DNA of 64,000 nt from Rhizobium sp. C4 (GTDB taxonomy: Bacteria > Pseudomonadota > Alphaproteobacteria > Rhizobiales > Rhizobiaceae). A model generated the notes under the pieces. The model did no database searches, was not told where the DNA came from, and saw only the letters and a list, made by a program, of their open reading frames with translations. The translations under genes and the position numbers were made by a program. Position 1 is the stretch's first letter. Every line of letters begins with the position of its first letter. The stretch covers positions 124,001 through 188,000 of the forward strand of contig NZ_JAJNCX010000004.1 of the NCBI RefSeq assembly GCF_021026315.1, in the 5' to 3' direction. Shown here in pieces: positions 1 to 64,000 of this stretch.

Positions 1-188
1 TGCTCGACGCCGGCTATCGCGAGGTGCCGGTGCGCTCGGAGCATGCGATGGCGGTGCAGGAATTCGAAGACCTGCCGGTCGATTCCTTCGCGCGGCTGCT
101 GCTGGCACAGGCCCGCTATGAGGGGCTGATGCTGATGAGCGCCAAGCCGGGGCTGATCGCGCACAAGGCCGGCATCCTGCCAATTTGA
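1..188 (+). CDS. PIN-domain toxin (VapC-like), 3' end only
   Basis: The first 62 codons of the window are the C-terminal part of a protein that begins outside it; the frame runs from base 3 to a TGA at 186-188. The residues around FARLLLAQARYEGL followed by LMSAKP match the end of type II toxin PIN domains, where FDRLL.AQA..EGL..L carries the last acidic or active-site region. These proteins are usually Mg-dependent RNases paired with an antitoxin encoded just upstream, which cannot be seen here. The family call rests on a short fragment. Confidence 0.7.
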   Translation, partial: LDAGYREVPVRSEHAMAVQEFEDLPVDSFARLLLAQARYEGLMLMSAKPGLIAHKAGILPI

Positions 189-364
189 GCGAAATCCTGC
201 CGTTTGGCATCGCAGGCAGGGCGCGAGACGTGGCTGCGCCGGCCTTTTCATATTGCGAAAAGCGTCAAATTTTCCGGCTCTTGCGGTTGCCTCGCAACTG
301 TCACACACCTATGTTCCACTGCATCCGCTTCAATCCCCGTAATGGACACCAAGGAGAGACCAAG

Positions 365-967
365 ATGGCTTTCGAACTTCCCGCACTTCCGTATGACTAC
401 GAAGCGCTCGTGCCCTTCATGTCGAAGGAAACTCTCGAATATCACCACGACAAGCATCATCTTGCCTATGTGACCAACGGCAACAAGCTGGCTGAAGAAG
501 CCGGTCTCGGCGGCCTTTCGGTCGAGGAAGTCGTCAAGAAGTCCTTCGGCACCAATGCCGGCCTCTTCAACAACGCTGCCCAGCACTACAACCACATCCA
601 TTTCTGGAAGTGGATGAAGAAGAATGGCGGCGGCAAGTCGCTTCCGGGCAAGCTGCAGGCTGCGATCGACAGCGACCTCGGCGGCTACGACAAGTTCCGC
701 GCCGATTTCATCGCTGCCGGCACGACGCAGTTCGGTTCCGGCTGGGCCTGGCTCTCGGTCAAGAACGGCAAGCTCGAAATCTCCAAGACCCCGAACGGCG
801 AGAACCCGCTCGTTCACGGTGCGTCGCCGATTCTCGGCGTCGACGTCTGGGAACACTCCTATTACATCGACTACCGCAACGCCCGTCCGAAGTATCTCGA
901 AGCCTTCGTCGACAGCCTGATCAACTGGGATTACGTCCTGGAAATGTACGAAGCCGCTGCAAAGTAA
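365..967 (+). CDS. sodB: Fe/Mn superoxide dismutase
   Basis: This 200-residue enzyme converts superoxide to oxygen and hydrogen peroxide in the cytoplasm. The metal ligands are recognisable: His27 in the LEYHHDKHH stretch, His77 in the QHYNHIHFW motif, and the Asp and His of DVWEHSYYID near residue 160. The length matches the single-domain Fe/Mn family. The ATG at 365 is chosen because AAGGAGAG lies just upstream at 351-358; the longer open frame from 185 has no such site and would add 60 non-family residues. Whether it uses iron, manganese or either metal cannot be told from the sequence. A strong terminator follows, so it is probably monocistronic. Confidence 0.97.
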   Translation: MAFELPALPYDYEALVPFMSKETLEYHHDKHHLAYVTNGNKLAEEAGLGGLSVEEVVKKSFGTNAGLFNNAAQHYNHIHFWKWMKKNGGGKSLPGKLQAAIDSDLGGYDKFRADFIAAGTTQFGSGWAWLSVKNGKLEISKTPNGENPLVHGASPILGVDVWEHSYYIDYRNARPKYLEAFVDSLINWDYVLEMYEAAAK

Positions 968-990
968 GGCTTTTTACGATCTTGTTTCAG

Positions 991-1024
991 AGCCCGCTGC
1001 GCCCCGCGCGGCGGGCTTTTGTTT
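991..1024 (+). terminator. Rho-independent terminator after sodB
   Basis: A GC-rich hairpin with arms AGCCCGC and GCGGGCT is followed by TTTTGTTTG, 24 bases after the sodB stop codon. Confidence 0.85.
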
Positions 1025-1258
1025 GTGACCGTTTTTCAACGGCTTTTGGAGACAGTTGCGACCACACTGTTCGCTATATGTGAACAATAGGGGTTTTGGC
1101 CGCAGGTCTTTGATTTGGCGTCTGTTTTTCCGGATTCTCTGAATTATTGTGACCCTGTCGCCTGAATTTCACCGGAATGTGATTTTGAAGTGATCGCACC
1201 GGGATAGTCATGTGGTAGTCCCGGTCAGCCCCGCCGGGGCGAACAATGGAGATTCCGG

Positions 1259-1696
1259 ATGATCAAGAGAACATTTGCTGCAGCCCTTATCTGTCTTGCC
1301 GGCGCAACAGCCGCATTTTCCGCCAGCGAGTTTGGCGACAAGCGCGAAGCCGACATGAAGAAGATCGGCGGCGCAACGGCGCAGCTCGCCGGCATTGCCA
1401 AGGGCGACAAGCCCTATGACGCAGCCGTCGTGAAGACCGCGCTGACGACCATCAACACGACCATCAAGGAATTCCCGACGCTGTTCCCGGCCGGCAAGCC
1501 GGACGCTGACGGCGCTGCAAGCCCGAAAATCTGGGAAAACATGGCCGGCTTCAAGGGCCATGCCACGGAACTCGCTTCGGTCACCGACAAGCTGCTCGCC
1601 GCACCGCCGGCTGACCAGAAGGCTGTTGGTGCCGCTCTCGGCGATATCGGCAAGGTCTGCTCGGCCTGCCATCAGGATTTCCGCCTGAAGAAGTAA
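1259..1696 (+). CDS. Periplasmic cytochrome c' family protein
   Basis: A 145-residue secreted haem protein. Residues 1-22 form a signal peptide ending near AFSAS, and a single CSACH haem-attachment motif sits about ten residues from the C terminus, the arrangement that defines cytochrome c'. Family members are four-helix bundles with a high-spin haem that binds NO or CO, or transfers electrons. The gene precedes a dihaem cytochrome c by 85 bases, so the two may act in one periplasmic electron-transfer chain; that link is inference from proximity. Confidence 0.9.
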   Translation: MIKRTFAAALICLAGATAAFSASEFGDKREADMKKIGGATAQLAGIAKGDKPYDAAVVKTALTTINTTIKEFPTLFPAGKPDADGAASPKIWENMAGFKGHATELASVTDKLLAAPPADQKAVGAALGDIGKVCSACHQDFRLKK

Positions 1697-1781
1697 GACC
1701 TTCCGGGTCGTTTCGGGCGCTTCCCTTTCTTGAGGGCAGCGCCCTTTTTCCGTTTTGGGCAGAGCTTCAGGAGCGCGCACC

Positions 1782-2696
1782 ATGGCATCGGCACTCACCA
1801 AATCCCTCCTGTCCCTGATCGGCATCGGCATTGTCGGCGCGGGCGCCTTCTTCTGGATCACCCGGCCGCAGCCCCTGCCGGAGAGCGAATTCGCCAATCT
1901 CGGCGCCGCGGACGTCAAGAACGGTGAGACGATCTTCTGGGCCGGCGGGTGCGAGAGCTGCCATGCGGCCAAGGGCGCGGAAGGCGATGCCAAACTGGTG
2001 CTTTCCGGCGGTGTGCCGCTGCCGACCCCGTTCGGGACCTTCTATCCGCCGAACATTTCTCCCGACGAGAAGGCCGGCATCGGCAAGTGGACGCTGGCGC
2101 AATTTGCCTCGGCCATGAAGCGCGGCGTGGACGAGGAGGGGCGCCACCTCTACCCGTCCTTTCCCTATGCCTCCTATTCGCGCATGTCGGACGCGGATGT
2201 CCGCGACCTTTTCGCCTATATGAAGACGCTGCCGAAGAGCGACAATGTCGCTCCGGAGCACGATCTGGCCTTTCCGTTCAACCTGCGCTTCACGCTGGGC
2301 GGCTGGAAGCTGCTCTATCTGAACGATCAGCCGCGCGTCGAGATCGCCAATGCCTCGGCCGAGGTGAAGCGCGGGCAGTATCTCGTCGAGGGCCCGGGCC
2401 ATTGCGGCGAGTGCCACACGCCGCGCGACATTCTCGGCGGGCTGAAGACGAGCCAATGGCTGGCCGGTGGGCCGAACCCGGAAGGCAAGGGTACGATCCC
2501 TGATATCACGCCGGGCTCCAAGGAGATCGGCACGTGGAGCGGGGCCGATATCGCCAACTATCTGGAGACGGGCTTCACGCCGGATTTCGACAGCGTCGGC
2601 GGCTCGATGGTCGCTGTGCAGCAGAACATGGCGCATCTGACGAAGGAAGATCGTGCGGCGATCGCGGCCTATCTGAAGGCCATTCCGGCAAAGTAA
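1782..2696 (+). CDS. Membrane-anchored dihaem cytochrome c
   Basis: This 304-residue protein has an uncleaved-looking N-terminal membrane segment (about residues 8-28) and two class I cytochrome c domains with haem motifs CESCH and CGECH. The architecture matches dihaem subunits that pass electrons from periplasmic dehydrogenases (alcohol, aldehyde or sorbose type) to terminal oxidases; no dehydrogenase is encoded alongside, so the partner is unknown. The ATG at 1782 is preferred over the in-frame ATG at 1755 because AGGAG at 1769-1773 is correctly spaced for it. Confidence 0.88.
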   Translation: MASALTKSLLSLIGIGIVGAGAFFWITRPQPLPESEFANLGAADVKNGETIFWAGGCESCHAAKGAEGDAKLVLSGGVPLPTPFGTFYPPNISPDEKAGIGKWTLAQFASAMKRGVDEEGRHLYPSFPYASYSRMSDADVRDLFAYMKTLPKSDNVAPEHDLAFPFNLRFTLGGWKLLYLNDQPRVEIANASAEVKRGQYLVEGPGHCGECHTPRDILGGLKTSQWLAGGPNPEGKGTIPDITPGSKEIGTWSGADIANYLETGFTPDFDSVGGSMVAVQQNMAHLTKEDRAAIAAYLKAIPAK

Positions 2697-2726
2697 TTCC
2701 ATTATCGGATTGTTTGATTATCGATA

Positions 2727-2760
2727 AAATTGCCCGCGCGGAGGCCTGCGCGGGCAATTT
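2727..2760. terminator. Bidirectional terminator between convergent genes
   Basis: A perfect 13-bp inverted repeat (AAATTGCCCGCGC and its complement) has A-rich and T-rich flanks, so it can stop transcription of the dihaem cytochrome gene and of the convergent acetyltransferase gene. Confidence 0.85.
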
Positions 2761-2815
2761 TCATTGGGCTGGTGAACCGGGCAGGTAACCGGCGCGCCAG
2801 CCTTTCATCAAAGCG

Positions 2816-3331
2816 TCAGAGGCTGGTGCGGAAGCGCATGCCGGTTGCCGGGTAGGCCTTGAAGTCGAGGCCCTGGTAGTACTTGTAGGCGGCGAAATTG
2901 CCGGTGGCGGCACCGAGCCCGAGGAAGTCGCAGCCGAGTGTGCGGGCATGGGCCTTGGCGCGGTCGATCAGATGGCGGCCAATGCCTTCGCTGCGATGGC
3001 CGTCCTTGACGAAGAGGTGGTGCAATTCCATGCCGCGTTCCCCTTCGGTGGCGCGGTAGACGGGATAGAGGAGGGCGTAGCCGATCAGTTCCCCGCCCGT
3101 TTCAGCGACGAAGGCGGTCGCGAAGGGCTGGTCGCCGAAGAGATCCCGGTCGAGCTTGGTGGCGCTGTTCGCCGTCTTGTCGCCGTGATGGGCGGCGAGC
3201 GCCTCGATCATGGCGGCAAGCGCAAAGAGATCCGCCTTCTGCACGCGGCGCACGCTGACGCGCGCGGCTTCAGCCGCCTGTGTTGTCGCCGGGATTTCGT
3301 CTATCGTGATGGTCTGTTCCAAGTTCAGCAT
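2816..3331 (-). CDS. GNAT-family N-acetyltransferase
   Basis: A roughly 171-residue acyl-CoA-dependent acetyltransferase. The acetyl-CoA pyrophosphate-binding motif A appears as a beta strand HHLFV followed by RSEGIGRHLIDRA, the classic Q/RxxGxG/A pattern, and the C-terminal YKYYQGLDFK is the usual fold-closing segment. The substrate cannot be read from the sequence. The start at 3331 has a good AGGAAGAAGG ribosome site; an ATG five codons upstream (3346) is also possible. Confidence 0.85.
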   Translation of the reverse strand: MLNLEQTITIDEIPATTQAAEAARVSVRRVQKADLFALAAMIEALAAHHGDKTANSATKLDRDLFGDQPFATAFVAETGGELIGYALLYPVYRATEGERGMELHHLFVKDGHRSEGIGRHLIDRAKAHARTLGCDFLGLGAATGNFAAYKYYQGLDFKAYPATGMRFRTSL

Positions 3332-3375
3332 TGCCTTCTTCCTCATTTTGCCTTCGGAAGAGCCGCTGAAAACAA

Positions 3376-3401
3376 CAAGGCCGCCCCGAAGGCGGCCTCT
3401 T
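3376..3401 (-). terminator. Terminator downstream of the MerR regulator
   Basis: On the minus strand a GGCCGCC hairpin with a TTCG tetraloop is followed by TTGTTGTTTT. It lies between the MerR gene and the acetyltransferase, so the two are probably separate transcripts. Confidence 0.75.
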
Positions 3402-3495
3402 GTCGATATGATCGATCGCGGCCGCCGGTTAACGGTAGCCCCAAAAATATACAGCCGTGGTGTGTACCTGTGCGATCATGGGCTGCAACATTTCC

Positions 3496-3945
3496 TCAAT
3501 TCGATACGTTGTCAAGAGGATTATGCGCATGGCCGTGATTGGTGACGCAAAGCGCATGGTCGGCCAGTGTCGCCAGCACATTGCATTCGCCCGCCCGGCC
3601 GCCGGCGCATTCGGAGACGATATGTTCGAGCTCCGCTTCCAGCTTCTTCAGCCGGGCGATCTTGGCCCGCACATCGGCAAGATTGTCGGCGGCGATGCGG
3701 TCGGCATCGTGGCAGGGGGCATCCGGGGTTGCCTGCAAAGACAGAAGATCGCGTATCGCCTCGACCGAAAAGCCGAGATCGCGGGCGTGGCGGATGAAAT
3801 TCAGCCGGTCGAGATGGGCGCGGACATAGCGGCGCTGGTTTCCCTCCGTCCGCTCCGGCTCCGGCATCAGGCCGATTTCCTCGTAATAGCGGATGGTGGG
3901 AACCTTCACGCCGGCCGTGTCGGAAAGCTTGCCGATCGTCATCAT
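3496..3945 (-). CDS. MerR-family transcriptional regulator, metal-sensor type
   Basis: A 149-residue regulator. The N-terminal winged helix-turn-helix is clear (TIGKLSDTAGVKVPTIRYYE, then GLMPEPERTEGNQRRY), followed by a dimerisation coiled coil around residues 75-110. Several C-terminal cysteines (CHDAD, ECAGGRAGEC, HALC) resemble the metal-binding ends of ZntR/CadR-type sensors, but the ligand is not certain. The start at 3945 gives the standard MerR N terminus; the longer frame to 3999 would add an atypical tail. No obvious target gene sits next to it. Confidence 0.85.
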   Translation of the reverse strand: MMTIGKLSDTAGVKVPTIRYYEEIGLMPEPERTEGNQRRYVRAHLDRLNFIRHARDLGFSVEAIRDLLSLQATPDAPCHDADRIAADNLADVRAKIARLKKLEAELEHIVSECAGGRAGECNVLATLADHALCVTNHGHAHNPLDNVSN

Positions 3946-3965
3946 GTCAAAGATCGCTCCTGAAC

Positions 3966-3980
3966 CTCTAGTCCTTGGAG
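3966..3980. promoter_or_regulatory. Possible MerR operator (imperfect dyad)
   Basis: CTCTAGTCCTTGGAG is an imperfect palindrome located 20-35 bases upstream of the MerR start codon. Its CTC..AG..CT..GAG symmetry resembles operators of this family, which would suggest autoregulation. No binding evidence is available. Confidence 0.35.
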
Positions 3981-4049
3981 ATTTAGGGATTCTTGACATG
4001 CATTCAAGCCCGATAGGCAGGTTATCACGGCGGCGATCAGCGGGGATGG

Positions 4050-5537
4050 TCAGGTGCCGCAGAAGGTGCGCGGCACGATCTCGTGGTTGAGGGGGGCTGC
4101 CTTGTAGCGCTCATAGCCCGGCTGTTCCTCATAGGGCCGGGCGAGAACGCGGGTCAGTGCCTCGAAGAGCGAGAAGTCGCCGTCGTCGACTGCGGCGCGG
4201 ATCGCTTCCTCGATGCGATGGTTGCGCGGGATGTAGACCGGATTGGCCTTCTGCATCAGGGCCTGGCGCTCTTCCGGCGTGGCCGGGTCGCCCTCCAGAT
4301 AGAGCCGCCAGCCATCGAGCCATAATTGTGCCGCATCGGGAGCGCTGAATTCCCCCCGCAGTTCCCTGTCTGCAAGTTCCCTGTCGGTCGACGGACCTCC
4401 AGCCGCGGCCGTGAGACGGAGGAAGGCGAGGGTGAAATCAGCCTCGCCTTCCTCCATCAGGGACAGGAAGGACTGGATCAGCTTCCGATCGTCCTCGCGT
4501 TCGCGCACCAATCCCAGCTTTGCCCGCATCACCTTCAGCCACTCGGCCTGGAAGCGTTCGCCATAGGCTTTCAGCGCGGCATTCGCCTTTTCCATCGCCT
4601 CGTCCTGCACGTCGCCGAAGAGCGGCAGCAGACATTCGGCCAGCCGCGCCAGGTTCCATTGGCCGATGCCCGGCTGGTTGGCATAGGCGTAGCGGCCGTT
4701 GCGGTCGATGGAGGAGAAGGTCTTGGTGGCCGAATAGGCGTCCATGAAGGCGCAGGGGCCGTAATCGATCGTTTCGCCGGAGATGGCCATGTTGTCCGTG
4801 TTCATCACACCATGGATGAAGCCGACGCCCATCCATTTCGCAATGAGGGCGGCCTGCCGCGCGGCGATCGCTTCGAAGAGGCGGACATAGCGATCCGTTT
4901 CGCCTTCAATCTCCGGATAGTGGCGGGCAATCACGTGATCGGCCAGCAGCTTGACGCCATCCTCATCGCCGCGGGCGGCGAAATACTGGAAGGTGCCGAC
5001 GCGGATATGGCTGGCCGCCACGCGGGCGAGCACGCCGCCGGGCTGCGCCTGTTCGCGATAGACGGCATCGCCGGTGGTGACGGCGGCGAGCGACCGGGTG
5101 GTGGGGATGCCGAGCGCATGCATGGCCTCCGAGACGATATATTCGCGGATCACCGGGCCGAGGGCGGCGCGGCCGTCGCCATTGCGCGAGAAGTGGGTGG
5201 GGCCGGAGCCTTTCAGCTGGATATCGACATGGCGGCCATCGGGTGCGGTCACTTCGCCCATCAGCATGGCGCGGCCATCGCCGAGCTGCGGCACGAAATG
5301 GCCGAACTGGTGGCCGGCATAGGCCAGCGCGACATTGGCCGCGTCGTCGGCTTTCAGATTGCCGGAGAAGAGAGCAGCACCGTCGCGTTTCAGAAGCTCG
5401 ACATCGAGGCCTAGGTCGCGGGCCAGCGGCTCGTTGAAGGCGAACATCCACGGTTCGGACGCATTGGCTGCCGTGGCCGGCGCATAGAAGCGCTCAGGCA
5501 GGCGCGTGTAGGAATTGTCGAATCCGATCAGCGGCAT
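4050..5537 (-). CDS. selO: Protein adenylyltransferase SelO (YdiU/UPF0061)
   Basis: A 495-residue pseudokinase-fold enzyme that transfers AMP from ATP to Ser, Thr or Tyr of target proteins. Family hallmarks are the AYAGHQFGHFVPQLGDGRA segment near residue 75, the HFSRNGDGRAALG stretch, and the GFIHGVMNTDNMAISG loop that supplies the metal-binding Asn and Asp. The C terminus ends RTFCGT; the Cys occupies the position where eukaryotic SelO carries selenocysteine and is used in redox control. Length is normal. The divergent MerR gene and the upstream permease do not suggest a dedicated operon. Confidence 0.93.
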   Translation of the reverse strand: MPLIGFDNSYTRLPERFYAPATAANASEPWMFAFNEPLARDLGLDVELLKRDGAALFSGNLKADDAANVALAYAGHQFGHFVPQLGDGRAMLMGEVTAPDGRHVDIQLKGSGPTHFSRNGDGRAALGPVIREYIVSEAMHALGIPTTRSLAAVTTGDAVYREQAQPGGVLARVAASHIRVGTFQYFAARGDEDGVKLLADHVIARHYPEIEGETDRYVRLFEAIAARQAALIAKWMGVGFIHGVMNTDNMAISGETIDYGPCAFMDAYSATKTFSSIDRNGRYAYANQPGIGQWNLARLAECLLPLFGDVQDEAMEKANAALKAYGERFQAEWLKVMRAKLGLVREREDDRKLIQSFLSLMEEGEADFTLAFLRLTAAAGGPSTDRELADRELRGEFSAPDAAQLWLDGWRLYLEGDPATPEERQALMQKANPVYIPRNHRIEEAIRAAVDDGDFSLFEALTRVLARPYEEQPGYERYKAAPLNHEIVPRTFCGT

Positions 5538-5608
5538 CGCGGCGTCCTTTCAAAGTCTGATTCAAGATGGGGCCGCGTGACTGCCGCCGCAAGATCAATT
5601 GACGGATG

Positions 5609-6730
5609 TCACATCTGGACCTGACGTCCGGTCGACTGGCGGAAGACTTCGAGCTGCAGCTTGAACTGCACGATGCGGCGCATGGCGGCGCGCCATTGGG
5701 CGATCATCGAGAAGTTGTTGATCTGCCAGCGGAGCGCCGTGTTGACCTGGTTGAAGGCGCCGACCGCCATCATCAGTCCGCCGAAGGTGAGCTGGCCGGA
5801 GAAATAGGCGGGCGCTGCCGCCAGCACCGGCACGACCAGCCCGCCCCAGCCGAAGCCCGCCGAAATCCAGGTGAGGTTGGTCTGCGAGACGATGATCAGC
5901 CGTGTCGAGGCGAGCACGTTGGAGAAGATGCGGTAGAGATGCCAGCTGGTGGCAAAGACAGATTGCCGGGTGACGGTGTCGGTGCCGCGTGCGGTATTGG
6001 CCTCCACCAGCGCCTTGCGGAACTCGGCCTCGAAGGCGGCGCGGCGGTTGTTCTGGTCGACCAGCTGCCGCCCGACGACGGCGCTGAGGAAGGTGCCGGC
6101 GCCGGCATAGATCAGCGCGATCCAGACCATGTAGCCGGGAATGGAGATATGGAGCCCGAAGAGCGTGAAGGCGAAGGCTCCCGAGATCGACCAGAGGATG
6201 CCGACGAAGCTGAGCAGCAGGATGGTCGACTGGAAGAGGCCGATGGAGAGCGACACCGTCCAGTCGGCGACATTGAGCGAGTCTTCCTGGATGCGCTGGT
6301 CCGGATTTCTGGCGCCCTCGAGCGTGGCTTCTGCCGGCACCGCCCGTCCGCAGCTGTTCCACAGCCGGAGCAGATCGACCGCAAGGCCCCGGCGCAGCAG
6401 CAGCGTCGCCGTCTGCGTCAGCCAGGCCTGGACGACGTTGCAGATCAGGAGTGCGCCGGCGATCAGCGCGAAGATTTCGAGCTGGCGGCCGAATTCGCCA
6501 AGGTCCCGCTTCTCGATCGAATCGTAGAAGGGGCCGTTCCAGTTGTTCAGCAGCACCTGGATATAGGAGGTGAGGCAGATGAGGATGACGAGGCCGATGC
6601 TCAGAAAGATGATCCGGGTTCTCGTGCGCGTGTGGCGCAGCGAACCGAAGACGGTGCGGATCTGGAAGCGGAAGGCGTCGGTTTCGCGGGGGCGGGTCTC
6701 AGCCGGGCGGATCGGGTCGATCGGTGTCAT
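5609..6730 (-). CDS. SbmA/BacA-like inner-membrane peptide transporter
   Basis: This 373-residue protein has about seven hydrophobic segments and the signatures NWNGPFYDSIEKRD near residue 64 and NPDQRIQEDS near residue 142, shared by SbmA/BacA and the membrane half of YddA/ABCD-type ABC transporters. No Walker motifs are present: the frame stops after RQVQM, and the region to the next gene (71 bases) encodes none. It therefore fits the ATPase-less SbmA/BacA type (about 400 residues), which imports peptides using the proton gradient; in rhizobia BacA affects antimicrobial-peptide uptake and very-long-chain lipids. A truncated ABC exporter is the alternative. Confidence 0.72.
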   Translation of the reverse strand: MTPIDPIRPAETRPRETDAFRFQIRTVFGSLRHTRTRTRIIFLSIGLVILICLTSYIQVLLNNWNGPFYDSIEKRDLGEFGRQLEIFALIAGALLICNVVQAWLTQTATLLLRRGLAVDLLRLWNSCGRAVPAEATLEGARNPDQRIQEDSLNVADWTVSLSIGLFQSTILLLSFVGILWSISGAFAFTLFGLHISIPGYMVWIALIYAGAGTFLSAVVGRQLVDQNNRRAAFEAEFRKALVEANTARGTDTVTRQSVFATSWHLYRIFSNVLASTRLIIVSQTNLTWISAGFGWGGLVVPVLAAAPAYFSGQLTFGGLMMAVGAFNQVNTALRWQINNFSMIAQWRAAMRRIVQFKLQLEVFRQSTGRQVQM

Positions 6731-6835
6731 GGACTGCCTGTCGTTGCCATCATGGTGTTGAAGCTCTACCCCGGTTGGGTGCCGATTGCCAATCGGGGCG
6801 GGGCCTCACTCCGTTCTTTTCCGCAGGTGGAGAGG

Positions 6836-7150
6836 CCGCGGCGGTGCCTTCCAATCCTTCCCGCTGCGGGGGAGATTGGCTGCGTGCCTCTTACTCTGCC
6901 CTCATCCTGAGGTGCCGCGCGCAGGGCGGCCTCGAAGGATCGAGCGTGCTGCCTTGCCACACCCCCCTCTGCCCTGCCGGGCATCTCCCCCGCAAGGGGG
7001 GAGATTGGCGTCGTGCCCCTTGCTCGGCCCTCATCCTGAGGTGCCGCCCGCAGGGCGGCCTCGAAGGATGCGCTTGTGGCGCGGGGCCCTTGAGTGTGTG
7101 GCAGGGACCCTTCGAGGCCTGCGCTTTGCGCAGGCACCTCAGGGTGAGGT
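6836..7150. repeat. Mosaic of rhizobial-type intergenic repeats
   Basis: Two repeat modules alternate here. Module A (CCTCATCCTGAGGTGCCG followed by a CAGGGCGGCCTCGAAGGAT half) occurs at about 6899-6939 and 7029-7070 and, inverted, at 7108-7147. Module B, a GGGGGAGATTGGC segment after a G-rich hairpin, occurs at about 6868 and 6995. These resemble the RIME-like palindromic mosaics of Rhizobium genomes. Open frames crossing the region on both strands have no protein-family features and are not called. Confidence 0.75.
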
Positions 7151-7165
7151 CTCAATTTTAGGCAC

Positions 7166-7195
7166 GCAAAAAGCTCCGGGAAAAACCTTCCCCGA
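7166..7195 (-). terminator. Minus-strand terminator-like hairpin
   Basis: Read on the minus strand, a GGGAA/TTCCC-type hairpin is followed by GCTTTTTGCG. No protein gene ends nearby on this strand, so it may end the candidate RNA upstream of it. Confidence 0.5.
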
Positions 7196-7590
7196 GTTCC
7201 ACTCCGGTCTAACCGCTCTTGCCCTTGTCTCCGGGCGCAAACTTCCGGAGAGCCGCACTGACGCGCCGCCCTGATTGATTGGTATGAAAACGGCGGCCCG
7301 CCAGCGCGGCCCGTCGAGATTGCCGAGGCAGGGCCTCATCCGACCCTGATCCTCAAACGCGGGCCGCCTCGCTAAACCGTCTGCGGAGGCAGACGGGTTC
7401 TTTGGCGCAGCCAAGCCGCCGAGCCATTCGCGGCCCATCGGGGGAAACGCTTCGGTGGACGTGTCAGGTCCATCGCCGCCCGCGTCCCCCGGTGAAATTC
7501 CGCGCACGTTACGCGGCACCCCACCGGGCTCTCCTCCCGCCTGAGCCAGTCGTCGCTGGCCCATCCGGTGACGGAAGGCACTCAGTATAA
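7170..7590 (-). ncRNA. Candidate structured RNA of unknown family
   Basis: About 420 bases without a convincing protein gene contain a TATACT minus-10-like hexamer at about 7583-7588 (minus strand), many short self-complementary arms (for example GTCTGC..GCAGAC at 7379-7394) and a terminator-like hairpin at the other end. I could not match it to RNase P, 6S, SRP or tmRNA consensus elements. Treat as a hypothesis; a degenerate repeat cluster is the alternative. Confidence 0.25.
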
Positions 7591-7634
7591 ACGATGGTTG
7601 TGAAGCGGGGAAAATTCACTTTGCTTGACGGAAC

Positions 7635-9638
7635 GTGAACCATTTTCCGGGCATGTCTATGCCGGACGCGAAAGGGTTCGGCATGGCGTTGGCGGGTGAG
7701 AATTCTGAAGTTGCGCATCCTGCGCCTGCCGATGGCGAGCCGGTCGCGCATCACCTCGCCTACAGGCCGGACATCGAAGGGCTGCGCGCCATCGCGGTCC
7801 TCACCGTCGTTGCCGCGCATCTGGGCCTGCCGTTCTTCCGGGGCGGCTTTGTGGGCGTCGATGTCTTCTTCGTCATTTCCGGATACCTGATCACCGGTAT
7901 CCTGCTGCGGGAGTTCGAAGGCCCGTCGCGGCCGGGTTGGCTCATGCGGTTCTACGAGCGGCGGGCCAGGCGGCTGTTTCCGGCCTTCTTCACCGTTGTG
8001 CTGGTCACGATGCTGGCGGCCACGTTCGTGCTGTTTCCGAGCGAGCTCGCGGGGCTTGGCCGGAATGCGCTTGCTGCCATCTTCTTCTCCTCCAACATCT
8101 ATCTCTACGCCAACACCAACTATTTCGCGCCGGGCTCGGATGCCAATGCGTTTCTCCACACCTGGTCGCTGGCGGTCGAGGAGCAGTTCTATCTCTTCTA
8201 TCCGCCGCTTCTGTTCCTGCTGTGCCGCCATGCCCGGCGCATCCTGCCGACGGTGCTTCTGGCGGTCACCGTCGGGAGCTTCGTGCTCTGCGTCTCGATG
8301 ACCGCCCATTCCTCGCAGGCAGCGTTCTACATCTTCGTCTTCCGCGCATGGGAGCTTGCGGCCGGGGCGTGCCTGGCTTTTGTGCCGCGCTGGCGTCGGG
8401 ACTGCCGGATCCTGCGCGAAGCGCTGGCGATCACGGGGCTCCTGCTGATCGCGGCATCGGTGCATTTCTATTTCAGCAAGATGGGCTATCCCGGCGTCTG
8501 GGCGAGCGCGCCCGTGCTCGGTGCGGTGCTGATCATCTTTTCGGGACAGCAAGGCCCGACCCTCGTCAGCCGTCTCCTGTCGACCTTGCCGATGGTGTTC
8601 ATAGGACGGATTTCCTATTCGCTCTATCTCTGGCACTGGCCGATCTATGTGCTCGTCCATCTTGCGCTGGGGCGGGCTTTGCGGCTTGAGGAACAGCTGG
8701 GGCTCTTAGCGCTGTCGATCGTGGTCAGCGCGGCCTCCTGGCGATTTGTCGAGCAGCCGTTTCGAACCCGCGCCCGAGAGACATCGTCGCCACGATGGGC
8801 CTGGGCTGCGGGGGCCGGCATTGCCGTCTCTGGTGCGGCAGCACTTTTCCTGATTGTCAGTGGCGGCATGCCCTGGCGCTTCACGCCGGAGGTTGATCGC
8901 CTGGCGCGCTATGCCGCCTATGACGATGTGCCGGTCTATCGGCGCGGCACCTGCTTCATCGATTCCTATCAGGAAGGGGCGGAGGCCTTCGATGCGTCGA
9001 CCTGCCTGAAGATCGAGCCGGGAAAGCGGAACCTGCTTCTGATCGGCGACAGTCATGCCGCCCATGTCTGGAAGGCACTGGAAGAGGGACTGCCCGAGAC
9101 GCATGTGCTTCAGGCGACGGCGTCGGGCTGCAAGCCGTTTCTCATCAGCGTCGGGCAGGAGGGCTGCACTGCCATCATGGAGCTGGCGATGCGGCAGTTC
9201 CTGCCGAACCATCCGGTTGATGGCGTGATCATTTCGGCCGAGTGGAAGGCGATCGACAAACCCTATCTCGCCGAGGTGCTGAAATATCTGAAGACCCGGA
9301 CGCCCAATGTCTATCTGCTGGGACCGATCGTCGAATACAACCAGTCGCTGGCGCGGCTTCTGGCGCGCGCCGAGGCGTTCGGGACGGAAAGACCGGGGAT
9401 TGCGGCGCAATCGGGCGATGCCCGCGCGCTGGACGCCGACCTTGCGGCGATGGCGGCCGAGACCAGCGTCGCCTATCTCTCACCCTACAGGACGATCTGC
9501 CCGGCGCCCGTTCATTGCCTGCTGGACATCCAGTCTGTTCCCATCCAGTGGGACAACAGCCACCTGACCGCGGAGGGCGCGGCCTATGTCATCACCGCCT
9601 TCCGCCGGCAGAACGGGTTTGCACCCGTCCGGCCATGA
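7635..9638 (+). CDS. Acyltransferase-3 / SGNH fusion (OafA-like O-acyltransferase)
   Basis: A 667-residue membrane enzyme that O-acetylates surface polysaccharide. Residues 42-370 form the multi-helix Acyl_transf_3 domain, opening with RPDIEGLRAIAVLTVV and the conserved GGFVGVDVFFVISGYL; a FFERR-like FYERRARRLFPA loop follows. The C-terminal periplasmic SGNH hydrolase-like domain has GDSHAAHVW and the distal D..H pair in WDNSHLTAEG. Together they move an acyl group across the inner membrane and onto a glycan. The GTG at 7635 gives the longest frame; ATG 7653, 7659 or 7683 (AAAGGG upstream of the last) are also plausible. Confidence 0.9.
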   Translation: MNHFPGMSMPDAKGFGMALAGENSEVAHPAPADGEPVAHHLAYRPDIEGLRAIAVLTVVAAHLGLPFFRGGFVGVDVFFVISGYLITGILLREFEGPSRPGWLMRFYERRARRLFPAFFTVVLVTMLAATFVLFPSELAGLGRNALAAIFFSSNIYLYANTNYFAPGSDANAFLHTWSLAVEEQFYLFYPPLLFLLCRHARRILPTVLLAVTVGSFVLCVSMTAHSSQAAFYIFVFRAWELAAGACLAFVPRWRRDCRILREALAITGLLLIAASVHFYFSKMGYPGVWASAPVLGAVLIIFSGQQGPTLVSRLLSTLPMVFIGRISYSLYLWHWPIYVLVHLALGRALRLEEQLGLLALSIVVSAASWRFVEQPFRTRARETSSPRWAWAAGAGIAVSGAAALFLIVSGGMPWRFTPEVDRLARYAAYDDVPVYRRGTCFIDSYQEGAEAFDASTCLKIEPGKRNLLLIGDSHAAHVWKALEEGLPETHVLQATASGCKPFLISVGQEGCTAIMELAMRQFLPNHPVDGVIISAEWKAIDKPYLAEVLKYLKTRTPNVYLLGPIVEYNQSLARLLARAEAFGTERPGIAAQSGDARALDADLAAMAAETSVAYLSPYRTICPAPVHCLLDIQSVPIQWDNSHLTAEGAAYVITAFRRQNGFAPVRP

Positions 9639-9701
9639 GCGAACCGTCGCAAGGTGGCGCGTCAACAGGTTCGGCGCCCCCTCAACGACAGCGGCGAGAC
9701 C

Positions 9702-11795
9702 TCACATCTTGCCGGCAACCTTGATCGCGAACGCATATTCCAGCGCCGTTTCCTCCAGCCGCTGGAAGCGGCCAGAGGCGCCGCCGTGGCCGGCGCCCAT
9801 GTTGGTTTTCATGAGGATCGGTTCGTTGCCGGTCGTGTGCTCGCGCAGTTTCGCCACCCATTTGGCTGGTTCCCAATAGGTGACGCGGGGGTCGGTGAGG
9901 CCGGCGAGTGCCAGAAGGGCGGGGTAGGGCCTGGCGGCGACGTTGTCGTAAGGGGAGTAGGCCGCGATGCGGTCGTAGTCTTCCTTCGACTCGATCGGGT
10001 TGCCCCATTCAGGCCATTCCGGCGGTGTCAGCGGCAGGGTGTCGTCGAGCATGGTGGTCAGCACGTCGACAAAGGGGACGGCGGCGATGATGCCGGCGAA
10101 TTTTTCCGGCGCCATATTGGCAACGGCCCCCATCAGCATGCCGCCGGCGGAGCCTCCCTCGGCGATGATGCGGTTGTAGGAGGTGAAGCGCTCCTTCACC
10201 AGATGGTCGGCGGCGGCGATGAAGTCCTTGAAGGTGTTTTCCTTGCCGGCGAGCTTGCCGTCTTCATACCAGCGATAGCCCTTGTCCTTGCCGCCGCGGA
10301 TATGGGCGATGGCATAGACGAAGCCGCGATCGGCGAGCGACAGCGCATTGGTCGAGAAGCTGGCCGGGATCGAGATGCCGTAAGCGCCGTAGCCATAGAG
10401 AAGGCAGGGGGCGGAGCCGTCAAGCGCCGTGTCCTTGCGGTAGAGCAGCGAAACAGGGACAAGCTCGCCGTCATGCGAGACGGCCTGGATGCGGCGGGTG
10501 ACATAGTCGTCCGGGTTGTGGCCGGAGGGGACTTCCTGGGTCTTCAGAAGCGTGCGCTCGCGCGTCGCCATGTTGTAGTCATAGACCTGACCCGGCGTCG
10601 TCATCGACGAATAGGAGAAGCGGATGACATCCGTGTCGTATTCGGCCGCACCCGTCAGGCTGAGCGAATAGGCTTCCTCGTCAAAGGCAATCGCATGCTC
10701 CACGCCGGTTGCCCGGTCGCGGATGACGATGCGCGGCAGGCCGTCGCGGCGTTCCAGCCAGATCAGATGGCGGGTGAACGCCATGTGGTTGAGGATCAGG
10801 CGGCCGGCCTCATGCGGCACGAGTTCGCGCCAGTTCTCCTTAGAGGGAGATTCAACGGGCGCTTCCATGATCTTGAAATCCTTGGCGCCGTCGCAGTTCG
10901 TCAGGATGAAGAAGCGGTCGCCGCCTTCGGCTATTTCATATTGCATGCCGGGCTCGCGGGCCACGACGAGCTTCGGTTCGGCGGTGAGGTCCTTGGTGGA
11001 GAGAAGGCGATATTCGGTCGTGTCGTGGTCGTGGATGTCGATGAAGATGAAGTCATCGAGCCGCGAGCCGCCGACGCCCATGAACATGCCGGGATCGGTT
11101 TCCTCATAGACGAGACGGTCTGCCGATTGCGGCTCTCCGAGGATATGATGGAAGATCTTCGAGGGGCGGTGGTTCTCGTCCTGAAGCGTATAGAAGAAGC
11201 TCTTGCCTTGCGCATCCCAGGCGCCGCCGCCGCCGGTGTTTTCGATCAGGTCGGACATGTCCTCGCCGGTCGTCAGGTCGCGGACGCGCAGCGTGAAGAA
11301 TTCCGAGCCCTTGTCGTCATAGCCCCAGACGCCGAGCGTGTGGTCGGACGAACTCGCCATCCCGGCAAGGCGCAGATAGTCCTTGCCCGCCGCTTCCTTG
11401 TCGCCATCGAGGATGACCTGTCGTTCGCCGCCTTCGGCGGGGATGCGGAAATAATGCGGCTGCTCGCCGCCGGTCACGTAGAAGGAGCCATAGGCAAACG
11501 GGCCGTCCTTCATCGGAACGGAGCTGTCGTCTTCCTTGATGCGGCCCTTCATCTCGGCAAAGAGCTGCTTCTGCAGCGCTTCCGTGTCGGCCATCGCCGC
11601 CTTCATGTAGGCGTTCTCGGCCTCGAGATAGGCGCGGATTTCCGGATCCAGAACGCTTGTATCGTGGAAGACCTGCTGCCAGTTGTCGGCCCTCAACCAT
11701 TGATATTCATCAATGCGCGTGACGCCGTGACGCGTATCTTTGACGGGCTTCTTGGCGGCGCGCGGGGCTTCGGGCAGGGACTTGAATGCGGACAA
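9702..11795 (-). CDS. ptrB: Oligopeptidase B (S9 family serine peptidase)
   Basis: A 697-residue cytosolic peptidase that cleaves short peptides after Arg and Lys. The N-terminal beta-propeller is followed by an alpha/beta-hydrolase domain with nucleophile motif AEGGSAGGMLMG, the Asp in GLTDPRVTYWEPAKW and the His in MGAGHGG. The frame is open to 11942, but the TTG at 11795 has a GGAG ribosome site and gives the usual family length; the extra upstream residues are not family-like. It is convergent with the acyltransferase gene and divergent from the flavoprotein gene. Confidence 0.92.
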   Translation of the reverse strand: MSAFKSLPEAPRAAKKPVKDTRHGVTRIDEYQWLRADNWQQVFHDTSVLDPEIRAYLEAENAYMKAAMADTEALQKQLFAEMKGRIKEDDSSVPMKDGPFAYGSFYVTGGEQPHYFRIPAEGGERQVILDGDKEAAGKDYLRLAGMASSSDHTLGVWGYDDKGSEFFTLRVRDLTTGEDMSDLIENTGGGGAWDAQGKSFFYTLQDENHRPSKIFHHILGEPQSADRLVYEETDPGMFMGVGGSRLDDFIFIDIHDHDTTEYRLLSTKDLTAEPKLVVAREPGMQYEIAEGGDRFFILTNCDGAKDFKIMEAPVESPSKENWRELVPHEAGRLILNHMAFTRHLIWLERRDGLPRIVIRDRATGVEHAIAFDEEAYSLSLTGAAEYDTDVIRFSYSSMTTPGQVYDYNMATRERTLLKTQEVPSGHNPDDYVTRRIQAVSHDGELVPVSLLYRKDTALDGSAPCLLYGYGAYGISIPASFSTNALSLADRGFVYAIAHIRGGKDKGYRWYEDGKLAGKENTFKDFIAAADHLVKERFTSYNRIIAEGGSAGGMLMGAVANMAPEKFAGIIAAVPFVDVLTTMLDDTLPLTPPEWPEWGNPIESKEDYDRIAAYSPYDNVAARPYPALLALAGLTDPRVTYWEPAKWVAKLREHTTGNEPILMKTNMGAGHGGASGRFQRLEETALEYAFAIKVAGKM

Positions 11796-11918
11796 TGGTT
11801 TTCTCCGGAAATCGGATGAGGGCGGGACTTCACAGATAGTTCGGCCGGGCAGGGATCGCAAGGCGCGCGCGGCGGCAAGCCCCTGTTCATCAATCCCCGA
11901 TCTTGCCGGTTCGGTGGT

Positions 11919-11955
11919 TTGACAATAAGTAGTGAAATACATATATATAATGTAT
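11919..11955 (+). promoter_or_regulatory. Strong sigma-70 promoter with overlapping operator
   Basis: TTGACA (11919-11924) and TATATA (11942-11947) are separated by 17 bases, close to consensus. The inverted repeat ATACAT (11937-11942), 7-bp spacer, ATGTAT (11950-11955) overlaps the minus-10 element and start site, where a repressor would block transcription of the flavoprotein gene at 12023. AT-rich dyads like this are bound by ArsR-type sulfur sensors (BigR/SqrR) in related bacteria; the regulator itself is not in this window. Confidence 0.65.
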
Positions 11956-12022
11956 CGAATGTTTACGGAGGTCGTTGGAGGCTGATCGCCGCCAGCTCTG
12001 TGGGCTTCGGGAGGAGGATAGC

Positions 12023-13306
12023 ATGGTGCATGTCGTCGTATTGGGAGCCGGGCTCGGCGGAACGATCATGGCCTATGAGTTGCGCGATAGTCTTTCGCGT
12101 GACGACAAGGTGACGGTGATCAATCGGGGCGATACCTATTCCTTCGTCCCGTCCAATCCGTGGGTGGCGGTTGGCTGGCGCGAGCGGGAGGAAATCGAGG
12201 TCGATCTGAAGCCGGTTTTTGCCAAGCGCGACATCACGCTTCGGCCGGAAGGGGCGGCGCGGGTGCATCCGGCGGAAAACCGGGTCGAGCTGACGACGGG
12301 CGAAAGCGTGCCTTACGACTATCTCGTCATCGCGACCGGACCGGATCTCGCCTTTGACGAGATCGAGGGCTTCGGGCCGGCGGCCAATACACAGTCCGTC
12401 TGCCATATAGACCATGCGCTGGCGGCGAAGGACCAGTTCGAAAAGCTTCTGAAAAATCCTGGTCCCGTTGTGATCGGTGCGGTGCAGGGGGCTTCCTGTT
12501 TCGGGCCTGCCTACGAGTTTGCCTTCATTCTCGAAAAGGCGCTGCGCGATGCGAAGATCCGCGACAAGGTGCCGATGACCTTTGTCACCTCCGAGCCCTA
12601 TATCGGCCATCTCGGCCTTGACGGCGTGGGCGACACGAAGGGCCTGCTCGAAAGCGAGATGCGGGCGCATCACATCAAATGGATCACCAATGCCAAGGTC
12701 GAGAAGTTCGAGCCGGGCAAGCTCTTCGTTGACGAGATCAATGACGATGGATCGGTGAAGAAGAAGCATGAAGTGCCGATGGCCTATACGATGATGCTGC
12801 CGGCCTTCCGCGGCGTGGCGGCGGTGCGCGGCATCGAGGGGCTGACGAACCCGCGCGGCTTCATCATCGTCGACAAGCATCAGCGCAATCCGACTTACCA
12901 GAACGTGTTCGGCATCGGCGTCTGCATCGCCATTCCGCCGATGGGGCCGACGCCGGTTCCGGTCGGCGTGCCGAAGACCGGGTTCATGATTGAATCCATG
13001 GTGACGGCGACGGCGCATAACATCACCAATCTGGTGGCCGGCCGCGCGCCGGATGCGCAAGGCACCTGGAACGCCGTGTGCCTTGCCGACTTTGGCGATG
13101 GGGGCGTGGCCTTCGTGGCCCAGCCCCAGATCCCGCCGCGCAATGTCAACTGGTCGTCCTCCGGCAAATGGGTACATCTGGCCAAGATCGGCTTCGAGAA
13201 ATACTTCCTGCGCAAGGTGAGGCAGGGCAAGTCCGAGCCCTTCTATGAGAAGCTGGCCTTGCAGGTTCTGGGCATCGACAAGCTCAAGGAAGTGAAATTC
13301 GACTAA
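12023..13306 (+). CDS. Sulfide:quinone oxidoreductase-like flavoprotein
   Basis: A 427-residue FAD-dependent pyridine nucleotide-disulfide oxidoreductase. The N-terminal dinucleotide site is VVVLGAGLGGTIMAYEL; ATGPDLAFDEIEG is the second FAD contact. Cysteines in VCHIDHA, QGASCFGPAYEF and GVCIAIPP lie where SQR enzymes place catalytic cysteines that take sulfide sulfur and pass electrons to the quinone pool. The C terminus (GKWVHLAKIGFEKYF) resembles the membrane-binding end of the family. The ATG at 12023 has a perfect AGGAGG site. Related flavocytochrome c sulfide dehydrogenase chains are the main alternative. Confidence 0.82.
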   Translation: MVHVVVLGAGLGGTIMAYELRDSLSRDDKVTVINRGDTYSFVPSNPWVAVGWREREEIEVDLKPVFAKRDITLRPEGAARVHPAENRVELTTGESVPYDYLVIATGPDLAFDEIEGFGPAANTQSVCHIDHALAAKDQFEKLLKNPGPVVIGAVQGASCFGPAYEFAFILEKALRDAKIRDKVPMTFVTSEPYIGHLGLDGVGDTKGLLESEMRAHHIKWITNAKVEKFEPGKLFVDEINDDGSVKKKHEVPMAYTMMLPAFRGVAAVRGIEGLTNPRGFIIVDKHQRNPTYQNVFGIGVCIAIPPMGPTPVPVGVPKTGFMIESMVTATAHNITNLVAGRAPDAQGTWNAVCLADFGDGGVAFVAQPQIPPRNVNWSSSGKWVHLAKIGFEKYFLRKVRQGKSEPFYEKLALQVLGIDKLKEVKFD

Positions 13307-13350
13307 GCAATTCCAGCGAAAGTGGGAACCGGTTTCGCGTCCGGAATTGC
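13307..13350. repeat. Rhizobial palindromic intergenic repeat
   Basis: Ends GCAATTCC and GGAATTGC enclose a core with GGGAACCGGTTTCGCGTCC. This short dispersed palindrome type is common between genes in Rhizobiaceae. It follows the flavoprotein stop codon directly and may also act as a weak terminator. Confidence 0.6.
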
Positions 13351-13460
13351 GAAAGGCCGAATATGTCTCCCCTGGGGGGCGGTTAGCCATAAATCCGCCC
13401 CCGTTCGGGACGAGGGGACTATCGTTATTCCTCCAGCGATTGCCTCTCGTCCCGCTTTTC

Positions 13461-14204
13461 ATGAAAACGATCCTCGCACTGTACCTTCTTCTCGCCGCAA
13501 CACCGGCGCTCGCCGACACCTATACCAAGCAGGGGTTGGTGGAGCCGAAGCTGCGTCTTTCGGGAAAGCACGACGTGCCGACCGTGGCGCTGACCTTCGA
13601 TGCCTGCATGGGCGCGACCGATCCGCGCATTCTTCAGACGCTGATCACCCAGAACATACCGGCGACGATCTTCGTCACGCATCGCTGGCTCAGGAAGAAT
13701 GCGGAGTCCTATGCGCAACTGCGGGCGCGGCCGGATCTCTTCCAGATCGAGAATCACGGCGAGAACCATATTCCGGCTGTCGACCGGCCGATGGATATCT
13801 ATGGCATCAAGACGGCGGGCTCGCCGGACGGCGTGCGCGCGGAAGTCGAGGGCGGAGCACAGGCGATTGCCGCGACCGGTGCGCCGAAGCCGACCTGGTA
13901 TCGCGACGCGACCGCCATCTATAGTCCCGAAGCGATCCGCCAGATCCGGGCCATGGGCTACAAGATTGGCGGCTATTCGGTGAACGGCGACGGCGGCTCG
14001 CTGCTTGGCGTGGATGCCACGGTGCGATCCTTCGAAAGCGCGAAGGATGGCGATGTCATCATCGCCCATATCAACCAGCCGACCCACAAGGCCGGCGAGG
14101 GCGTGGTGAAGGGTATCGAGGCCTTGAAGGCCAAGGGCTACCGGTTTGTTCGTCTGGGGGATATGCCGACGGATGAGGGGAAGCTGGCAAAGACGGGAGG
14201 CTGA
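13461..14204 (+). CDS. Secreted polysaccharide deacetylase family protein
   Basis: A 247-residue NodB-homology protein. Residues 1-18 are a signal peptide cleaved near ALA-DTYT. Motif 1 reads TFDACMG, keeping the first Asp of the usual TFDD but not the second, and motif 2 is the HGENH metal pair. Family members remove N- or O-acetyl groups from glycans such as peptidoglycan or chitooligosaccharides. The loss of the second Asp suggests altered metal binding or a divergent subfamily. Starting at 13461 gives a clean signal peptide; an in-frame start at 13347 would not. Confidence 0.8.
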   Translation: MKTILALYLLLAATPALADTYTKQGLVEPKLRLSGKHDVPTVALTFDACMGATDPRILQTLITQNIPATIFVTHRWLRKNAESYAQLRARPDLFQIENHGENHIPAVDRPMDIYGIKTAGSPDGVRAEVEGGAQAIAATGAPKPTWYRDATAIYSPEAIRQIRAMGYKIGGYSVNGDGGSLLGVDATVRSFESAKDGDVIIAHINQPTHKAGEGVVKGIEALKAKGYRFVRLGDMPTDEGKLAKTGG

Positions 14205-14310
14205 CCGGGTCTTCTCAGCGCCTCAAGGATGAGTCGGCCTAATTCATATCGCTACTATAAGCGATATCGCATGCGTATGAATTTTGCTGCTGTAGTCTGC
14301 AAGATGATTC

Positions 14311-15186
14311 GTGATGAGCTGGAATTTCTCGCATGTTCATCGTCATGAGAAACATGTTCAGCGAGGATACAGCTTGTCAGACCTCTATAATACAGCACTG
14401 AAAACCCCTGAGTCTGCCGTGAAAGCCGAGGACGGGATATTCTATTATCCGTCGAAGAATGAGGATATATTCTTTTCCAGGCTGGACGCGCTGGCTCAGA
14501 AATACCCGCATGACATGCGCTACTACATGAACCAGTTTCCGGTTTACACCAGCCGGCGCAGCTTCATCCGTCAGCTGGCGCACTACGAACTCTTCAAATT
14601 GACCATGGATTTGCCCGGTCATTATCTCGATTTCGGCGTCTATTTCGGCAATTCGTTCTTCAGCTGGCACAAGTTCCTTGAAGTGCTGACGCCGACGGCG
14701 ACGCACAAGAAGGTGATCGGTTTCGACACGTTTGCCGGCTTTCCCGACATTTCACCGGAGGATGGCGGCGAGGATGTTTCCGTGCAGAAGCTGAAGGGCG
14801 GCTTAAATGCGTCGAGCTTCTACGACGAGTTTCGCGAGCTGCTGGAGCTTCACAATCAGGATGGCGTCATCCCGTCGAACCGGGGCCGTGTGGTTGTCGG
14901 CAATATCGTCGAGACGCTTCCGGCCTTTCTTGAGGAAAACCCGGAGGCCCGTTTCTGCCTCGTCAATATCGACGTCGATGTCTACGAACCGACCCGCAAG
15001 ATCCTTGAACTCTGCTGGGAACGCATGGTGCCGGGCGCTGTCCTGCTGCTGGACGAATACGGCACAAGCAAATGGCCGGGCGAGACGCGCGCCTGGGATT
15101 ATTTCGCGCGTGACCACAAGATTGCAGCTGGCGTGAAGCGCTTCCCATGGGCCAACGCGCCCGGGGCTTATGTCATCAAGCCCTAA
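14311..15186 (+). CDS. TylF/MycF-type sugar O-methyltransferase family protein
   Basis: A 291-residue protein with the class I SAM-binding pattern HYLDFGVYFGNSF, the GFDTFAGFPD motif and a CLVNIDVDVYEPT strand with the metal-binding Asp residues, followed by LLLDEYG. These match macrocin O-methyltransferase (TylF) relatives, which in non-producing bacteria usually modify surface polysaccharide sugars. The start is uncertain: GTG 14311, ATG 14314, or TTG 14374, the last having GAGG upstream. It has no obvious operon partner. Confidence 0.82.
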   Translation: MMSWNFSHVHRHEKHVQRGYSLSDLYNTALKTPESAVKAEDGIFYYPSKNEDIFFSRLDALAQKYPHDMRYYMNQFPVYTSRRSFIRQLAHYELFKLTMDLPGHYLDFGVYFGNSFFSWHKFLEVLTPTATHKKVIGFDTFAGFPDISPEDGGEDVSVQKLKGGLNASSFYDEFRELLELHNQDGVIPSNRGRVVVGNIVETLPAFLEENPEARFCLVNIDVDVYEPTRKILELCWERMVPGAVLLLDEYGTSKWPGETRAWDYFARDHKIAAGVKRFPWANAPGAYVIKP

Positions 15187-15343
15187 TGGCCCTGATACGC
15201 GTTCGGGAGGGCGGGTGACGACTGTCACCGCCTCGCGATGCCGTGCATCTTCCGTCTCAAAGTTGCAATCCGATGCAATTTGCTAATTGAGTCTTCATTG
15301 ACATGCGGTAGATTTCGCCTCGATCGAGGACGAGTATCACCCT

Positions 15344-16579
15344 TTGCACGCCGAGACGCAGACGACCCTTTCGGAGATTGAAGACACCCTTTCGCGCAAG
15401 GGGTGGCGTGGCGTGTTTCCGCCGCATCTCGAACAAACCTATCAGAGAGACATGGGCAAGGTGCGCGAAAGAGCGGTTCGCCGTGCGCTCTTGCCGACGC
15501 TCGTCATCTACAATCTGCTGCTGGTGACGGATATCGCACTTCTGCCGCAAACTGCCAAGGTGGCCGCCCTCCTGCATTTCGCCGTCGTGACGCCGGGCCT
15601 CCTGCTTCTCTATTTTCTGTATTTCCGTCTTGAGGGATATCTGCAGCGACAGGTGGCGGAGGCGGCGATCCCGGTGCTGATCTGCGCGCAGACGCTGACC
15701 GTCATGGCGCTCAACACCGCGCCGAATGCCGGCTACTACCAGTATTTCATCCCGTTGATCCTGTTGTTCTCCAACGTCAACCAGCGGCTCGACACACGCG
15801 TTGCCGGGGCAACCTCGCTGGTGATCCTCCTGATGTATCTCGGCGTTCTGATCTTCCAGAACATGCTGCCGGAGCAGAAGCTGGCGGGCCTCTCCTTCAT
15901 CGTCGTTTCGAGCTATCTCGGGCATGCCGCCAATCTGCGTGCACAGCGTGACTCGCGCTACGGATTTCTGATGCGGCTGCGCGAGAATGTTCGGCTTCGG
16001 GCAGCGGAAACCGATGCCATGCTCGATCAAATGACCGGTCTCGGCAACCGGCGCTATCTTGCCAATTTCGTCAGCAGATTACCGCAGGCCGACGGGGAAG
16101 GGTGCCCGGTCTCCGCCATTCTCATGGATATCGATTTCTTCAAGGCCTATAACGACCTCTATGGTCACGGCCGCGGCGACGACTGCATCAAGACAGTCGC
16201 CGAGGTCATCGACGGGACTTCAAGATTGTTCAGCGGTACGGCGGTTCGCTATGGCGGCGAGGAATTTCTGATAGTGCTTCCCGAGACGGACAAGGCGGCG
16301 GCGATCGCCTGCGCCGAAGCCATTCGGGTGGCTGTCGAGGACCTCTCGATCGAACATGGCAGCAGCCAGATCTCGCCCTTCGTCACCGTCAGCCTCGGAG
16401 TGGCGAGCGGCACGGTCAACACGGAGACCTTCCAGTTGCTGATCGCCTCCGCCGATGCCTCGCTCTACGCTGCCAAGGCCGGCGGCCGCAACCGCTTCAT
16501 GGCGCTTGATGGGGAAGCGCCCGCAGGCGCTCAGCGCGTGACGCCGGCAATCGCCCTGGCAAAGCGCGTCCTGCATTGA
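15344..16579 (+). CDS. Membrane-bound diguanylate cyclase (GGDEF)
   Basis: A 411-residue enzyme making cyclic di-GMP from two GTP. Residues 45-200 hold about six transmembrane helices as a probable sensor region, a short helix links to the catalytic domain (residues 225-390) with DQMTGLGNRR, the metal Asp in LMDIDFFKAYND and the active-site loop RYGGEEF. The inhibitory I-site upstream of that loop reads RLFS rather than RxxD, so product inhibition may be lost. The start codon is a TTG without a strong ribosome site, so the N terminus is approximate. Confidence 0.9.
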   Translation: MHAETQTTLSEIEDTLSRKGWRGVFPPHLEQTYQRDMGKVRERAVRRALLPTLVIYNLLLVTDIALLPQTAKVAALLHFAVVTPGLLLLYFLYFRLEGYLQRQVAEAAIPVLICAQTLTVMALNTAPNAGYYQYFIPLILLFSNVNQRLDTRVAGATSLVILLMYLGVLIFQNMLPEQKLAGLSFIVVSSYLGHAANLRAQRDSRYGFLMRLRENVRLRAAETDAMLDQMTGLGNRRYLANFVSRLPQADGEGCPVSAILMDIDFFKAYNDLYGHGRGDDCIKTVAEVIDGTSRLFSGTAVRYGGEEFLIVLPETDKAAAIACAEAIRVAVEDLSIEHGSSQISPFVTVSLGVASGTVNTETFQLLIASADASLYAAKAGGRNRFMALDGEAPAGAQRVTPAIALAKRVLH

Positions 16580-16610
16580 TGGCAAGGCCGCAGCAAGCCG
16601 GAGGCCGCGG

Positions 16611-19166
16611 CTAGGCCCGTTCCACGAACCCGTCCAGAACCCGCTTCTGGCCTGCCCGGTCGAAATCGACCGTCAGTTTGTTGCCTTCCACGGCCGAAAC
16701 ATTGCCGTTGCCGAATTTCAGGTGGAAGACGCGATCGCCGACGGAGAATTGCGAGGGCGTGTCGACGGTCGACTTGGCGACGAGCTCGCCCTGGATCGTC
16801 TTGCTGCGCGGGCCGCTTTCGCCATAACCGATGCGTTCCACCTGATGGCCGGAGCGGGAACCCCAGTTGTCCCGGGTGGCTTCCGTGCGGTTTGCCTGGG
16901 CGCGTTTCCAGCCGGGCGTCGAATAGGAGTTCTGGAAGGGCTCCTGCTTGTCGAAGCGCGACTGGCCGTAAGGGTTGCGGCCATAGCCGCCATAGTTGGA
17001 GCTCTGGCTTTCGGACACTTCCACATGGTCGAGGGGCAGCTCTTCGAGGAAGCGCGAGGGGATGGTGGATTGCCACAGACCGTGAATGCGCCGGTTCGAC
17101 ACGAACCAGATATGGGCGCGGCGCTTGGCGCGGGTGAGGCCGACATAGGCCAGCCGACGTTCTTCTTCCAGTCCGGTGCGGCCGCTTTCATCCAGCGCGC
17201 GCTGGTGCGGAAACAGGCCTTCCTCCCAGCCGGGCAGGAAGACGGTTTCGAATTCCAGGCCCTTGGCTGAATGCAGCGTCATGATGTTGACGGCATCCAT
17301 ATTCTCGTTCTTGTCGGCATCCATGACGAGCGCGACATGTTCGAGGAAGCCGCGCAGGCTTTCGAACTGCTCCATGGAACGCACTAGTTCCTTCAGGTTT
17401 TCCAGCCGGCCCGGCGCTTCGGCAGACTTGTCGTTCTGCCACATGGCCGTGTAGCCGCTCTCGTCGAGGATCTGCTCGGCAAGCTCGGTATGCGGTGTAT
17501 TTTCAAGCAGCGACTGCCAGCGGCGGAAGTCGGTGACGACATCGAAGAGCGCCTTGCGGGCCTTGGCCTTCAGCTCTTCGGTCTCGATCATGTCCGATGC
17601 CGCGGCGAGCATCGGGATATTGCGGGCGCGGGCATAATCATGCAGGGCGCGGACAGATGTGTCGCCCAGACCGCGCTTCGGCGTGTTGATGATGCGCTCG
17701 AAGGCGAGGTCGTCGGCCGGCTGGCAGACGAGGCGAAAGTAAGCCATCGCATCGCGGATTTCGAGACGTTCATAGAAGCGCGGGCCGCCGACGACGCGGT
17801 AATTCAGGCCGAGCGTGACGAAGCGGTCTTCGAATTCGCGCATCTGGAAGGAGGCGCGAACGAGGATCGCCATGTCGTTCAGCTTGTGTTGCTGGCGCTG
17901 GAGCTGTTCGATTTCCTCGCCGACCGCGCGGGCTTCTTCTTCGCTGTCCCAGGCCGCGTGGACCTGCACCTTCTCATGGTCGGGATCGAAGCGCTCGGTG
18001 AAGAGCGTCTTGCCGAGCCGGCCTTCATTGTGGGCGATCAGGTGGCCGGCCGCGCCGAGGATATGACCAGTGGAGCGGTAGTTACGCTCCAGCTTGATCA
18101 CCTTGGCGCCCGGAAAATCCTTTTCGAAGCGCAGGATATTGTCGACCTCCGCGCCGCGCCAGCCATAGATCGACTGGTCGTCATCGCCGACGCAGCAAAT
18201 GTTGACCTTGTTTGCGCTCACGCTGTCGGCGCCTTGCGCCTGCGCTCCGCGGGGGCCTCGCAACGGCTCGGACGCCCCTTCGGGCTTGCGGCCTTCGGCC
18301 GGGGAGGTCCCTCGCGACGGCGCCGAGCGCTGCGCCAGAAGCCGCAGCCACATATATTGGGCGGTATTCGTGTCCTGATACTCGTCCACCAGAATGTAGC
18401 GGAAGCGCTCGTGATATTCCTTCAGCACGTCCGGATGTTTCCTGAACATGCGGATCGGGTGGAGCAGCAGGTCGCCAAAGTCGCAGGCGTTGAGCGTCAG
18501 CAGCCGGTTCTGATAGGCGATGTAGAGTTCGCGGCCCTTTCCATTCGCAAAGGCGCGGGCGTCGCCTTCCGGGATCTGCGCCGGGTCGAGCCCCTTGTTC
18601 TTCCAGCCGTCGATCATGGCGGCGAACTGCTTGGCCGGCCAGCGCTTGTCGTCGACGCTCTCGGCCTGAAGGATCTGCTTGATCAGGCGGATGACGTCAT
18701 CGGTGTCGAGGATGGTAAAATCCGATTTCAGCCCGACGAGTTCGGCGTGACGGCGCAGCATCTTGACGCCGATGGAGTGGAAGGTGCCAAGCCAGGGCAT
18801 GCCCTCGACCGCGCCGCCCACCAGCATGCCGATGCGTTCCTTCATCTCGCGCGCGGCCTTGTTGGTGAAGGTCACGGCCAGAATCTGGCTCGGATAGGCA
18901 TGGCCTGTCGCCAGAATATGGGCGATGCGGGTGGTCAGAACCCGCGTCTTGCCGGTGCCGGCGCCGGCGAGAACCAGAACCGGTCCCTCCGTCGTTTCCA
19001 CCGCTTCGCGCTGCTCGGGATTGAGCCCGGAAAGGTAGTCCGGCGCGCGTGCGGCATCGCGTTGCGCCAGCGCGCGGGCGGCAATACCGCCGCCAGTTGC
19101 GGCACGCTGCGGGGCGGGTTCGGGCTCGTCGCCGAAAAAGGGCATGTCATCGAAACGATTCATCAT
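16611..19166 (-). CDS. uvrD: DNA helicase II (UvrD/PcrA)
   Basis: An 851-residue superfamily 1A 3'-5' helicase for nucleotide excision and mismatch repair. Walker A is AGAGTGKT (Lys73), motif II is ILVDEYQDTN, motif III is GDDDQSIYGWRG, and VMTLHSAKG-like NIMTLHSAKGLEFE and YVGLTRAKRRAH mark the later motifs. A Tudor-like tail ends the protein. Between motifs II and III there is an insertion of about 35-40 Gly/Ala/Pro/Arg-rich residues that other UvrD proteins lack; it is encoded by a palindromic sequence noted separately. Start is MM at 19166 or 19163. Confidence 0.95.
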   Translation of the reverse strand: MMNRFDDMPFFGDEPEPAPQRAATGGGIAARALAQRDAARAPDYLSGLNPEQREAVETTEGPVLVLAGAGTGKTRVLTTRIAHILATGHAYPSQILAVTFTNKAAREMKERIGMLVGGAVEGMPWLGTFHSIGVKMLRRHAELVGLKSDFTILDTDDVIRLIKQILQAESVDDKRWPAKQFAAMIDGWKNKGLDPAQIPEGDARAFANGKGRELYIAYQNRLLTLNACDFGDLLLHPIRMFRKHPDVLKEYHERFRYILVDEYQDTNTAQYMWLRLLAQRSAPSRGTSPAEGRKPEGASEPLRGPRGAQAQGADSVSANKVNICCVGDDDQSIYGWRGAEVDNILRFEKDFPGAKVIKLERNYRSTGHILGAAGHLIAHNEGRLGKTLFTERFDPDHEKVQVHAAWDSEEEARAVGEEIEQLQRQQHKLNDMAILVRASFQMREFEDRFVTLGLNYRVVGGPRFYERLEIRDAMAYFRLVCQPADDLAFERIINTPKRGLGDTSVRALHDYARARNIPMLAAASDMIETEELKAKARKALFDVVTDFRRWQSLLENTPHTELAEQILDESGYTAMWQNDKSAEAPGRLENLKELVRSMEQFESLRGFLEHVALVMDADKNENMDAVNIMTLHSAKGLEFETVFLPGWEEGLFPHQRALDESGRTGLEEERRLAYVGLTRAKRRAHIWFVSNRRIHGLWQSTIPSRFLEELPLDHVEVSESQSSNYGGYGRNPYGQSRFDKQEPFQNSYSTPGWKRAQANRTEATRDNWGSRSGHQVERIGYGESGPRSKTIQGELVAKSTVDTPSQFSVGDRVFHLKFGNGNVSAVEGNKLTVDFDRAGQKRVLDGFVERA
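18226..18326. repeat. GC-rich palindromic element inside uvrD
   Basis: About 101 bases flanked by perfect 8-bp inverted ends TCGGCGCC and GGCGCCGA, with internal hairpins GCCCC..GGGC-like and GGCCTTCGGCC. It encodes residues of about 281-314 of UvrD in frame. The layout recalls palindromic elements that insert into coding genes in Rickettsia, and resembles rhizobial intergenic repeats. Confidence 0.5.
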
Positions 19167-19260
19167 CGCCGCAATCTAGTGATTTTGAGGGGGAATGGCC
19201 AGAGCGGCGTTTTTGGTTTGTTCGGTATGGCGACAGCAGGCTGCCTGCGGTGACTGGGTT

Positions 19261-19292
19261 TGTAAATCGTCTGGGATGCAAACAGATTTACA
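19261..19292. promoter_or_regulatory. Inverted repeat upstream of the autotransporter
   Basis: TGTAAATC and GATTTACA form perfect 8-bp arms 16 bases apart. They could be a regulator site or an RNA hairpin. Confidence 0.4.
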
Positions 19293-19495
19293 TTGACTCC
19301 GCTTGCAACCGTTTCGCGTTTCGGTTAGCAAATTTTAAGTCGGAATGGGCGTTTGGCAATAGTATTGGGGTGAGCCATACGTTTATCCGCTCTTTGGACC
19401 GCATATGCCGGGGTTTATGCGTGTCCAATTCCGATAGTCCAAGGCCTGATACCGGCATTTCGATTTTCGATCTTGCCGGATGTTCTTTGTATTAG

Positions 19496-19511
19496 TTTCT
19501 AATATTAGAAA
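19496..19511. promoter_or_regulatory. Perfect 16-bp palindrome at the autotransporter start
   Basis: TTTCTAATATTAGAAA ends 16 bases before the ATG at 19528, overlapping where a transcript would begin. A repressor site is the simplest reading. Confidence 0.45.
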
Positions 19512-19527
19512 ATCTGGAAATATATAA

Positions 19528-22143
19528 ATGATTTTGAGCTCTGTTCATCGTCTCGTCCCGCGTTCGGCGCGATTGACGTCCGCTTGCTTCTGCTCTTTCG
19601 TGGTTTCCAGCTTCGGGTTCCTGCCGCTGCAAGCGGCTTTCGCGCAGCAGGCTCCGGGCACCTGCGCCGTCGGCGTCGTGAACGGCAACCTGACCTGCAC
19701 CAACTCGCAGACGTTGACGTCTTCAACACCGGCCCAGGCCACCACTGGCGCGAACGGCAATCTCGACCTGACCAATACAAACACGGGGGTGATCAGCGCA
19801 GGCTCGAACGCCAGTGCGGTCTATGCCGGGGGCGGGCTGACGCTGAACAATTCCGGGCGGATCGTGACGCTTGCCGGCGGCAGCAACGCCACGATCACGG
19901 TAAATGGATCACAGACCGGTACGACCACGATCACGAATTCCGGCTTCATGGGAGATGATGCGGCCAGCGGCGGCGGCGCGCAAAATGTCATTCGCACCAA
20001 CAACGCGGCGAGCACCTTCACGCTGAACAACACCGCAAGCGGCATCATCAAGTCGACAGCGGGAGGGTACAATGCCGTCGTCGTTCAGATGCTGGGCGCA
20101 TTCAATACGGTCAACAACGCCGGGACCATCATGGCGACCACGGGCCAGTCGGCACTCACGGTGGTGAGCTCCAGCTCCACCTCCTCGACCATCAACAATA
20201 GCGGCTCGCTGAATGCAGCTGGCACACAGACGTTTTACGGCTTCGTCGCCGATACCAGCGGAACGGTCAACTTCACGAACAGCGGCGGCATCTGGGGCGC
20301 GACGAACGCTCTCTGGCTGACGGGCGGGCTCACGTCCACGATCAACAATACCAGCAGCGGCACGATCAGCGCGGGCAGCAGCGTTCTCCTTCTCGAAAAC
20401 ACCCGCGCCACAATCGTCAATGACGGGACGATCACGGCAACGGGTGCCCCCAGCATCGTCAGAGGCGTCTTCAACTATAGGTCGGCCATCGGCCTGGCGT
20501 CCCGCAGCAGCCTGACGCTCACCAACCGTGGGACGATCAGCGCGCTTGGTGCCGGCATCAAGGTGGAAAGCGGCGCGCTTTCGGCCAATATTACCAATAG
20601 CGGCACGATCCGGGCGACTGCGACGGGCGCTGACGCGCGATTGAAGATCTCCGGTGTCTATCTCGACAATACGACTGGCGGCACGACTGTCACCAACAGC
20701 GGGACCATTTCGGGCGCCCAATATGGCGTCTATCTCAACAGCGGTTCGATGACGCTGACGAATTCCGGCACGATTTCGGGCGGCACGTCTGCGGTCTATC
20801 TCGGGGCCGGCGGCAATACGCTGAATATCTACAACGGGGCGGTCTTCACCAACGGCATCGACTATAACAACACCGCTGGCAACACGACGAATTTCTACAC
20901 CGGCAGCTATACGCTGGGCGTCAAGAAATACGGTGTGGCTACAAATTCGATCAAGCTTTACGGTGCGAACACCACGCTCGTCACCTCCGGGCTCGATGGC
21001 ACGGGCACAGGCAATATCGTGATTGTCGACAACACGCCCCGCGTCGCCGCGACGGCGGCTTCAAACTCTGTTGCGACTTATGCTTCGGCTGTCGTTGGCG
21101 ATATTCTCCTGCAGGATGTCGGTTCAGTTGATGTCATTCCGCAGGATATCGGCCGCGACGCATCGCCGACGGTGGGGCCGAATGCCTATCAGAACGACCG
21201 CAAGCGGTCGGTGAAGACAAACCGCGCGACTGCGGCCTTTGCCGAGGTTCTCGGCGCGTCGTCTGCCGTCAAGGCAACCGATCTCGTGTTGCAGGGCTCC
21301 GGCCAGACGGTCGACAAATACGGAAACCTCGTCTGGACCCGCGCCTTTGGCGGCGCGCAGTTCCAGGACCCCTATGGCACGGCTTCCGGCCAGCGCTCCT
21401 ATAGCGGCGGTGCCATGTTCGGTTATGACTGGCACATGGACAACCTGCGCGTTGGCGGCTTTGCCGGCCTTGGCCGCATGCGCACAAACCAGTCGCTGTC
21501 TTCCGATTACATGACCACGGACACGGTCTTCGGCGGTGTCTATGGCCGTTACAAATTCGGCAATTTCAACCTCGACGCTACCCTCTCCGGCGGCGGGCTC
21601 AACGTTCATACGCGCCGTTTCGTCAACAATGGAACGGAAATCGCACGCGGCGACTTCAACGGCTATTTCGTCTCGCCCGAGACGGCGCTCGGCTATAATT
21701 TCGATCTCGGCGACGGTCTGACCGTGACGCCGACGGGACGCCTGCGCTATGTCGGGTCTTCGCTCGGTGCCTATACCGAAACCGGTTCGTCGCAGAATGT
21801 CAGCTATGGTTCGAGCTTCTCGAACATCATGGAAGAACGCGCCGAAGTGCGTCTGACCAAGCAGATCAAGGGTGACGACGGCCTGATGTCGAGCGTCTAT
21901 GTCCAGGCGGCTGCGATCACCGCGCAGCGCATCGGCCCGGCAACCTTTGCCGCCAGCGTGCTCGGCACGAGCTTTGCGGTCGGGGACGGCTATGCGCGCT
22001 CCAAGGCCGGTGCCTCGCTCGGCGTCGGCTTCTCCTACAAGGTGGCGCCGCAGTTCGACGTCTATGGCAACCTGGACGGCTCGGCCTTTACCGACAAGTC
22101 CTATTCTGTCTCCGCCCGCGGCGGCTTCAAGGTGGCGTTCTGA
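19528..22143 (+). CDS. Autotransporter outer-membrane protein (type Va secretion)
   Basis: An 871-residue surface protein. A long signal peptide (residues 1-39, cleaved near AFA-QQ) is followed by a passenger of about 500 residues rich in NSGTI/NNSG repeats, the pattern of a right-handed beta-helix, then a C-terminal autotransporter barrel (about residues 600-871) ending in the aromatic residue F needed for BamA recognition (FKVAF). The barrel inserts in the outer membrane and exports the passenger, which probably has an adhesin or biofilm role. Its Thr/Ser/Asn-rich composition differs from neighbours. Confidence 0.92.
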   Translation: MILSSVHRLVPRSARLTSACFCSFVVSSFGFLPLQAAFAQQAPGTCAVGVVNGNLTCTNSQTLTSSTPAQATTGANGNLDLTNTNTGVISAGSNASAVYAGGGLTLNNSGRIVTLAGGSNATITVNGSQTGTTTITNSGFMGDDAASGGGAQNVIRTNNAASTFTLNNTASGIIKSTAGGYNAVVVQMLGAFNTVNNAGTIMATTGQSALTVVSSSSTSSTINNSGSLNAAGTQTFYGFVADTSGTVNFTNSGGIWGATNALWLTGGLTSTINNTSSGTISAGSSVLLLENTRATIVNDGTITATGAPSIVRGVFNYRSAIGLASRSSLTLTNRGTISALGAGIKVESGALSANITNSGTIRATATGADARLKISGVYLDNTTGGTTVTNSGTISGAQYGVYLNSGSMTLTNSGTISGGTSAVYLGAGGNTLNIYNGAVFTNGIDYNNTAGNTTNFYTGSYTLGVKKYGVATNSIKLYGANTTLVTSGLDGTGTGNIVIVDNTPRVAATAASNSVATYASAVVGDILLQDVGSVDVIPQDIGRDASPTVGPNAYQNDRKRSVKTNRATAAFAEVLGASSAVKATDLVLQGSGQTVDKYGNLVWTRAFGGAQFQDPYGTASGQRSYSGGAMFGYDWHMDNLRVGGFAGLGRMRTNQSLSSDYMTTDTVFGGVYGRYKFGNFNLDATLSGGGLNVHTRRFVNNGTEIARGDFNGYFVSPETALGYNFDLGDGLTVTPTGRLRYVGSSLGAYTETGSSQNVSYGSSFSNIMEERAEVRLTKQIKGDDGLMSSVYVQAAAITAQRIGPATFAASVLGTSFAVGDGYARSKAGASLGVGFSYKVAPQFDVYGNLDGSAFTDKSYSVSARGGFKVAF

Positions 22144-22209
22144 GCGAGGCGGCGCAAGCCGCTCCTTCAGGCATGACACCGTTGATTTTCGGCCCCATCG
22201 GTCGCATAT

Positions 22210-22225
22210 TGACCATATATGGTCA
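22210..22225. promoter_or_regulatory. Palindromic operator of the toxin-antitoxin pair
   Basis: TGACCATATATGGTCA is a perfect 16-bp palindrome 21 bases before the antitoxin ATG, the expected place for autorepression by an antitoxin-toxin complex. Confidence 0.7.
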
Positions 22226-22245
22226 TATTGCGAAGGGTGTCCGTC

Positions 22246-22500
22246 ATGTCGACTGTCAGTGTTGCCGATGCGAAGGCGGGGTTTGCGGGACTGGTGGATG
22301 ACGCCGCGTCCGGGAGTTTCGTGACGATCACGCGTCATGGCAAGCCGGCGGCGGTTCTCGTCAGCGTCGAGGCGGCGGAGGCTGCGAAGCGCGCGCTCTC
22401 ACGGCCGACGCCCAATTTCGGCGATGTTCTGGCGGACTATCCGGGGCCGGAGGATTTGGCTCGCAGCACCTCGCTCGGCCGGGATGTCGATTTTGACTGA
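22246..22500 (+). CDS. Phd/YefM-type antitoxin
   Basis: An 84-residue antitoxin starting MSTVSVADAKAGFAGLVDDA, with the FVTITRHGKPAAVLVS beta strand characteristic of the Phd/YefM fold. Such proteins bind their promoter through the N terminus and neutralise the toxin through a flexible C terminus. It overlaps the PIN toxin gene by 17 bases, so the two are translated together. Nine extra upstream codons are open but lack a ribosome site. Confidence 0.88.
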   Translation: MSTVSVADAKAGFAGLVDDAASGSFVTITRHGKPAAVLVSVEAAEAAKRALSRPTPNFGDVLADYPGPEDLARSTSLGRDVDFD

Positions 22501-22972
22501 CGGCTTTATGATCGACACGAATGTGATTTCGATCTTTTCGCCGGATCGCAAGGAACCGGCGCCCGAGGCCGCGCGACAATGGTTTCACGAGCAGGGCGAG
22601 GCGGGAACGCTCTTTCTCTCGGCCATCACGATTGCTGAAATCGAGAAGGGACTGCGAGGGCTGCATCGGCGCGGTGGCATCGAGCGGGCGCGGAGCCTCA
22701 ATGGCTGGCTGGACATGGTGGTGGAACGGTTTGCCGACCGCATTCTGCCTCTCGATGCGGTGGTGGGGCGGCATCTGGGCAAGCTGGAGGATGCGGCGAT
22801 ATCCACAGGGCATCATCCGGGGCTTGGTGATCTTATCATTGCTGCGACGGCCAGAGCCTATGGCTTGACGGTGGTGACACGCAATCTCCGGCATTTCGCA
22901 CCGCTTGGGGTAAATTGCACGCTTCCGGCTGCGTTCGGGGTGGAACCGTCCTCTCCGTCGACAGATAGGTGA
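22484..22972 (+). CDS. PIN-domain toxin (VapC/FitB-like)
   Basis: A 162-residue putative Mg-dependent RNase. The acidic PIN residues are visible: Asp in FMIDTNVIS, Glu in AEIEKGLRGL, and Asp in LGDLIIAATA, with VVTRNLRHF near the end as in FitB/VapC toxins. It would cleave RNA to arrest growth when free of the Phd-like antitoxin. The start at 22484 overlaps the antitoxin; the ATG at 22508, immediately before IDTN, is an alternative. Confidence 0.88.
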   Translation: MSILTDGFMIDTNVISIFSPDRKEPAPEAARQWFHEQGEAGTLFLSAITIAEIEKGLRGLHRRGGIERARSLNGWLDMVVERFADRILPLDAVVGRHLGKLEDAAISTGHHPGLGDLIIAATARAYGLTVVTRNLRHFAPLGVNCTLPAAFGVEPSSPSTDR

Positions 22973-23093
22973 TCGCGGTGAGGCAGCGCCTTTCTCTGGT
23001 CATGTCCATTCTCGATGCGGTTTTTCTGCGTCCATAAAGCCTCTCGACAGTCTGCTTGAGCTGCGTCATGAAGGCAGAAAACAGGAGGATATC

Positions 23094-24506
23094 ATGGCTC
23101 TGGAAGGTGTGCGCGCGGGCAAGCGGAATGAAGCGGGGATTGCCGCCGTTGTCGGCATTCTCAAGCAGGCATTCGGCGAACGGCTGCAGACGGGGCAGGC
23201 GATGCGCGAGCAGCATGCGCATACCACGACTTATCTGCCGGCGCAGCTGCCGGATGCCGTTGTCTTCGTGGAGACGGCGGACGAGGTTCAGGCCGTGGTC
23301 AGGGCGTGTGCGGAACACAAGGTTCCGGTGGTCCCCTTCGGCACGGGGTCTTCGCTAGAAGGTCAGGTCAATGCGGCCTCCGGCGGCATTTCCATCGATT
23401 TCAGCCGGATGAACAGGGTTCTTGAGGTGAATGCCGAGGATCTCGACTGCACGGTCGAGTCGGGCGTGACACGCGAGCAGCTGAACGAATATCTGCGCGA
23501 CACGGGCCTGTTCTTTCCGATCGATCCGGGCGCCAATGCCTCCATCGGCGGCATGACGGCGACGCGGGCCTCGGGCACGAATGCGGTGCGTTACGGCACG
23601 ATGAAGGACAATGTTCTGGCCGTCACCGCCGTGATGGCGAATGGCGAGACGATCCGCACGGCGCGGCGCGCCCGCAAGTCGTCTGCCGGCTACGATCTGA
23701 CGCGGCTGATGGTGGGGGCAGAAGGCACGCTCGGCGTGCTCACCTCGATCACGCTTCGCCTGCAGGGCATTCCGGAAATGATTGCCGGCGGGGTCTGCGG
23801 ATTTCCGACGCTCAAGGATGCGGCAAGCACGGTCATCATGACCATCCAGATGGGCATTCCGGTGGCCCGCATCGAGCTCTTGAACGATGCGCAGGTCGCA
23901 GCCTGCAATGCCTATTCCGGACTGTCGCTGACCGTGCAGCCGACGCTTTTCGTCGAGTTCCATGGCACGGCGGAGACGGTGCGGTTGCAGTCCGAGCAGT
24001 TTGCCGACATCGTTGCCGAGAATGGCGGCGGGGCGTTCGAATGGTCGACGGATGCGGCAGCGCGGGCGAAGCTCTGGAAGGCGCGGCACAATGCCTATTA
24101 CTCGGCCAAGGCGCTGATCCCGGGCATGGCGGCGCTGTCGACGGATGTCTGCGTGCCGATCTCGCGCTTTGCCGATTGCGTGGCCGAAACCGAGAAAGAC
24201 GTCATCGAAAACGGCTTCACGGCGCCGATCGTCGGCCATGCGGGCGATGGCAATTTCCACGTTCTCGTTCTTTTCGACGACAAGAACCCGGCGGAAATTG
24301 CCCGGGTCGAGGCCTTCTGCGTCCGGCTCAATGCGCGGGCGCTCGCGATGGACGGAACCTGCACCGGCGAGCACGGGATCGGGCAGGGCAAGCAGCCCTT
24401 CCTCATCGAAGAACTGGGATCGGCCGTTGATGTCATGCGGCAGGTCAAGCGGGCGCTCGACCCGGACAACATCATGAACCCGGGCAAGATTTTTACCTTG
24501 GAATAA
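23094..24506 (+). CDS. FAD-linked oxidase, D-lactate dehydrogenase (cytochrome) type
   Basis: A 470-residue flavoprotein that oxidises a 2-hydroxy acid, most likely D-lactate, and feeds electrons to the respiratory chain. The N-terminal FAD-binding domain has PVVPFGTGSSLEG and PGANASIGGMTATRASG; the C-terminal substrate domain has VGHAGDGNFHVLVLFD and TCTGEHGIGQGK, the GlcD/Dld signature. A glycolate oxidase GlcD subunit is possible, but no GlcE or GlcF genes follow. An AGGAGG site precedes the ATG. Confidence 0.85.
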   Translation: MALEGVRAGKRNEAGIAAVVGILKQAFGERLQTGQAMREQHAHTTTYLPAQLPDAVVFVETADEVQAVVRACAEHKVPVVPFGTGSSLEGQVNAASGGISIDFSRMNRVLEVNAEDLDCTVESGVTREQLNEYLRDTGLFFPIDPGANASIGGMTATRASGTNAVRYGTMKDNVLAVTAVMANGETIRTARRARKSSAGYDLTRLMVGAEGTLGVLTSITLRLQGIPEMIAGGVCGFPTLKDAASTVIMTIQMGIPVARIELLNDAQVAACNAYSGLSLTVQPTLFVEFHGTAETVRLQSEQFADIVAENGGGAFEWSTDAAARAKLWKARHNAYYSAKALIPGMAALSTDVCVPISRFADCVAETEKDVIENGFTAPIVGHAGDGNFHVLVLFDDKNPAEIARVEAFCVRLNARALAMDGTCTGEHGIGQGKQPFLIEELGSAVDVMRQVKRALDPDNIMNPGKIFTLE

Positions 24507-24570
24507 GTCGGTATTTCAGCGTCCGGTCATGCAATTGTCTTGTTCCGGCGTCATTTGGCGCTAGTCTGTC

Positions 24571-24584
24571 ACAAATCGATTTGT
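24571..24584. promoter_or_regulatory. 14-bp perfect palindrome upstream of the AsmA gene
   Basis: ACAAATCGATTTGT lies 41 bases before the AsmA start codon in a 118-bp gap. A regulator site is plausible; no known consensus is matched. Confidence 0.35.
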
Positions 24585-24624
24585 ACGGTGCTCAAGTGCC
24601 GAAACCAGGTGGGGAATTGGGCGA

Positions 24625-27600
24625 TTGTCGGTGCTCGGCCGGATCATGCTTGGCATTGCTGGATTGGTGGTTCTGGCGCTTTTCACGGCGCTGGTGGCGC
24701 CGTATTTCGTCGACTGGACGGGCTTTCGGCAGGATTTCGAGCGCCGCGCCTCGCTGATCCTCGGCAAGAAGGTCGAGGTTCATGGTGCCGTCAGCGCGCG
24801 GCTGATCCCGTTCCCGTCCGTGACCATGGAAGATGTGACGATCGGGCGTGACGACGACGGAAAGCCGCTGGTCACCGCCTCGCGCTTTGCCATGGACATG
24901 GAGATCGCGCCGTTCCTGTCGGGTGAGGCCCGCATCTTCGAAATGCGCATCATCGAGCCCAAGGTTCACATCGCGCTCCAGAAGGACGGCACGCTCGACT
25001 GGGCGAAGACCGGCAATCCGTCGATCCCGGCCAAGATCGTGGTTCTGGAAAACGTCCGCGTCAGCGGCGGTGAAGTGACCTTCGATGATCACCAGACCGG
25101 GCGCACGCGCAAACTGACCGGTCTCGACTTCGTCGCCTCCGCCAAGTCGCTCGTCGGCCCCTGGCATTTCGAGGGCAAGGGGCTGATCGACGGCGTGGCC
25201 GGCAAGTTCACGATCAATACCGGCATTCGCGACGCCAAGGGCGAGGTGCGCGTTGCCTCGCACGTCACCCCCGACGCGCTGCCGGTGACGGCCGATCTGG
25301 AAGGCACGCTCAGGCTCGTTGATCTCAAACTCCGCTATGACGGCACGTTCAACGCGGCCTATGGCGCGAAGAAGCCGGGTGATCCGGCGCCGGTGCGCAT
25401 CAAGGGTGCCTTCGAACTTGCGAGCGACCATGTGCGCCTGCCGCAATACCAGCTCGACATGGGCGCGGTCAGCGACCCTTACTCGATCACCGGCGAGGCA
25501 ACGCTCGACACCGGGCTCAATCCGCAATTCCTGCTGACGGCCGAAGGCCAGCAGGTCGACATGAATGCGATTGGCGCCAGCGGCGAGGGAGCGAAACGCT
25601 CGCGCAGTGAACAGGTCGTCACCGCCGAGGAGCGGCTGGAGACGTTTCTGGCGCTGCTTTCCGACATTCCGGTTCCGCCGGTGCCGGGCAAGGCCACGCT
25701 GAAACTGCCGGCGATTGTCTCGGCCGATACGTCTTTCCGCGATGTCATGGTGGTTGCCGAGCCGAACGGGACGGGCTGGAAGCTCGACCGGGCCTCTGTC
25801 GAGTTGCCGGGCCGCACCAAGGTCGAGGCGAGCGGCCTGCTTGATCTTTCCGAAAAGCGCTCCTTCAAGGGAACGCTGACGGCGGCCTCCAGCCAGCCGT
25901 CGGGTCTGTCTGCCTGGCTTGCCGGCGATGTCGCGCCGCAGATCCGCAGCCTCAACGCACTGGGCTTTTCCGCCGATGTGACGATTGACGACGAAATCCA
26001 GTCCTTCGACAATCTCGAACTGGCGGCGGGCGGGGCGATCCTGAAAGGCCGCATCGAGCGGCAGGTGCCGGACAATGGCGACGCGGCTTCGCTGGCCATC
26101 AAGCTTTCCGGCGGTGATCTCGATTTCGACGCCATGCGCGCGGTTGCAAGCCTTGCGACCGGTAAGGAAACGAGCGCGGCCTTCCTGGCGCAGACGATTT
26201 CGGCCGATCTCGAATTCCGCAATCTCGCCTCGCAGGGGATCGTGGCGAGTGACGTCGCGACCGCCTTCACGCTGAAAAACGGCAAGCTTGTGCTCGACAG
26301 GCTGGCGGTTGGCGATCTGGCCGGTGCGACGATCGAAATGGCCGGGACGGCATCGGGCAGTGTCGCAGCGCCCGTGCTCGACCTGAAGGGCCGGCTCAAG
26401 GCTGTCGATCCGCGCGGCTTCCTGCTGCTGGCCGAGCGGAACCTGCCGCATCATCCGGTCGTCTCGGCGCTGGCGAACAATGCGCATTATTTCGCCGATA
26501 CGAATGTCGCCTTCGAGCTTGCATCGGCCAAGTCGGGAAGCTTCCCCGTCGTTGCGACCGTCCAGGGCACGACGAACGGCACCAAGCTTGCCGTCAAGCT
26601 GCAGGGGCAGGATATCGGACTGTCGCCGGGTACCAATCTCGATATCCAGGCGAATGCCGAGAATGACAATTACGCCACGCTGTTGGGGCAGGCGGGCTTC
26701 CGGCTGCTGCCGATGCTGGATGGCAATCATGGTGCGGCCTCGGTGAAGATGACCCGGACGGGCTCGGCGCCGGCGCAGATCGTGCTCAACGCCCAGACAG
26801 CGACGACCGGCTTCAACGCCAAGGGGACGGGTGACCTTTCGGCGGCGCATTTCCTGGAAGGGCAATACAAGGTCCTGCTCGACAGCGAGGATGTTGAACC
26901 CTTCCTGCTGGTCACCGGCTACAGCCTGCCGAACATGGGCGGCGGACTGCCGCTTTCGGTCACCGCGACGCTGGATATCAAGCCCGACGGCTTTGTCCTG
27001 TCATCGCTGGCCGGCAAGGCTCTGGACGAAAACGTCGCCGGCGGCCTGACGCTCAGCCGCGATGCCACGCAGATGCTGACCGGCGAACTCTCGGTGAAGA
27101 CGCTCGACGCCGGCTGGCTTGCCGAACTCGTGTCCGGCCCGCTGAAGGATGCCAATGGCGCCTTCTCGTCTCAGGCCTTCCCCGCGCCGGTCACCGGCCC
27201 GTTTGCGGCAGATGTGCGGATCTCGGCCGCCAATCTCTGGCTTGGCTATCCGGTCCCCGTCAGCGACTTTGCCGGACGGCTCCGTTACAGCGCCGGTGCG
27301 GTGGCGATCGAGGATGCGACGGGCCAGTTTTCCGGAGGTGCGGCAAAGGGCGGTCTCTCGCTGACAGTCGGGCAGGGGCAGGCCTTCCTGCGTGGCAAGT
27401 TCAACGTCAAAGGTGCGGATATCGGCAAGCTGTCCTGGCGCACGGGCGATGACATACCGATCCTCTCCGGCAGCGCCGATATTGCGCTCGGCCTCGAAAG
27501 TTCCGGCGCCAATCTCAAGCAGATTGCCGGCCAGTTGAGCGGTTCTGGCAATGTGACGATCCCGACGCTGCAGATCAGCGGCTTCAACGGCGCTGCGCTG

Positions 27601-28359
27601 CCGGCGGTCCTTGCTGCTGCGGACAAGCTGGAGGGCGAGATCAACGCGGCGAAGGTCGTGAGCATGGTCGCGCCGATCGTGGTCAAGGGGCAGACCAGGC
27701 TTGATGGCGTGACGTTGCCGTTTTCGATTTCCAACGGCCGCCTGCTGGTGCAGAACGTGCGCGCCGAGACGCCTGACCTGCGCCTCGGCCTTGATGGATC
27801 TGTCGGACTGGCGGAGGGTGTCATCCGCGCCGATCTCAGGGCTGCCTATGCGGCGGGAACGGACGACGTTGCCGGTGCAACGCCCGCGCTGGTGATGCGC
27901 TTTGGCGGCACGCTGGCGAGCCCGACATCATCGATCGATGCGACGGAGCTGGCGAACTATCTGTCCCTGCGCGCCTTCGAGCGCGAGCGCCGCAAGGCCG
28001 ATCTCCTGCAGGCCCGTCTGGCCGAGCGTCAGCGGCTGCGCCGCGAGGCGCTTTACTATCGTTCGCTGGACGACGCACGAGAGAAGGCCCGCATCGAGGC
28101 CGAGAAGAAGGCGGAAGCCGAGAGGCTGGCGGAAGAGGCTGCGGCCAAGGCTGCCGCTGAAAAGGCGGCGGCTGACAAGGCGGCTGCGGACAAGGCTGCG
28201 GCCGACAAGGCGGCCAGTGACAAGTCTTCCGGTGACAAATCCGGGCAGAAGACCAATTCGATCCCGCGACTGAAGAACCCGGCTGCGGGATTTGGCGTGC
28301 CGGGCTTTCAGCCGGATGTCATTCGCGGTGGCGAGCTTGCGCCGCCCGGCGCTCACTGA
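24625..28359 (+). CDS. AsmA family envelope protein
   Basis: A 1244-residue protein anchored by one N-terminal membrane helix (residues 8-29) with a very long beta-rich periplasmic region. The start (RRASLILGKKVEVHGAVSARLIPFPSVTMEDV) is typical AsmA, and the later part carries an AsmA_2-type domain. Relatives bridge the periplasm and help lipid transport and outer-membrane assembly. The C-terminal 120 residues contain an Arg/Glu coiled coil and an Ala-Asp-Lys repeat (about five copies of ADKAA). The start codon is TTG with a GGGG-rich ribosome site. Confidence 0.88.
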   Translation: MSVLGRIMLGIAGLVVLALFTALVAPYFVDWTGFRQDFERRASLILGKKVEVHGAVSARLIPFPSVTMEDVTIGRDDDGKPLVTASRFAMDMEIAPFLSGEARIFEMRIIEPKVHIALQKDGTLDWAKTGNPSIPAKIVVLENVRVSGGEVTFDDHQTGRTRKLTGLDFVASAKSLVGPWHFEGKGLIDGVAGKFTINTGIRDAKGEVRVASHVTPDALPVTADLEGTLRLVDLKLRYDGTFNAAYGAKKPGDPAPVRIKGAFELASDHVRLPQYQLDMGAVSDPYSITGEATLDTGLNPQFLLTAEGQQVDMNAIGASGEGAKRSRSEQVVTAEERLETFLALLSDIPVPPVPGKATLKLPAIVSADTSFRDVMVVAEPNGTGWKLDRASVELPGRTKVEASGLLDLSEKRSFKGTLTAASSQPSGLSAWLAGDVAPQIRSLNALGFSADVTIDDEIQSFDNLELAAGGAILKGRIERQVPDNGDAASLAIKLSGGDLDFDAMRAVASLATGKETSAAFLAQTISADLEFRNLASQGIVASDVATAFTLKNGKLVLDRLAVGDLAGATIEMAGTASGSVAAPVLDLKGRLKAVDPRGFLLLAERNLPHHPVVSALANNAHYFADTNVAFELASAKSGSFPVVATVQGTTNGTKLAVKLQGQDIGLSPGTNLDIQANAENDNYATLLGQAGFRLLPMLDGNHGAASVKMTRTGSAPAQIVLNAQTATTGFNAKGTGDLSAAHFLEGQYKVLLDSEDVEPFLLVTGYSLPNMGGGLPLSVTATLDIKPDGFVLSSLAGKALDENVAGGLTLSRDATQMLTGELSVKTLDAGWLAELVSGPLKDANGAFSSQAFPAPVTGPFAADVRISAANLWLGYPVPVSDFAGRLRYSAGAVAIEDATGQFSGGAAKGGLSLTVGQGQAFLRGKFNVKGADIGKLSWRTGDDIPILSGSADIALGLESSGANLKQIAGQLSGSGNVTIPTLQISGFNGAALPAVLAAADKLEGEINAAKVVSMVAPIVVKGQTRLDGVTLPFSISNGRLLVQNVRAETPDLRLGLDGSVGLAEGVIRADLRAAYAAGTDDVAGATPALVMRFGGTLASPTSSIDATELANYLSLRAFERERRKADLLQARLAERQRLRREALYYRSLDDAREKARIEAEKKAEAERLAEEAAAKAAAEKAAADKAAADKAAADKAASDKSSGDKSGQKTNSIPRLKNPAAGFGVPGFQPDVIRGGELAPPGAH

Positions 28360-28365
28360 GTCGCA

Positions 28366-28581
28366 TCAGGCGCTTGCGCGCTTCAGCTCCTCAAGGACAT
28401 GAACACGGATCGCCGAAGAGAGATTGCTGTCAGGTGCCCGCGTTTCGTCGATTTCGGTGAGAAGGGCGGCAATCGAGAGGCTGCGCCGACGCGCGATTGT
28501 CAGTGCCTCGTTCCAGAATTCGTCTTCAAGGGAAAAGGATGTGCGGTGTCCGCGCAGCGTGACCGAATGTTTCCGGATCAC
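28366..28581 (-). CDS. Small ribbon-helix-helix protein
   Basis: A 71-residue protein with the pattern KHSVTLRGHRTSFSLEDEFW, then a helix and SLSIAALLTEIDETR, matching the alphaproteobacterial ribbon-helix-helix family PF13467. Probably a DNA-binding regulator. It overlaps the upstream DUF4169 gene by 4 bases, and both follow sspB, a conserved order in rhizobia as far as I recall. Confidence 0.85.
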   Translation of the reverse strand: MIRKHSVTLRGHRTSFSLEDEFWNEALTIARRRSLSIAALLTEIDETRAPDSNLSSAIRVHVLEELKRASA

Positions 28582-28796
28582 GAATGGCCGTCCCGGTCGT
28601 CGCCTTCTGAAACGTCCGCGCGCTTTTCCAGCCTGCCCTGATCGAGCGCCTTTTCTGCCTTCTCGTTCAGCGCTCTGGTCAGCGACTTCTCGGCCTTGGT
28701 CCGGCCATGGGCAAGCCGGTTCTGCTCGGCCGTCTTCTCCTTCTCGGCACGCTCGGCGCGCTTGCGGAACTGGCGGAGATTGACGACGTCGGCCAA
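28578..28796 (-). CDS. DUF4169 family protein
   Basis: A 72-residue, highly charged, probably helical protein beginning MADVVNLRQFRKRAERAEKE and continuing with an NRLAHGRTKAEK motif, the signature of DUF4169. Function unknown. It sits 12 bases after the sspB stop and overlaps the ribbon-helix-helix gene, so the three form an operon. Confidence 0.85.
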   Translation of the reverse strand: MADVVNLRQFRKRAERAEKEKTAEQNRLAHGRTKAEKSLTRALNEKAEKALDQGRLEKRADVSEGDDRDGHS

Positions 28797-28808
28797 GGCT
28801 TTTGCCCG

Positions 28809-29318
28809 TTACTGCTTCTTGCGGAAGGCGTCCAGCGAGACGACAGAGGCGCCGGCTTTCTCGCCATCGGCGGGCTTGGCGGCGGCATCACCTGCGGTTT
28901 CGACCGGGGTCACATAGGCTGCGACATCCTCGTCCTCGACGATTTCGAGACCTGCATCGGCGGCGACATCGAATTCGAGTTCGAAATTGACCGAGGGGTC
29001 ATAGAAGCCGCGGATCGCATTGTAGGGGATGACGAGCTTTTCAGGCGTGTCGGAGAAGGAAAGGCCGATCTCGAAGCCGGCGTCGGTGACCTTCAGGTCC
29101 CAGAACTGATGCTGGATGACGATTGTCATCTGCTCCGGATACTTGCTCTTCAGGTGCTGCGACAGGCGCACGCCCGGAGCTCCGGTGAGGAAGGTGATGA
29201 AGAAATGATGGTCACCTGGCAAGCTGTTGGTCGCGGCGACTTCGCCGAGAACCTTGCGGATCACGCCGCGCAGTGCGTCCTGTGCGAGAATGTCGTACCG
29301 GATGTGATCCTGCCCCAT
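28809..29318 (-). CDS. sspB: SspB, ClpXP specificity adaptor
   Basis: A 169-residue alphaproteobacterial-type SspB. The N-terminal Sm-like fold (residues 1-120; HHFFITFLTGAPGV, LVIPYNAIRGFYDPSVNF) binds the ssrA degradation tag, an acidic Ala-rich linker follows, and the tail ASVVSLDAFRKKQ is the ClpX-docking peptide. It delivers tagged stalled-translation products to ClpXP. The tmRNA gene that makes the tag lies about 260 bases upstream on the same strand. Confidence 0.93.
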   Translation of the reverse strand: MGQDHIRYDILAQDALRGVIRKVLGEVAATNSLPGDHHFFITFLTGAPGVRLSQHLKSKYPEQMTIVIQHQFWDLKVTDAGFEIGLSFSDTPEKLVIPYNAIRGFYDPSVNFELEFDVAADAGLEIVEDEDVAAYVTPVETAGDAAAKPADGEKAGASVVSLDAFRKKQ

Positions 29319-29579
29319 ACTGTGACCGCCTTCCTGAATTTCGTTTCACGCCATCCAAATCGTATCGCGATCTTTCAGATTCGCGCGAAACCGCTTTGGT
29401 TCTCTGTTTTCCGCAGCTCGTGACCGCAAAACCGCTCACACACTTTTGCGCGAGCTGCTTTATGCCACGAACAAGGCATTCCGAAAACCCGCTATATGCG
29501 AGCCTATCATCGACGGCAATATAATTGATTCCGCCCATGGGGAGAAGGTGAGGCGACAAGATGAAGAGATGAGGGGAGA

Positions 29580-29917
29580 GAAAGTGGAGGTTTCTGTTGC
29601 CAGGTACCTCCGAACCCCGCCTTAAGGTGCTAACCAAAAGGACTTAGGTCGGATTTCCCGCACCGCCATTAGGCAGCGAGAGCATAACCCTTAGCGTTGT
29701 TGTCGTTTGCAACTACACTTGTGACCCGATAACGGCGGTATCATGCCGGGCAAAAAGTCGATCTTTACACCCTTGTCGATCCTATTTCGCCCCCATCAGA
29801 AGCCGCTCGCAGCATGACGCATTCAGCAGTTTCTGGTGGAGGCGCCGGGTACCGCCCCCGGGTCCAATAGGTTTATTCCATCGCCCGTTTATTGCCATAG
29901 CCGCCCCGAAAGACGGC
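29580..29917 (-). ncRNA. ssrA: tmRNA (ssrA), circularly permuted two-piece type
   Basis: On the minus strand the acceptor piece comes first and ends GCGCCTCCACCA at 29834. After a spacer of about 40 bases that is removed in processing, the coding piece begins GGGGGCGAAATAGGATCGAC. The tag frame resumes at GCA (29710) and encodes ANDNNAKGYALAA, ending at TAA (29671-29669). The 3' end is estimated from a GGAGGT/ACCTCC hairpin near 29585. tmRNA rescues ribosomes stalled on broken mRNA and tags the product for ClpXP. The ends are approximate. Confidence 0.93.
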
Positions 29918-29923
29918 AGAGTT

Positions 29924-29952
29924 CATATAAGTGTTATGCGCGCGGATGAAAA
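29924..29952 (-). promoter_or_regulatory. Probable ssrA promoter
   Basis: Minus-strand TTTTCA and TATATG are 17 bases apart and end just before the expected 5' end of the tmRNA precursor. Confidence 0.5.
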
Positions 29953-30092
29953 GGCCCGTTGGAGGATTACATCGCTTATTGCCGGGGCGATTTTCGAAAG
30001 GCCCGCAATCTCTGCTTGACTTGGCTCGAATTCGACTAAACATTTTATTTTGAGAATGCATCACAAGCATTGGGAAAACAGGGAGTAATGAC

Positions 30093-30401
30093 ATGACCGA
30101 CTATCTTCCAGATGTCCGCAAGTATGACGCCAAGGCCGATGAAGCTGTTGTGGCGAAGATCGTGAAGCATCTCGGCATTGCATTGCGCAACCGTGACTCC
30201 TCGCTGGTTTCCGCCACTGACAAGTCCGAGCTCGACCGCGTCGTGCAGAGCTGGTGCGGCAAGAAGCTCGGCGTGACGGGCGAGGCGGCCGAAAAGGCCG
30301 TGGCCTCCGTGGCCACCGCGATGAAGGCCGACCATTCGAAGTCGCGCGTCACCTTCTACTATCTGGTGGCCAAGGAACTCGGCAAGCTCGGCGACCTCTG
30401 A
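30093..30401 (+). CDS. DUF2853 family protein
   Basis: A 102-residue helical protein beginning MTDYLPDVRKYDAKADEAVV with a conserved FYYLVAKELGKL ending, matching DUF2853. Function unknown; probably cytoplasmic. It precedes thyA by 105 bases. Confidence 0.85.
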   Translation: MTDYLPDVRKYDAKADEAVVAKIVKHLGIALRNRDSSLVSATDKSELDRVVQSWCGKKLGVTGEAAEKAVASVATAMKADHSKSRVTFYYLVAKELGKLGDL

Positions 30402-30506
30402 AGCCTTTCCACTGGATTGGCAATTCCGCGCGGCGTTTCCGCCTTGGAAGCGCCGCTGCTTGGCTTTACACTGCGGCCCGTCTTGAGAGAAGGGAATCAG
30501 CGGGCC

Positions 30507-31076
30507 ATGAAGCAATATCTCGACTTCCTCCGCCATGTGAAGGAAACCGGCGCCGACCGCGGTGACCGCACGGGCACGGGCACGCGCTCCGTCTTCGGTT
30601 ACCAGATGCGCTTCGACCTGTCGGAAGGCTTTCCTGTCCTGACCACCAAGAAACTGCATCTGAAGTCGATCATCCATGAGCTCCTGTGGTTCCTGAAAGG
30701 CGAGACGAATATCGCCTATCTGCACGAACATGGCGTCAGCATCTGGGACGAGTGGGCCGATGAAAACGGCGAACTTGGCCCGGTCTATGGCTCGCAATGG
30801 CGTTCCTGGCCTGCGCCGGATGGGCGCAAGATCGACCAGATCGCGCTGCTGATCGAAAGCATCAAGACTAATCCCAATTCCCGCCGCCACATCGTCTCGG
30901 CCTGGAACCCGGCGGAAGTGGACGAGATGGCGCTGCCGCCCTGCCACTGCCTGTTCCAGTTCTATGTTTCGGACGGCAAGCTCTCCTGCCAGCTCTATCA
31001 GCGCTCGGCCGACATCTTCCTCGGCGTGCGGACATTTTCCGACATCGAAACGGTACCTTTCCGTCGAGCGGCCTGA
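30507..31076 (+). pseudogene. thyA: Resident thymidylate synthase, 5' fragment (interrupted)
   Basis: Codons 1-174 of an E. coli-type thymidylate synthase, including the folate and dUMP sites and catalytic Cys146 ([11 protein letters not shown]), then FLGV at 31017-31028. From 31029 the frame runs into foreign sequence, adds 15 unrelated residues and stops. The missing 90 codons resume at 32744. Joined, the parts give exactly 264 residues, the same as E. coli ThyA, so nothing was lost at the junction. The fragment lacks the [10 protein letters not shown] helix and C-terminal lid and should be inactive alone. Confidence 0.92.
31035..31046 (+). repeat. Left terminal inverted repeat of the thyA element
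   Basis: TTTTCCGACATC; perfect complement of the right-end repeat. Six bases, CGGACA, separate it from the last native thyA codon, and CGGACA partly repeats the inner CCGACA. Confidence 0.85.
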
Positions 31077-31117
31077 AAGTAGCGCCGTTTCGCAGTTGCT
31101 CAAATGGTACCGGTACC
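31052..31117. repeat. Subterminal GGTACC motifs
   Basis: GGTACC occurs at 31052, 31106 and 31112, the last two forming the 12-bp palindrome GGTACCGGTACC. They may be binding sites for a recombinase or for the element's own small protein. Confidence 0.4.
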
Positions 31118-31171
31118 GCAATAAAATTGCGCTAAGCCTCGCTTAACGGTTTTTTGAGGGTCATTAGGGTA

Positions 31172-31200
31172 TTGCACAGTTCGGTAACGTTGCGCACTAT
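31172..31200 (+). promoter_or_regulatory. Promoter of the element's thymidylate synthase
   Basis: TTGCAC (31172-31177) and CACTAT (31195-31200) have a 17-base spacer; the start codon is 26 bases beyond. This lets the cargo gene be expressed independently of the broken thyA. Confidence 0.55.
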
Positions 31201-31226
31201 CGATTACGTCAACAGCGGACGACAAC

Positions 31227-32138
31227 ATGACCAGGCATCCCGAATTTCAGTATCTCGACATCCTCAGAACTCTCGTGGAACACGGGGATCGGCGTAAGGA
31301 TAGGACCGGCACCGGCACTCTTGCCACGTTCGGTTCAATGATGCGCTTCGACATGTCGGACGGTACATTTCCGGTTTACACCACAAAGAGAGTTTACTGG
31401 AAAACTGCGGTCAAGGAGATGCTGTGGTTTCTAACTGGGCAGACCAATATTCGTACGCTGTTGGAGGAAAACGTCAGGATTTGGACAGATTGGCCTTTGG
31501 CGAACTATCGCTCGGCAACCGGTTCAAATCTCTCCCAGGAGGAGTTCGAGGCAAAGATACTCGCAGATGCTGATTTCGCTTCTGAATGGGGCGATTTAGG
31601 TCCGGTGTACGGCAAGCAGTGGCGTCGCTGGCAAGCTGCCGATGGAACCGAATATGACCAAGTGGCCGACGTTATTCTGCTTCTCCGTAATGATCCGGGC
31701 AGCCGACGCATGCTTTTTCATGCCTGGAATGTTCCTGAACTGAAAGCGATGGCTCTTTCGCCGTGTCACATGACCTACCAGTTCTTTGTGGCTGGGATCG
31801 GAGACGAGGTGCCGCGACTTTCTCTAATGGTCACCCAGCGCTCAAGCGACATGGGATTGGGGAACCCGTTCAATGTCGCGCAACAAGCGGCGTTACTAGC
31901 CATGATCGCCCAGCAGGTTGACATGCAGCCCGGTGAATTGATCTGGACTGGTGGGGATGTCCATCTTTATCTCGACCATATGCACCTGGCCGAAACGGTT
32001 CTTTCCAGAGAACCGCGACCGTTCCCCAAGCTCCATTTTGCTCGGAAGCCCGATGGGATCGATGACTACAAGATCGAAGATTTCGTGGTGACCGGGTACG
32101 ATCCTCACCCCGCAATCGAAGCGCCCGTCGCAGTCTAA
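31227..32138 (+). CDS. Thymidylate synthase, long form, carried by the element
   Basis: A 303-residue intact enzyme (dUMP to dTMP using methylene-tetrahydrofolate). It has KDRTGTGT, the TNIRTLLEENVRIW helix, catalytic Cys180 in LSPCHMTYQFF, QRSSDMGLGNPFNVAQ and the C-terminal GYDPHPAIEAPVAV. Compared with the resident ThyA it has an extra stretch of about 35 residues at 90-125, like the longer Firmicute and phage enzymes, and is clearly a distinct lineage rather than a duplicate. It presumably supplies all dTMP synthesis, since the resident gene is split and no thyX is seen here. Confidence 0.93.
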   Translation: MTRHPEFQYLDILRTLVEHGDRRKDRTGTGTLATFGSMMRFDMSDGTFPVYTTKRVYWKTAVKEMLWFLTGQTNIRTLLEENVRIWTDWPLANYRSATGSNLSQEEFEAKILADADFASEWGDLGPVYGKQWRRWQAADGTEYDQVADVILLLRNDPGSRRMLFHAWNVPELKAMALSPCHMTYQFFVAGIGDEVPRLSLMVTQRSSDMGLGNPFNVAQQAALLAMIAQQVDMQPGELIWTGGDVHLYLDHMHLAETVLSREPRPFPKLHFARKPDGIDDYKIEDFVVTGYDPHPAIEAPVAV

Positions 32139-32202
32139 TTTTTGAAATCCAATGCTATTTTTGGCGGAGTCGCACCAACGGCTCTGGTGGAGTCTTGTTG
32201 CT

Positions 32203-32583
32203 GTGAATCAATCGCTAACAGTAGGTGATCGCTTAGCAGTATTGCTGGCTGAACTATATGCAAAAGGCACCATACCTCGAAACAGGCATGGGCACGTCGC
32301 GAGAGATCAGCTTGCTGCCATGCTCGATGTTGGGAAGTCAGCTCTGACACCGCACCTTCCGTTAGTAAAATCCTATGAAGAGAAGATCGGCATTTTGCAT
32401 CCTATCGATGCGGCTATCCCGCGTATGAAGGCTGTCCTTGCAGATTTGATTGATAGTGGAACGCTCAAGACACGCGACGGTAAGGTTGACCGGAAGCAAA
32501 TAGGAGATTTGGCGGGTGTCAACTCGGTCACCTCGCTTAATCGCCGACAAGGGGACGGCCGATGGCCGTCACATTATTTTTAG
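32203..32583 (+). CDS. Small two-module putative DNA-binding protein of the element
   Basis: A 126-residue protein from a GTG start with GGTGGAG upstream (an ATG at 32152 is in frame but lacks a site). It contains two related modules of about 35 residues: LLAELYAKGTIPRNRHGHVA with RDQLAAMLDVGKSAL, and VLADLIDSGTLKTRDGKVD with RKQIGDLAGVNSV. Each looks like a short helix-turn-helix unit. The last residues are encoded by a terminator-like hairpin, so the gene may be 3'-truncated. Base composition is poorer in G+C than its surroundings. Function unknown; similar modules occur in accessory proteins of recombinase-driven elements (my inference). Confidence 0.65.
   Translation: MNQSLTVGDRLAVLLAELYAKGTIPRNRHGHVARDQLAAMLDVGKSALTPHLPLVKSYEEKIGILHPIDAAIPRMKAVLADLIDSGTLKTRDGKVDRKQIGDLAGVNSVTSLNRRQGDGRWPSHYF
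32554..32579 (+). terminator. Hairpin-T-tract at the end of the small element gene
   Basis: GACGGCC, loop GAT, GGCCGTC, then ACATTATTTTT. It overlaps the last codons of the gene at 32203. Confidence 0.65.
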
Positions 32584-32637
32584 AAAGCCTGAATGATCGC
32601 CTTAGCTTTGATCCATACCGCTCATTCATGCTTTCTA
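32581..32637. repeat. Long imperfect hairpin inside the element
   Basis: TAGAAAGCCTGAATGA and TCATTCATGCTTTCTA pair at 15 of 16 positions with a 25-base loop. It could be an internal recombination site, the scar of a deletion, or an RNA structure. Confidence 0.6.
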
Positions 32638-32647
32638 TAGGAGCGGA

Positions 32648-32676
32648 ATCCGCCTATCGGCGGATGCTTTTTGTTT
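32648..32676 (+). terminator. Rho-independent terminator near the right end of the element
   Basis: ATCCGCC, loop TATC, GGCGGAT, then GCTTTTTGTTT. It should insulate the downstream thyA fragment and folA from element transcription. Confidence 0.7.
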
Positions 32677-32713
32677 AGGAAGTTGTAAGGGTAAAGGAGG
32701 AACGTGGTACAGA

Positions 32714-33016
32714 ATGATGAAAAAAACACATGATGTCGGAAAACCCTTCAACATCGCGTCCTATGCGCTGCTGACGATGATGGTCGCGCAGGTCACGGGC
32801 CTTCGCCCCGGCGATTTCGTCCACACATTCGGCGACGCGCATCTCTATCACAACCATTTCGAACAGGCCGAAACGCAGCTGAAGCGCGACCCGAAGCCGC
32901 TGCCCTTCATGAAGATCAATCCCGACGTGAAGGACATCTTCTCGTTCAAGTTCGAGGATTTCGAGCTGGTGGGCTATGAGGCGGACGCAACGATCAAGGC
33001 GCCGATCGCGGTATGA
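32714..33016 (+). pseudogene. thyA: Resident thymidylate synthase, 3' fragment
   Basis: Ten element-encoded residues ([10 protein letters not shown]) are followed from 32744 by native codons 175-264 ([10 protein letters not shown] to IKAPIAV). AAAGGAGG at 32693-32700 lies 13 bases before the ATG, so the fragment may still be translated. Its stop overlaps the folA start (ATGA), so translation through it may couple to folA. It lacks the catalytic cysteine and cannot be active alone. Confidence 0.9.
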
Positions 33017-33528
33017 TAAAGCCGCTGATCTCCATGATTGCCGCCGTGGCGCGCAATGGCGTCATCGGCCGCGAGAACGATCTACCCTGGCACATGTCCA
33101 CGGACCTGAAGCGGTTCAAGGCCATGACGATGGGCAAGCCGCTCATCATCGGGCGGAAGAACCTCGAGAGTTTCCCGCGACTTCTGCCGGGGCGGCCGCA
33201 TGTGGTGATCACGCGGGACACGACCTATGCCCGCGAGGGTGTGCACGTCGTGCATTCTTTCGATGAGGCAATTTCAACGGCGTCGGACCTTGCAGACGAG
33301 ACGGGTGCAGACGAAATCTGCATCGCGGGTGGCGGCGAGATCTACAGGCTGGGCATGCCGGTCGCGGATGTTCTTCACATCACCCATGTCGAGGCGGATA
33401 TCGCGGGCGATACAACGTTCCCCGAAATCGATCCTGCGGTGTGGGATGCGGTGGAGGTCGGACGCATGGAGTCGGGCGAAAAGGATGACCATTCGGCCCG
33501 TTTCGTTACCTATACACGCCGAAAGTAG
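33013..33528 (+). CDS. folA: Dihydrofolate reductase
   Basis: A 171-residue enzyme that reduces dihydrofolate to tetrahydrofolate with NADPH, regenerating the cofactor consumed by thymidylate synthase. Recognisable parts are [20 protein letters not shown] with acidic Asp31 at the folate site, GRKNLESFP, and the [15 protein letters not shown] loop. It overlaps the 3' end of thyA by 4 bases, the standard thyA-folA operon, so the insertion upstream must affect its transcription. Read-through, or a promoter after the terminator at 32676, would be needed. Confidence 0.95.
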
Positions 33529-33670
33529 ACCTTTCCTGCGGCAATTTGCATCTGCGGGATGCGAAACATGACAGGCCGCATTGAAACAGTCTTCCTCGAT
33601 ACCTATAACCTGTCACCATAAGACGAGGGTGGGGGGAAACGTCTCTTGCCCGTAACAGCAAGAGGACTTG

Positions 33671-34771
33671 ATGCCCTGGAGCAATCAGAATGGCGGCGGC
33701 GGCCCTTGGGGCGGCGGCGGTGGCGGTAACGGAAACGGCAAGGGCCCCTGGGGCTCCGGACCGAACCGGCCCGGAAACGGAAACAATCCGCCTGAACTCG
33801 ACGAAATCATACGGCGCAGTCAGGACAGCCTGAAACGCATGATTCCCGGTGGAGCAGGCGGTGGCGGTCTGGCTCTTCTCGCCGTCGTGGTTGTCGGCGC
33901 GCTCTGGCTCTTCCAGTCGGTCTACACGGTGCAGCCGGACGAGCGTGGCGTCGTTTCGCGCTTCGGTGTTCCGAAGAACGAAGTCTCGATGCCGGGTCTG
34001 CATTTCCATTTCTGGCCGGTCGAACGCGTCGAACTGGTCAAGGTGACCGAACAGCAGGCCAATATTGGCGCCAAGTCCGGTTCGAACAGCGATGCCGGCC
34101 TGATGCTCTCGGGCGATCAGAACATCGTCAACGTGCAGTTCTCTGTGCTCTTCGCCGTGACTGATGCGCGTGCCTATCTCTTCAACGTCGAAGACCCGCG
34201 CGATACGCTGCAGCAGGTGTCTGAAAGCGCCATGCGCGAAGTCGTCGGCTCGCGGCCTGTCCAGGACATCTATCGCGACAACCGTCAGGCCGTTGCGGAA
34301 GACGTGAAGAACATCATCCAGGCGACGCTCGATTCCTACAAGACCGGCATTTCGATCCGCACGGTTGCCATCGAGGATGCGGCTCCGCCGCGCGAAGTGG
34401 CCGATGCCTTCGACGAAGTCCAGCGCGCCGAGCAGGACGAGGATCGCTACGTCGAGGAAGCCAACAAGTATGCCAACCAGAAGCTCGGCCGCGCCCGCGG
34501 TGAAGCCTCGCAGATCCGTGAAGAGGCAGCCGCCTACAAGGATCGCGTGGTGAAGGAAGCCGAAGGTGAAGCAGCCCGCTTCAACTCCATCTACACCGAA
34601 TATGCCAAGGCTCCGGAAGTGACGCGCGAGCGCATGTATCTGGAAACCATGGAAGGCGTGATGAAGGCGAGCAAGAAGATCGTCATGGACGGCCAGGCCG
34701 GCCAGTCGGTGCCGTATCTGTCGCTCAATGAGCTGATCAGCAAGAACCCGGCAAAGGGAGAGACGAAATGA
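33671..34771 (+). CDS. hflK: HflK, SPFH-family FtsH regulator
   Basis: A 366-residue membrane protein. A Gly/Asn-rich cytoplasmic tail (residues 1-40) precedes one membrane helix (about residues 60-82), then the SPFH/band 7 domain (TVQPDERGVVSRFG) and a coiled coil (RARGEASQIREEAAAY). With HflC it forms a large periplasmic cage around the FtsH protease and modulates membrane-protein degradation. The ATG at 33671 with AGAGGA upstream is preferred to the TTG one codon earlier. hflC overlaps its end by 4 bases. Confidence 0.95.
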   Translation: MPWSNQNGGGGPWGGGGGGNGNGKGPWGSGPNRPGNGNNPPELDEIIRRSQDSLKRMIPGGAGGGGLALLAVVVVGALWLFQSVYTVQPDERGVVSRFGVPKNEVSMPGLHFHFWPVERVELVKVTEQQANIGAKSGSNSDAGLMLSGDQNIVNVQFSVLFAVTDARAYLFNVEDPRDTLQQVSESAMREVVGSRPVQDIYRDNRQAVAEDVKNIIQATLDSYKTGISIRTVAIEDAAPPREVADAFDEVQRAEQDEDRYVEEANKYANQKLGRARGEASQIREEAAAYKDRVVKEAEGEAARFNSIYTEYAKAPEVTRERMYLETMEGVMKASKKIVMDGQAGQSVPYLSLNELISKNPAKGETK

Positions 34772-35718
34772 ACAGCAATCGTCTTTCCATCGGTATTGTC
34801 GCCGCGGCTCTCATCGCGCTGATCGCCTATTCGTCCGTCTTTGTCGTCGGCGCACGCGAGCAGGCGCTCGTCATCCGCTTCGGCAAGATCCAGTCGGTGA
34901 AGACCGACCCGGGCATCTATTTCAAGCTGCCGTTCTCGTTCCTTGATGCCGACCGCGTTCAATATGTCAGCGAACAGGCGCTTCGCTTCGACCTCGACAA
35001 CATCCGTGTCCAGGTAAAGGGCGGCAAGTTCTACGAAGTCGATGCCTTCATCGTCTACAAGATCACCGATGCGCAGCTGTTCCGCGAGGCTGTGTCCGGT
35101 GACCGGACCTCGGCGGAATCGCGTCTGCGCACGCGTCTCGATGCTGCTCTGCGCCGCGTCTACGGTCTGCGCGGGTTTGAGTCTGCTCTCTCGCAGGAGC
35201 GCAGTTCGATGATGCAGGAAGTGCGGACGGACCTGAAGAACGACGCCAGCGCGCTGGGTCTTTCGATCCTTGATGTTCGCATCCGCCGCACGGACCTGAC
35301 GCGCGAAGTCTCGCAGCAGACCTTCGACCGCATGAAGGCCGAGCGTCTGGCGGAAGCCGAACTGATCCGCGCCCGCGGTGTGCAGGAACGGCAGCGCCGC
35401 GAAGCCATCGCCGACCGTCAGGTTGTCGAGATCGTAGCCGATGCCCGGCGCGAATCCGAAATCCTGCGAGGCGAGGGCGACGGCCAGCGCAGTGCCATCT
35501 TCGCCGACGCCTATGGCAAGGATCCGGCCTTCTTCGAATTCTATCGTTCGATGAATGCCTACAAGAACAGCCTTGCTTCGCCGGACACGAACCTCGTGCT
35601 CTCGCCCACGTCCGATTTCTTCCGCTATTTCAACGATGCGGGCGGAAAGAAGAAGCTGGACGAGCGGCTTCCGGCTGATGCGGCAAAGGCTCCGCAAGCG
35701 CCGGCTGCGCAACCGTGA
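34768..35718 (+). CDS. hflC: HflC, SPFH-family FtsH regulator
   Basis: A 316-residue partner of HflK with an N-terminal membrane helix (residues 7-27), SPFH domain starting VVGAREQALVIRFGKIQ, and the conserved C-terminal FFEFYRSMNAYKNSL stretch. An Ala/Pro-rich tail ends the protein. Translation is coupled to hflK at the start and to the DUF2065 gene at the end by 4-base overlaps. Confidence 0.95.
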   Translation: MNSNRLSIGIVAAALIALIAYSSVFVVGAREQALVIRFGKIQSVKTDPGIYFKLPFSFLDADRVQYVSEQALRFDLDNIRVQVKGGKFYEVDAFIVYKITDAQLFREAVSGDRTSAESRLRTRLDAALRRVYGLRGFESALSQERSSMMQEVRTDLKNDASALGLSILDVRIRRTDLTREVSQQTFDRMKAERLAEAELIRARGVQERQRREAIADRQVVEIVADARRESEILRGEGDGQRSAIFADAYGKDPAFFEFYRSMNAYKNSLASPDTNLVLSPTSDFFRYFNDAGGKKKLDERLPADAAKAPQAPAAQP

Positions 35719-35909
35719 GCGTTCTTGCTACCGATTTCCTGATCGGTTTCGCATTCTTCATGATCATCGAGGGGCTGGCCTATGCGCTGGCCCCTCGGCT
35801 TATCAAGCGCATGGCGGAGCGGATCCCCGCCGTGTCCGAGGAGCGCCTCCGGATTTTCGGCATCGTCACGCTGGCCCTCGGCGTCGGACTGGTCTGGCTG
35901 CTGCGCTAA
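35715..35909 (+). CDS. DUF2065 (YjeT-like) small membrane protein
   Basis: A 64-residue protein with two membrane helices (about residues 6-28 and 45-63), matching DUF2065, which is commonly encoded after hflC. The GTG start overlaps the hflC stop (GTGA). Function unknown; a role near the HflKC-FtsH complex is inferred from position only. Confidence 0.85.
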   Translation: MSVLATDFLIGFAFFMIIEGLAYALAPRLIKRMAERIPAVSEERLRIFGIVTLALGVGLVWLLR

Positions 35910-36031
35910 TCGAAGGCGCGCTCACAGAAACGCCACTTTACCCGGAAGGATGGTGGCGATAACAAGAGCGACCTGCTTCATCACATGCGCCGGCGATTTG
36001 CGGGCGCGATCTCCAACGGGAGAAATGCCGC

Positions 36032-37585
36032 GTGTCACGTCCGTCTTCCACGTTCCTGCTTGTTTCGGCTGTCGCGGCCGCGTCTATGCTGATCATGCCT
36101 GCCATGCCCGTCCAGGCGCAGAGCGCCGCAGTCCAGCAGCGCGGGCCGGCCTCCGTTGCCGATCTGGCAGAGGGACTGCTGGATGCCGTCGTGAACATCT
36201 CGATTTCGCAGGATGCCGAAGGCAGCGACAGCGATAGCGGTTCGCCATCGCCGAAGGTGCAGAAGGACGCGCCCTTCGAGCAATATTTCAACGACTACTT
36301 CAACAAGCGGAAGAAGGACGGCGGCAAGAACCGCAAGGTCAATTCGCTCGGGTCCGGCTTTGTCATCGACACCGCCGGCTACATCGTCACCAACAACCAC
36401 GTGATCGAGGGCGCCGACGAGATCGACGTCAACTTCGCCGACGGCACGACGCTCGAAGCCAAGCTGATCGGCACCGACACGAAGACCGACCTTGCCGTGC
36501 TCAAGGTCGAGCCGAAGGCGCCGCTGAAGGCCGTCAAGTTCGGCGATTCCCGCAAGATGCGGATCGGCGACTGGGTGATGGCGGTCGGCAATCCGTTCGG
36601 GCTCGGCGGCACGGTGACGGTGGGCATCGTCTCGGCGCGCGGGCGTAACATCAATGCCGGCCCGTATGACAACTTCATCCAGACGGATGCCGCGATCAAC
36701 AAGGGCAATTCCGGCGGTCCGCTCTTCGACATGGAAGGCGACGTGATCGGCGTGAACACGGCAATCATATCGCCGACGGGCGGCTCGATCGGCATCGGCT
36801 TCTCGATCCCCTCCGAGATCGCCATGAACGTCATCGAACAGCTGAAGACCTATGGCGAGACGCGGCGCGGCTGGCTCGGCGTTCGCCTGCAGCCGGTCAC
36901 CGACGACATGGTCAAGACGCTCGGCATGGACAAGGCGCGCGGCGCCATGGTTGCCAGCGTGATTGCCGGTGGTCCGGTCGAGAATGGCCCGATCAAGTCG
37001 GGCGATGTCATCGTCTCCTTCGACGGCCGGCCGGTGAAGCAGGCCCGCGACCTGCCGCTGATCGTCGCCGAAAGCCCGATCGACAAGGATCTGCAGGTTG
37101 TCGTCATGCGCGACGGCAAGGAAACGACGGTTACCGTTCGTCTCAAGCAGATGGCAAAGGATGCCGAAGACGATACCGAAGCCGCTCCGGAGGCGCTGGA
37201 TGATGGCGGCTCGTCTGATGAGGTGAAGCCGCAGAAGCCCGGGAAGCCTGAAAAGCCTCATGATGGCGACAAGGCCGTTTCTCCGGATGGCCCGGTTCTC
37301 GGCATGTCGCTGAAGGCGCTCAACGACGACCTGCGCAAGCAGTTTTCCATCGAGAAGAGCGTCGAGGGCGTTGTCGTGGCGGAAGTCGAGCCCGGTTCGC
37401 CGGCCTCTGAAAAGGGTATCGTCGCCGGGGACGTCATTGTCGAGATCGCCCAGGAGTTCATCTCGACCCCGGCGGACGCGGCCGCCAAGATCACCTCGCT
37501 CAAGCAGGCCGACCGGCGCAACGCGCAGGTGATGGTCTCCAACAACAAGGGCGACTTGCGCTTCGTCGCGATCAGGCTGGAATAG
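36032..37585 (+). CDS. Periplasmic serine protease/chaperone, DegP/HtrA (Do) family
   Basis: A 517-residue envelope quality-control protease. A signal sequence (residues 1-29, ending VQA-Q) precedes a trypsin-like domain with catalytic His123 (TNNHVIEG), Asp153 (TKTDLAVL) and Ser227 (KGNSGGP). Two PDZ domains follow (about residues 275-370 and 425-510), separated by a charged Pro/Lys-rich linker. The GTG start has GGGAG upstream. Location after hflKC groups two membrane-proteostasis systems, perhaps in one transcript. Confidence 0.94.
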   Translation: MSRPSSTFLLVSAVAAASMLIMPAMPVQAQSAAVQQRGPASVADLAEGLLDAVVNISISQDAEGSDSDSGSPSPKVQKDAPFEQYFNDYFNKRKKDGGKNRKVNSLGSGFVIDTAGYIVTNNHVIEGADEIDVNFADGTTLEAKLIGTDTKTDLAVLKVEPKAPLKAVKFGDSRKMRIGDWVMAVGNPFGLGGTVTVGIVSARGRNINAGPYDNFIQTDAAINKGNSGGPLFDMEGDVIGVNTAIISPTGGSIGIGFSIPSEIAMNVIEQLKTYGETRRGWLGVRLQPVTDDMVKTLGMDKARGAMVASVIAGGPVENGPIKSGDVIVSFDGRPVKQARDLPLIVAESPIDKDLQVVVMRDGKETTVTVRLKQMAKDAEDDTEAAPEALDDGGSSDEVKPQKPGKPEKPHDGDKAVSPDGPVLGMSLKALNDDLRKQFSIEKSVEGVVVAEVEPGSPASEKGIVAGDVIVEIAQEFISTPADAAAKITSLKQADRRNAQVMVSNNKGDLRFVAIRLE

Positions 37586-37610
37586 GGGCTTTCGGTTTCA
37601 GGGGGGAAGG

Positions 37611-37823
37611 ATGCTCGTCCATAACGAGCGGATAAAGCTTGCCGCCAACGCGCTGGATCGGCTCTCCACGGCGTTTGTGGTCGTCGGGGTTCTGGGGCGG
37701 ACCTTCAATTATTCACCCGGTGCGGAGATGTGGATCGGCCTTGTCGGCGTTGCCACTTGGATTTTGGCGGCTGCTGGCTTACATTTGGCTGCAAGGCAAA
37801 TTCTCGGAAGGCTCAAGCCATGA
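37611..37823 (+). CDS. Small two-helix membrane protein, unknown
   Basis: A 70-residue protein with hydrophobic segments at about 17-30 and 42-62. No family recognised. GGGGGGAAGG lies upstream of the ATG, and the gene overlaps the next small gene by 4 bases, so they are a translationally coupled pair downstream of the DegP-like gene. Confidence 0.6.
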   Translation: MLVHNERIKLAANALDRLSTAFVVVGVLGRTFNYSPGAEMWIGLVGVATWILAAAGLHLAARQILGRLKP

Positions 37824-37936
37824 CCCCGGATATTTTCTTCTGGTACGTTTTTCCGCTGATCGTCGCCGTTTTGGGCTTTGGGTGGGTGATTTACGACAGC
37901 CGCAAGACGAAGCATAGGCACCATCCCGGCGAGTAA
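37820..37936 (+). CDS. 38-residue single-helix membrane peptide, unknown
   Basis: MTPDIFFWYVFPLIVAVLGF starts an inner-membrane helix; the tail (DSRKTKHRHHPGE) is basic and His-rich, consistent with a cytoplasmic end. Coupled by an ATGA overlap to the preceding 70-residue gene. Function unknown; such peptides may assist a membrane complex or be a small toxin. Confidence 0.55.
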   Translation: MTPDIFFWYVFPLIVAVLGFGWVIYDSRKTKHRHHPGE

Positions 37937-37941
37937 CTTTA

Positions 37942-38496
37942 TCAGACGGCTTTCGTGGCTGGATTTCTCAACCTGTAAAGCACATGCCGCTTCAGATGCG
38001 GAAGATCATCCGGAACCCGCTTGTGGTCGAAATCATCGGCCGGGTCGTGGGTGAAAGCCAACCGCTTCATCACCGCAATTGACCGCGCATTGTCCTGTAC
38101 GGCGAAAGATACCAATTCGTCGAACTTCCGGATCTTGAACGCATAGTCGATCAGCGTCTTACCGATCTCGGTGATGTAGCCATTGCCTCAGTGGCGGCGC
38201 GCCAGCCGCCAGCCGATTTCGACGGCCGGCGTGAAATGTTCCTCGAACAGAACCTCGGCAATTCCGGCGATCCCGATGAATTCACCGGTTTCCCTCAGGG
38301 TCAGAGGCTGCAGCCAGATGCCGAAGCGCGCTTGCAGCTCCATGCAGCTGCGCACCGTCGCCTCGACCTTTTCCCGCGAATGTGGTCCGCCGAAATAGTG
38401 CATGACTTCAGGATCGCTGCAGAGCGCGAAAAACGGTTCGATGTCCGTCTCCGTCCACGGGCGCGAGATGAGGCGAGGGGTTTCGAGCGTGGTCAC
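37942..38496 (-). pseudogene. GNAT acetyltransferase (RimJ/RimL type) broken by one stop codon
   Basis: The first 102 codons read as a RimL-like acetyltransferase (TPRLISRPWTETDI, EIGWRLARRH). Codon 103 is TGA where the family has Trp (RHWGNGY); the same frame then continues with GNGYITEIGKTLIDYA and VSFAVQDNARSIAVMKRLAF to a second TGA at 37944. A single TGG-to-TGA change explains everything. Its start overlaps the serB stop by 4 bases. A sequencing error is the alternative. Confidence 0.85.
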
Positions 38497-39377
38497 CTGA
38501 AATCGCTCTTCCGATACCCCTGGATATAGAGGAGCGCGGTCAGGTCGCCGTGATCGATGCGCATCCTGGCCTGGGCGGCGACGGACGGTTTGGCGTGGAT
38601 GGCGACGCCGGAGCCGGCGAGCTGGAGCATGCCGAGATCGTTGGCGCCGTCGCCGACGGCAATGGCATCGTCGGTGTGGATGCCGAGCGTTTCGGCGATG
38701 TCGAGGAGGGCATCGACCTTGGCCTGCTTGCCGAGGATCGGTTCGGCAACGATGCCGGCGAGCTTGCCGTCATCCTCGATCAGGACATTGGCGCGGTTTT
38801 CGTGGAAACCGAGAACGGAGGCGATGCGGCCGGTGAAGACGGTGAAGCCGCCGGAGACAAGCGCGGTATAGCCGCCGTTGGCGGTCATCGTGTCGATCAG
38901 TTCCTTGCCGCCGGGTGTCAGCGTGATGCGCTTGGCAATCACTTCGTCGACAACGGTGACGGGCAGGCCCTTGAGAAGCGCGACGCGTTCACGCAGCGCA
39001 GGCTCGAACTCGATCTCGCCGTTCATGGCGCGGGCGGTGATGGCGGCGACGAGATCCTTGAGGCCGACTTCGGCGGCGAGTTCGTCGATGCATTCCTGGC
39101 CGATCATGGTGGAATCCATGTCGGCGATCAGCAGCTTCTTGCGTCGGGTCTCGGCCTCTTGAACCACGATGTCGACCGGCGCACCGTCAAGGGCCGCGGC
39201 GAGTGCGGCCATCGCTTCGCCGGCGTCCGTCCCATCTCTGAGTGCGATATCGCAGGCGATCCCGTCGGCGAGCCAGTAGAGACCGGCGGCGGAAACCGCG
39301 GCTGCGGCCTTTTCACCGAGCGCCGGGACGAGTACAGGGTTTTGCGGATTGGCGATGAGCGTGGCGACGAGAGCCAT
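38493..39377 (-). CDS. serB: Phosphoserine phosphatase
   Basis: A 294-residue HAD-family enzyme for the last step of serine synthesis. An N-terminal regulatory region of about 80 residues precedes the catalytic domain: nucleophile motif DMDST (Asp86, Asp88), VSGGFTVFTG for the phosphate-binding Ser, and GDGANDLGML for Mg. Divergent from miaA with only 11 bases between start codons, and followed by the broken acetyltransferase gene. Confidence 0.94.
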   Translation of the reverse strand: MALVATLIANPQNPVLVPALGEKAAAAVSAAGLYWLADGIACDIALRDGTDAGEAMAALAAALDGAPVDIVVQEAETRRKKLLIADMDSTMIGQECIDELAAEVGLKDLVAAITARAMNGEIEFEPALRERVALLKGLPVTVVDEVIAKRITLTPGGKELIDTMTANGGYTALVSGGFTVFTGRIASVLGFHENRANVLIEDDGKLAGIVAEPILGKQAKVDALLDIAETLGIHTDDAIAVGDGANDLGMLQLAGSGVAIHAKPSVAAQARMRIDHGDLTALLYIQGYRKSDFR

Positions 39378-39388
39378 GGAGATACCTT

Positions 39389-40270
39389 GTGAGCGAATAC
39401 GACGCGATCCTGATAACCGGCCCGACCGCCAGCGGCAAGTCCGCTCTGGCGCTTGACTGGGCGCGCCGTGTCGATGGCGTCGTCGTCAATGCCGACAGCA
39501 TGCAGGTCTATGACACGCTGCGTGTGGTGACCGCCCGTCCTTCCGAAGCCGAAATGGCGGGCGTCGAGCACCGTCTCTATGGCCATGTACCGGCCAATAC
39601 GACCTATTCGACCGGGGCGTGGCTCAGGGCAGCGGAGGCCGAGATCGCGGCGATCCGTGCGGCTGGCAAGGTGCCGGTAATTGTTGGCGGCACGGGTCTT
39701 TATTTCAAGGCGCTGACGGGCGGGCTTTCCGAGATGCCGGACGTGCCGGAGGAGTTGCGGCTGGCGCTTCGGGCGCGGCTGGCGAAGGAGGGGCCGGAGG
39801 CGCTGCATCAGGTGCTCGCGGCGCGTGACCCGCAGGGGGCTGCCCAGCTGCAGCCGGGCGACGGGCAGCGGATCCTGCGTGCGCTGGAGGTGCTGATGGC
39901 AAGCGGCAAGCCGATTGCGCATTTTCAGGCGATGGCCGGTCCGGCGATCATCGATCCGTTGACGGCGCGCAAGATGGTTGTTCTGCCCGAGCGCGATATC
40001 CTGCGCGCCCGGATCAATCGCCGCTTTGCCGCGATGATGGAGGAGGGGGCAGTCGAGGAGGTCGATGCACTGCTTTCGCTCTCGCCACCGGCGGACGTTC
40101 CCGCCATGAAGGCGATCGGCGTGCCGCAGATTGTTTCGATGCTGAAGGGCGAGATGAACCGCGCCGAGGTGATCGAGCAGGCGAGTACGGCGACCCGGCA
40201 ATATGCCAAGCGGCAGATGACCTGGTTTCGCAACCAGATGGACGAGAGCTGGGAGCGTGTCGCGCCCTGA
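39389..40270 (+). CDS. miaA: tRNA dimethylallyltransferase
   Basis: A 293-residue enzyme that adds a dimethylallyl group to A37 of tRNAs reading UNN codons. Landmarks are the P-loop LITGPTASGKSALAL, NADSMQVYD, the VPVIVGGTGLYFKAL stretch and QYAKRQMTWFRNQ near the C terminus. It starts at a GTG. The start lies 11 bases from that of serB, so its promoter must lie inside serB. Confidence 0.95.
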   Translation: MSEYDAILITGPTASGKSALALDWARRVDGVVVNADSMQVYDTLRVVTARPSEAEMAGVEHRLYGHVPANTTYSTGAWLRAAEAEIAAIRAAGKVPVIVGGTGLYFKALTGGLSEMPDVPEELRLALRARLAKEGPEALHQVLAARDPQGAAQLQPGDGQRILRALEVLMASGKPIAHFQAMAGPAIIDPLTARKMVVLPERDILRARINRRFAAMMEEGAVEEVDALLSLSPPADVPAMKAIGVPQIVSMLKGEMNRAEVIEQASTATRQYAKRQMTWFRNQMDESWERVAP

Positions 40271-40292
40271 GGCGCGAACGGGCCTTGCGCGA

Positions 40293-42266
40293 TCAATCCT
40301 TGTAGAGGCTGGAAAGCGGCTTTTTCAGCAGGCTTTCGCGCAGCGTCGAGGGACGGTTGGGGTCGCGGCGAAGCGTGGTGAGGCCGGAGGCTTCCCCCGA
40401 CTGACGGGCGTGTGTGCCGCTGTCGAAACTGTTGTCCGCCCGCAAGGTCTGCACCGGAAAGCGTGCCGGCTCCGGCGCGGAAAGGGGCTCGCGGCCCGGG
40501 AGCATGTCGGCGCTATAGGGCTCAAGCGCGCTTCCGTCATCGATCGACGGCAACTGTTCCACCTGGCGGCGGTTGTTTTCCTCGAAACTCTCCTGGAAGG
40601 CCGAGATGTCGGGGGTGCTCGAAATCTGCCGCATCTGCGCGATGATGCCGCGCAGGTTGATGTTGTCGCCCGCATCCTCGACCTCGGCCACTTCCGAAGA
40701 CGTCGTCTTGGGCAGGTGGATGGCCGGCAGCCGGTCGAATTTCATGCGCATCGGCACGCCGACCGCTTCGCCGAAGGCGATGGCCTCGCCGTTGCCGAGC
40801 GACGAAATGAAGTTCGTGGCCGACATCGAGGTTTCGGGAATGGCCGAACGGATGATGTGCTGGTCGTTCTCGTTGGTCAGCCGCATGGTGAAGACGGTCG
40901 AGCACTGCGACAGGATGGTCTGGTCGAGATCGCCCGGACGCTGCGTCACGATGCCGAGTGCAACGCCGTATTTACGGCCTTCCTTCGCAATGCGCGCGAT
41001 CGACTGGCGGGTCGGGAAGAAGCCGAGACTGGGGTCGGACGGGACGTAGCGATGGGCTTCCTCGCAGACAACCAGCATGTGGATCGCGCCATTCGACCAG
41101 AGGCCGATTTCAAACGCCATGCGCGTCAGAACGGAGGCAACCGAGTTCACGACTTCCGAAGGAATGCCGGACAGCTGGAAAACCGTGATCGGCTTGCCGT
41201 CGCCGGGGATGCGGAAAATGGTCTGGATCGTGTCCATGATCGTGTCGTTGATCGTGTTCGACGAGAACATGAAACGATAACGCGGATCGTTGATGGCGGA
41301 GACGACCCTGAGCTTCAGCGATCGGAGATGCGGCTTTTCGGAGCGGCCCTCGAGCTTGCCGATGCGCTCGTCGATCAGCGCCAGGAGATCGGAGATGCGA
41401 TAGGGGACCGGGGTGTCGGCGGTGATCGAGGAGCGGTCCGACTGGCGGCGCATGAGGCTCGATTCGCCGCGAAACGCCTTCTTGGCCTCGGGGATGAGAT
41501 CGCGCAGCGCATCGACTTCTTCCGGAATGCCCGGCCGGCCGCGGAAGATCACCTCGGTGAACTCTTCCAGCCGCATCAGCCAGAAGGGCAGGTCGAGCCG
41601 TTCGGGATCGATTACGATCGAAAGGTCGGAGAAGGCGGCCGCGAATTCGTTATGCGGGTCAAGGATCAGGATGCGAAGCTTGGGGTCCGACTGCACGGCG
41701 GCGCGCAGCAGCAGCGACACGGCCGAGGATTTGCCGACGCCCGTCGACCCGACGATGGCGAAATGCTTGGAGAGCATGGAGGGGACATGCACCGAGGCGT
41801 CGATGCTGTTGTCCTGCGAGAGCTTGCCGATGACGCAGCTTTCGCCGTTGCGGTTTTTGTAGATGAGCTTCAGGTCGGCCTTGCGGATGCGGTGGGCGAT
41901 CGCGCCGAGATGCGGATAGGTGCTGATCCCGGTGGAGAAGCTCTCGCCGCCTTCGTCATCGACGGCCACTTCGCCCATCAGTTCGACTTCGACACGAAAG
42001 ACGTTGTCGATGCCCGGAAACCAGGACTTGTTGTCGGTCTGCATGGAATCGACCAGCGCCACGACGCGGTTCTTGCCGACGCTGATGGATATGAGGCGAC
42101 CGACCGACCAGCGTTCGGTCAGGTCCGTGGTGCCGCTTTCGATGATGGCGGCAATGGTCGCGCGCGCGCCGCTGCAGGCCACGACATGCCCAAGCAGACG
42201 GTCGCCTGGAGCGTCTGCATCTCTGCGTTCTGCGGCGGACGTCGCCGAACCTTTATCCATCATCAT
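40293..42266 (-). CDS. HerA-family FtsK-like ATPase (DUF87)
   Basis: A 657-residue hexameric-type ATPase. An N-terminal HAS-barrel region (residues 20-110) precedes the motor: Walker A VGSTGVGKSS (Lys179), Walker B MLVVCEEAHRY, and the arginine-finger region GVALGIVTQRPGDLD. The C-terminal 150 residues are low-complexity. HerA works with NurA nuclease in archaeal end resection; many bacterial homologues stand alone or pair with Sir2 or other nucleases for defence. No nuclease gene adjoins this one, so its role is open. Confidence 0.88.
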   Translation of the reverse strand: MMMDKGSATSAAERRDADAPGDRLLGHVVACSGARATIAAIIESGTTDLTERWSVGRLISISVGKNRVVALVDSMQTDNKSWFPGIDNVFRVEVELMGEVAVDDEGGESFSTGISTYPHLGAIAHRIRKADLKLIYKNRNGESCVIGKLSQDNSIDASVHVPSMLSKHFAIVGSTGVGKSSAVSLLLRAAVQSDPKLRILILDPHNEFAAAFSDLSIVIDPERLDLPFWLMRLEEFTEVIFRGRPGIPEEVDALRDLIPEAKKAFRGESSLMRRQSDRSSITADTPVPYRISDLLALIDERIGKLEGRSEKPHLRSLKLRVVSAINDPRYRFMFSSNTINDTIMDTIQTIFRIPGDGKPITVFQLSGIPSEVVNSVASVLTRMAFEIGLWSNGAIHMLVVCEEAHRYVPSDPSLGFFPTRQSIARIAKEGRKYGVALGIVTQRPGDLDQTILSQCSTVFTMRLTNENDQHIIRSAIPETSMSATNFISSLGNGEAIAFGEAVGVPMRMKFDRLPAIHLPKTTSSEVAEVEDAGDNINLRGIIAQMRQISSTPDISAFQESFEENNRRQVEQLPSIDDGSALEPYSADMLPGREPLSAPEPARFPVQTLRADNSFDSGTHARQSGEASGLTTLRRDPNRPSTLRESLLKKPLSSLYKD

Positions 42267-42353
42267 TCCAACTTTCGCTCGAACCGCGAGTTTAAGGCAT
42301 CAGTCTTAATGCGAGGTTTCCCGTTTGGCGTAGTTTTTTCCCGTTGCGGGGCG

Positions 42354-42382
42354 TTGACGCCCTGCATCTTTGCCGTTAACAC
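42354..42382 (+). promoter_or_regulatory. ilvIH promoter
   Basis: TTGACG (42354-42359), 17-base spacer, TAACAC (42377-42382). The predicted transcript starts at or next to the leader-peptide ATG at 42391, implying leaderless translation of the leader. Confidence 0.6.
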
Positions 42383-42390
42383 TCCGTTCC

Positions 42391-42447
42391 ATGACAAACA
42401 TGATTTCTCTTATCGTGGTGGGACGGCGCATGGGCAGGATGGTGTAA
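42391..42447 (+). CDS. ilv leader peptide
   Basis: An 18-residue frame, MTNMISLIVVGRRMGRMV, contains Ile, Leu, Ile, Val, Val in a six-residue run, the hallmark of branched-chain amino-acid attenuation. It lies 114 bases before the acetolactate synthase gene and is followed by alternative hairpins and a terminator. Ribosome stalling on the run when branched-chain aminoacyl-tRNA is scarce would favour read-through. Confidence 0.8.
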   Translation: MTNMISLIVVGRRMGRMV

Positions 42448-42508
42448 CCATCCGGCGATAGCCACCCATGCGCTAAACACAGGCTCCTCCAAGGGGCCTT
42501 TTTTTATG
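42426..42508 (+). promoter_or_regulatory. ilvIH transcription attenuator
   Basis: Outer arms GCGCATGGG (42426-42434) and CCCATGCGC (42465-42473) enclose an inner hairpin GGATGG (42437-42442) and CCATCC (42448-42453). A terminator hairpin AGGCTCC/GGGGCCT with a run of seven T follows at 42481-42507. Position of the ribosome on the leader peptide would decide which structure forms. Confidence 0.75.
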
Positions 42509-42560
42509 CCCTAAAACACGCTAGACACCCCGCAAAACCAAGCAAAACGGAACAAGGACG

Positions 42561-44351
42561 ATGACGGGTAAGGACACTCAGAACGACGGGAAGATGACCG
42601 GGGCGGAGATCGTTCTCCGTGCGCTGAAGGACAATGGCGTCGAGCACATCTTCGGCTATCCCGGCGGCGCCGTGCTGCCGATCTATGACGAGATCTTCCA
42701 GCAGGAGGACATCCAGCACATTCTCGTGCGTCACGAGCAGGGCGCCGGCCATGCAGCCGAGGGCTATGCACGCGCAACCGGCAAGCCCGGTGTCATGCTG
42801 GTCACTTCCGGTCCGGGTGCCACCAATGCGGTCACGCCGCTGCAGGACGCTTTGATGGACAGCATCCCACTCGTCTGCCTGTCCGGCCAGGTTCCGACCA
42901 CGCTGATCGGTTCGGATGCCTTCCAGGAATGCGATACGGTCGGCATCACGCGGCCCTGCACCAAGCACAACTGGCTGGTCAAGGACGTCAACGATCTGGC
43001 CGCCACCATCCATGAGGCCTTCCGCATTGCAACGACCGGCCGTCCCGGCCCGGTTGTCGTCGATATCCCGAAGGATGTTCAGTTCGCCACCGGCACCTAT
43101 ACGCCGCCGTCCGCTACCCAGCCGAAGGGCAATTACAAGCCGAAGATGCAGGGCGATCTCGATCGCATCCGCGCGGCTGTCGAGCTGATGGCAAATGCGC
43201 GTCGTCCGATCATCTATTCGGGCGGCGGTGTCGTCAATTCCGGGCCGGAAGCCTCGCAGCTCCTGCGCGAACTGGTCGAGCTCACCGGCTTCCCGATCAC
43301 CTCGACGCTGATGGGGCTGGGTTCCTATCCGGCTTCGGGCAAGAACTGGCTCGGCATGCTCGGCATGCACGGCACCTACGAAGCGAACATGGCGATGCAT
43401 GATTGCGACGTCATGGTCTGCATCGGCGCGCGTTTCGACGACCGTATCACCGGCCGTCTGAATGCCTTCTCGCCGAATTCGAAGAAGATCCATATCGATA
43501 TCGACCCGTCCTCGGTCAACAAGACGGTTCGCGTCGATGTTCCGATCATCGGCGATGTCGGCCGGGTTCTGGAAGACATGGTTCGCTTGTGGCGCGCCAC
43601 CGCCAACAAGGCCGACAAGTCGCATCTCAAGGACTGGTGGGACGACATTACCCGCTGGCGCGCCCGCAATTCGCTCGCCTATCGGCCGAATGACGATGTC
43701 ATCATGCCGCAATATGCGATCCAGCGGCTCTATGAGAAGACGAAGCATCTCGACACCTACATCACGACCGAAGTCGGTCAGCACCAGATGTGGGCGGCGC
43801 AGTTCTACGGCTTTGAAAAGCCCAACCGCTGGATGACCTCGGGCGGCCTCGGCACGATGGGCTACGGCCTGCCGGCAGCACTCGGCGCGCAGATCGCGCA
43901 TCCGGAAAGCCTCGTCATCGACATTGCGGGCGACGCGTCGGTGCAGATGACCATGCAGGAAATGTCTTCGGCGGTTCAGTATAACGCGCCGATCAAGATC
44001 TTCATCCTGAACAACCAGTATATGGGCATGGTCCGCCAGTGGCAGCAGCTGTTGCATGGCAACCGTCTGTCGAACTCGTACACGGAAGCGATGCCCGATT
44101 TCGTGCTGATGGCGCAGGCCTTCGGCGCGCATGGCATCCGCTGCGAAAAGCCGGGCGATCTCGACGACGCGATCCAGGAAATGATCGACGTGAAGAAGCC
44201 GGTTCTGTTCGATTGCCGCGTGGCAAACCTCGCCAACTGCTTCCCGATGATCCCGTCCGGCAAGGCGCATAACGAAATGCTGCTCCCCGACGAGGCCACC
44301 GACGAAGCCGTTGCCAACGCCATCGACGCCAAGGGCCGCCAGCTCGTCTGA
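42561..44351 (+). CDS. ilvI: Acetolactate synthase, large (catalytic) subunit
   Basis: A 596-residue thiamine-diphosphate enzyme that makes acetolactate or acetohydroxybutyrate, the first common step of valine, leucine and isoleucine synthesis. Catalytic Glu59 lies in RHEQGAGHAAEGYA; the FAD region and the ThDP motif GDASVQMTMQEM to FILNN are complete. It pairs with the regulatory subunit 21 bases downstream and is controlled by the leader and attenuator upstream. Confidence 0.96.
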   Translation: MTGKDTQNDGKMTGAEIVLRALKDNGVEHIFGYPGGAVLPIYDEIFQQEDIQHILVRHEQGAGHAAEGYARATGKPGVMLVTSGPGATNAVTPLQDALMDSIPLVCLSGQVPTTLIGSDAFQECDTVGITRPCTKHNWLVKDVNDLAATIHEAFRIATTGRPGPVVVDIPKDVQFATGTYTPPSATQPKGNYKPKMQGDLDRIRAAVELMANARRPIIYSGGGVVNSGPEASQLLRELVELTGFPITSTLMGLGSYPASGKNWLGMLGMHGTYEANMAMHDCDVMVCIGARFDDRITGRLNAFSPNSKKIHIDIDPSSVNKTVRVDVPIIGDVGRVLEDMVRLWRATANKADKSHLKDWWDDITRWRARNSLAYRPNDDVIMPQYAIQRLYEKTKHLDTYITTEVGQHQMWAAQFYGFEKPNRWMTSGGLGTMGYGLPAALGAQIAHPESLVIDIAGDASVQMTMQEMSSAVQYNAPIKIFILNNQYMGMVRQWQQLLHGNRLSNSYTEAMPDFVLMAQAFGAHGIRCEKPGDLDDAIQEMIDVKKPVLFDCRVANLANCFPMIPSGKAHNEMLLPDEATDEAVANAIDAKGRQLV

Positions 44352-44372
44352 CGAATAGGAAGGACAAGGATC

Positions 44373-44945
44373 ATGAACGCACACCTACAACCGACCGGCT
44401 CCGCCTATTTCATCGACAAGGAAACGCAGGCCGTTGAAAACCACACGCTTTCGGTACTCGTCACCAACGAGCCGGGCGTGCTTGCCCGCGTCATCGGCCT
44501 CTTCTCGGGCCGTGGCTACAATATCGAAAGCCTGACGGTTTCCGAGACGGAGCATGAGGCACACCTGTCGCGCATCACCATCGTGACGCGCGGCACGCCG
44601 CATGTTCTGGAGCAGATCAAGGCGCAGCTGGAGCGCATCGTGCCGGTTCACCGCGTCGTGGACCTCACGGTTCGCGCGCTGGAACTCGGCTCGGATCGTC
44701 CGGTCGAACGCGAACTGGCGCTGATCAAGGTTGCGGGTTCCGGCGAGGCGCGCGTCGAGGCGCTGCGTCTGGCAGAAGCCTTCCGCGCCAAGGTGATCGA
44801 CGCCACCGTCGGCCATTTCATCTTCGAAATCACCGGCAAGCCGTCGAAGATCGACCAGTTCATCTCCATCATGAAGCCGATGGGCCTGATCGAGGTCTGC
44901 CGGACGGGCATTGCGGCGCTCAACCGCGGCCCGCAGGGCATGTGA
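44373..44945 (+). CDS. ilvH: Acetolactate synthase, small (regulatory) subunit
   Basis: A 190-residue protein with an N-terminal ACT domain (SVLVTNEPGVLARVIGLFSGRGYNIESL, given here in two parts: SVLVTNEPGVLARV and FSGRGYNIESL) that binds valine and feedback-inhibits the enzyme, and a C-terminal regulatory domain (residues 95-190). Length fits IlvH. Co-transcribed with ilvI and followed by a terminator. Confidence 0.95.
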   Translation: MNAHLQPTGSAYFIDKETQAVENHTLSVLVTNEPGVLARVIGLFSGRGYNIESLTVSETEHEAHLSRITIVTRGTPHVLEQIKAQLERIVPVHRVVDLTVRALELGSDRPVERELALIKVAGSGEARVEALRLAEAFRAKVIDATVGHFIFEITGKPSKIDQFISIMKPMGLIEVCRTGIAALNRGPQGM

Positions 44946-44978
44946 CAGCGCGGAAACGCCTTTCAGATGTTTACTTTG

Positions 44979-45003
44979 ATCCCCGGCTTGTCCGGGGATT
45001 ATT
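44979..45003 (+). terminator. Terminator of the ilvIH operon
   Basis: ATCCCCGG and CCGGGGAT form a hairpin followed by TATTTGTTTG, 34 bases after the ilvH stop. Confidence 0.8.
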
Positions 45004-45133
45004 TGTTTGGGGCTATGGTCTCATCTGTCGTCGGTGTCCAAAGACACGTGCTTGTCGTATATGCTCGATAAAGCCTCGGGCACGACACTGATGGGGATGG
45101 CCGAGCATCATGGCCTTAGGGTAAAGGGTGAAC

Positions 45134-46336
45134 ATGACAGTCCGTGATAGCGCTTCCGCCCGCGCCGGCGAGGTCTTCACCACCTTTCTCAAACTCGGGC
45201 TCACCTCCTTCGGCGGGCCGATCGCGCATCTCGGTTATTTCCGGGACGAACTGGTTTTACGTCGACGCTGGATCGATGAGGCGCGCTATGGGGAGATCGT
45301 GGCGCTCTGCCAGTTTCTGCCCGGGCCGGCGTCCAGCCAGGTCGGGTTCTGTCTCGGCCTGTTGCGGGGAGGGCCGCTTGGGGCGCTCGCGGCCTGGACG
45401 GCCTTCACGTTGCCTTCGGCGCTGCTTCTCATCCTCTTTGCCTATGGGGCCGCGTCCTTTGGTGGACCGGTGGAGGCGGGCATTCTGCATGGGCTGAAGC
45501 TGGTCGCTGTCGCGGTTGTCGCGCAGGCGGTTTATGGCATGGCCAAAAGCCTGACGCCGGATAGGACGCGGGCGGGGATCGCGCTTGTTGCGGTGCTGAT
45601 CGTCACCTTCATGGCGAGTGCCGTCGGGCAGGTGGCGGCGATTGCCGTTGGCGCCGTGGCAGGGCTCATTCTCTGCCAGCAGGCAGGCGCGGGGCAGGTC
45701 GGGCATCTCACGGTGCCGATTTCGCGACAGTTCGGTATGGGCTGTCTGGTGGCGTTTTTCGCGCTGCTGATCCTGCTGCCGCTCTGGGCTTCGATGAGTG
45801 GCTCGGGGAATGTCGTTCTCTTCGATGCCTTCTATCGTTCCGGCGCACTGGTCTTTGGCGGCGGGCATGTCGTGTTGCCGCTTCTGAAGGCGGAGATTGT
45901 CGACAAGGGCTGGCTTTCGAACGATGTGTTTCTGGCGGGCTATGGTGCGGCGCAGGCCGTGCCCGGACCGCTCTTTACCTTCGCCGCCTATCTGGGCGCG
46001 GCCATCGGGCAGGCGACGGGCGATCTTTCGAGTGCCGCCGTGGCGCTGGTCGCGATCTTTCTGCCTGGTCTCCTGCTGGTGACAGGCGTGCTGCCCTTCT
46101 GGGAAATCCTGCGGAAGCGGCAGGATGCGCAGGCCGCGATGCGCGGTGCAAACGCGGCCGTGGTCGGCATTCTGGGGGCGGCGCTCTACAATCCGGTCTG
46201 GACGAGCGCCGTGCTGTCGCCCGCCGATTTCGCCTTCGCGCTTGCCGGGTTTCTCGGGCTCACCATGTGGAAACTGCCGCCCTGGGTGGTGGTGATCGCC
46301 CTGCCTCTGGCGGTGCTGGGGATCGGCCTGATCTGA
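45134..46336 (+). CDS. chrA: Chromate efflux transporter ChrA
   Basis: A 400-residue two-domain CHR protein with about ten to twelve membrane helices. Each half has a signature: FGGPIAHLGYFRDELV and LPGPASSQVGF in the N half, FGGGHVVLPLLKAEIV and VPGPLFTFAAYLG in the C half. It exports chromate, or a related anion, from the cytoplasm. The ATG at 45134 has AAGGGTG upstream; a GTG two codons earlier is less likely. No chrB regulator adjoins it. Confidence 0.92.
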   Translation: MTVRDSASARAGEVFTTFLKLGLTSFGGPIAHLGYFRDELVLRRRWIDEARYGEIVALCQFLPGPASSQVGFCLGLLRGGPLGALAAWTAFTLPSALLLILFAYGAASFGGPVEAGILHGLKLVAVAVVAQAVYGMAKSLTPDRTRAGIALVAVLIVTFMASAVGQVAAIAVGAVAGLILCQQAGAGQVGHLTVPISRQFGMGCLVAFFALLILLPLWASMSGSGNVVLFDAFYRSGALVFGGGHVVLPLLKAEIVDKGWLSNDVFLAGYGAAQAVPGPLFTFAAYLGAAIGQATGDLSSAAVALVAIFLPGLLLVTGVLPFWEILRKRQDAQAAMRGANAAVVGILGAALYNPVWTSAVLSPADFAFALAGFLGLTMWKLPPWVVVIALPLAVLGIGLI

Positions 46337-46350
46337 ACTGTCGCTTCTTG

Positions 46351-46379
46351 TTGACTGGGAAACCAAATCCAGATAGTTT
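46351..46379 (+). promoter_or_regulatory. Promoter of the MarR-type regulator
   Basis: TTGACT and TAGTTT with a 17-base spacer end 23 bases before the start codon at 46403. Confidence 0.55.
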
Positions 46380-46402
46380 CTTAGTCAATCAATGAGGTTT
46401 CC

Positions 46403-46855
46403 ATGTCCGACATTTCCGATCTGACCGCCCATACGGGCTACTGGATGCGCATGATTTCCAATGCCGTGTCGCAGGACTTTGCGCGTCGGGTGGCGGGCGA
46501 GGGCGTGACGGTGGCCGAATGGGTGTTCCTGCGGGCGCTTTACGATGAGCCATCGCTTTCGCCGACGCTGCTGGCGGAGAAGATGGGCATGACCAAGGGT
46601 GCGATCAGCAAGCTTGCCGAGCGGCTGATCGAGAAGGGTCTCGTCACCCGGGCCGAGGACGAAAAGGATCGCCGCGCGCATCATCTGGCACTGTCGGCGG
46701 AGGGCAGGGCCAAGGTGCCGCAGCTTGCTGCGCATGCCGATGCCAATGACGCCGAGGCCTTCGCGGTTCTCTCGGCTGAGGAACATGCCCAACTCGACCG
46801 GCTGCTGAAGGCCTTGGCCGAGCGGCGAGGGCTCTCCTCGATACCGATCGACTGA
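46403..46855 (+). CDS. MarR-family transcriptional regulator
   Basis: A 150-residue regulator with a winged helix: LSPTLLAEKMGMTKGAISKL as the DNA-reading helices and VTRAEDEKDRRAHHLALSAEG as the wing. MarR proteins usually repress a neighbouring operon and release DNA on binding a phenolic or oxidant signal. It is followed 36 bases later by a DUF1398 gene in the same direction, a likely target. Confidence 0.9.
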   Translation: MSDISDLTAHTGYWMRMISNAVSQDFARRVAGEGVTVAEWVFLRALYDEPSLSPTLLAEKMGMTKGAISKLAERLIEKGLVTRAEDEKDRRAHHLALSAEGRAKVPQLAAHADANDAEAFAVLSAEEHAQLDRLLKALAERRGLSSIPID

Positions 46856-46891
46856 GCCGAACCCACATCACACCAGAACAGGAGACCCGCC

Positions 46892-47293
46892 ATGGACGCG
46901 GACCATATTGCCGTTGCCGAAACATGCCTACACGCCGCCCATGACGGCACATTGAGCTTCCCCGAAATCGTCGGCCGCCTGATCGGCGCTGGCTTCGAGG
47001 GCTATACGGTCGATTATCGTGCCGACAGCCAGACCTATTATCTGCCTTCCGGCGAGCATGTGACCCTGCCGATGCCGGCTTCGCCGGGCACGGTCGAGGC
47101 CGTCTTCGATGCGGAGGGCGTCGAGCGCATGGTGCGCTGGGCGCAATCGGGTGCTGCCGACTACACCTATGCCGGCTTTTCGGAAGGCGCCAAGAAAGCC
47201 GGCTGCGCCGGCTATCTCGTCTCCTTCTCAGGTCGCCGTGTCGTCTATTTCGGACGCACTGCGGAGACGCATGTGGAGCATTTTCCGAGTTAA
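46892..47293 (+). CDS. DUF1398 family protein
   Basis: A 133-residue protein (DHIAVAETCLHAAHDGTLSF, GFEGYTVDYRADSQTYYLPS, THVEHFPS) matching DUF1398 (YbcV-like), whose function is unknown. Probably cytoplasmic and in an operon with the MarR gene. It ends 4 bases from the convergent pit gene. Confidence 0.85.
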   Translation: MDADHIAVAETCLHAAHDGTLSFPEIVGRLIGAGFEGYTVDYRADSQTYYLPSGEHVTLPMPASPGTVEAVFDAEGVERMVRWAQSGAADYTYAGFSEGAKKAGCAGYLVSFSGRRVVYFGRTAETHVEHFPS

Positions 47294-47297
47294 GCGA

Positions 47298-48302
47298 TTA
47301 CCCCACCAACCCCGCAACCCAATAGCTCACCGCCGCAATCACGCCGGCGGCGGGCATGGTGACGATCCAGGCGATGACGATATTGCCGGCCAGGCCCCAG
47401 CGCACGGCAGAGACGCGGCGGGCCGCGCCGACGCCGACGATGGCGCCGGTGATGGTGTGGGTGGTCGAAACGGGGATGCCGAGCCAGGTGGCGCCGAATA
47501 GGGTCAGCGCGCCGCCGGTTTCGGCGCAGAAGCCCTGCATCGGGTTCAGCCGGGTGATCTTCGAGCCCATCGTGTGCACGATGCGCCAGCCGCCGAACAG
47601 CGTGCCGAGCGCCATGGCCGACTGGCAGGTCAGCACCACCCAGAGCGGCACATAGAAGGTCGAGCCCAGATGGCCCTGGCTGTAGAGCAGAATGGCGATG
47701 ATGCCCATCGTCTTTTGCGCGTCATTGCCGCCATGGCCGAGCGAGTAGAGCGAGGCGGAGACGAACTGCATGAAGCGGAACGTCTTGTCCACCGCGAACG
47801 GCGTCTGGCGGACGAAGATCCATGAGACGATGAGGATGAGGACCAGCGCCAGCAGGAAGCCGATGGCCGGCGACAGGAAAATGGCGGCAATCGTCTTGTT
47901 GAGCCCGCCCCAGACGACGGAATGAAAGCCCGCCTTGGCCCAGCCTGCGCCGACAAGGCCGCCGACCAGTGCATGCGACGAGCTCGACGGGATGCCGAAG
48001 ACCCAGGTGACGATGTTCCAGACGATGGCGCCCATGAGGGCCGCAAAGATCAGCTGCGGCGTGACGATGCCGGGGTCGATGATGCCGGTGCCGAGCGTGT
48101 TGGCGACATGCAGGCCGAAGAACAGGAAGGCGATGAAATTGAAGAAGGCCGCCCAGGCGACCGCATATTGCGGGCGCAGGACGCGGGTGGATACGATCGT
48201 GGCAATCGAGTTTGCCGCGTCATGCAGGCCGTTGAGGAAGTCGAAGAACAGCGCCACGGCAATGAGGGCGACGAGCGGCAGGAGGGCGAGCGAGGCGTCC
48301 AT
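47298..48302 (-). CDS. pit: Low-affinity inorganic phosphate transporter
   Basis: A 334-residue PHO4/PiT permease with about eight to ten membrane helices and the duplicated signature: FDFLNGLHDAANSIATIV in the N half and SLGHGGNDAQKTMGII in the C half; GIPVSTTHTITGAIVGVG is also typical. It imports phosphate with a cation. It starts immediately after the DUF47 stop (ATG overlap), an orfA-pit operon as in Sinorhizobium. Confidence 0.94.
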   Translation of the reverse strand: MDASLALLPLVALIAVALFFDFLNGLHDAANSIATIVSTRVLRPQYAVAWAAFFNFIAFLFFGLHVANTLGTGIIDPGIVTPQLIFAALMGAIVWNIVTWVFGIPSSSSHALVGGLVGAGWAKAGFHSVVWGGLNKTIAAIFLSPAIGFLLALVLILIVSWIFVRQTPFAVDKTFRFMQFVSASLYSLGHGGNDAQKTMGIIAILLYSQGHLGSTFYVPLWVVLTCQSAMALGTLFGGWRIVHTMGSKITRLNPMQGFCAETGGALTLFGATWLGIPVSTTHTITGAIVGVGAARRVSAVRWGLAGNIVIAWIVTMPAAGVIAAVSYWVAGLVG

Positions 48303-48946
48303 CAGACATTCTCGATCAGGATGCCGCTGATCTCATTGGCAACGTCTTCGAAGCGGTCGAAGATCTTTTCGAGATTGCCGTAAAGCTCGCTGCCGACCAT
48401 GTAGGCCATGGCATTGCCGCTGGCGCCGTGGCGGCGATAGAGGTCCTTCAGGCCCTGTTCGTGCAGTTCATCCGAGCGGCCTTCGACGCGGGTCACTTCC
48501 TCGGCAATCGCCGAGAGGCGGTGGGCGTTGGCGCCCATCTTGTCGAGAAGCGGAACGGCCTCGGCCAGGAGATGCGCGGCCTTGACGATGCCCTGACCCA
48601 TTTCCTGCATCAGCGGATCGAAGCTCGTCTGTTCGAAGAGGCGGATGGTCTTCACCGTCTTGTGCATCATGTCGACGGCATCATCCATGGACTGGATGAG
48701 ATCCTTGATGTCGCCACGATCGAAGGGGGTGATGAAGCTGCGGCGCACGGCGAGCAGCACTTCGCGGGTGATGTCGTCGGCGTCGTTTTCCAATGCGACG
48801 ATGCGGGCGCAATTGCCCTCGACATCCTCGCCCTTGAGTAGCCGTTCAAGCGCCTCGGCCGCGCCGACAACCGTCTTCGAATTGCGGACGAACATGTCGA
48901 AGAACTTGTCTTCCCTCGGCATCAGCTTGCGGAACAAACCCATCAT
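48302..48946 (-). CDS. DUF47 (PhoU-like) protein, OrfA of orfA-pit
   Basis: A 214-residue all-helical PhoU-like protein starting MMGLFRKLMPREDKFFDMF, the DUF47 N terminus. It probably modulates the phosphate permease translated from the next, overlapping gene. The frame is open to 49054, but AGGAAGGG sits 9 bases before the ATG at 48946 and the extra residues are not conserved. A PHO box lies 66 bases upstream. Confidence 0.9.
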   Translation of the reverse strand: MMGLFRKLMPREDKFFDMFVRNSKTVVGAAEALERLLKGEDVEGNCARIVALENDADDITREVLLAVRRSFITPFDRGDIKDLIQSMDDAVDMMHKTVKTIRLFEQTSFDPLMQEMGQGIVKAAHLLAEAVPLLDKMGANAHRLSAIAEEVTRVEGRSDELHEQGLKDLYRRHGASGNAMAYMVGSELYGNLEKIFDRFEDVANEISGILIENV

Positions 48947-49011
48947 GGTCGCGGCCCTTCCTGTGAGCGTCTTGATGTGAACATCTTGTTGTGGACATGC
49001 ATTTGTGATCA

Positions 49012-49029
49012 CTGTCACAAAACTGTCAT
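49012..49029. promoter_or_regulatory. PHO box (PhoB binding site)
   Basis: CTGTCACAAAACTGTCAT consists of two direct 7-bp PhoB half-sites (CTGTCAC, CTGTCAT) with a 4-bp AT-rich spacer, a near-perfect consensus. It lies between the divergent DUF47-pit operon and the Nudix gene and could control either. In Sinorhizobium the orfA-pit operon is repressed by PhoB when phosphate is scarce. Confidence 0.85.
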
Positions 49030-49082
49030 ATATTCCCGCAGGCAATTGCTCCAAAAAGCAAATTTTGACAATCTCGGTTCTG

Positions 49083-49622
49083 ATGAAATCTAAGAAAAAA
49101 GCTGGAAAGCCACAGGCGAAACCCGCGGGAACAGCGCAATCACTGTTGCAGCAACTGGCAAAGCGCCCGGAGACGCTGTTCAGCGGCGCCTTCCGGCAGC
49201 AGACTGCCGCACTCTGTTTTCGCTACAAGGATGGCGGGGCGGAGATCGAGGTGCTGGTCGTCACCTCGCGCGGCAGCCGCAGCTGGATCATCCCTAAGGG
49301 CTGGCCGGTGAAGAAAAAGACGCTGGCCGAATCCGCCGCCATCGAGGCCTTCGAGGAGGCGGGCGTGCGCGGCAAGGTGCTGGAGCGGGCGATCGGGCGC
49401 TATACCTATCTCAAGGAGATCGACGGCGGCGCGGTCGTGCCCTGCATCGTAGATGTTTTCCAGATCGAGGTGGAGACGATCCATGACCGCTTCAAGGAAC
49501 TCGGCCAGCGCGTCATTGCCTGGGTGAGCCCGGTGGAGGCGGCGCGGCGCGTGCGCGAGATCGAGCTGAAATCGCTGCTCATCGATTTCCGTCCGCGCGT
49601 GGCCGGGCAGGGAGCGGCCTGA
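49083..49622 (+). CDS. Nudix hydrolase
   Basis: A 179-residue protein with a Lys-rich N terminus and a Nudix domain. The Nudix box is GWPVKKKTLAESAAIEAFEE followed by AGV; the usual REUXEE Arg is replaced (IEAFEE), as in a known subgroup close to diphosphoinositol polyphosphate phosphohydrolases. It may hydrolyse a nucleoside diphosphate derivative or polyphosphate-like substrate. The ATG at 49083 is preferred because upstream codons cover the PHO box. Confidence 0.88.
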   Translation: MKSKKKAGKPQAKPAGTAQSLLQQLAKRPETLFSGAFRQQTAALCFRYKDGGAEIEVLVVTSRGSRSWIIPKGWPVKKKTLAESAAIEAFEEAGVRGKVLERAIGRYTYLKEIDGGAVVPCIVDVFQIEVETIHDRFKELGQRVIAWVSPVEAARRVREIELKSLLIDFRPRVAGQGAA

Positions 49623-49688
49623 GTCTTGCGGGGCGCCGCTCTTGTTGTCTTTCGGTAGTCGGGCTAGCCCTCAACTCTCCGCTATCGG

Positions 49689-50162
49689 TCAGCCGGCCGC
49701 TGCGCGCTCCAGCCCGGCAATGTCGATCTTGTCCATCTTGAGCATGGCCTGGGTGACACGCTGGGCAGCAGCGGGGTCTGGCGACATCATCAACTCGCCG
49801 AGCCGCCTGGCGATGATCTGCCAGGAGAGACCCCAGCGATCGCGAAGCCAGCCGCAGCGCTCATAGGCCCCGCCTTCTCCAAGCTTTTCCCAAAGATGGT
49901 CGATCTGGGCCTGGTCGTCGCAGGAGACGATGATGGAAAAGGCATGGTTGAAACTGTCGAGCGGGCCGGCTTCGATGGCCATATAGCGCTGGTCGCCAAG
50001 CTGGAAGCCCGCCATCTGCACGCTGCCGGCGGGACCTGACGGCGTGTCGCCGGGGATGGGCGTGATCCAGTCAATGCGGGATCCGGGAATGAGATCCACA
50101 TAGGTCGCCAGCGCCTCGCGCATGCCTTTTTCGAACCAGAGATGCTGGGTGACGGTGGCCAT
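49689..50162 (-). CDS. VOC-superfamily protein, PhnB type
   Basis: A 157-residue protein of the vicinal-oxygen-chelate fold, starting MATVTQHLWFEKGMREAL with GGAGAG just upstream, and containing GERGCGWLRDRWGLSWQI-like sequence (YERCGWLRDRWGLSWQII) typical of the 3-demethylubiquinone-like (PhnB) group. Substrate unknown. Confidence 0.85.
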   Translation of the reverse strand: MATVTQHLWFEKGMREALATYVDLIPGSRIDWITPIPGDTPSGPAGSVQMAGFQLGDQRYMAIEAGPLDSFNHAFSIIVSCDDQAQIDHLWEKLGEGGAYERCGWLRDRWGLSWQIIARRLGELMMSPDPAAAQRVTQAMLKMDKIDIAGLERAAAG

Positions 50163-50181
50163 GGTTTCTCTCCTCCGGATT

Positions 50182-50201
50182 TTATGTTGATATAAACATA
50201 A
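50182..50201. promoter_or_regulatory. Operator-like dyad upstream of the VOC gene
   Basis: TTATGTT, 6-bp spacer, AACATAA is a perfect inverted repeat 20 bases before the VOC start codon. Sites like this are used by ArsR/SdpR-type repressors, often co-located with PhnB-like genes; none is in this window. Confidence 0.5.
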
Positions 50202-50292
50202 TTGAGAGGTCTGTCCATCGCCTAGGGAAGGGGTGGCGTTCCTTTTCGCCGGCGTTCGTGATATCCATATGTATATCCGACAGGAGCGAGCC

Positions 50293-50559
50293 ATGCCGAA
50301 GGTCGTCATTTCCAAATGGGGCAACAGTTCCGCCATTCGTCTTCCCAAGGCGATGATGGAGGATCTTGGCCTGAAGAACGGCAGCGTGGTCCGGCTTGAA
50401 AAGCGGGACGGGGTGATTTCGCTAGTACCGGAGACGCGGCGTGTGCCGACGCTTCGGGAAATGGTGGAAGAGATGGAGCGGCTTGGCTTCGAAAACGAGC
50501 CGGATACAGTCGACTGGGGTCCTGATGTCGGCTCCGAGCGCTTCTACGATCATGACTGA
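50293..50559 (+). CDS. MazE/AbrB-type antitoxin
   Basis: An 88-residue protein with the swapped-hairpin AbrB DNA-binding fold: VVISKWGNSSAIRLPKAMME then LGLKNGSVVRLEKRDGVISL. Its acidic tail would wrap and block the toxin. AGGAG precedes the ATG at 50293, and the end overlaps the toxin start by 8 bases. Confidence 0.9.
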   Translation: MPKVVISKWGNSSAIRLPKAMMEDLGLKNGSVVRLEKRDGVISLVPETRRVPTLREMVEEMERLGFENEPDTVDWGPDVGSERFYDHD

Positions 50560-50905
50560 GCGCTTGTCGTTGAATGCGGGGGACATTGTCCTCGTGGAAT
50601 TCGATCCCGCGTTGGGCACAGAGCAGGCCGGCATTCGCCCGGCGATCATCATTTCCTCCGATCTGATGCACGGCAGATCCAAGCGTGTGATCGTTTGTCC
50701 TATCACGAGAAACAATGCGCACTGGCCGACGAAGATTGCCCTGCCAGACAGTCTGAAGACCAAGGGCATGATCCTGACCGATCAGGTGCGCGCCATCGAC
50801 GAGCGCGAGCGGGTGCTCCGCGTGATTGAGCGGGCGGACAAGGAACTGCTTTGGCTGGTTCGCCGTTATGTCGCGCAATTGATCGGTTTTGGGGAAGACG
50901 CCTGA
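50552..50905 (+). CDS. MazF/PemK-type endoribonuclease toxin
   Basis: A 117-residue toxin: LNAGDIVLVEFDPALGTEQAG then IRPAIIISSD, followed by VIVCPITRN and LTDQVRAIDERER, the conserved MazF/PemK core. It cleaves mRNA at short sequences to halt growth when the antitoxin is lost. Translation is coupled to the antitoxin (ATGACTGA overlap). Confidence 0.9.
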   Translation: MTERLSLNAGDIVLVEFDPALGTEQAGIRPAIIISSDLMHGRSKRVIVCPITRNNAHWPTKIALPDSLKTKGMILTDQVRAIDERERVLRVIERADKELLWLVRRYVAQLIGFGEDA

Positions 50906-50975
50906 TCTCCTTCGCCTTGATGCACCCAATCTTGTCACCATCACAATGAAGACATTGTCACCCGGTGCAATTTAG

Positions 50976-50990
50976 GTCAGCATTACTGAC
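50976..50990. promoter_or_regulatory. Dyad upstream of the LysE-family gene
   Basis: GTCAG, CATTA, CTGAC lies 18 bases before the ATG at 51008; two direct TTGTCACC copies occur just upstream (about 50933 and 50955). Possible regulator sites. Confidence 0.35.
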
Positions 50991-51007
50991 ATAAATTCGG
51001 AGGGGTT

Positions 51008-51607
51008 ATGTCTTACCAGGCTTTTCTTGCATTGCTCGTCTTTGCTTTCTCGTCCTCGATCACGCCGGGGCCGAACAATATGATGTTGCTGACATCGGGC
51101 GTGAATTTCGGGTTTCGGCGGACGATCCCGCATATTTTCGGCATCGAGGTGGGTTTTGCGCTGCTGATCCTGGCGGTGGGGCTGGGGCTTGGGGCGCTGT
51201 TTTCGGCGGAGCCGCGGCTTTATCTCGTGCTGAAGGTTCTGGGTGGCGGGTATCTGTTGTGGATTGCCTGGCATATTGCGACGACGCGCAGCCTTGCGGA
51301 AACCAAGGGCGACGAAGAGGCGCGGCCGTTGACGCTGATGCAGGCGGCGCTGTTTCAGGCGGTCAATCCCAAGGCCTGGGTCATGGCCGGCGGGGCGGTC
51401 GCGGCCTATCAGACGCCTGACGCATACATTCGCGATTCATTTCTCATTGTCTTCGCCTTCATGGCGGTCGGTATCTTCTGCACGGCCGCCTGGGCGGGCT
51501 TCGGCACGGGGCTGAAAGGCTGGCTTGCCGATCCGCGCCGTCTCAGGGTGTTCAACATCACCATGGCAGTGCTTCTGGTGCTCAGCCTCTGGCCGATGCT
51601 GAAGTGA
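51008..51607 (+). CDS. LysE/RhtB-family amino-acid exporter
   Basis: A 199-residue membrane protein with about six helices and the family start FAFSSSITPGPNNMMLLTSG, plus FQAVNPKAWVMAGG. It would export amino acids or derivatives. The substrate is not evident. Confidence 0.9.
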   Translation: MSYQAFLALLVFAFSSSITPGPNNMMLLTSGVNFGFRRTIPHIFGIEVGFALLILAVGLGLGALFSAEPRLYLVLKVLGGGYLLWIAWHIATTRSLAETKGDEEARPLTLMQAALFQAVNPKAWVMAGGAVAAYQTPDAYIRDSFLIVFAFMAVGIFCTAAWAGFGTGLKGWLADPRRLRVFNITMAVLLVLSLWPMLK

Positions 51608-51610
51608 GCA

Positions 51611-52381
51611 TCAGGCGGGCTGGAGCTGCCGGTAGCACTGGTCCGCTATTGTCCGCAGCGCCTCGCGGCTGACCTCGCCGCTGACGGCATAGGCGAGCCC
51701 GTTGTCCATCCAGTAGAGCGTTTCTACTGCGCCGCTGGAGGCGAACTGGAAGGCGGTTTCGGTCTTCTTCTGAGTCCGGCCGAGAAGCAGCGTCAGGCGC
51801 TTGCCGCTCTGGTCCTCATACATCAGCAGCGCGCCGGCAACGCCGTCGACCGGGACGAGACGTCCGCCGACCAGCGTGTAGCCGGCCGAGGCAAGGTCCG
51901 GCGCCACGATCTTTTCGCCGAGCCGCTTGCCGAGCCAGGCGACGAGGTGATCCTTCTCACCCGCCCAGACTTCCACCGGGTGGCGGACTTCGCGGGCATA
52001 GATCGCGTAGGCGTCGCTTGCCTGTTCGAAGATCGGCGTGGCGGTGGCCGGGCTGCCGAGCAGGGACGGGAGCGCGAGGCCGGTCGCGGTGCCGAGTGCG
52101 AAGAGGGCGATTGCCGCGGCGGCGCGCATCGGCAGGCGGTCTAGGAGGCGCTTCGGTTGAGGCGCGGCAACGCGCGCGGCGTCACCGGGCCGCGTCGTGG
52201 CATAGGGGGCGAACATGTCCCGGATCGCGTTGTTCTGGCTCCGCCATGCGGCGACGCGGGCGGCGTCTTCCGGGTTTGCGGCCAGCCAGACCTCGATGCG
52301 CGCCTGTTCGTCGGCTGCCATTTGGCCGTCGGCATAGGCGTGGAGGTCATTTTCGGTCACGGGGTTCAGAGCATCGCTCAT
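51611..52381 (-). CDS. Transmembrane anti-sigma factor
   Basis: A 256-residue protein. The N-terminal sigma-binding part (ENDLHAYADGQMAADEQARI) is followed by a membrane helix (about residues 84-107) and a periplasmic sensor domain. It overlaps the ECF sigma gene by 4 bases and would hold that sigma inactive. The classical HxxxCxxC zinc motif is absent, so the signal is probably not thiol redox through zinc. Confidence 0.85.
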   Translation of the reverse strand: MSDALNPVTENDLHAYADGQMAADEQARIEVWLAANPEDAARVAAWRSQNNAIRDMFAPYATTRPGDAARVAAPQPKRLLDRLPMRAAAAIALFALGTATGLALPSLLGSPATATPIFEQASDAYAIYAREVRHPVEVWAGEKDHLVAWLGKRLGEKIVAPDLASAGYTLVGGRLVPVDGVAGALLMYEDQSGKRLTLLLGRTQKKTETAFQFASSGAVETLYWMDNGLAYAVSGEVSREALRTIADQCYRQLQPA

Positions 52382-52932
52382 TCGCTTCTCCTGAGCGGTA
52401 TGACATTATCGGCTTCGAGATAGCGCGCGATCTGCGCACGGGCGCGGGCAAGGCGCGACATCACGGTGCCTTCGGGAATCTGCAACAGCGTGGCGACCTC
52501 GCGATAGCTCATGCTTTCGATGACCACCAGCATCAGCACGGCGCGGAAATCCGGGGCGAGACTGTCGATGGCCGCAGTGAGCCTGCGCCGTTCCAGCGGA
52601 TCGCCGGCCGGGGAAAGGGTCGACGGCACGTCGTGGGCCTCGTCCAGCGGGGCCGTCCGGCGGCGCGCGGTGCGGACCGTGTCATTGCGGTAGAGATTGG
52701 TCATGATGGAGAAGGCCCAGGCCTTGAGGCTGCTGCCTGACCATTGGCCGCGTTTGACCAGCGCCCGCTCGAGACTGTCCTGCAACAGGTCTTCGCCATC
52801 GGCATCCGAGCGGGTGAGCGAGCGCGCATAGCGGCGAAGCGACGGCATGAGGTCAAGCATGCCGCGCTCGAAGCTTGGGGGACCGGCATCGCCGGAACCC
52901 CCGTTATTCTGCCGATCAGGGCTTTGCGACAT
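52378..52932 (-). CDS. ECF-family RNA polymerase sigma factor
   Basis: A 184-residue group 4 sigma factor. Region 2 spans SLRRYARSLTRSDADGEDLLQDSL (split as SLRRYARSLTR and DADGEDLLQDSL) and AWAFSIMTNLYRND; region 4 includes MSYREVATLLQIPEGTVMSR. It is the middle gene of an operon with a COG4315 protein upstream and the anti-sigma downstream. The ATG at 52932, inside the end of the upstream gene with AAGGGT before it, is preferred to 52953. Confidence 0.88.
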   Translation of the reverse strand: MSQSPDRQNNGGSGDAGPPSFERGMLDLMPSLRRYARSLTRSDADGEDLLQDSLERALVKRGQWSGSSLKAWAFSIMTNLYRNDTVRTARRRTAPLDEAHDVPSTLSPAGDPLERRRLTAAIDSLAPDFRAVLMLVVIESMSYREVATLLQIPEGTVMSRLARARAQIARYLEADNVIPLRRSE

Positions 52933-53287
52933 CCCAGATACCCTTGAAACCATCGCCCGTCGTGTCGCCCTTCTTCTGGTCCTTCACCCAGAAATAGAGC
53001 GGCATGCCGTCCTTGGCCCATTGCTTGGCGCCATCCTTGCGGTCAACGAGAGAAAAGGCGCCTTCCGCCTTCGCGCCTGCGGCTGCGATATAGGGCGGCC
53101 AGTTCTGCGCGCAGGCTTCGTAGCAGTTGGAAACGCCCTTCTTGTCGTTCTTGAAGGTGTAAAGCGTCATGCCGTTCTCACCCGCCAGCACATTGCCCTT
53201 GTCCGTCTTCACGGTGGTGGTCGGCTGAGCATAGGCGATGGAGGCGCCGGCGGCAAAGAGCAGCGTCAGGATAAGTCTCGTTTTCAT
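52916..53287 (-). CDS. Secreted COG4315 (YxFWxxD repeat) protein
   Basis: A 123-residue exported protein with a signal peptide (residues 1-20, cleaved after AYA). Two copies of the motif, LYTFKNDKKGVSNCY and LYFWVKDQKKGDTTGDG, match COG4315 predicted lipoprotein-like proteins, though no lipobox is evident. Function unknown. It overlaps the sigma gene, so it may be a regulated envelope-stress product. Confidence 0.85.
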   Translation of the reverse strand: MKTRLILTLLFAAGASIAYAQPTTTVKTDKGNVLAGENGMTLYTFKNDKKGVSNCYEACAQNWPPYIAAAGAKAEGAFSLVDRKDGAKQWAKDGMPLYFWVKDQKKGDTTGDGFKGIWDVAKP

Positions 53288-53396
53288 GATGATCTCCCAG
53301 GGTTCAGGTCTTCGCAGCGGGGTCTCGTGGCTGCGGACGGGAGTGAGACAATCGGCGGGCGGGTTTTATTCCCGCCTCCTGCAAAAAAATCGGCGG

Positions 53397-53885
53397 TCAG
53401 AAAAGCCGGCCGAGATCGGGCTTGGTCAGCATGAGCCAGATGATGGCGAGAACGGCTGCAAAGGCGGGAAAGCCGCAGGCAAACCAGATGCGATAGAGCC
53501 TGTGATAAAGGGCGGGCAGGGGCGCGTTTTCCGCTGCCGCTTTGCGGGCGAGATCCCGCAGCTGCATCTGGATGCGGACGACCGGCAGCCAGAAGAGCCC
53601 GGCGAGGCCATAAAGCAGCAGCGAACAGAAGATCCAGCCTTCGCCGAGCGGCCAGCCGGTGCGCAGCGCCAGCGCGACGCCGGTGATCGGCTGCAGGATG
53701 ACGGCGGTGGCGGTGAAGAGGAAATCGGCAAGAACCACGGTCGAGGCGACATGGGCGATCAGTGCCGCATTGCGCGTGCCGTTGGCGATGACCATGAAGA
53801 AGGCAATGCCGGCCCCGGTGCCGAGCAATACGGTTGCGCCGATGACATGCAGGAAGAGGAGGATTGAATCGAGTTCGATATCCAT
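53397..53885 (-). CDS. DUF2269 membrane protein
   Basis: A 162-residue protein with four membrane helices (about residues 8-30, 45-70, 82-102 and 135-155), matching DUF2269. Function unknown. Its start codon overlaps the stop of the upstream Rossmann/DoxX gene by one base, so the two are coupled. Confidence 0.85.
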   Translation of the reverse strand: MDIELDSILLFLHVIGATVLLGTGAGIAFFMVIANGTRNAALIAHVASTVVLADFLFTATAVILQPITGVALALRTGWPLGEGWIFCSLLLYGLAGLFWLPVVRIQMQLRDLARKAAAENAPLPALYHRLYRIWFACGFPAFAAVLAIIWLMLTKPDLGRLF

Positions 53886-55168
53886 CAGCGTTCATCCAGA
53901 ATGGCGAGTGCCACCAGTGTCAGCACCAGCGATGGCACGGTCTTGACCATGGGGCCGAGCGGGTCGAGCCAGAGGGCGGGCTCCAGGAGGAGAGAACCGG
54001 CCAGATAGCCGAGTGTGACGAGGATCATGCCCCAGAGCGCCAGACGCGTTCGCGGTCGGTACAGCACGGCAAGGCCGAGCACGGTGTCGATGAGGCAGGT
54101 GGCGACGGTCAGGCCCAGCGCTGCCGTTTGGCCCATATAGGCCTCGAAATGGCCAGCGGCGCGTGACGGGTCGAGAAGCGGGATCAGGCCCGAGGCGAGC
54201 CAGAAGGCCGAAAGGCAGAAGAGGATCAGCGGCTTCAGCAGATAGAGCCGTGCGAACCAGAGGTCCTGCGCGCCTGCCGGAATGCGGGCGATGAAGGTGG
54301 AGGCCGCTTCGAGTGGGAAGGGTGGCGCAGCACCTTTATCATCCGCGCTGACGCCGTGGCGCATGACGGCCATGGCGGTGGAGCGTAAGGGCGAGCGCCA
54401 GCCGAGCCAGCCGAGGGCGTCGGCGATGCCGGAAACGGGCGCTGCGGCAAAGGCCGGGAGGCTGACGGTCGGGGCAGGCGGCAGGCCGAGCCAGGCGCGA
54501 TGGTCGCGCACGAGGCTCGCCAGCGTTCCGGTTTGCCCTGCAAGCGTCAGGTCGGAGCCCGTGGCGATCTCTCCCTTGATGCATAGGGAAACGGCCTTGG
54601 CGACATCATCCAGGGTGACGGTTGCGACCGGACTAGCTGTGTGGACTAAGGGCAGGATCGCCGGTGCTGCCGCCAGCGCGCGGAGCAGCGCCGTGCCGCC
54701 GAAGGCATTGCGGCCGATGACCAGCACGGGGCGCAGGATGACATGGGGCAGGCCGCTTTCCGCCAATGCCTCGTCAGCGGCGCGCTTGGTCGCGAGAAAT
54801 TCGGTCTCGCCGGCGGGGCCGGACGTGTCGGCGGAAATCTGGATGAGCAGCTTGAGGCCGGCTGACCCGGCGGCATCATGGAGCGCAAGCTGCGCGCGTG
54901 TCTGCACATCCTTCAGGTGGTCGCTCAAACCATCCTGGAGTGCGCCGGCGCAATTGACGACAATTTCCTGATGTTCGAGCAGGCCTTTCCAGCTTTCAGC
55001 GGTGAGGAGATTGCTGAGATCGGCACGGACCCAGGCGATCTGCGGCATACGCGCAGCAAGGCGTGCGGTATCGCGGCCGAGACCGGTCACGGTATGGCCT
55101 TCGGCGGCGAGCTTTGCAGCGATATGCGATCCGATGAAGCCGGTCGCGCCCAGAATCAGGATGTTCAT
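53885..55168 (-). CDS. NAD(P)-dependent epimerase-like protein with DoxX-like membrane tail
   Basis: A 427-residue fusion. Residues 1-230 are an extended SDR domain with LILGATGFIGSHIAAKL and the conserved LRPVLVIG segment; residues 300-427 hold four membrane helices of the DoxX type. This architecture is found next to DUF2269 genes. It probably acts on a membrane quinone or lipid, but the substrate is unknown. Confidence 0.85.
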   Translation of the reverse strand: MNILILGATGFIGSHIAAKLAAEGHTVTGLGRDTARLAARMPQIAWVRADLSNLLTAESWKGLLEHQEIVVNCAGALQDGLSDHLKDVQTRAQLALHDAAGSAGLKLLIQISADTSGPAGETEFLATKRAADEALAESGLPHVILRPVLVIGRNAFGGTALLRALAAAPAILPLVHTASPVATVTLDDVAKAVSLCIKGEIATGSDLTLAGQTGTLASLVRDHRAWLGLPPAPTVSLPAFAAAPVSGIADALGWLGWRSPLRSTAMAVMRHGVSADDKGAAPPFPLEAASTFIARIPAGAQDLWFARLYLLKPLILFCLSAFWLASGLIPLLDPSRAAGHFEAYMGQTAALGLTVATCLIDTVLGLAVLYRPRTRLALWGMILVTLGYLAGSLLLEPALWLDPLGPMVKTVPSLVLTLVALAILDER

Positions 55169-55291
55169 GGTGCAACCCTATGTCGGTGCGGGTTGCAAAC
55201 CAAGCGTGGCGGATGATCGCGTCTGATCCTCGCCCTGTGTGGCGCGGTTGCGGCCACGTTTTGTTCTTGCCTTTCCCATACGAATCCTGCC

Positions 55292-56431
55292 ATGCCGGGG
55301 CCCATGGAACTTGCACCACAACAGGATGAGGCCCTGAAGGCCGTTTCGCGCTGGCTGAAAGAGGGCCGGTCGCCGCTTTTCCGGCTGTTCGGCTATGCCG
55401 GGACGGGCAAGACGACGCTGGCGCGGTATTTTGCCGAGCATGTTGACGGCGATGTGCTGTTTGCCGCCTTCACCGGCAAGGCCGCGCAGGTGTTGCGCTC
55501 CAAGGGCGCGACGAATGCCAAGACCATCCACTCGCTGATCTATCGCCCGCGCGGCGAAGAGGCCGTGGAGGACGAGGAGACCGGCAAGACTTCGATTGCG
55601 CCGATGTTTGCCATCAACCGGCAGAGCCCGGTGGCGAAGGCCGCGCTGATCATTGTTGACGAATGCTCGATGGTGGATGAGGCGCTGGGGCGCGACCTGA
55701 TGAGCTTCGGCACGCCAATCCTCGTGCTGGGCGATCCCGGCCAGCTGCCGCCGGTGACGGGTGGCGGCTATTTCACCGATGCCGAGCCGGATTTTCTGCT
55801 GACCGACATTCACCGTCAGGCGCGGGACAACCCTATCATCGAACTTGCCATGCATGTGCGCGAGGGCAAGGAGATCATGCAGGGTGATTGGGGAACGGCC
55901 CAGGTCATTTCGCGCAACGAGGTGACGCAGGATCTCGTGCTCGAGGCCGATCAGGTTCTCGTCGGCACCAACAAGACGCGGCGGCGCTATAACCAGCGGC
56001 TGCGCGAGCTGAAGGGGTTCACGGCGGATTATCCGCAGGCGGGCGACAAGCTGGTCTGCTTGCGCAACGACCCCGCCAAGGGGCTGCTCAACGGTTCGCT
56101 CTGGCAGGTCATGAGCTCGTCGCGCGAGACGGTGAAGCCGGGGATCAATCTTCTGGTCAAGCCGGAAGACGACGACATGGATCGCGGCGCGGCCAAGATC
56201 AAGCTGCTCAAGGCGGCGTTCGAGGATATCGACACGGAAATTCCGTGGCAGACGCGCAAGCGTTATGACGAGTTCGACTATGGCTATGCGCTGACCGTGC
56301 ACAAGTCGCAGGGTTCGCAGTGGAACAATGTCGTGCTGTTCGACGAGAGCTGGGCGTTTCGCGACACGCGGGAGCGCTGGCTTTACACCGCGATCACGCG
56401 GGCGGCCGAGCGGCTGACGATCGTCCGGTGA
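55292..56431 (+). CDS. RecD-like ATP-dependent DNA helicase
   Basis: A 379-residue SF1B helicase. Walker A is FGYAGTGKTTLARYF (Lys40), Walker B ALIIVDECSMVD, then LVLGDPGQLPPV and, near the end, the UvrD_C_2 motif GYALTVHKSQGSQW and TAITRAAERL. It is shorter than RecD2 and close in layout to phage Dda helicases. Role in DNA repair or replication is likely but unspecified. Confidence 0.88.
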   Translation: MPGPMELAPQQDEALKAVSRWLKEGRSPLFRLFGYAGTGKTTLARYFAEHVDGDVLFAAFTGKAAQVLRSKGATNAKTIHSLIYRPRGEEAVEDEETGKTSIAPMFAINRQSPVAKAALIIVDECSMVDEALGRDLMSFGTPILVLGDPGQLPPVTGGGYFTDAEPDFLLTDIHRQARDNPIIELAMHVREGKEIMQGDWGTAQVISRNEVTQDLVLEADQVLVGTNKTRRRYNQRLRELKGFTADYPQAGDKLVCLRNDPAKGLLNGSLWQVMSSSRETVKPGINLLVKPEDDDMDRGAAKIKLLKAAFEDIDTEIPWQTRKRYDEFDYGYALTVHKSQGSQWNNVVLFDESWAFRDTRERWLYTAITRAAERLTIVR

Positions 56432-57130
56432 TTACTTGATGATGCCGAGCAGAACGGCCTTGGCGACCGCCTGAAAGCGGTTGTTGGCGCCGAACTTGCG
56501 GATGATGGCGTTTTCCAGTTCGGCGATCTCGGCAAGGTTGAGACCCAGCGCCCGCGACAGCCGGGCAGGGGCATAGCCTTCCGACATCAGCGCCAGGCAG
56601 TGCAACTCGCGCGGCTCGAAGTCCGAGGCCTCGAAATTGTCGTTCGCATTGTCGGGAATGCCGGCCGCCTGTTCGATGAGATCATTGATGCGATGCATTT
56701 GGCGCAGCATGGTCGATTGCTCGGCCATCAGCTCGCGACGGCGCGTCTCAAGGGCCTGCAGGAAGAGATTGTCGGCGTCTTCCTGGCTGTGGGCGCGGTC
56801 AAGTGCTTCCATCAATTCCTGGATGACGGCGACCGGCATGCCGATTTCGCGGCAGGCGTTGATGATGGCCATGCGCACGGCCTGCTTGCGGTCATAGACG
56901 CGCATCAGGCCGGAGCGGCCGGCGGCAATCAGGTTCTTTTCCTCGTAGAAATGCAGCGTGCGGTGGGTGACACCGAAAGCATTGGCCATTTCGGCAATGC
57001 CGATGCCGTGGGCTGGAAGGCTGGGCGGCAGATCGATATCGGGTAAAAAACCAATCCGATCAACGGCTTTGGCAACGCCTTTGCTCGGGGCAACAGGGCT
57101 CCGCAAGCTCTCTTTACTTCCGTCTGACAT
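56432..57130 (-). CDS. Hybrid regulator: MerR-type N terminus, LuxR-type C terminus
   Basis: A 232-residue protein. Residues 44-110 form a MerR winged helix (IGIAEMANAFGVTHRTLHFY then EEKNLIAAGRSGLMRVYDR), residues 110-155 a coiled coil, and residues 168-232 a LuxR-like tetrahelical helix-turn-helix (DFEPRELHCLALMSEGYAPA then RLSRALGLNLAEIAEL). Having two DNA-binding modules is unusual. No adjacent target is obvious; pdxJ is divergent, about 400 bases away. Confidence 0.75.
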   Translation of the reverse strand: MSDGSKESLRSPVAPSKGVAKAVDRIGFLPDIDLPPSLPAHGIGIAEMANAFGVTHRTLHFYEEKNLIAAGRSGLMRVYDRKQAVRMAIINACREIGMPVAVIQELMEALDRAHSQEDADNLFLQALETRRRELMAEQSTMLRQMHRINDLIEQAAGIPDNANDNFEASDFEPRELHCLALMSEGYAPARLSRALGLNLAEIAELENAIIRKFGANNRFQAVAKAVLLGIIK

Positions 57131-57531
57131 GAATGTTCCCGCTTTCAGTCAGTCGTTGCCCGAGACCGGCAAATGTTTCGAATATCGAACTATTCGGTAT
57201 GGCTTCGCCATATTTTCTTCCAAATATATTTCCATAATCGTCACATCGCCGTCTCAAGCGACATCAGGTCCCGCCATCTCGCAGTTTGAGAATATACGTA
57301 CGCACCTTCTGCGCAATGCGGCTGAGGCCAGATGAGGGGCAATCCGGCCTGCATTTCACGTAATAACTGGAAACCGTGTAAATCGCGCCAAAACAGCAAA
57401 ATGGCCATTTGGCAGCATGGATGCATAAATTCGCGAGATGGTTGATCACCCGATTGCGACTGGCGCGGAAAAACGCTGTCCACTATGGTCGCAGTCCGTA
57501 ATCTCGACCTGCCTCAATGGATTTCATGCTC
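57131..57531. other. Divergent intergenic region, no gene seen
   Basis: About 400 bases between the MerR-LuxR regulator and pdxJ. It contains an AT-rich stretch (57205-57240) that may hold the regulator promoter. Short frames here have no coding character. Confidence 0.5.
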
Positions 57532-58284
57532 ATGACTGCCAAGCTTTCGGTGAACCTCAATGCCATTGCCATGCTGCGCAACCGGCGCGACCTGCCATGG
57601 CCGAGCGTGACGGGGATCGGCCGCATTGCTCTGGAAGCCGGCGCACATGGATTGACCGTGCATCCGCGCCCCGACCAGCGGCATATCCGTTTTACCGACG
57701 TGCCGGAGCTCCGCGCGCTGATTGACGACGAGTTTCCGCAGGCCGAGTTCAACATCGAAGGCTATCCGACCGATGACTTTCTGGAACTGGTCGAAAAGCA
57801 TCAGCCGGAACAGGTGACGCTGGTGCCGGACGATCCGAGCCAGGCGACCTCCGACCACGGCTGGGACTTCCGCGCCAACCGCGCGCGGCTGACGACGGTA
57901 TGCCGGCGGCTGAAGGCGGGGGGCTTCCGCATTTCGCTGTTTGCCGATGGTGATCCGGACCGCGAAGCGCTTGAGATCGCCCGCGAGGTCGGTGCCGACC
58001 GGATCGAGCTTTACACCGGACCTTACGGTGGTTGCTTCGATGATCCAGCCAAAGCGGAGAAGATTGCCGCCGAACTCGGCCAAACGGCAGCGATCGCCGC
58101 CGAACTCGGCCTTGGCGTCAACGCCGGTCACGACCTGACGGTGGAAAACCTGCCGCTTCTGGCAAGCCATCTCCCCATGCTGGCGGAAGTCTCCATAGGC
58201 CATGGCCTGACGGCGGATGCGCTGGTCCATGGCATGGCCGAGACGGTGCGGCGCTATCGCCGTGCCTGCGGCGAGAAGGTCTGA
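57532..58284 (+). CDS. pdxJ: Pyridoxine 5'-phosphate synthase
   Basis: A 250-residue TIM-barrel enzyme that condenses 1-deoxyxylulose 5-phosphate with 3-amino-2-oxopropyl phosphate in vitamin B6 synthesis. Family motifs are [48 protein letters not shown] and [13 protein letters not shown]. The ATG at 57532 fits the family N terminus; in-frame ATGs at 57517 and 57526 are alternatives. Confidence 0.94.
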
Positions 58285-58349
58285 GGGATCAGGCGAACCG
58301 GCCTGACGCGCCGCCGGTCTGACGTCCACTCCTATATCACGACATGACA

Positions 58350-58377
58350 AAGCCGCCGAAGTTGCCTTCGGCGGCTT
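58350..58377. terminator. Bidirectional terminator after pdxJ
   Basis: AAGCCGCCGAAG and CTTCGGCGGCTT form a perfect 12-bp stem followed by CTTTCATTT; it separates the convergent pdxJ and nucleotidase-family genes. Confidence 0.85.
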
Positions 58378-58402
58378 CTTTCATTTCGTATTCAGGCAGA
58401 GA

Positions 58403-59917
58403 TTACTGCTTGAAGGTGATGCGGCCTTCGACGCCGGTCTTCACCGTGCCGACCTTGCGGATATAGACCATGACATCATTGGCCATCAGCTTGCCGTTGT
58501 TGGCGTCGACCAGCACCTTGCCGCCGGTAAACGCGGTGTAGCCGTCGCCGCCGGAGAGCATGTAGTCGTTGGTGGCGATCTTGTACTTTGCGGCCGGATC
58601 AAGCGGCTTGTCGCCGATGGTCACGGAGACGACGCGCTTGCCCTTGGGCGCCTTCGGATCGGCGACGATCTTCAGGCCGGCGACCTGCGGGAAGCGGCCC
58701 GCGCCATCCTCGATCTGCGAGAAGCCGTTTTCCAGGCCGTCGAGGATCTGCTTGCCGGTCAGCTCGACGAGCACGGTCTTGTTGCCAAATGGCAGCTCGC
58801 TCAGGACGTCCTTGCGGGTGACGTCGATATTGGCCGCATATTGCTTGTCGCCGCGAATGCCGCCGCCATTGATGATCGTGGCGTCTGCGCCGGTCGCTTC
58901 CTTCAGCGCGTCGGCGATCAGGTTGCCCATGGTCGTTTCCTGGGTGCGAACCATGTTGCGGCGGCTGTCGAGTGCAACTTCGGACTTGCCGACGGCGACG
59001 TCGAGTTCCTTGGAGAGTTCCTTCTTGAACTCGTCGACCTTGGCCTGCGTGTCCGGATCCGGCTTGACGGTGGCGGTGTCGATGAAGCGGAAGATCGGCT
59101 CCCAGCTGACCTTGCGCTTGCCGTCCTTCTCCTCGACGGTGACGTTGAGGTCGAGCGGCATCATGTAGTTGGCGTCGATCGAGGTGTCGATATAGGCGGT
59201 GATGCCGTTGTACTGCGTCACGATGTCGTGGTCGTCGCCGGACAGGATCACGTCGAAGGCCTTGGAGGCGAACATCAGCTGGTCGTAGGAATGCGGGGCC
59301 TGGACTACGCCGACGACGAGGTCCGCGCCATCCTTGCGCGCCTTCTTGGCGGCGGTGACGGCGGTCTCGACGGTGGATTCGAACTTCCAGTCATCGGTCG
59401 TGGCGACTTCAGGCGAGGTGTCCTGCGCGACCGGGATGAGGGCTATCTTCACGCCCGCGACGTCCTTCACCATCACGCCGCCGAGGCCTTCGATCGGCTT
59501 GCCGTCCTTGCCGGTGATGTTGATCGCGGCCCACGGATATTTCGAGGCCTTCATCTTGGCCAGGAAGTTCTGCGTGCCGAAGTCGAATTCATGGTTGCCG
59601 GGAACGGCCAGATCGAAGGGCACGATGTTGGTGAGCTCGATCATGTTCTGGCCCTTGTCGAGGCCGGAGAGAAGCGAGGGCGAGAGCATGTCGCCGTCGA
59701 ACACATAGACCGTGTTCGGGTTTGCGGCCTTTTCGGCCTTGGCGACCGCGTTCATGCGGGCCAGACCGCCGCGCGTCTTGCCGCCATCGAAATTGTAGAC
59801 GTCGCCGACGCCGAGGAAGGTGATCTTGACCGTTTCGGCCTGTGCTGCCGTCACGGCCGCCGAACAGAGCATTGTTGCGCCAAAGAGCGCAGCCGTCAGT
59901 TTTGAAAATCGCTTCAT
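58403..59917 (-). CDS. Secreted metallophosphatase / 5'-nucleotidase family (UshA-like)
   Basis: A 504-residue periplasmic protein with a signal peptide (residues 1-27, AAQA-E), an N-terminal calcineurin-like domain and a C-terminal nucleotide-binding domain (INGGGIRGD, TNDYMLSGGDGY). GNHEF is conserved, but the first metal motif reads GDVYNF where most have D-x-H, and the last reads SGDDHD where most have GHDH, so two metal-ligand histidines are replaced. A GGAGG site precedes the ATG at 59917. Phosphate scavenging from nucleotides is likely if metal binding persists. Confidence 0.88.
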   Translation of the reverse strand: MKRFSKLTAALFGATMLCSAAVTAAQAETVKITFLGVGDVYNFDGGKTRGGLARMNAVAKAEKAANPNTVYVFDGDMLSPSLLSGLDKGQNMIELTNIVPFDLAVPGNHEFDFGTQNFLAKMKASKYPWAAINITGKDGKPIEGLGGVMVKDVAGVKIALIPVAQDTSPEVATTDDWKFESTVETAVTAAKKARKDGADLVVGVVQAPHSYDQLMFASKAFDVILSGDDHDIVTQYNGITAYIDTSIDANYMMPLDLNVTVEEKDGKRKVSWEPIFRFIDTATVKPDPDTQAKVDEFKKELSKELDVAVGKSEVALDSRRNMVRTQETTMGNLIADALKEATGADATIINGGGIRGDKQYAANIDVTRKDVLSELPFGNKTVLVELTGKQILDGLENGFSQIEDGAGRFPQVAGLKIVADPKAPKGKRVVSVTIGDKPLDPAAKYKIATNDYMLSGGDGYTAFTGGKVLVDANNGKLMANDVMVYIRKVGTVKTGVEGRITFKQ

Positions 59918-60109
59918 CGTCAATCACCTCCAGAGGATGTTACCAATAGGTCCAGAGGTGCAGGCAAGGCCGGGCCCCATCCGGACAGGGTCGCATTACT
60001 CCAGCAATATGACGTCGGCGCAACAGGTTTTTTCCGGTTGGTCAAATCTGCGACACACGAAAAGGCCGCCGGGCGTGCCGACGGCCTGCAGGTTTCTTGC
60101 GGCCCGACT

Positions 60110-60829
60110 TCAGGCGGCTTCGGTCATTTCGGCGCGCAGGCCGGCGAGGGCGAAATCGACGGCGGCGGCGGCATGGATGGCGGTGGAATCAAACGCCGGC
60201 AGCGGGCTCATCGACGGATCGATCAGCATGCAGATTTCCGTGCAGCCGAGGATGACGCTGTCGGCGCCGGCGTCCTTGGCCTTCTGGATGATTTCGATGA
60301 CGCGCTTGCGCGAGGCCTCCGAGACGTGGCCGGCGCAGAGTTCATTGAAGATGACATCATGCATGATGATCCGGCCGAGATGGTCGGGTGTCACCAGGGA
60401 GAGACCGTGGCGTGCCATGCGCTCGGCATAGAAGCCGTCTTCCATCGTATAACGGGTGGCAAGCAGCAGGGGCTTCCTGGCATGCTTTGCCTTCAGCGCC
60501 TCGGCGGTCACGTCGATGATGTTGATGAGCGGGATATGGATGTGGCGAGCGACCTCGTCGGCCACCTTGTGCATCGTGTTGGTGGCAATGAGGATGCAGT
60601 CGGCACCGGCCTTTTCAAGGTTGGCGGCAGACTTTGCCAGCCGTTCGGCAGCTTCGGCCCAGTCGCCGGCCTTCTGCAGCGCCACGATCTCGGCGAAATT
60701 GACGGAGTGGATCAGCATGTCGGCGGAGGTGAGACCGCCAAGCTGGCCACGGACCTCTTCGTTGATCATCCGGTAATAAATTGCGGTGCTTTCAAAGCTC
60801 ATGCCGCCGATGACGCCGATCTTCTTCAT
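60110..60829 (-). CDS. Amino-acid racemase, aspartate/glutamate (YgeA) family
   Basis: A 239-residue cofactor-independent racemase. Opening KKIGVIGGMSFEST and catalytic pair ATNTMHK (Thr83) and LGCTEI (Cys196) match YgeA, in which one Cys of the usual pair is Thr and which racemises homoserine and other amino acids. Divergent from an Lrp-family regulator that probably controls it. Confidence 0.88.
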   Translation of the reverse strand: MKKIGVIGGMSFESTAIYYRMINEEVRGQLGGLTSADMLIHSVNFAEIVALQKAGDWAEAAERLAKSAANLEKAGADCILIATNTMHKVADEVARHIHIPLINIIDVTAEALKAKHARKPLLLATRYTMEDGFYAERMARHGLSLVTPDHLGRIIMHDVIFNELCAGHVSEASRKRVIEIIQKAKDAGADSVILGCTEICMLIDPSMSPLPAFDSTAIHAAAAVDFALAGLRAEMTEAA

Positions 60830-60863
60830 AATGGTCTCTCAAATTGCGCGTTTGCGTGTGATG

Positions 60864-60936
60864 GTGCAAATATGCCCGACGCGCTGGGCGAATTGTTTGC
60901 AAACATTTTGCGATTCGGGCCGAACCGTGCAAATAT
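60864..60936. promoter_or_regulatory. Operator array between racemase and Lrp-type regulator
   Basis: GTGCAAATAT occurs at 60864-60873 and 60927-60936, 63 bases apart (six helical turns), with the palindrome TGTTTGCAAACA at 60894-60905 midway. Phased sites of this kind suit octameric Lrp-family proteins. Confidence 0.6.
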
Positions 60937-61010
60937 TTTCGGCGCAGCTATACGCGCGCGCAAACCGTCCGCGCCTTGATCTGGCGCAACCTGTCCGAAT
61001 GGGGAAAATC

Positions 61011-61475
61011 ATGCTTGACGATCGCGACCGCAAGATCCTGCGTCTCCTGCAGGAGGATGCCGGCCTGGCGGTGGCGGCCATTGCCGACGAGGTCAGTCTT
61101 TCGGTCTCCGCCTGTTCCCGACGCATCCAGAGGCTGGAGGAGGCGGGCTATGTGGCGCGGCGGGTGGCCGTTCTCGACCGGCGCAAGATGGGGGTGCCGA
61201 CGACGGTCTTTGCGCTGATCAAGACGGCGACGCATAACGATGCCTGGATCGACGAATTCCGCAAGGTCATCTCCGCCATTCCCGAAATTGTCGAGGCGCA
61301 TAGGGTGACGGGCTCGTTCGACTACATCCTGAAGATCGTTCTGCCGAGTGCGGAGCACTACGATACGGTCTACAAGCAGATCGTGCGGCATATCTCGCTG
61401 TTCGACGTTTCTGCATCCATCTCCATGGAAATCCTGAAGTCCGGGCTGGCACTGCCGGTCAACTACGCGGAGTGA
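61011..61475 (+). CDS. Lrp/AsnC-family transcriptional regulator
   Basis: A 154-residue regulator with an N-terminal helix-turn-helix (LDDRDRKILRLLQEDAG, then VSLSVSACSRRIQRLEEAG) and a C-terminal RAM ligand domain (AHRVTGSFDYILKIVLPS). It probably senses an amino acid and controls the divergent racemase. The ATG at 61011 has GGGGA upstream; longer frames lack family similarity. Confidence 0.9.
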   Translation: MLDDRDRKILRLLQEDAGLAVAAIADEVSLSVSACSRRIQRLEEAGYVARRVAVLDRRKMGVPTTVFALIKTATHNDAWIDEFRKVISAIPEIVEAHRVTGSFDYILKIVLPSAEHYDTVYKQIVRHISLFDVSASISMEILKSGLALPVNYAE

Positions 61476-61536
61476 CCGCTCGTCCCGCTGCCGCGAGGCC
61501 GCTGGACGCAGGGCTGGAGCAGGGGTGAAGCTGTCG

Positions 61537-63180
61537 TCAGGAGGCGATGTGCAACGGGCTGGTCTTCGCGCGCCAGACGACGTCGCAGTTCCGGCCCTGG
61601 ACCTTGGCGTCGTACAGGGCGACGTCTGCCGCCTTGGTGCAGGCACCAAGCGACTGGCCGTGATGCGGGTAGACAGCGATGCCGGAGGAGAATGTCAGTT
61701 TGAAGCCCGGAACGATGTTGGGGGATTCCTCTTCGAGGCGTGTGCGCCAGCGCGCGGCAAGCGCCAGAGCCTCTGTCTCGTCGACGCCCGGCATGACGAT
61801 GAGGAATTCCTCGCCGCCGAATCGGAAGGCGTTGCCTCCCTCGGGAATGTTGTCACGCAGGATGCCGGCAAAGCCCATCAGGGCCCGGTCGCCGGTGTCA
61901 TGGCCGAACTGGTCGTTGACCTGCTTGAAATGATCGAGGTCGATCAGGGAAAACGCGATGGCGCGCTCGGGGGCAAGCGTAGCGATGAGTTCGGGAATCA
62001 TCTTGCTGGCGTGGCGGCGATTGTAGAGCCCCGTCAGGTGGTCGCGGGATGCGTCTTCGGCCAGCTTCTTCTGCAGCGCCAGGTTTTCGTTCAGGCGGAT
62101 TGCGAGGTCGCGGGAGGCTGACGCCAGCTGCTGCTGGGCGGCCTCGCGCGCGGTCACGTCGCGAAGGACGATCATCTGCGACCCGTCTCGTCCCCATTTT
62201 TCCAGCTGCTGGACGGAGACTTCATAGGTGGCTTCGATTTCATCGATCGTCAGCAGCGGCTGCACGGCGTTCACGTCGCGGTCGAGCCAGGCGCGGAGCG
62301 GGTGGCTTGCCGGCAGAATGGTGCCGACCGCGCTTTCGGTCAGTCCCGGCAGCTTGCCGGCGGCCGGGTTGACCTCCAGCACGCGGGCGTCGCCGTCGAC
62401 CACGATCACGGGGTCGGGAAGGACGTTGAAGATGACGTCGCGGGCGATCGGCGGGGCAACGAACAGCTTGCCGTGTTCCTGCATCATCAGCATCGCAAGC
62501 GATGTCAGGGTGAAGGCGAACGGCGTCGGGTCGTCGTTGAACAGGCGGAATTCGAAGAAGACGAAGGCGAAATTGGCGACCCAGGGCAGCAGCATGGCTG
62601 CGACGAGGCCGTAAAGCTGCCGCCTGTGAATGGCCTGAGACAGCTGCAGCCGGCTAATCGCGGTAATGCAGGCCCAGATCATGAAGATATAGGTGCCCGT
62701 CACCACCAGCTGAAAGAGCCAGCCGTGGGCGAAGCTGGGCCGCTCCGCATTGGTGATGCCCGTGTAAATGCCGTGATGCCAGTCGTTGGTCAGCGCGGCA
62801 ATGCCTGCGAAGCCGGCATAGAGGGCTATCGCGACCGCAGCCTGCGGCGTGCCGAGCCAGCGATAACCGGAGTAGCTGAGGATGCCGGCCGACCAGAACA
62901 TCGGCGCACCGACAATTCCGAACCAGGCCAGTTCGCTGAAAAAGACCTTTCCAGCGAGTTCAGGCGTCCACAAACGCAGCAGCACCATCGCCGTCCACCA
63001 CAGCGCGGCGACGACCGCGAGAATGAACGCATGCTTGCCCGGCGCGCGCGGCGACCGGAATGCCGCACCGCAGGCAATCAAGCCGAGCGCGAACATCGCC
63101 GCAAGCAGAAGGGTTGCTGTGGTCAAAAGAGAGCCTCTATTCCTCTGTTCAGGCGGCATCACGCGAGTGGCGCCCGACAC
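61537..63180 (-). CDS. Diguanylate cyclase with 7-helix sensor and PAS domain
   Basis: A 547-residue cyclic di-GMP synthase. Residues 18-240 hold seven membrane helices resembling the histidine-kinase N7TM sensor, residues 250-360 a PAS domain (NVLPDPVIVVDGDARVLEVN), then a coiled linker and a GGDEF domain with DHLTGLYNRR, LIDLDHFKQVND and FRFGGEEFLIV. No RxxD inhibitory site precedes the loop. The input signal is unknown. Confidence 0.9.
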   Translation of the reverse strand: MSGATRVMPPEQRNRGSLLTTATLLLAAMFALGLIACGAAFRSPRAPGKHAFILAVVAALWWTAMVLLRLWTPELAGKVFFSELAWFGIVGAPMFWSAGILSYSGYRWLGTPQAAVAIALYAGFAGIAALTNDWHHGIYTGITNAERPSFAHGWLFQLVVTGTYIFMIWACITAISRLQLSQAIHRRQLYGLVAAMLLPWVANFAFVFFEFRLFNDDPTPFAFTLTSLAMLMMQEHGKLFVAPPIARDVIFNVLPDPVIVVDGDARVLEVNPAAGKLPGLTESAVGTILPASHPLRAWLDRDVNAVQPLLTIDEIEATYEVSVQQLEKWGRDGSQMIVLRDVTAREAAQQQLASASRDLAIRLNENLALQKKLAEDASRDHLTGLYNRRHASKMIPELIATLAPERAIAFSLIDLDHFKQVNDQFGHDTGDRALMGFAGILRDNIPEGGNAFRFGGEEFLIVMPGVDETEALALAARWRTRLEEESPNIVPGFKLTFSSGIAVYPHHGQSLGACTKAADVALYDAKVQGRNCDVVWRAKTSPLHIAS

Positions 63181-63284
63181 GGTGCATCGTCTACTCCGAA
63201 ATCTCTAAAGAAGTTTATCTGGTTGCCCCGTAATATTAGGGTACCCTGTTTCAGATTGATACGGAAGACGTTGTCCCGTTCCGC

Positions 63285-63659
63285 TCATTGCGGCGAGGGG
63301 AGGTTCGGTTCATTCGTGCATTTTGCCAGCCGCGACTGCTTGAAACTGAACACTTCCAGAATGCGCATTCTGGACGGATCGTCGCGGACCTTCATGCAGC
63401 CGCAGGCGTAGCCGTAATTGCCATTGGTGGCCTCATAGTCGCCGGCACTGATGTCGCCGATGACGTCCATGCCCATGGCTTCGTCGTCGCCGCCCTGGGT
63501 GGCGAGCGTCCAGTCGCCGTCGCTGTCGGAGAGATACCAGTTGCCCGGCGTCGGATTGGACACCCAGCCACAGCGGGTCAACGGCCCGCCGGCATTGGCA
63601 TTGGCGGACATCAGGCAGGCTGCGGCAAGCACGCTGGAAAGCAGAAACGTCTTCATCAT
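63285..63659 (-). CDS. Secreted DUF4087 protein
   Basis: A 124-residue exported protein: signal peptide residues 1-23 (ANA-GG) and the DUF4087 pattern RCGWVSNPTPGNWYLSDSDG then NYGYACGCMKV. Four cysteines may form disulfides. Function unknown. The ATG at 63659 has GAGGAT upstream; the open frame to 63926 is not family-like. Confidence 0.82.
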   Translation of the reverse strand: MMKTFLLSSVLAAACLMSANANAGGPLTRCGWVSNPTPGNWYLSDSDGDWTLATQGGDDEAMGMDVIGDISAGDYEATNGNYGYACGCMKVRDDPSRMRILEVFSFKQSRLAKCTNEPNLPSPQ

Positions 63660-63727
63660 ATCCTCATCCGGCGCAGAAAATCCCCTCGCGCCCATGGAGG
63701 ATTTTGGATCACAAATGAAGCGACGGA

Positions 63728-64000
63728 TCAAGGCGAGGGAGAGCCAATTCCGGAGAGTTCGAGTTCCCATGTTTCGCCGACGAGGGGCGGGCCGAACATC
63801 GCATGCTCCGCCTCCTCGATCTTGCGGAATCCCTTGTGGGTATAGAGGGACCGCGCGGCGGTCAGGGTGTGGTTGGTCCAGAGACTGATCCTGCGATAGC
63901 CGGCGGACGCGGCAAAGCCGATGCACTCCTCGACCAGCCGGTTGCCCAGTCCGAGACCGCGGGCGGCTTCGTCCACGTAGAGCAGGCGCAATTTGCCGGT
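63728..64000 (-). CDS. GNAT acetyltransferase, C-terminal part (runs off the window)
   Basis: The last 90 residues of an acetyltransferase: LRLLYVDEAARGLGLGNRLV with the acetyl-CoA motif, FAASAGYRRISLWTN and LVGETWELEL. The sequence closely resembles the C-terminal half of MarR-GNAT fusion proteins, but the N terminus lies beyond position 64000. Confidence 0.85.
   Translation of the reverse strand, partial: TGKLRLLYVDEAARGLGLGNRLVEECIGFAASAGYRRISLWTNHTLTAARSLYTHKGFRKIEEAEHAMFGPPLVGETWELELSGIGSPSP

Follow-up and report, generated by a model that had tools for sequence, protein, structure and literature searches.

Our data revealed that, in Rhizobium sp. C4, the resident thyA gene is interrupted between codons 174 and 175 by a 1,715 bp insert (31029-32743; positions refer to the window, i.e., the whole 64,000-nucleotide stretch that was analysed), which is very probably a non-autonomous member, shortened by internal deletion, of a family of site-specific islands that hit this essential gene and survive by carrying a replacement thymidylate synthase (TS). 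This reading draws, through sequence comparison, on the insertion site, the ends, the gene order, the empty sites, the origin of a 143-aa ORF remnant, and the presence of a single intact TS.

The 5' part of thyA (codons 1-174; 30507-31028, forward strand, as are all features described here; PF00303, E 1.9e-85) runs as an open frame into the insert until 31076, and the 3' part (codons 175-264 plus stop; 32744-33016; PF00303, E 5.4e-36) overlaps with its stop the folA start at 33013. Both parts were delimited by comparison with empty sites. An uninterrupted thyA site was found in four of six same-genus genomes. When joined, the flanks give exactly 264 codons (795 bp), which align without gaps to intact thyA of four same-genus genomes (90.3, 90.9, 89.3, and 78.6% identity); the cut between codons 174 and 175, as claimed from the sequence in an earlier note, is thus confirmed to the base by four empty sites. 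On the left, codon 174 is followed by a 6-bp spacer (CGGACA, 31029-31034), which differs among elements, and then by the left terminal inverted repeat (TTTTCCGACATC, 31035-31046), while the right terminal inverted repeat (GATGTCGGAAAA, 32732-32743) directly adjoins CCCTTC (32744-32749), a hexamer native to thyA according to the empty sites and the end comparison. Both repeats are perfect over 12 bp; the size and the inverted ends given in the earlier note also stand. Furthermore, ATG codons in the frame of the thyA 3' part occur at the right end (32714-32743), where translation may restart.

The insert encodes a 303-aa TS (31227-32138; PF00303, E 1.3e-104) with Cys180 present, agreeing with the distinct synthase described in the earlier note. 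It shares 41-55% identity by segment with resident ThyA, is predicted to be active, and is the only intact TS found in the window's genome, where ThyX was not found either (control positive in 6/14). Downstream, what had been taken for a small putative DNA-binding protein turned out to be a 143-aa remnant (32152-32583) of a far larger element protein, termed BIG, as recognized by a BIG profile that was built without the window's row (E 1e-18). No recombinase gene was found in the window copy; accordingly, the earlier statement that the element lacks a mobility enzyme holds for this copy, but not for the family, whose full members have recombinases. Regarding its source, a phage origin of the TS was rejected, because the best phage TS was 49% identical and all 3,745 phage records fell below 60%, so that its nearer kin are bacterial and island TSs. 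Among plasmid records, none covered 80% of the insert, the best match being a separate TS-folA pair (58%) on a Rhizobium leguminosarum plasmid; BIG had no match on plasmids, and the first recombinase of the family had partial matches only.

The same junction, which the earlier note had proposed to seek in thyA of other genomes, is common to 19 elements, comprising that of the window and those of 18 other genomes. In five of the 19 (L071, L076, G635, G362, and G604) the junction was placed using the TTTTCC motif itself, and there it matches the point where the thyA alignment ends. TTTTCC follows the spacer in 17/19 left ends, with L015 and L035 deviating, and GGAAAA occurs at all 13 tabulated right ends, four of which were located by this motif; CCNTTC comes next in 12 of them, and the right end of G920 is decayed. 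The TS starts no more than about 0.8 kb from the thyA break in 18/19 elements, the exception being G604, with about 35 kb in between. Together with the sole intact TS and the lack of ThyX in the window's genome, this supports the self-rescue proposed in the earlier note. A chance rearrangement with unconserved ends in relatives, which the same note had named as evidence against its reading, is the opposite of what was seen, i.e., a conserved junction and conserved ends.

Full members keep a constant order of TS, large protein, tyrosine recombinase, small protein, second tyrosine recombinase, and cargo, with measured lengths of up to 129 kb. The first tyrosine recombinase has a cysteine-rich tail and no match in Pfam, and its full-length matches in five genomes lay, in 5/5, at a split thyA with TS. 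The large protein probably adopts a recombinase fold, judging from a model whose match is weak (pTM 0.42; best E 9e-3). The cargo of sampled members includes Hachiman, Mza, retron-like, and Argonaute-like defence genes. In this context, the window copy shares the break at codon 174/175, the TTTTCC/GGAAAA ends with a 6-bp spacer, and a TS near the left end; behind the TS, the quartet is reduced to a piece of its first protein, and therefore this copy is a deletion derivative rather than a full member. The element is rare: the exact right junction was present in 4/394 family genomes, counting that of the window, and a class-wide sample had it in 0/279, an empty answer which alone shows little. 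Members were found in Rhizobiales and some other Proteobacteria, carriers of a full one including Rhizobium redzepovicii and Sinorhizobium glycinis. Beside distant quartets, no replacement gene was found among ten proteins tested as possible targets or replacements, including two from G920 without Pfam match.

Relatives form a decay series of full island, mini-element, thyA scraps, and imported TS alone, and native-type thyA was absent in 19/19 TS-alone genomes searched. In some lineages the imported TS thus appears to be the sole remaining version, which suggests that loss of the old thyA with retention of the new TS is a frequent later outcome. In the TS tree, 61/87 rows are standalone 303-type genes from many Proteobacteria, interleaved with element-borne TSs; therefore, elements may also acquire local TSs, and the genes may have moved in either direction. 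Weak matches to quartet proteins near standalone TSs (L036, L037, L047, and L084; E 0.001-0.002) were judged to be chance. In the alignment, whose rows are not independent, the LGV|PF site was present in 0/18 element TSs versus 5/61 standalone TSs, and alanine replaced the proline at this site in 8/18 and 9/61, respectively, figures that are only suggestive of a replacement TS self-protected against insertion.

The closest precedent, by analogy, is the tmk/dNMPK island of Pseudomonas putida KT2440 and relatives, which also splits an essential nucleotide gene and takes over with its own enzyme, has conserved recombinase genes flanking the carried gene and a variable size, and in some strains has left the imported gene alone (PMC10653934). 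It differs in combining tmk with a non-orthologous phage-like kinase, whereas here thyA is paired with a TS belonging to its own Pfam family, and in its mainly gammaproteobacterial hosts (PMC10653934); the window holds no tmk insertion with dNMPK, the strategy being alike and the element different. Strand-biased circularizing integrative elements (SEs) were likened by description, sharing a set of two tyrosine recombinases, one recombinase-fold protein, and one small protein, besides terminal inverted repeats and a 6-bp spacer of which one copy is resident and the other brought in, as also seen here (PMC10214605). However, the brought-in hexamer is core-distal in SEs and core-proximal in thyA elements, and SEs were reported from Gammaproteobacteria only, with no replacement gene described in the available part of that report (PMC10214605). 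Their order, given there as intA-tfp-intB-srap, also departs from the large protein, recombinase, small protein, and recombinase of the thyA relatives. GInts (ginABCD) likewise place three integrase-like proteins and a small protein close to one end and cargo after them, and are site-specific (PMC5385486), the third integrase-like protein of the thyA quartet being weakly supported in this comparison. In contrast, the small gene is fourth in GInts and third in the thyA family (PMC5385486), and GInt borders are imperfect direct repeats of 10-11 nt, against a direct repeat of at most 6 bp between inverted arms in thyA elements. The full text of the GInt paper (PMC5385486) contains no "thyA", "thymidylate", or "tmk", and PMC10214605 reports that no ginC-ginD blocks were found in Alphaproteobacteria. 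Tn554-related elements, likewise similar by description, differ in that the available part of the same report mentions for them neither a large fourth protein nor a replacement gene (PMC10214605). Regarding the Gamma-Mobile-Trio, NCBIfam, which may not include its models, gave no so-named match for eight quartet proteins of L022/L015 and nine of L041/L048/L053; the quartet proteins had one sub-threshold match to the VPA1267 family (19.5 bits, cut-off 90).

In the mechanism that we propose, the attachment site would be a single point of thyA, codon 174/175, across whose 6-bp spacer the recombinases would insert a circular form, the host's hexamer staying on the right and the incoming one on the left. 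Insertion would inactivate resident thyA and make the cell dependent on the imported TS. Leaving may not restore the target, as described for SEs and some GInts, and the import would therefore be obligatory. The addiction strategy raised in the earlier note is plausible. The window copy would have lost its recombinases through internal deletion, while in other lineages erosion of the old thyA pieces would complete the replacement of an essential gene.

An ordinary cut-out/paste-in island, in which precise excision restores thyA, the TS covers the integrated state only, and everything is reversible, is less likely, even though the flanks join into a perfect thyA, the resident hexamer is retained at the right end in 12/13 tabulated cases, and an empty site reappears when ordinary islands and ICEs leave (PMC10214605). 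Left and right hexamers are unlike in most elements, so that simple exchange could leave an altered hexamer; moreover, the multi-recombinase layout resembles that of SEs and GInts, which produce no empty site, or not in every case (PMC10214605), and the TS would be superfluous were leaving the sole risk. Much less credible is a working two-piece enzyme formed by the thyA halves, with the second TS as mere cargo. The reading frames of both halves are still open, the 3' part is preceded by a start codon in frame, and the 5' part shows a dN/dS of 0.022-0.037 when compared with the three nearest relatives, but intact pairs gave 0.015-0.018, and a recent split, as the nearly undecayed halves indicate, also yields low values. 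In addition, the split halves formed no working enzyme in the tmk precedent (PMC10653934), and the 19/19 TS-alone genomes searched, with native-type thyA gone, evidently manage with the 303-type TS.

Similarly, there is little to commend the view that the 303-type TS is a native paralogue beside which an unrelated island landed by chance, which its standalone occurrence in many Proteobacteria (61/87 tree rows) might favor: in the window the TS sits between the element's own ends, its proximity to the break recurs in 18/19 elements, and the four same-genus genomes with intact thyA yielded there only one match to the thyA query and none to the 303-type gene. A self-splicing intron has a well-known precedent within a TS gene, namely the td gene of phage T4; here it is practically discounted, since Rfam gave no match at the gathering threshold in 30000-33600, a result on which an intron or other known RNA was rejected, and the insert contains an intact TS and has relatives of up to 129 kb with recombinases. 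Misassembly or local rearrangement is effectively refuted by the relatives, although the assembly is a draft of 50 contigs: chance or misassembly is very unlikely because the junction, with its ends, recurs in 18 other genomes and the insert sits within a 348-kb contig, besides the four empty sites, and a TS only 41-55% like resident ThyA by segment is no local duplicate.

Returning to the self-rescuing island, a broader joint reading can be offered tentatively, at somewhat less than an even chance, which combines an undescribed family, a site-free replacement TS, a non-restoring exit, repeated thyA overwriting, and a restart at the right end. An essential gene would then be usable for landing only through a diverged replacement without the resident-type site, and exit would leave the target broken and hosts dependent on the imported TS. 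Across Rhizobiales, the islands, sampled members of which carry anti-phage genes, would on many occasions have overwritten the native thyA, and the in-frame start codon at the right end would keep the thyA stump translated ahead of folA.

In the open full-text literature searched, mostly outside subscription journals, no paper on this element family or on a thyA-splitting island was found among those listed. In brief, the finding points to a possible one-step replacement of an essential gene, in which a mobile island would disrupt the resident copy while delivering the new one, and the tmk precedent gains an independent target with a replacement enzyme of the same family. Since carriers are available in named public genomes with a graded decay series, the idea of essential genes as landing sites is testable. 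The quartet might become a site-specific integration tool for Rhizobiales and, as sampled members are defence islands, phage defence would be linked to core-gene turnover.

The resident thyA is interrupted exactly between codons 174 and 175 in the window, where its 5' part (codons up to 174) occupies 30507-31028 and its 3' part (codons from 175) 32744-33016. The joined flanks yield a 264-residue translation that aligns gap-free with the intact thyA of four genomes of the same genus lacking the insert (DNA identity of 90.3, 90.9, 89.3, and 78.6%). Among six genomes of the genus, including that of the window, the gene was uninterrupted in four and split in two, the second being the sister species G014. 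The insert, with 1,715 bp and a perfect 12-bp inverted repeat, has a G+C content of 51.5%, against 59.6% in thyA and 61.8% in the window, and carries a 303-aa thymidylate synthase (TS; Pfam E 1.3e-104, Cys180 present) together with a 143-aa ORF that matched nothing in Pfam. No second intact TS was found elsewhere in this genome, and ThyX was absent from it (PF02511, 0 matches; control positive in 6/14 genomes). A 358-aa minus-strand open frame (30045-31121) overlapping thyA (noted at 30782-31148) probably reflects chance in DNA rich in G+C.

The earlier note proposed that the same junction be sought in other thyA genes, and it was indeed found. Among the best 80 of 155 relatives of the window TS from a bacterial-genome scan, 12 had a fragment of native (264-type) thyA ending at codon 174, located 135-412 bp upstream of the TS. 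In two further split cases, both in Sphingomonas, the split gene was itself of the 303-type; locus L048, with the recombination genes present and cut by a contig end, was left out of the count. With G604, G635, G362, and the decayed G920, added through recombinase searches, the total reached 19 elements, window included. At the left end, TTTTCC directly follows a 6-bp spacer in 17/19 (L015 and L035 deviate); the junctions of L071, L076, G635, G362, and G604 were located with this motif and agree with the end of the thyA match. GGAAAA was present in all 13 right ends tabulated, four of them located with this motif, which had been seen beforehand, and was followed by CCNTTC in 12, all but the remnant L014; G604 has GCCTTC as the hexamer behind GGAAAA, and the right end of G920 is decayed. 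The exact right-junction pattern occurred in 4/394 family genomes, the window's included. On contig C23 of G604 (L129, L176, L177), about 35 kb lie between a thyA break bearing the left element end and, at the right, the TS with the recombination genes; this may be a rearranged element or a merger of two.

In relatives, the TS is followed by an operon-like quartet in constant order: BIG, a large protein of 888-1,390 aa (two frames in L015); YRa, roughly 650-700 aa long and ending in a cysteine-rich tail; a small protein of about 180 aa; and YRb, a 458-584-aa tyrosine recombinase that in L022 matches Pfam Phage_integrase at E 5e-11. YRa had no Pfam match; conserved TARR and HxLR...Y alignment motifs, together with weak model matches (two relatives, E 0.014 and 0.076), suggest a tyrosine recombinase as well. 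The predicted structure of BIG (pTM 0.42) is only weakly similar to XerH and other tyrosine recombinases (best E 9e-3). Element lengths, computed from coordinates as the distance between thyA halves, were 1.7 kb in the window, 2.2 kb in L073, 26.6 kb in L035, 39.0 kb in L022, 52 kb in L021, 90 kb in G362, and 129 kb in L033. Cargo, looked at in part for three elements, comprised HamA and HamB (Hachiman) and MzaB-E in L035. In L022 it included a PRTase protein with matches to retron III-A models, alongside an AHL synthase, proteases, and a protein resembling ORC/CDC6, and in G920 an Argonaute-like protein. The anti-phage defence genes (Hachiman, MzaB-E, retron III-A-like PRTase, Argonaute-like) lie at L134-L135, L131-L132, and L162.

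A profile of BIG from which the window row was left out matches the 143-aa ORF at E 1e-18; the rest of the window matched no quartet profile at E 1e-5, and no YRa match was found in its own genome. Judged from these profile matches, the window carries a derivative of the element that arose by deletion. Since both ends are intact, recombinases supplied from elsewhere might still mobilise it. A second mini-element, L073 of Sagittula salina, has the TS and no quartet match.

Full-length YRa matches were found in five genomes (2/297 in the order sample, 3/388 in the family sample), all five at a split thyA with TS, the thyA 3' part of G635 being on a separate contig; the phylum sample (398) returned one of these again together with the partial G920, and none came from the class sample (0/279). 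Partial, weaker matches occurred in nine other family genomes (E 6e-31 to 6e-8), with no TS or thyA piece in the stretches fetched, three of them on contigs below 7 kb; two (L153, L156) matched all four quartet profiles. These distantly related Rhizobiaceae quartets, seen partly also at L154, L157, L158, and L159, probably represent other element families with other targets.

The 303-type TS also stands without an adjoining quartet, as in 32 loci examined. Both an SspB-like/DUF2853 gene upstream and folA downstream were present in the fetched stretch in 19/32, and a scrap of 264-type thyA upstream in four (L014, L018, L027, and L029; L018 weak, E 0.004); in L014, the 3' part of thyA and the right terminal repeat also survive, together with a fragment of BIG. 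Native-type thyA was not found in the 19 of these genomes searched, save a 37-residue scrap in one, which suggests replacement of an essential gene. A quick tree of 87 TS shows element-borne genes intermingled with standalone ones, with 15 changes, at least nine forced by well-supported branches, and the element label was unclustered (100/500 shuffles as low); the L014 TS and an element TS are sisters (support 97). Standalone TS in distant taxa may simply be native, and each exchange may have run in either direction. Rhizobium leguminosarum plasmid pRlX5 (L126, 11935-13505) carries a TS with 58% identity to that of the window and, behind it, a gene resembling folA; element genes are absent there. 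At the residue pair corresponding to the insertion site, LGV|PF occurs in none of 18 element TS (window and 17 others), alanine replacing proline in eight, possibly as self-protection or as a mere subfamily trait.

At the right end, the thyA stump has a start codon in frame ahead of it, with no stop between, in 14/14 examined (window 32660-32743 and 13 related), with an ATG within 45 bases in eight; the other two frames have a start codon in 3/14 and 10/14, the 10 being mostly ATGs that fall within the terminal repeat, and the ends are homologous, so these counts are not independent. In the window, AAAGGAGG lies upstream of the in-frame start, and the stop codon of the stump overlaps the start of folA; in three relatives folA is 46-622 bases away. 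Translation of the stump may keep folA translated and protect its expression. Two G+C-rich hairpins with T-rich tails (32554-32570 and 32648-32665; consensus match only), between the 143-aa ORF and the right end, may stop TS transcription within the insert.

Against the three nearest relatives with intact thyA, the thyA 5' part of the window gave dN/dS of 0.022-0.037, and against L121 it gave 0.09, compared with 0.015-0.018 among those three, and with such low values the split looks recent. A full island occupies this site in the sister species G014 as well, its TS just 71% identical to the window's, so either insertion or turnover took place at least two times within the genus, or one element took the place of another. 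The window TS has a long branch in the tree, and five comparisons (nonsynonymous difference 0.15-0.20, near-saturated synonymous 0.74-0.91) indicate that it is under purifying selection.

The recombination module resembles those of SE, GInt, and Tn554, differing from SEs in gene order and from GInts in gene order and border repeats; in PMC10214605, SEs were detected only in Gammaproteobacteria, and GInt blocks were not detected in Alphaproteobacteria. In strategy, the nearest parallel is the tmk/dNMPK island of P. putida, whose imported enzyme has been demonstrated to take over (PMC10653934); full-text literature searches returned no report of a thyA-splitting island among the matches listed. 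The right hexamer is the host's own, whereas the left varies between elements and is the thyA-site-like CCNTTC in 7/19; of six such elements with both ends known, two have a synonymous base unlike the host's (L021, CCC/CCA; L022, CCC/CCG). This pattern fits thyA-to-thyA transfer with the left hexamer carried along, comparable to the footprints described for SEs and Tn554-related elements (PMC10214605). The other 12 left hexamers, including CGGACA in the window, are without this sign, five being one position off CCNTTC. Ordinary excision, which would restore thyA, is the less likely alternative; SEs and some GInts do not regenerate the empty site (PMC10214605). If this behaviour holds here, insertion into an essential gene would be a one-way step, and the imported TS a condition for survival of the host.
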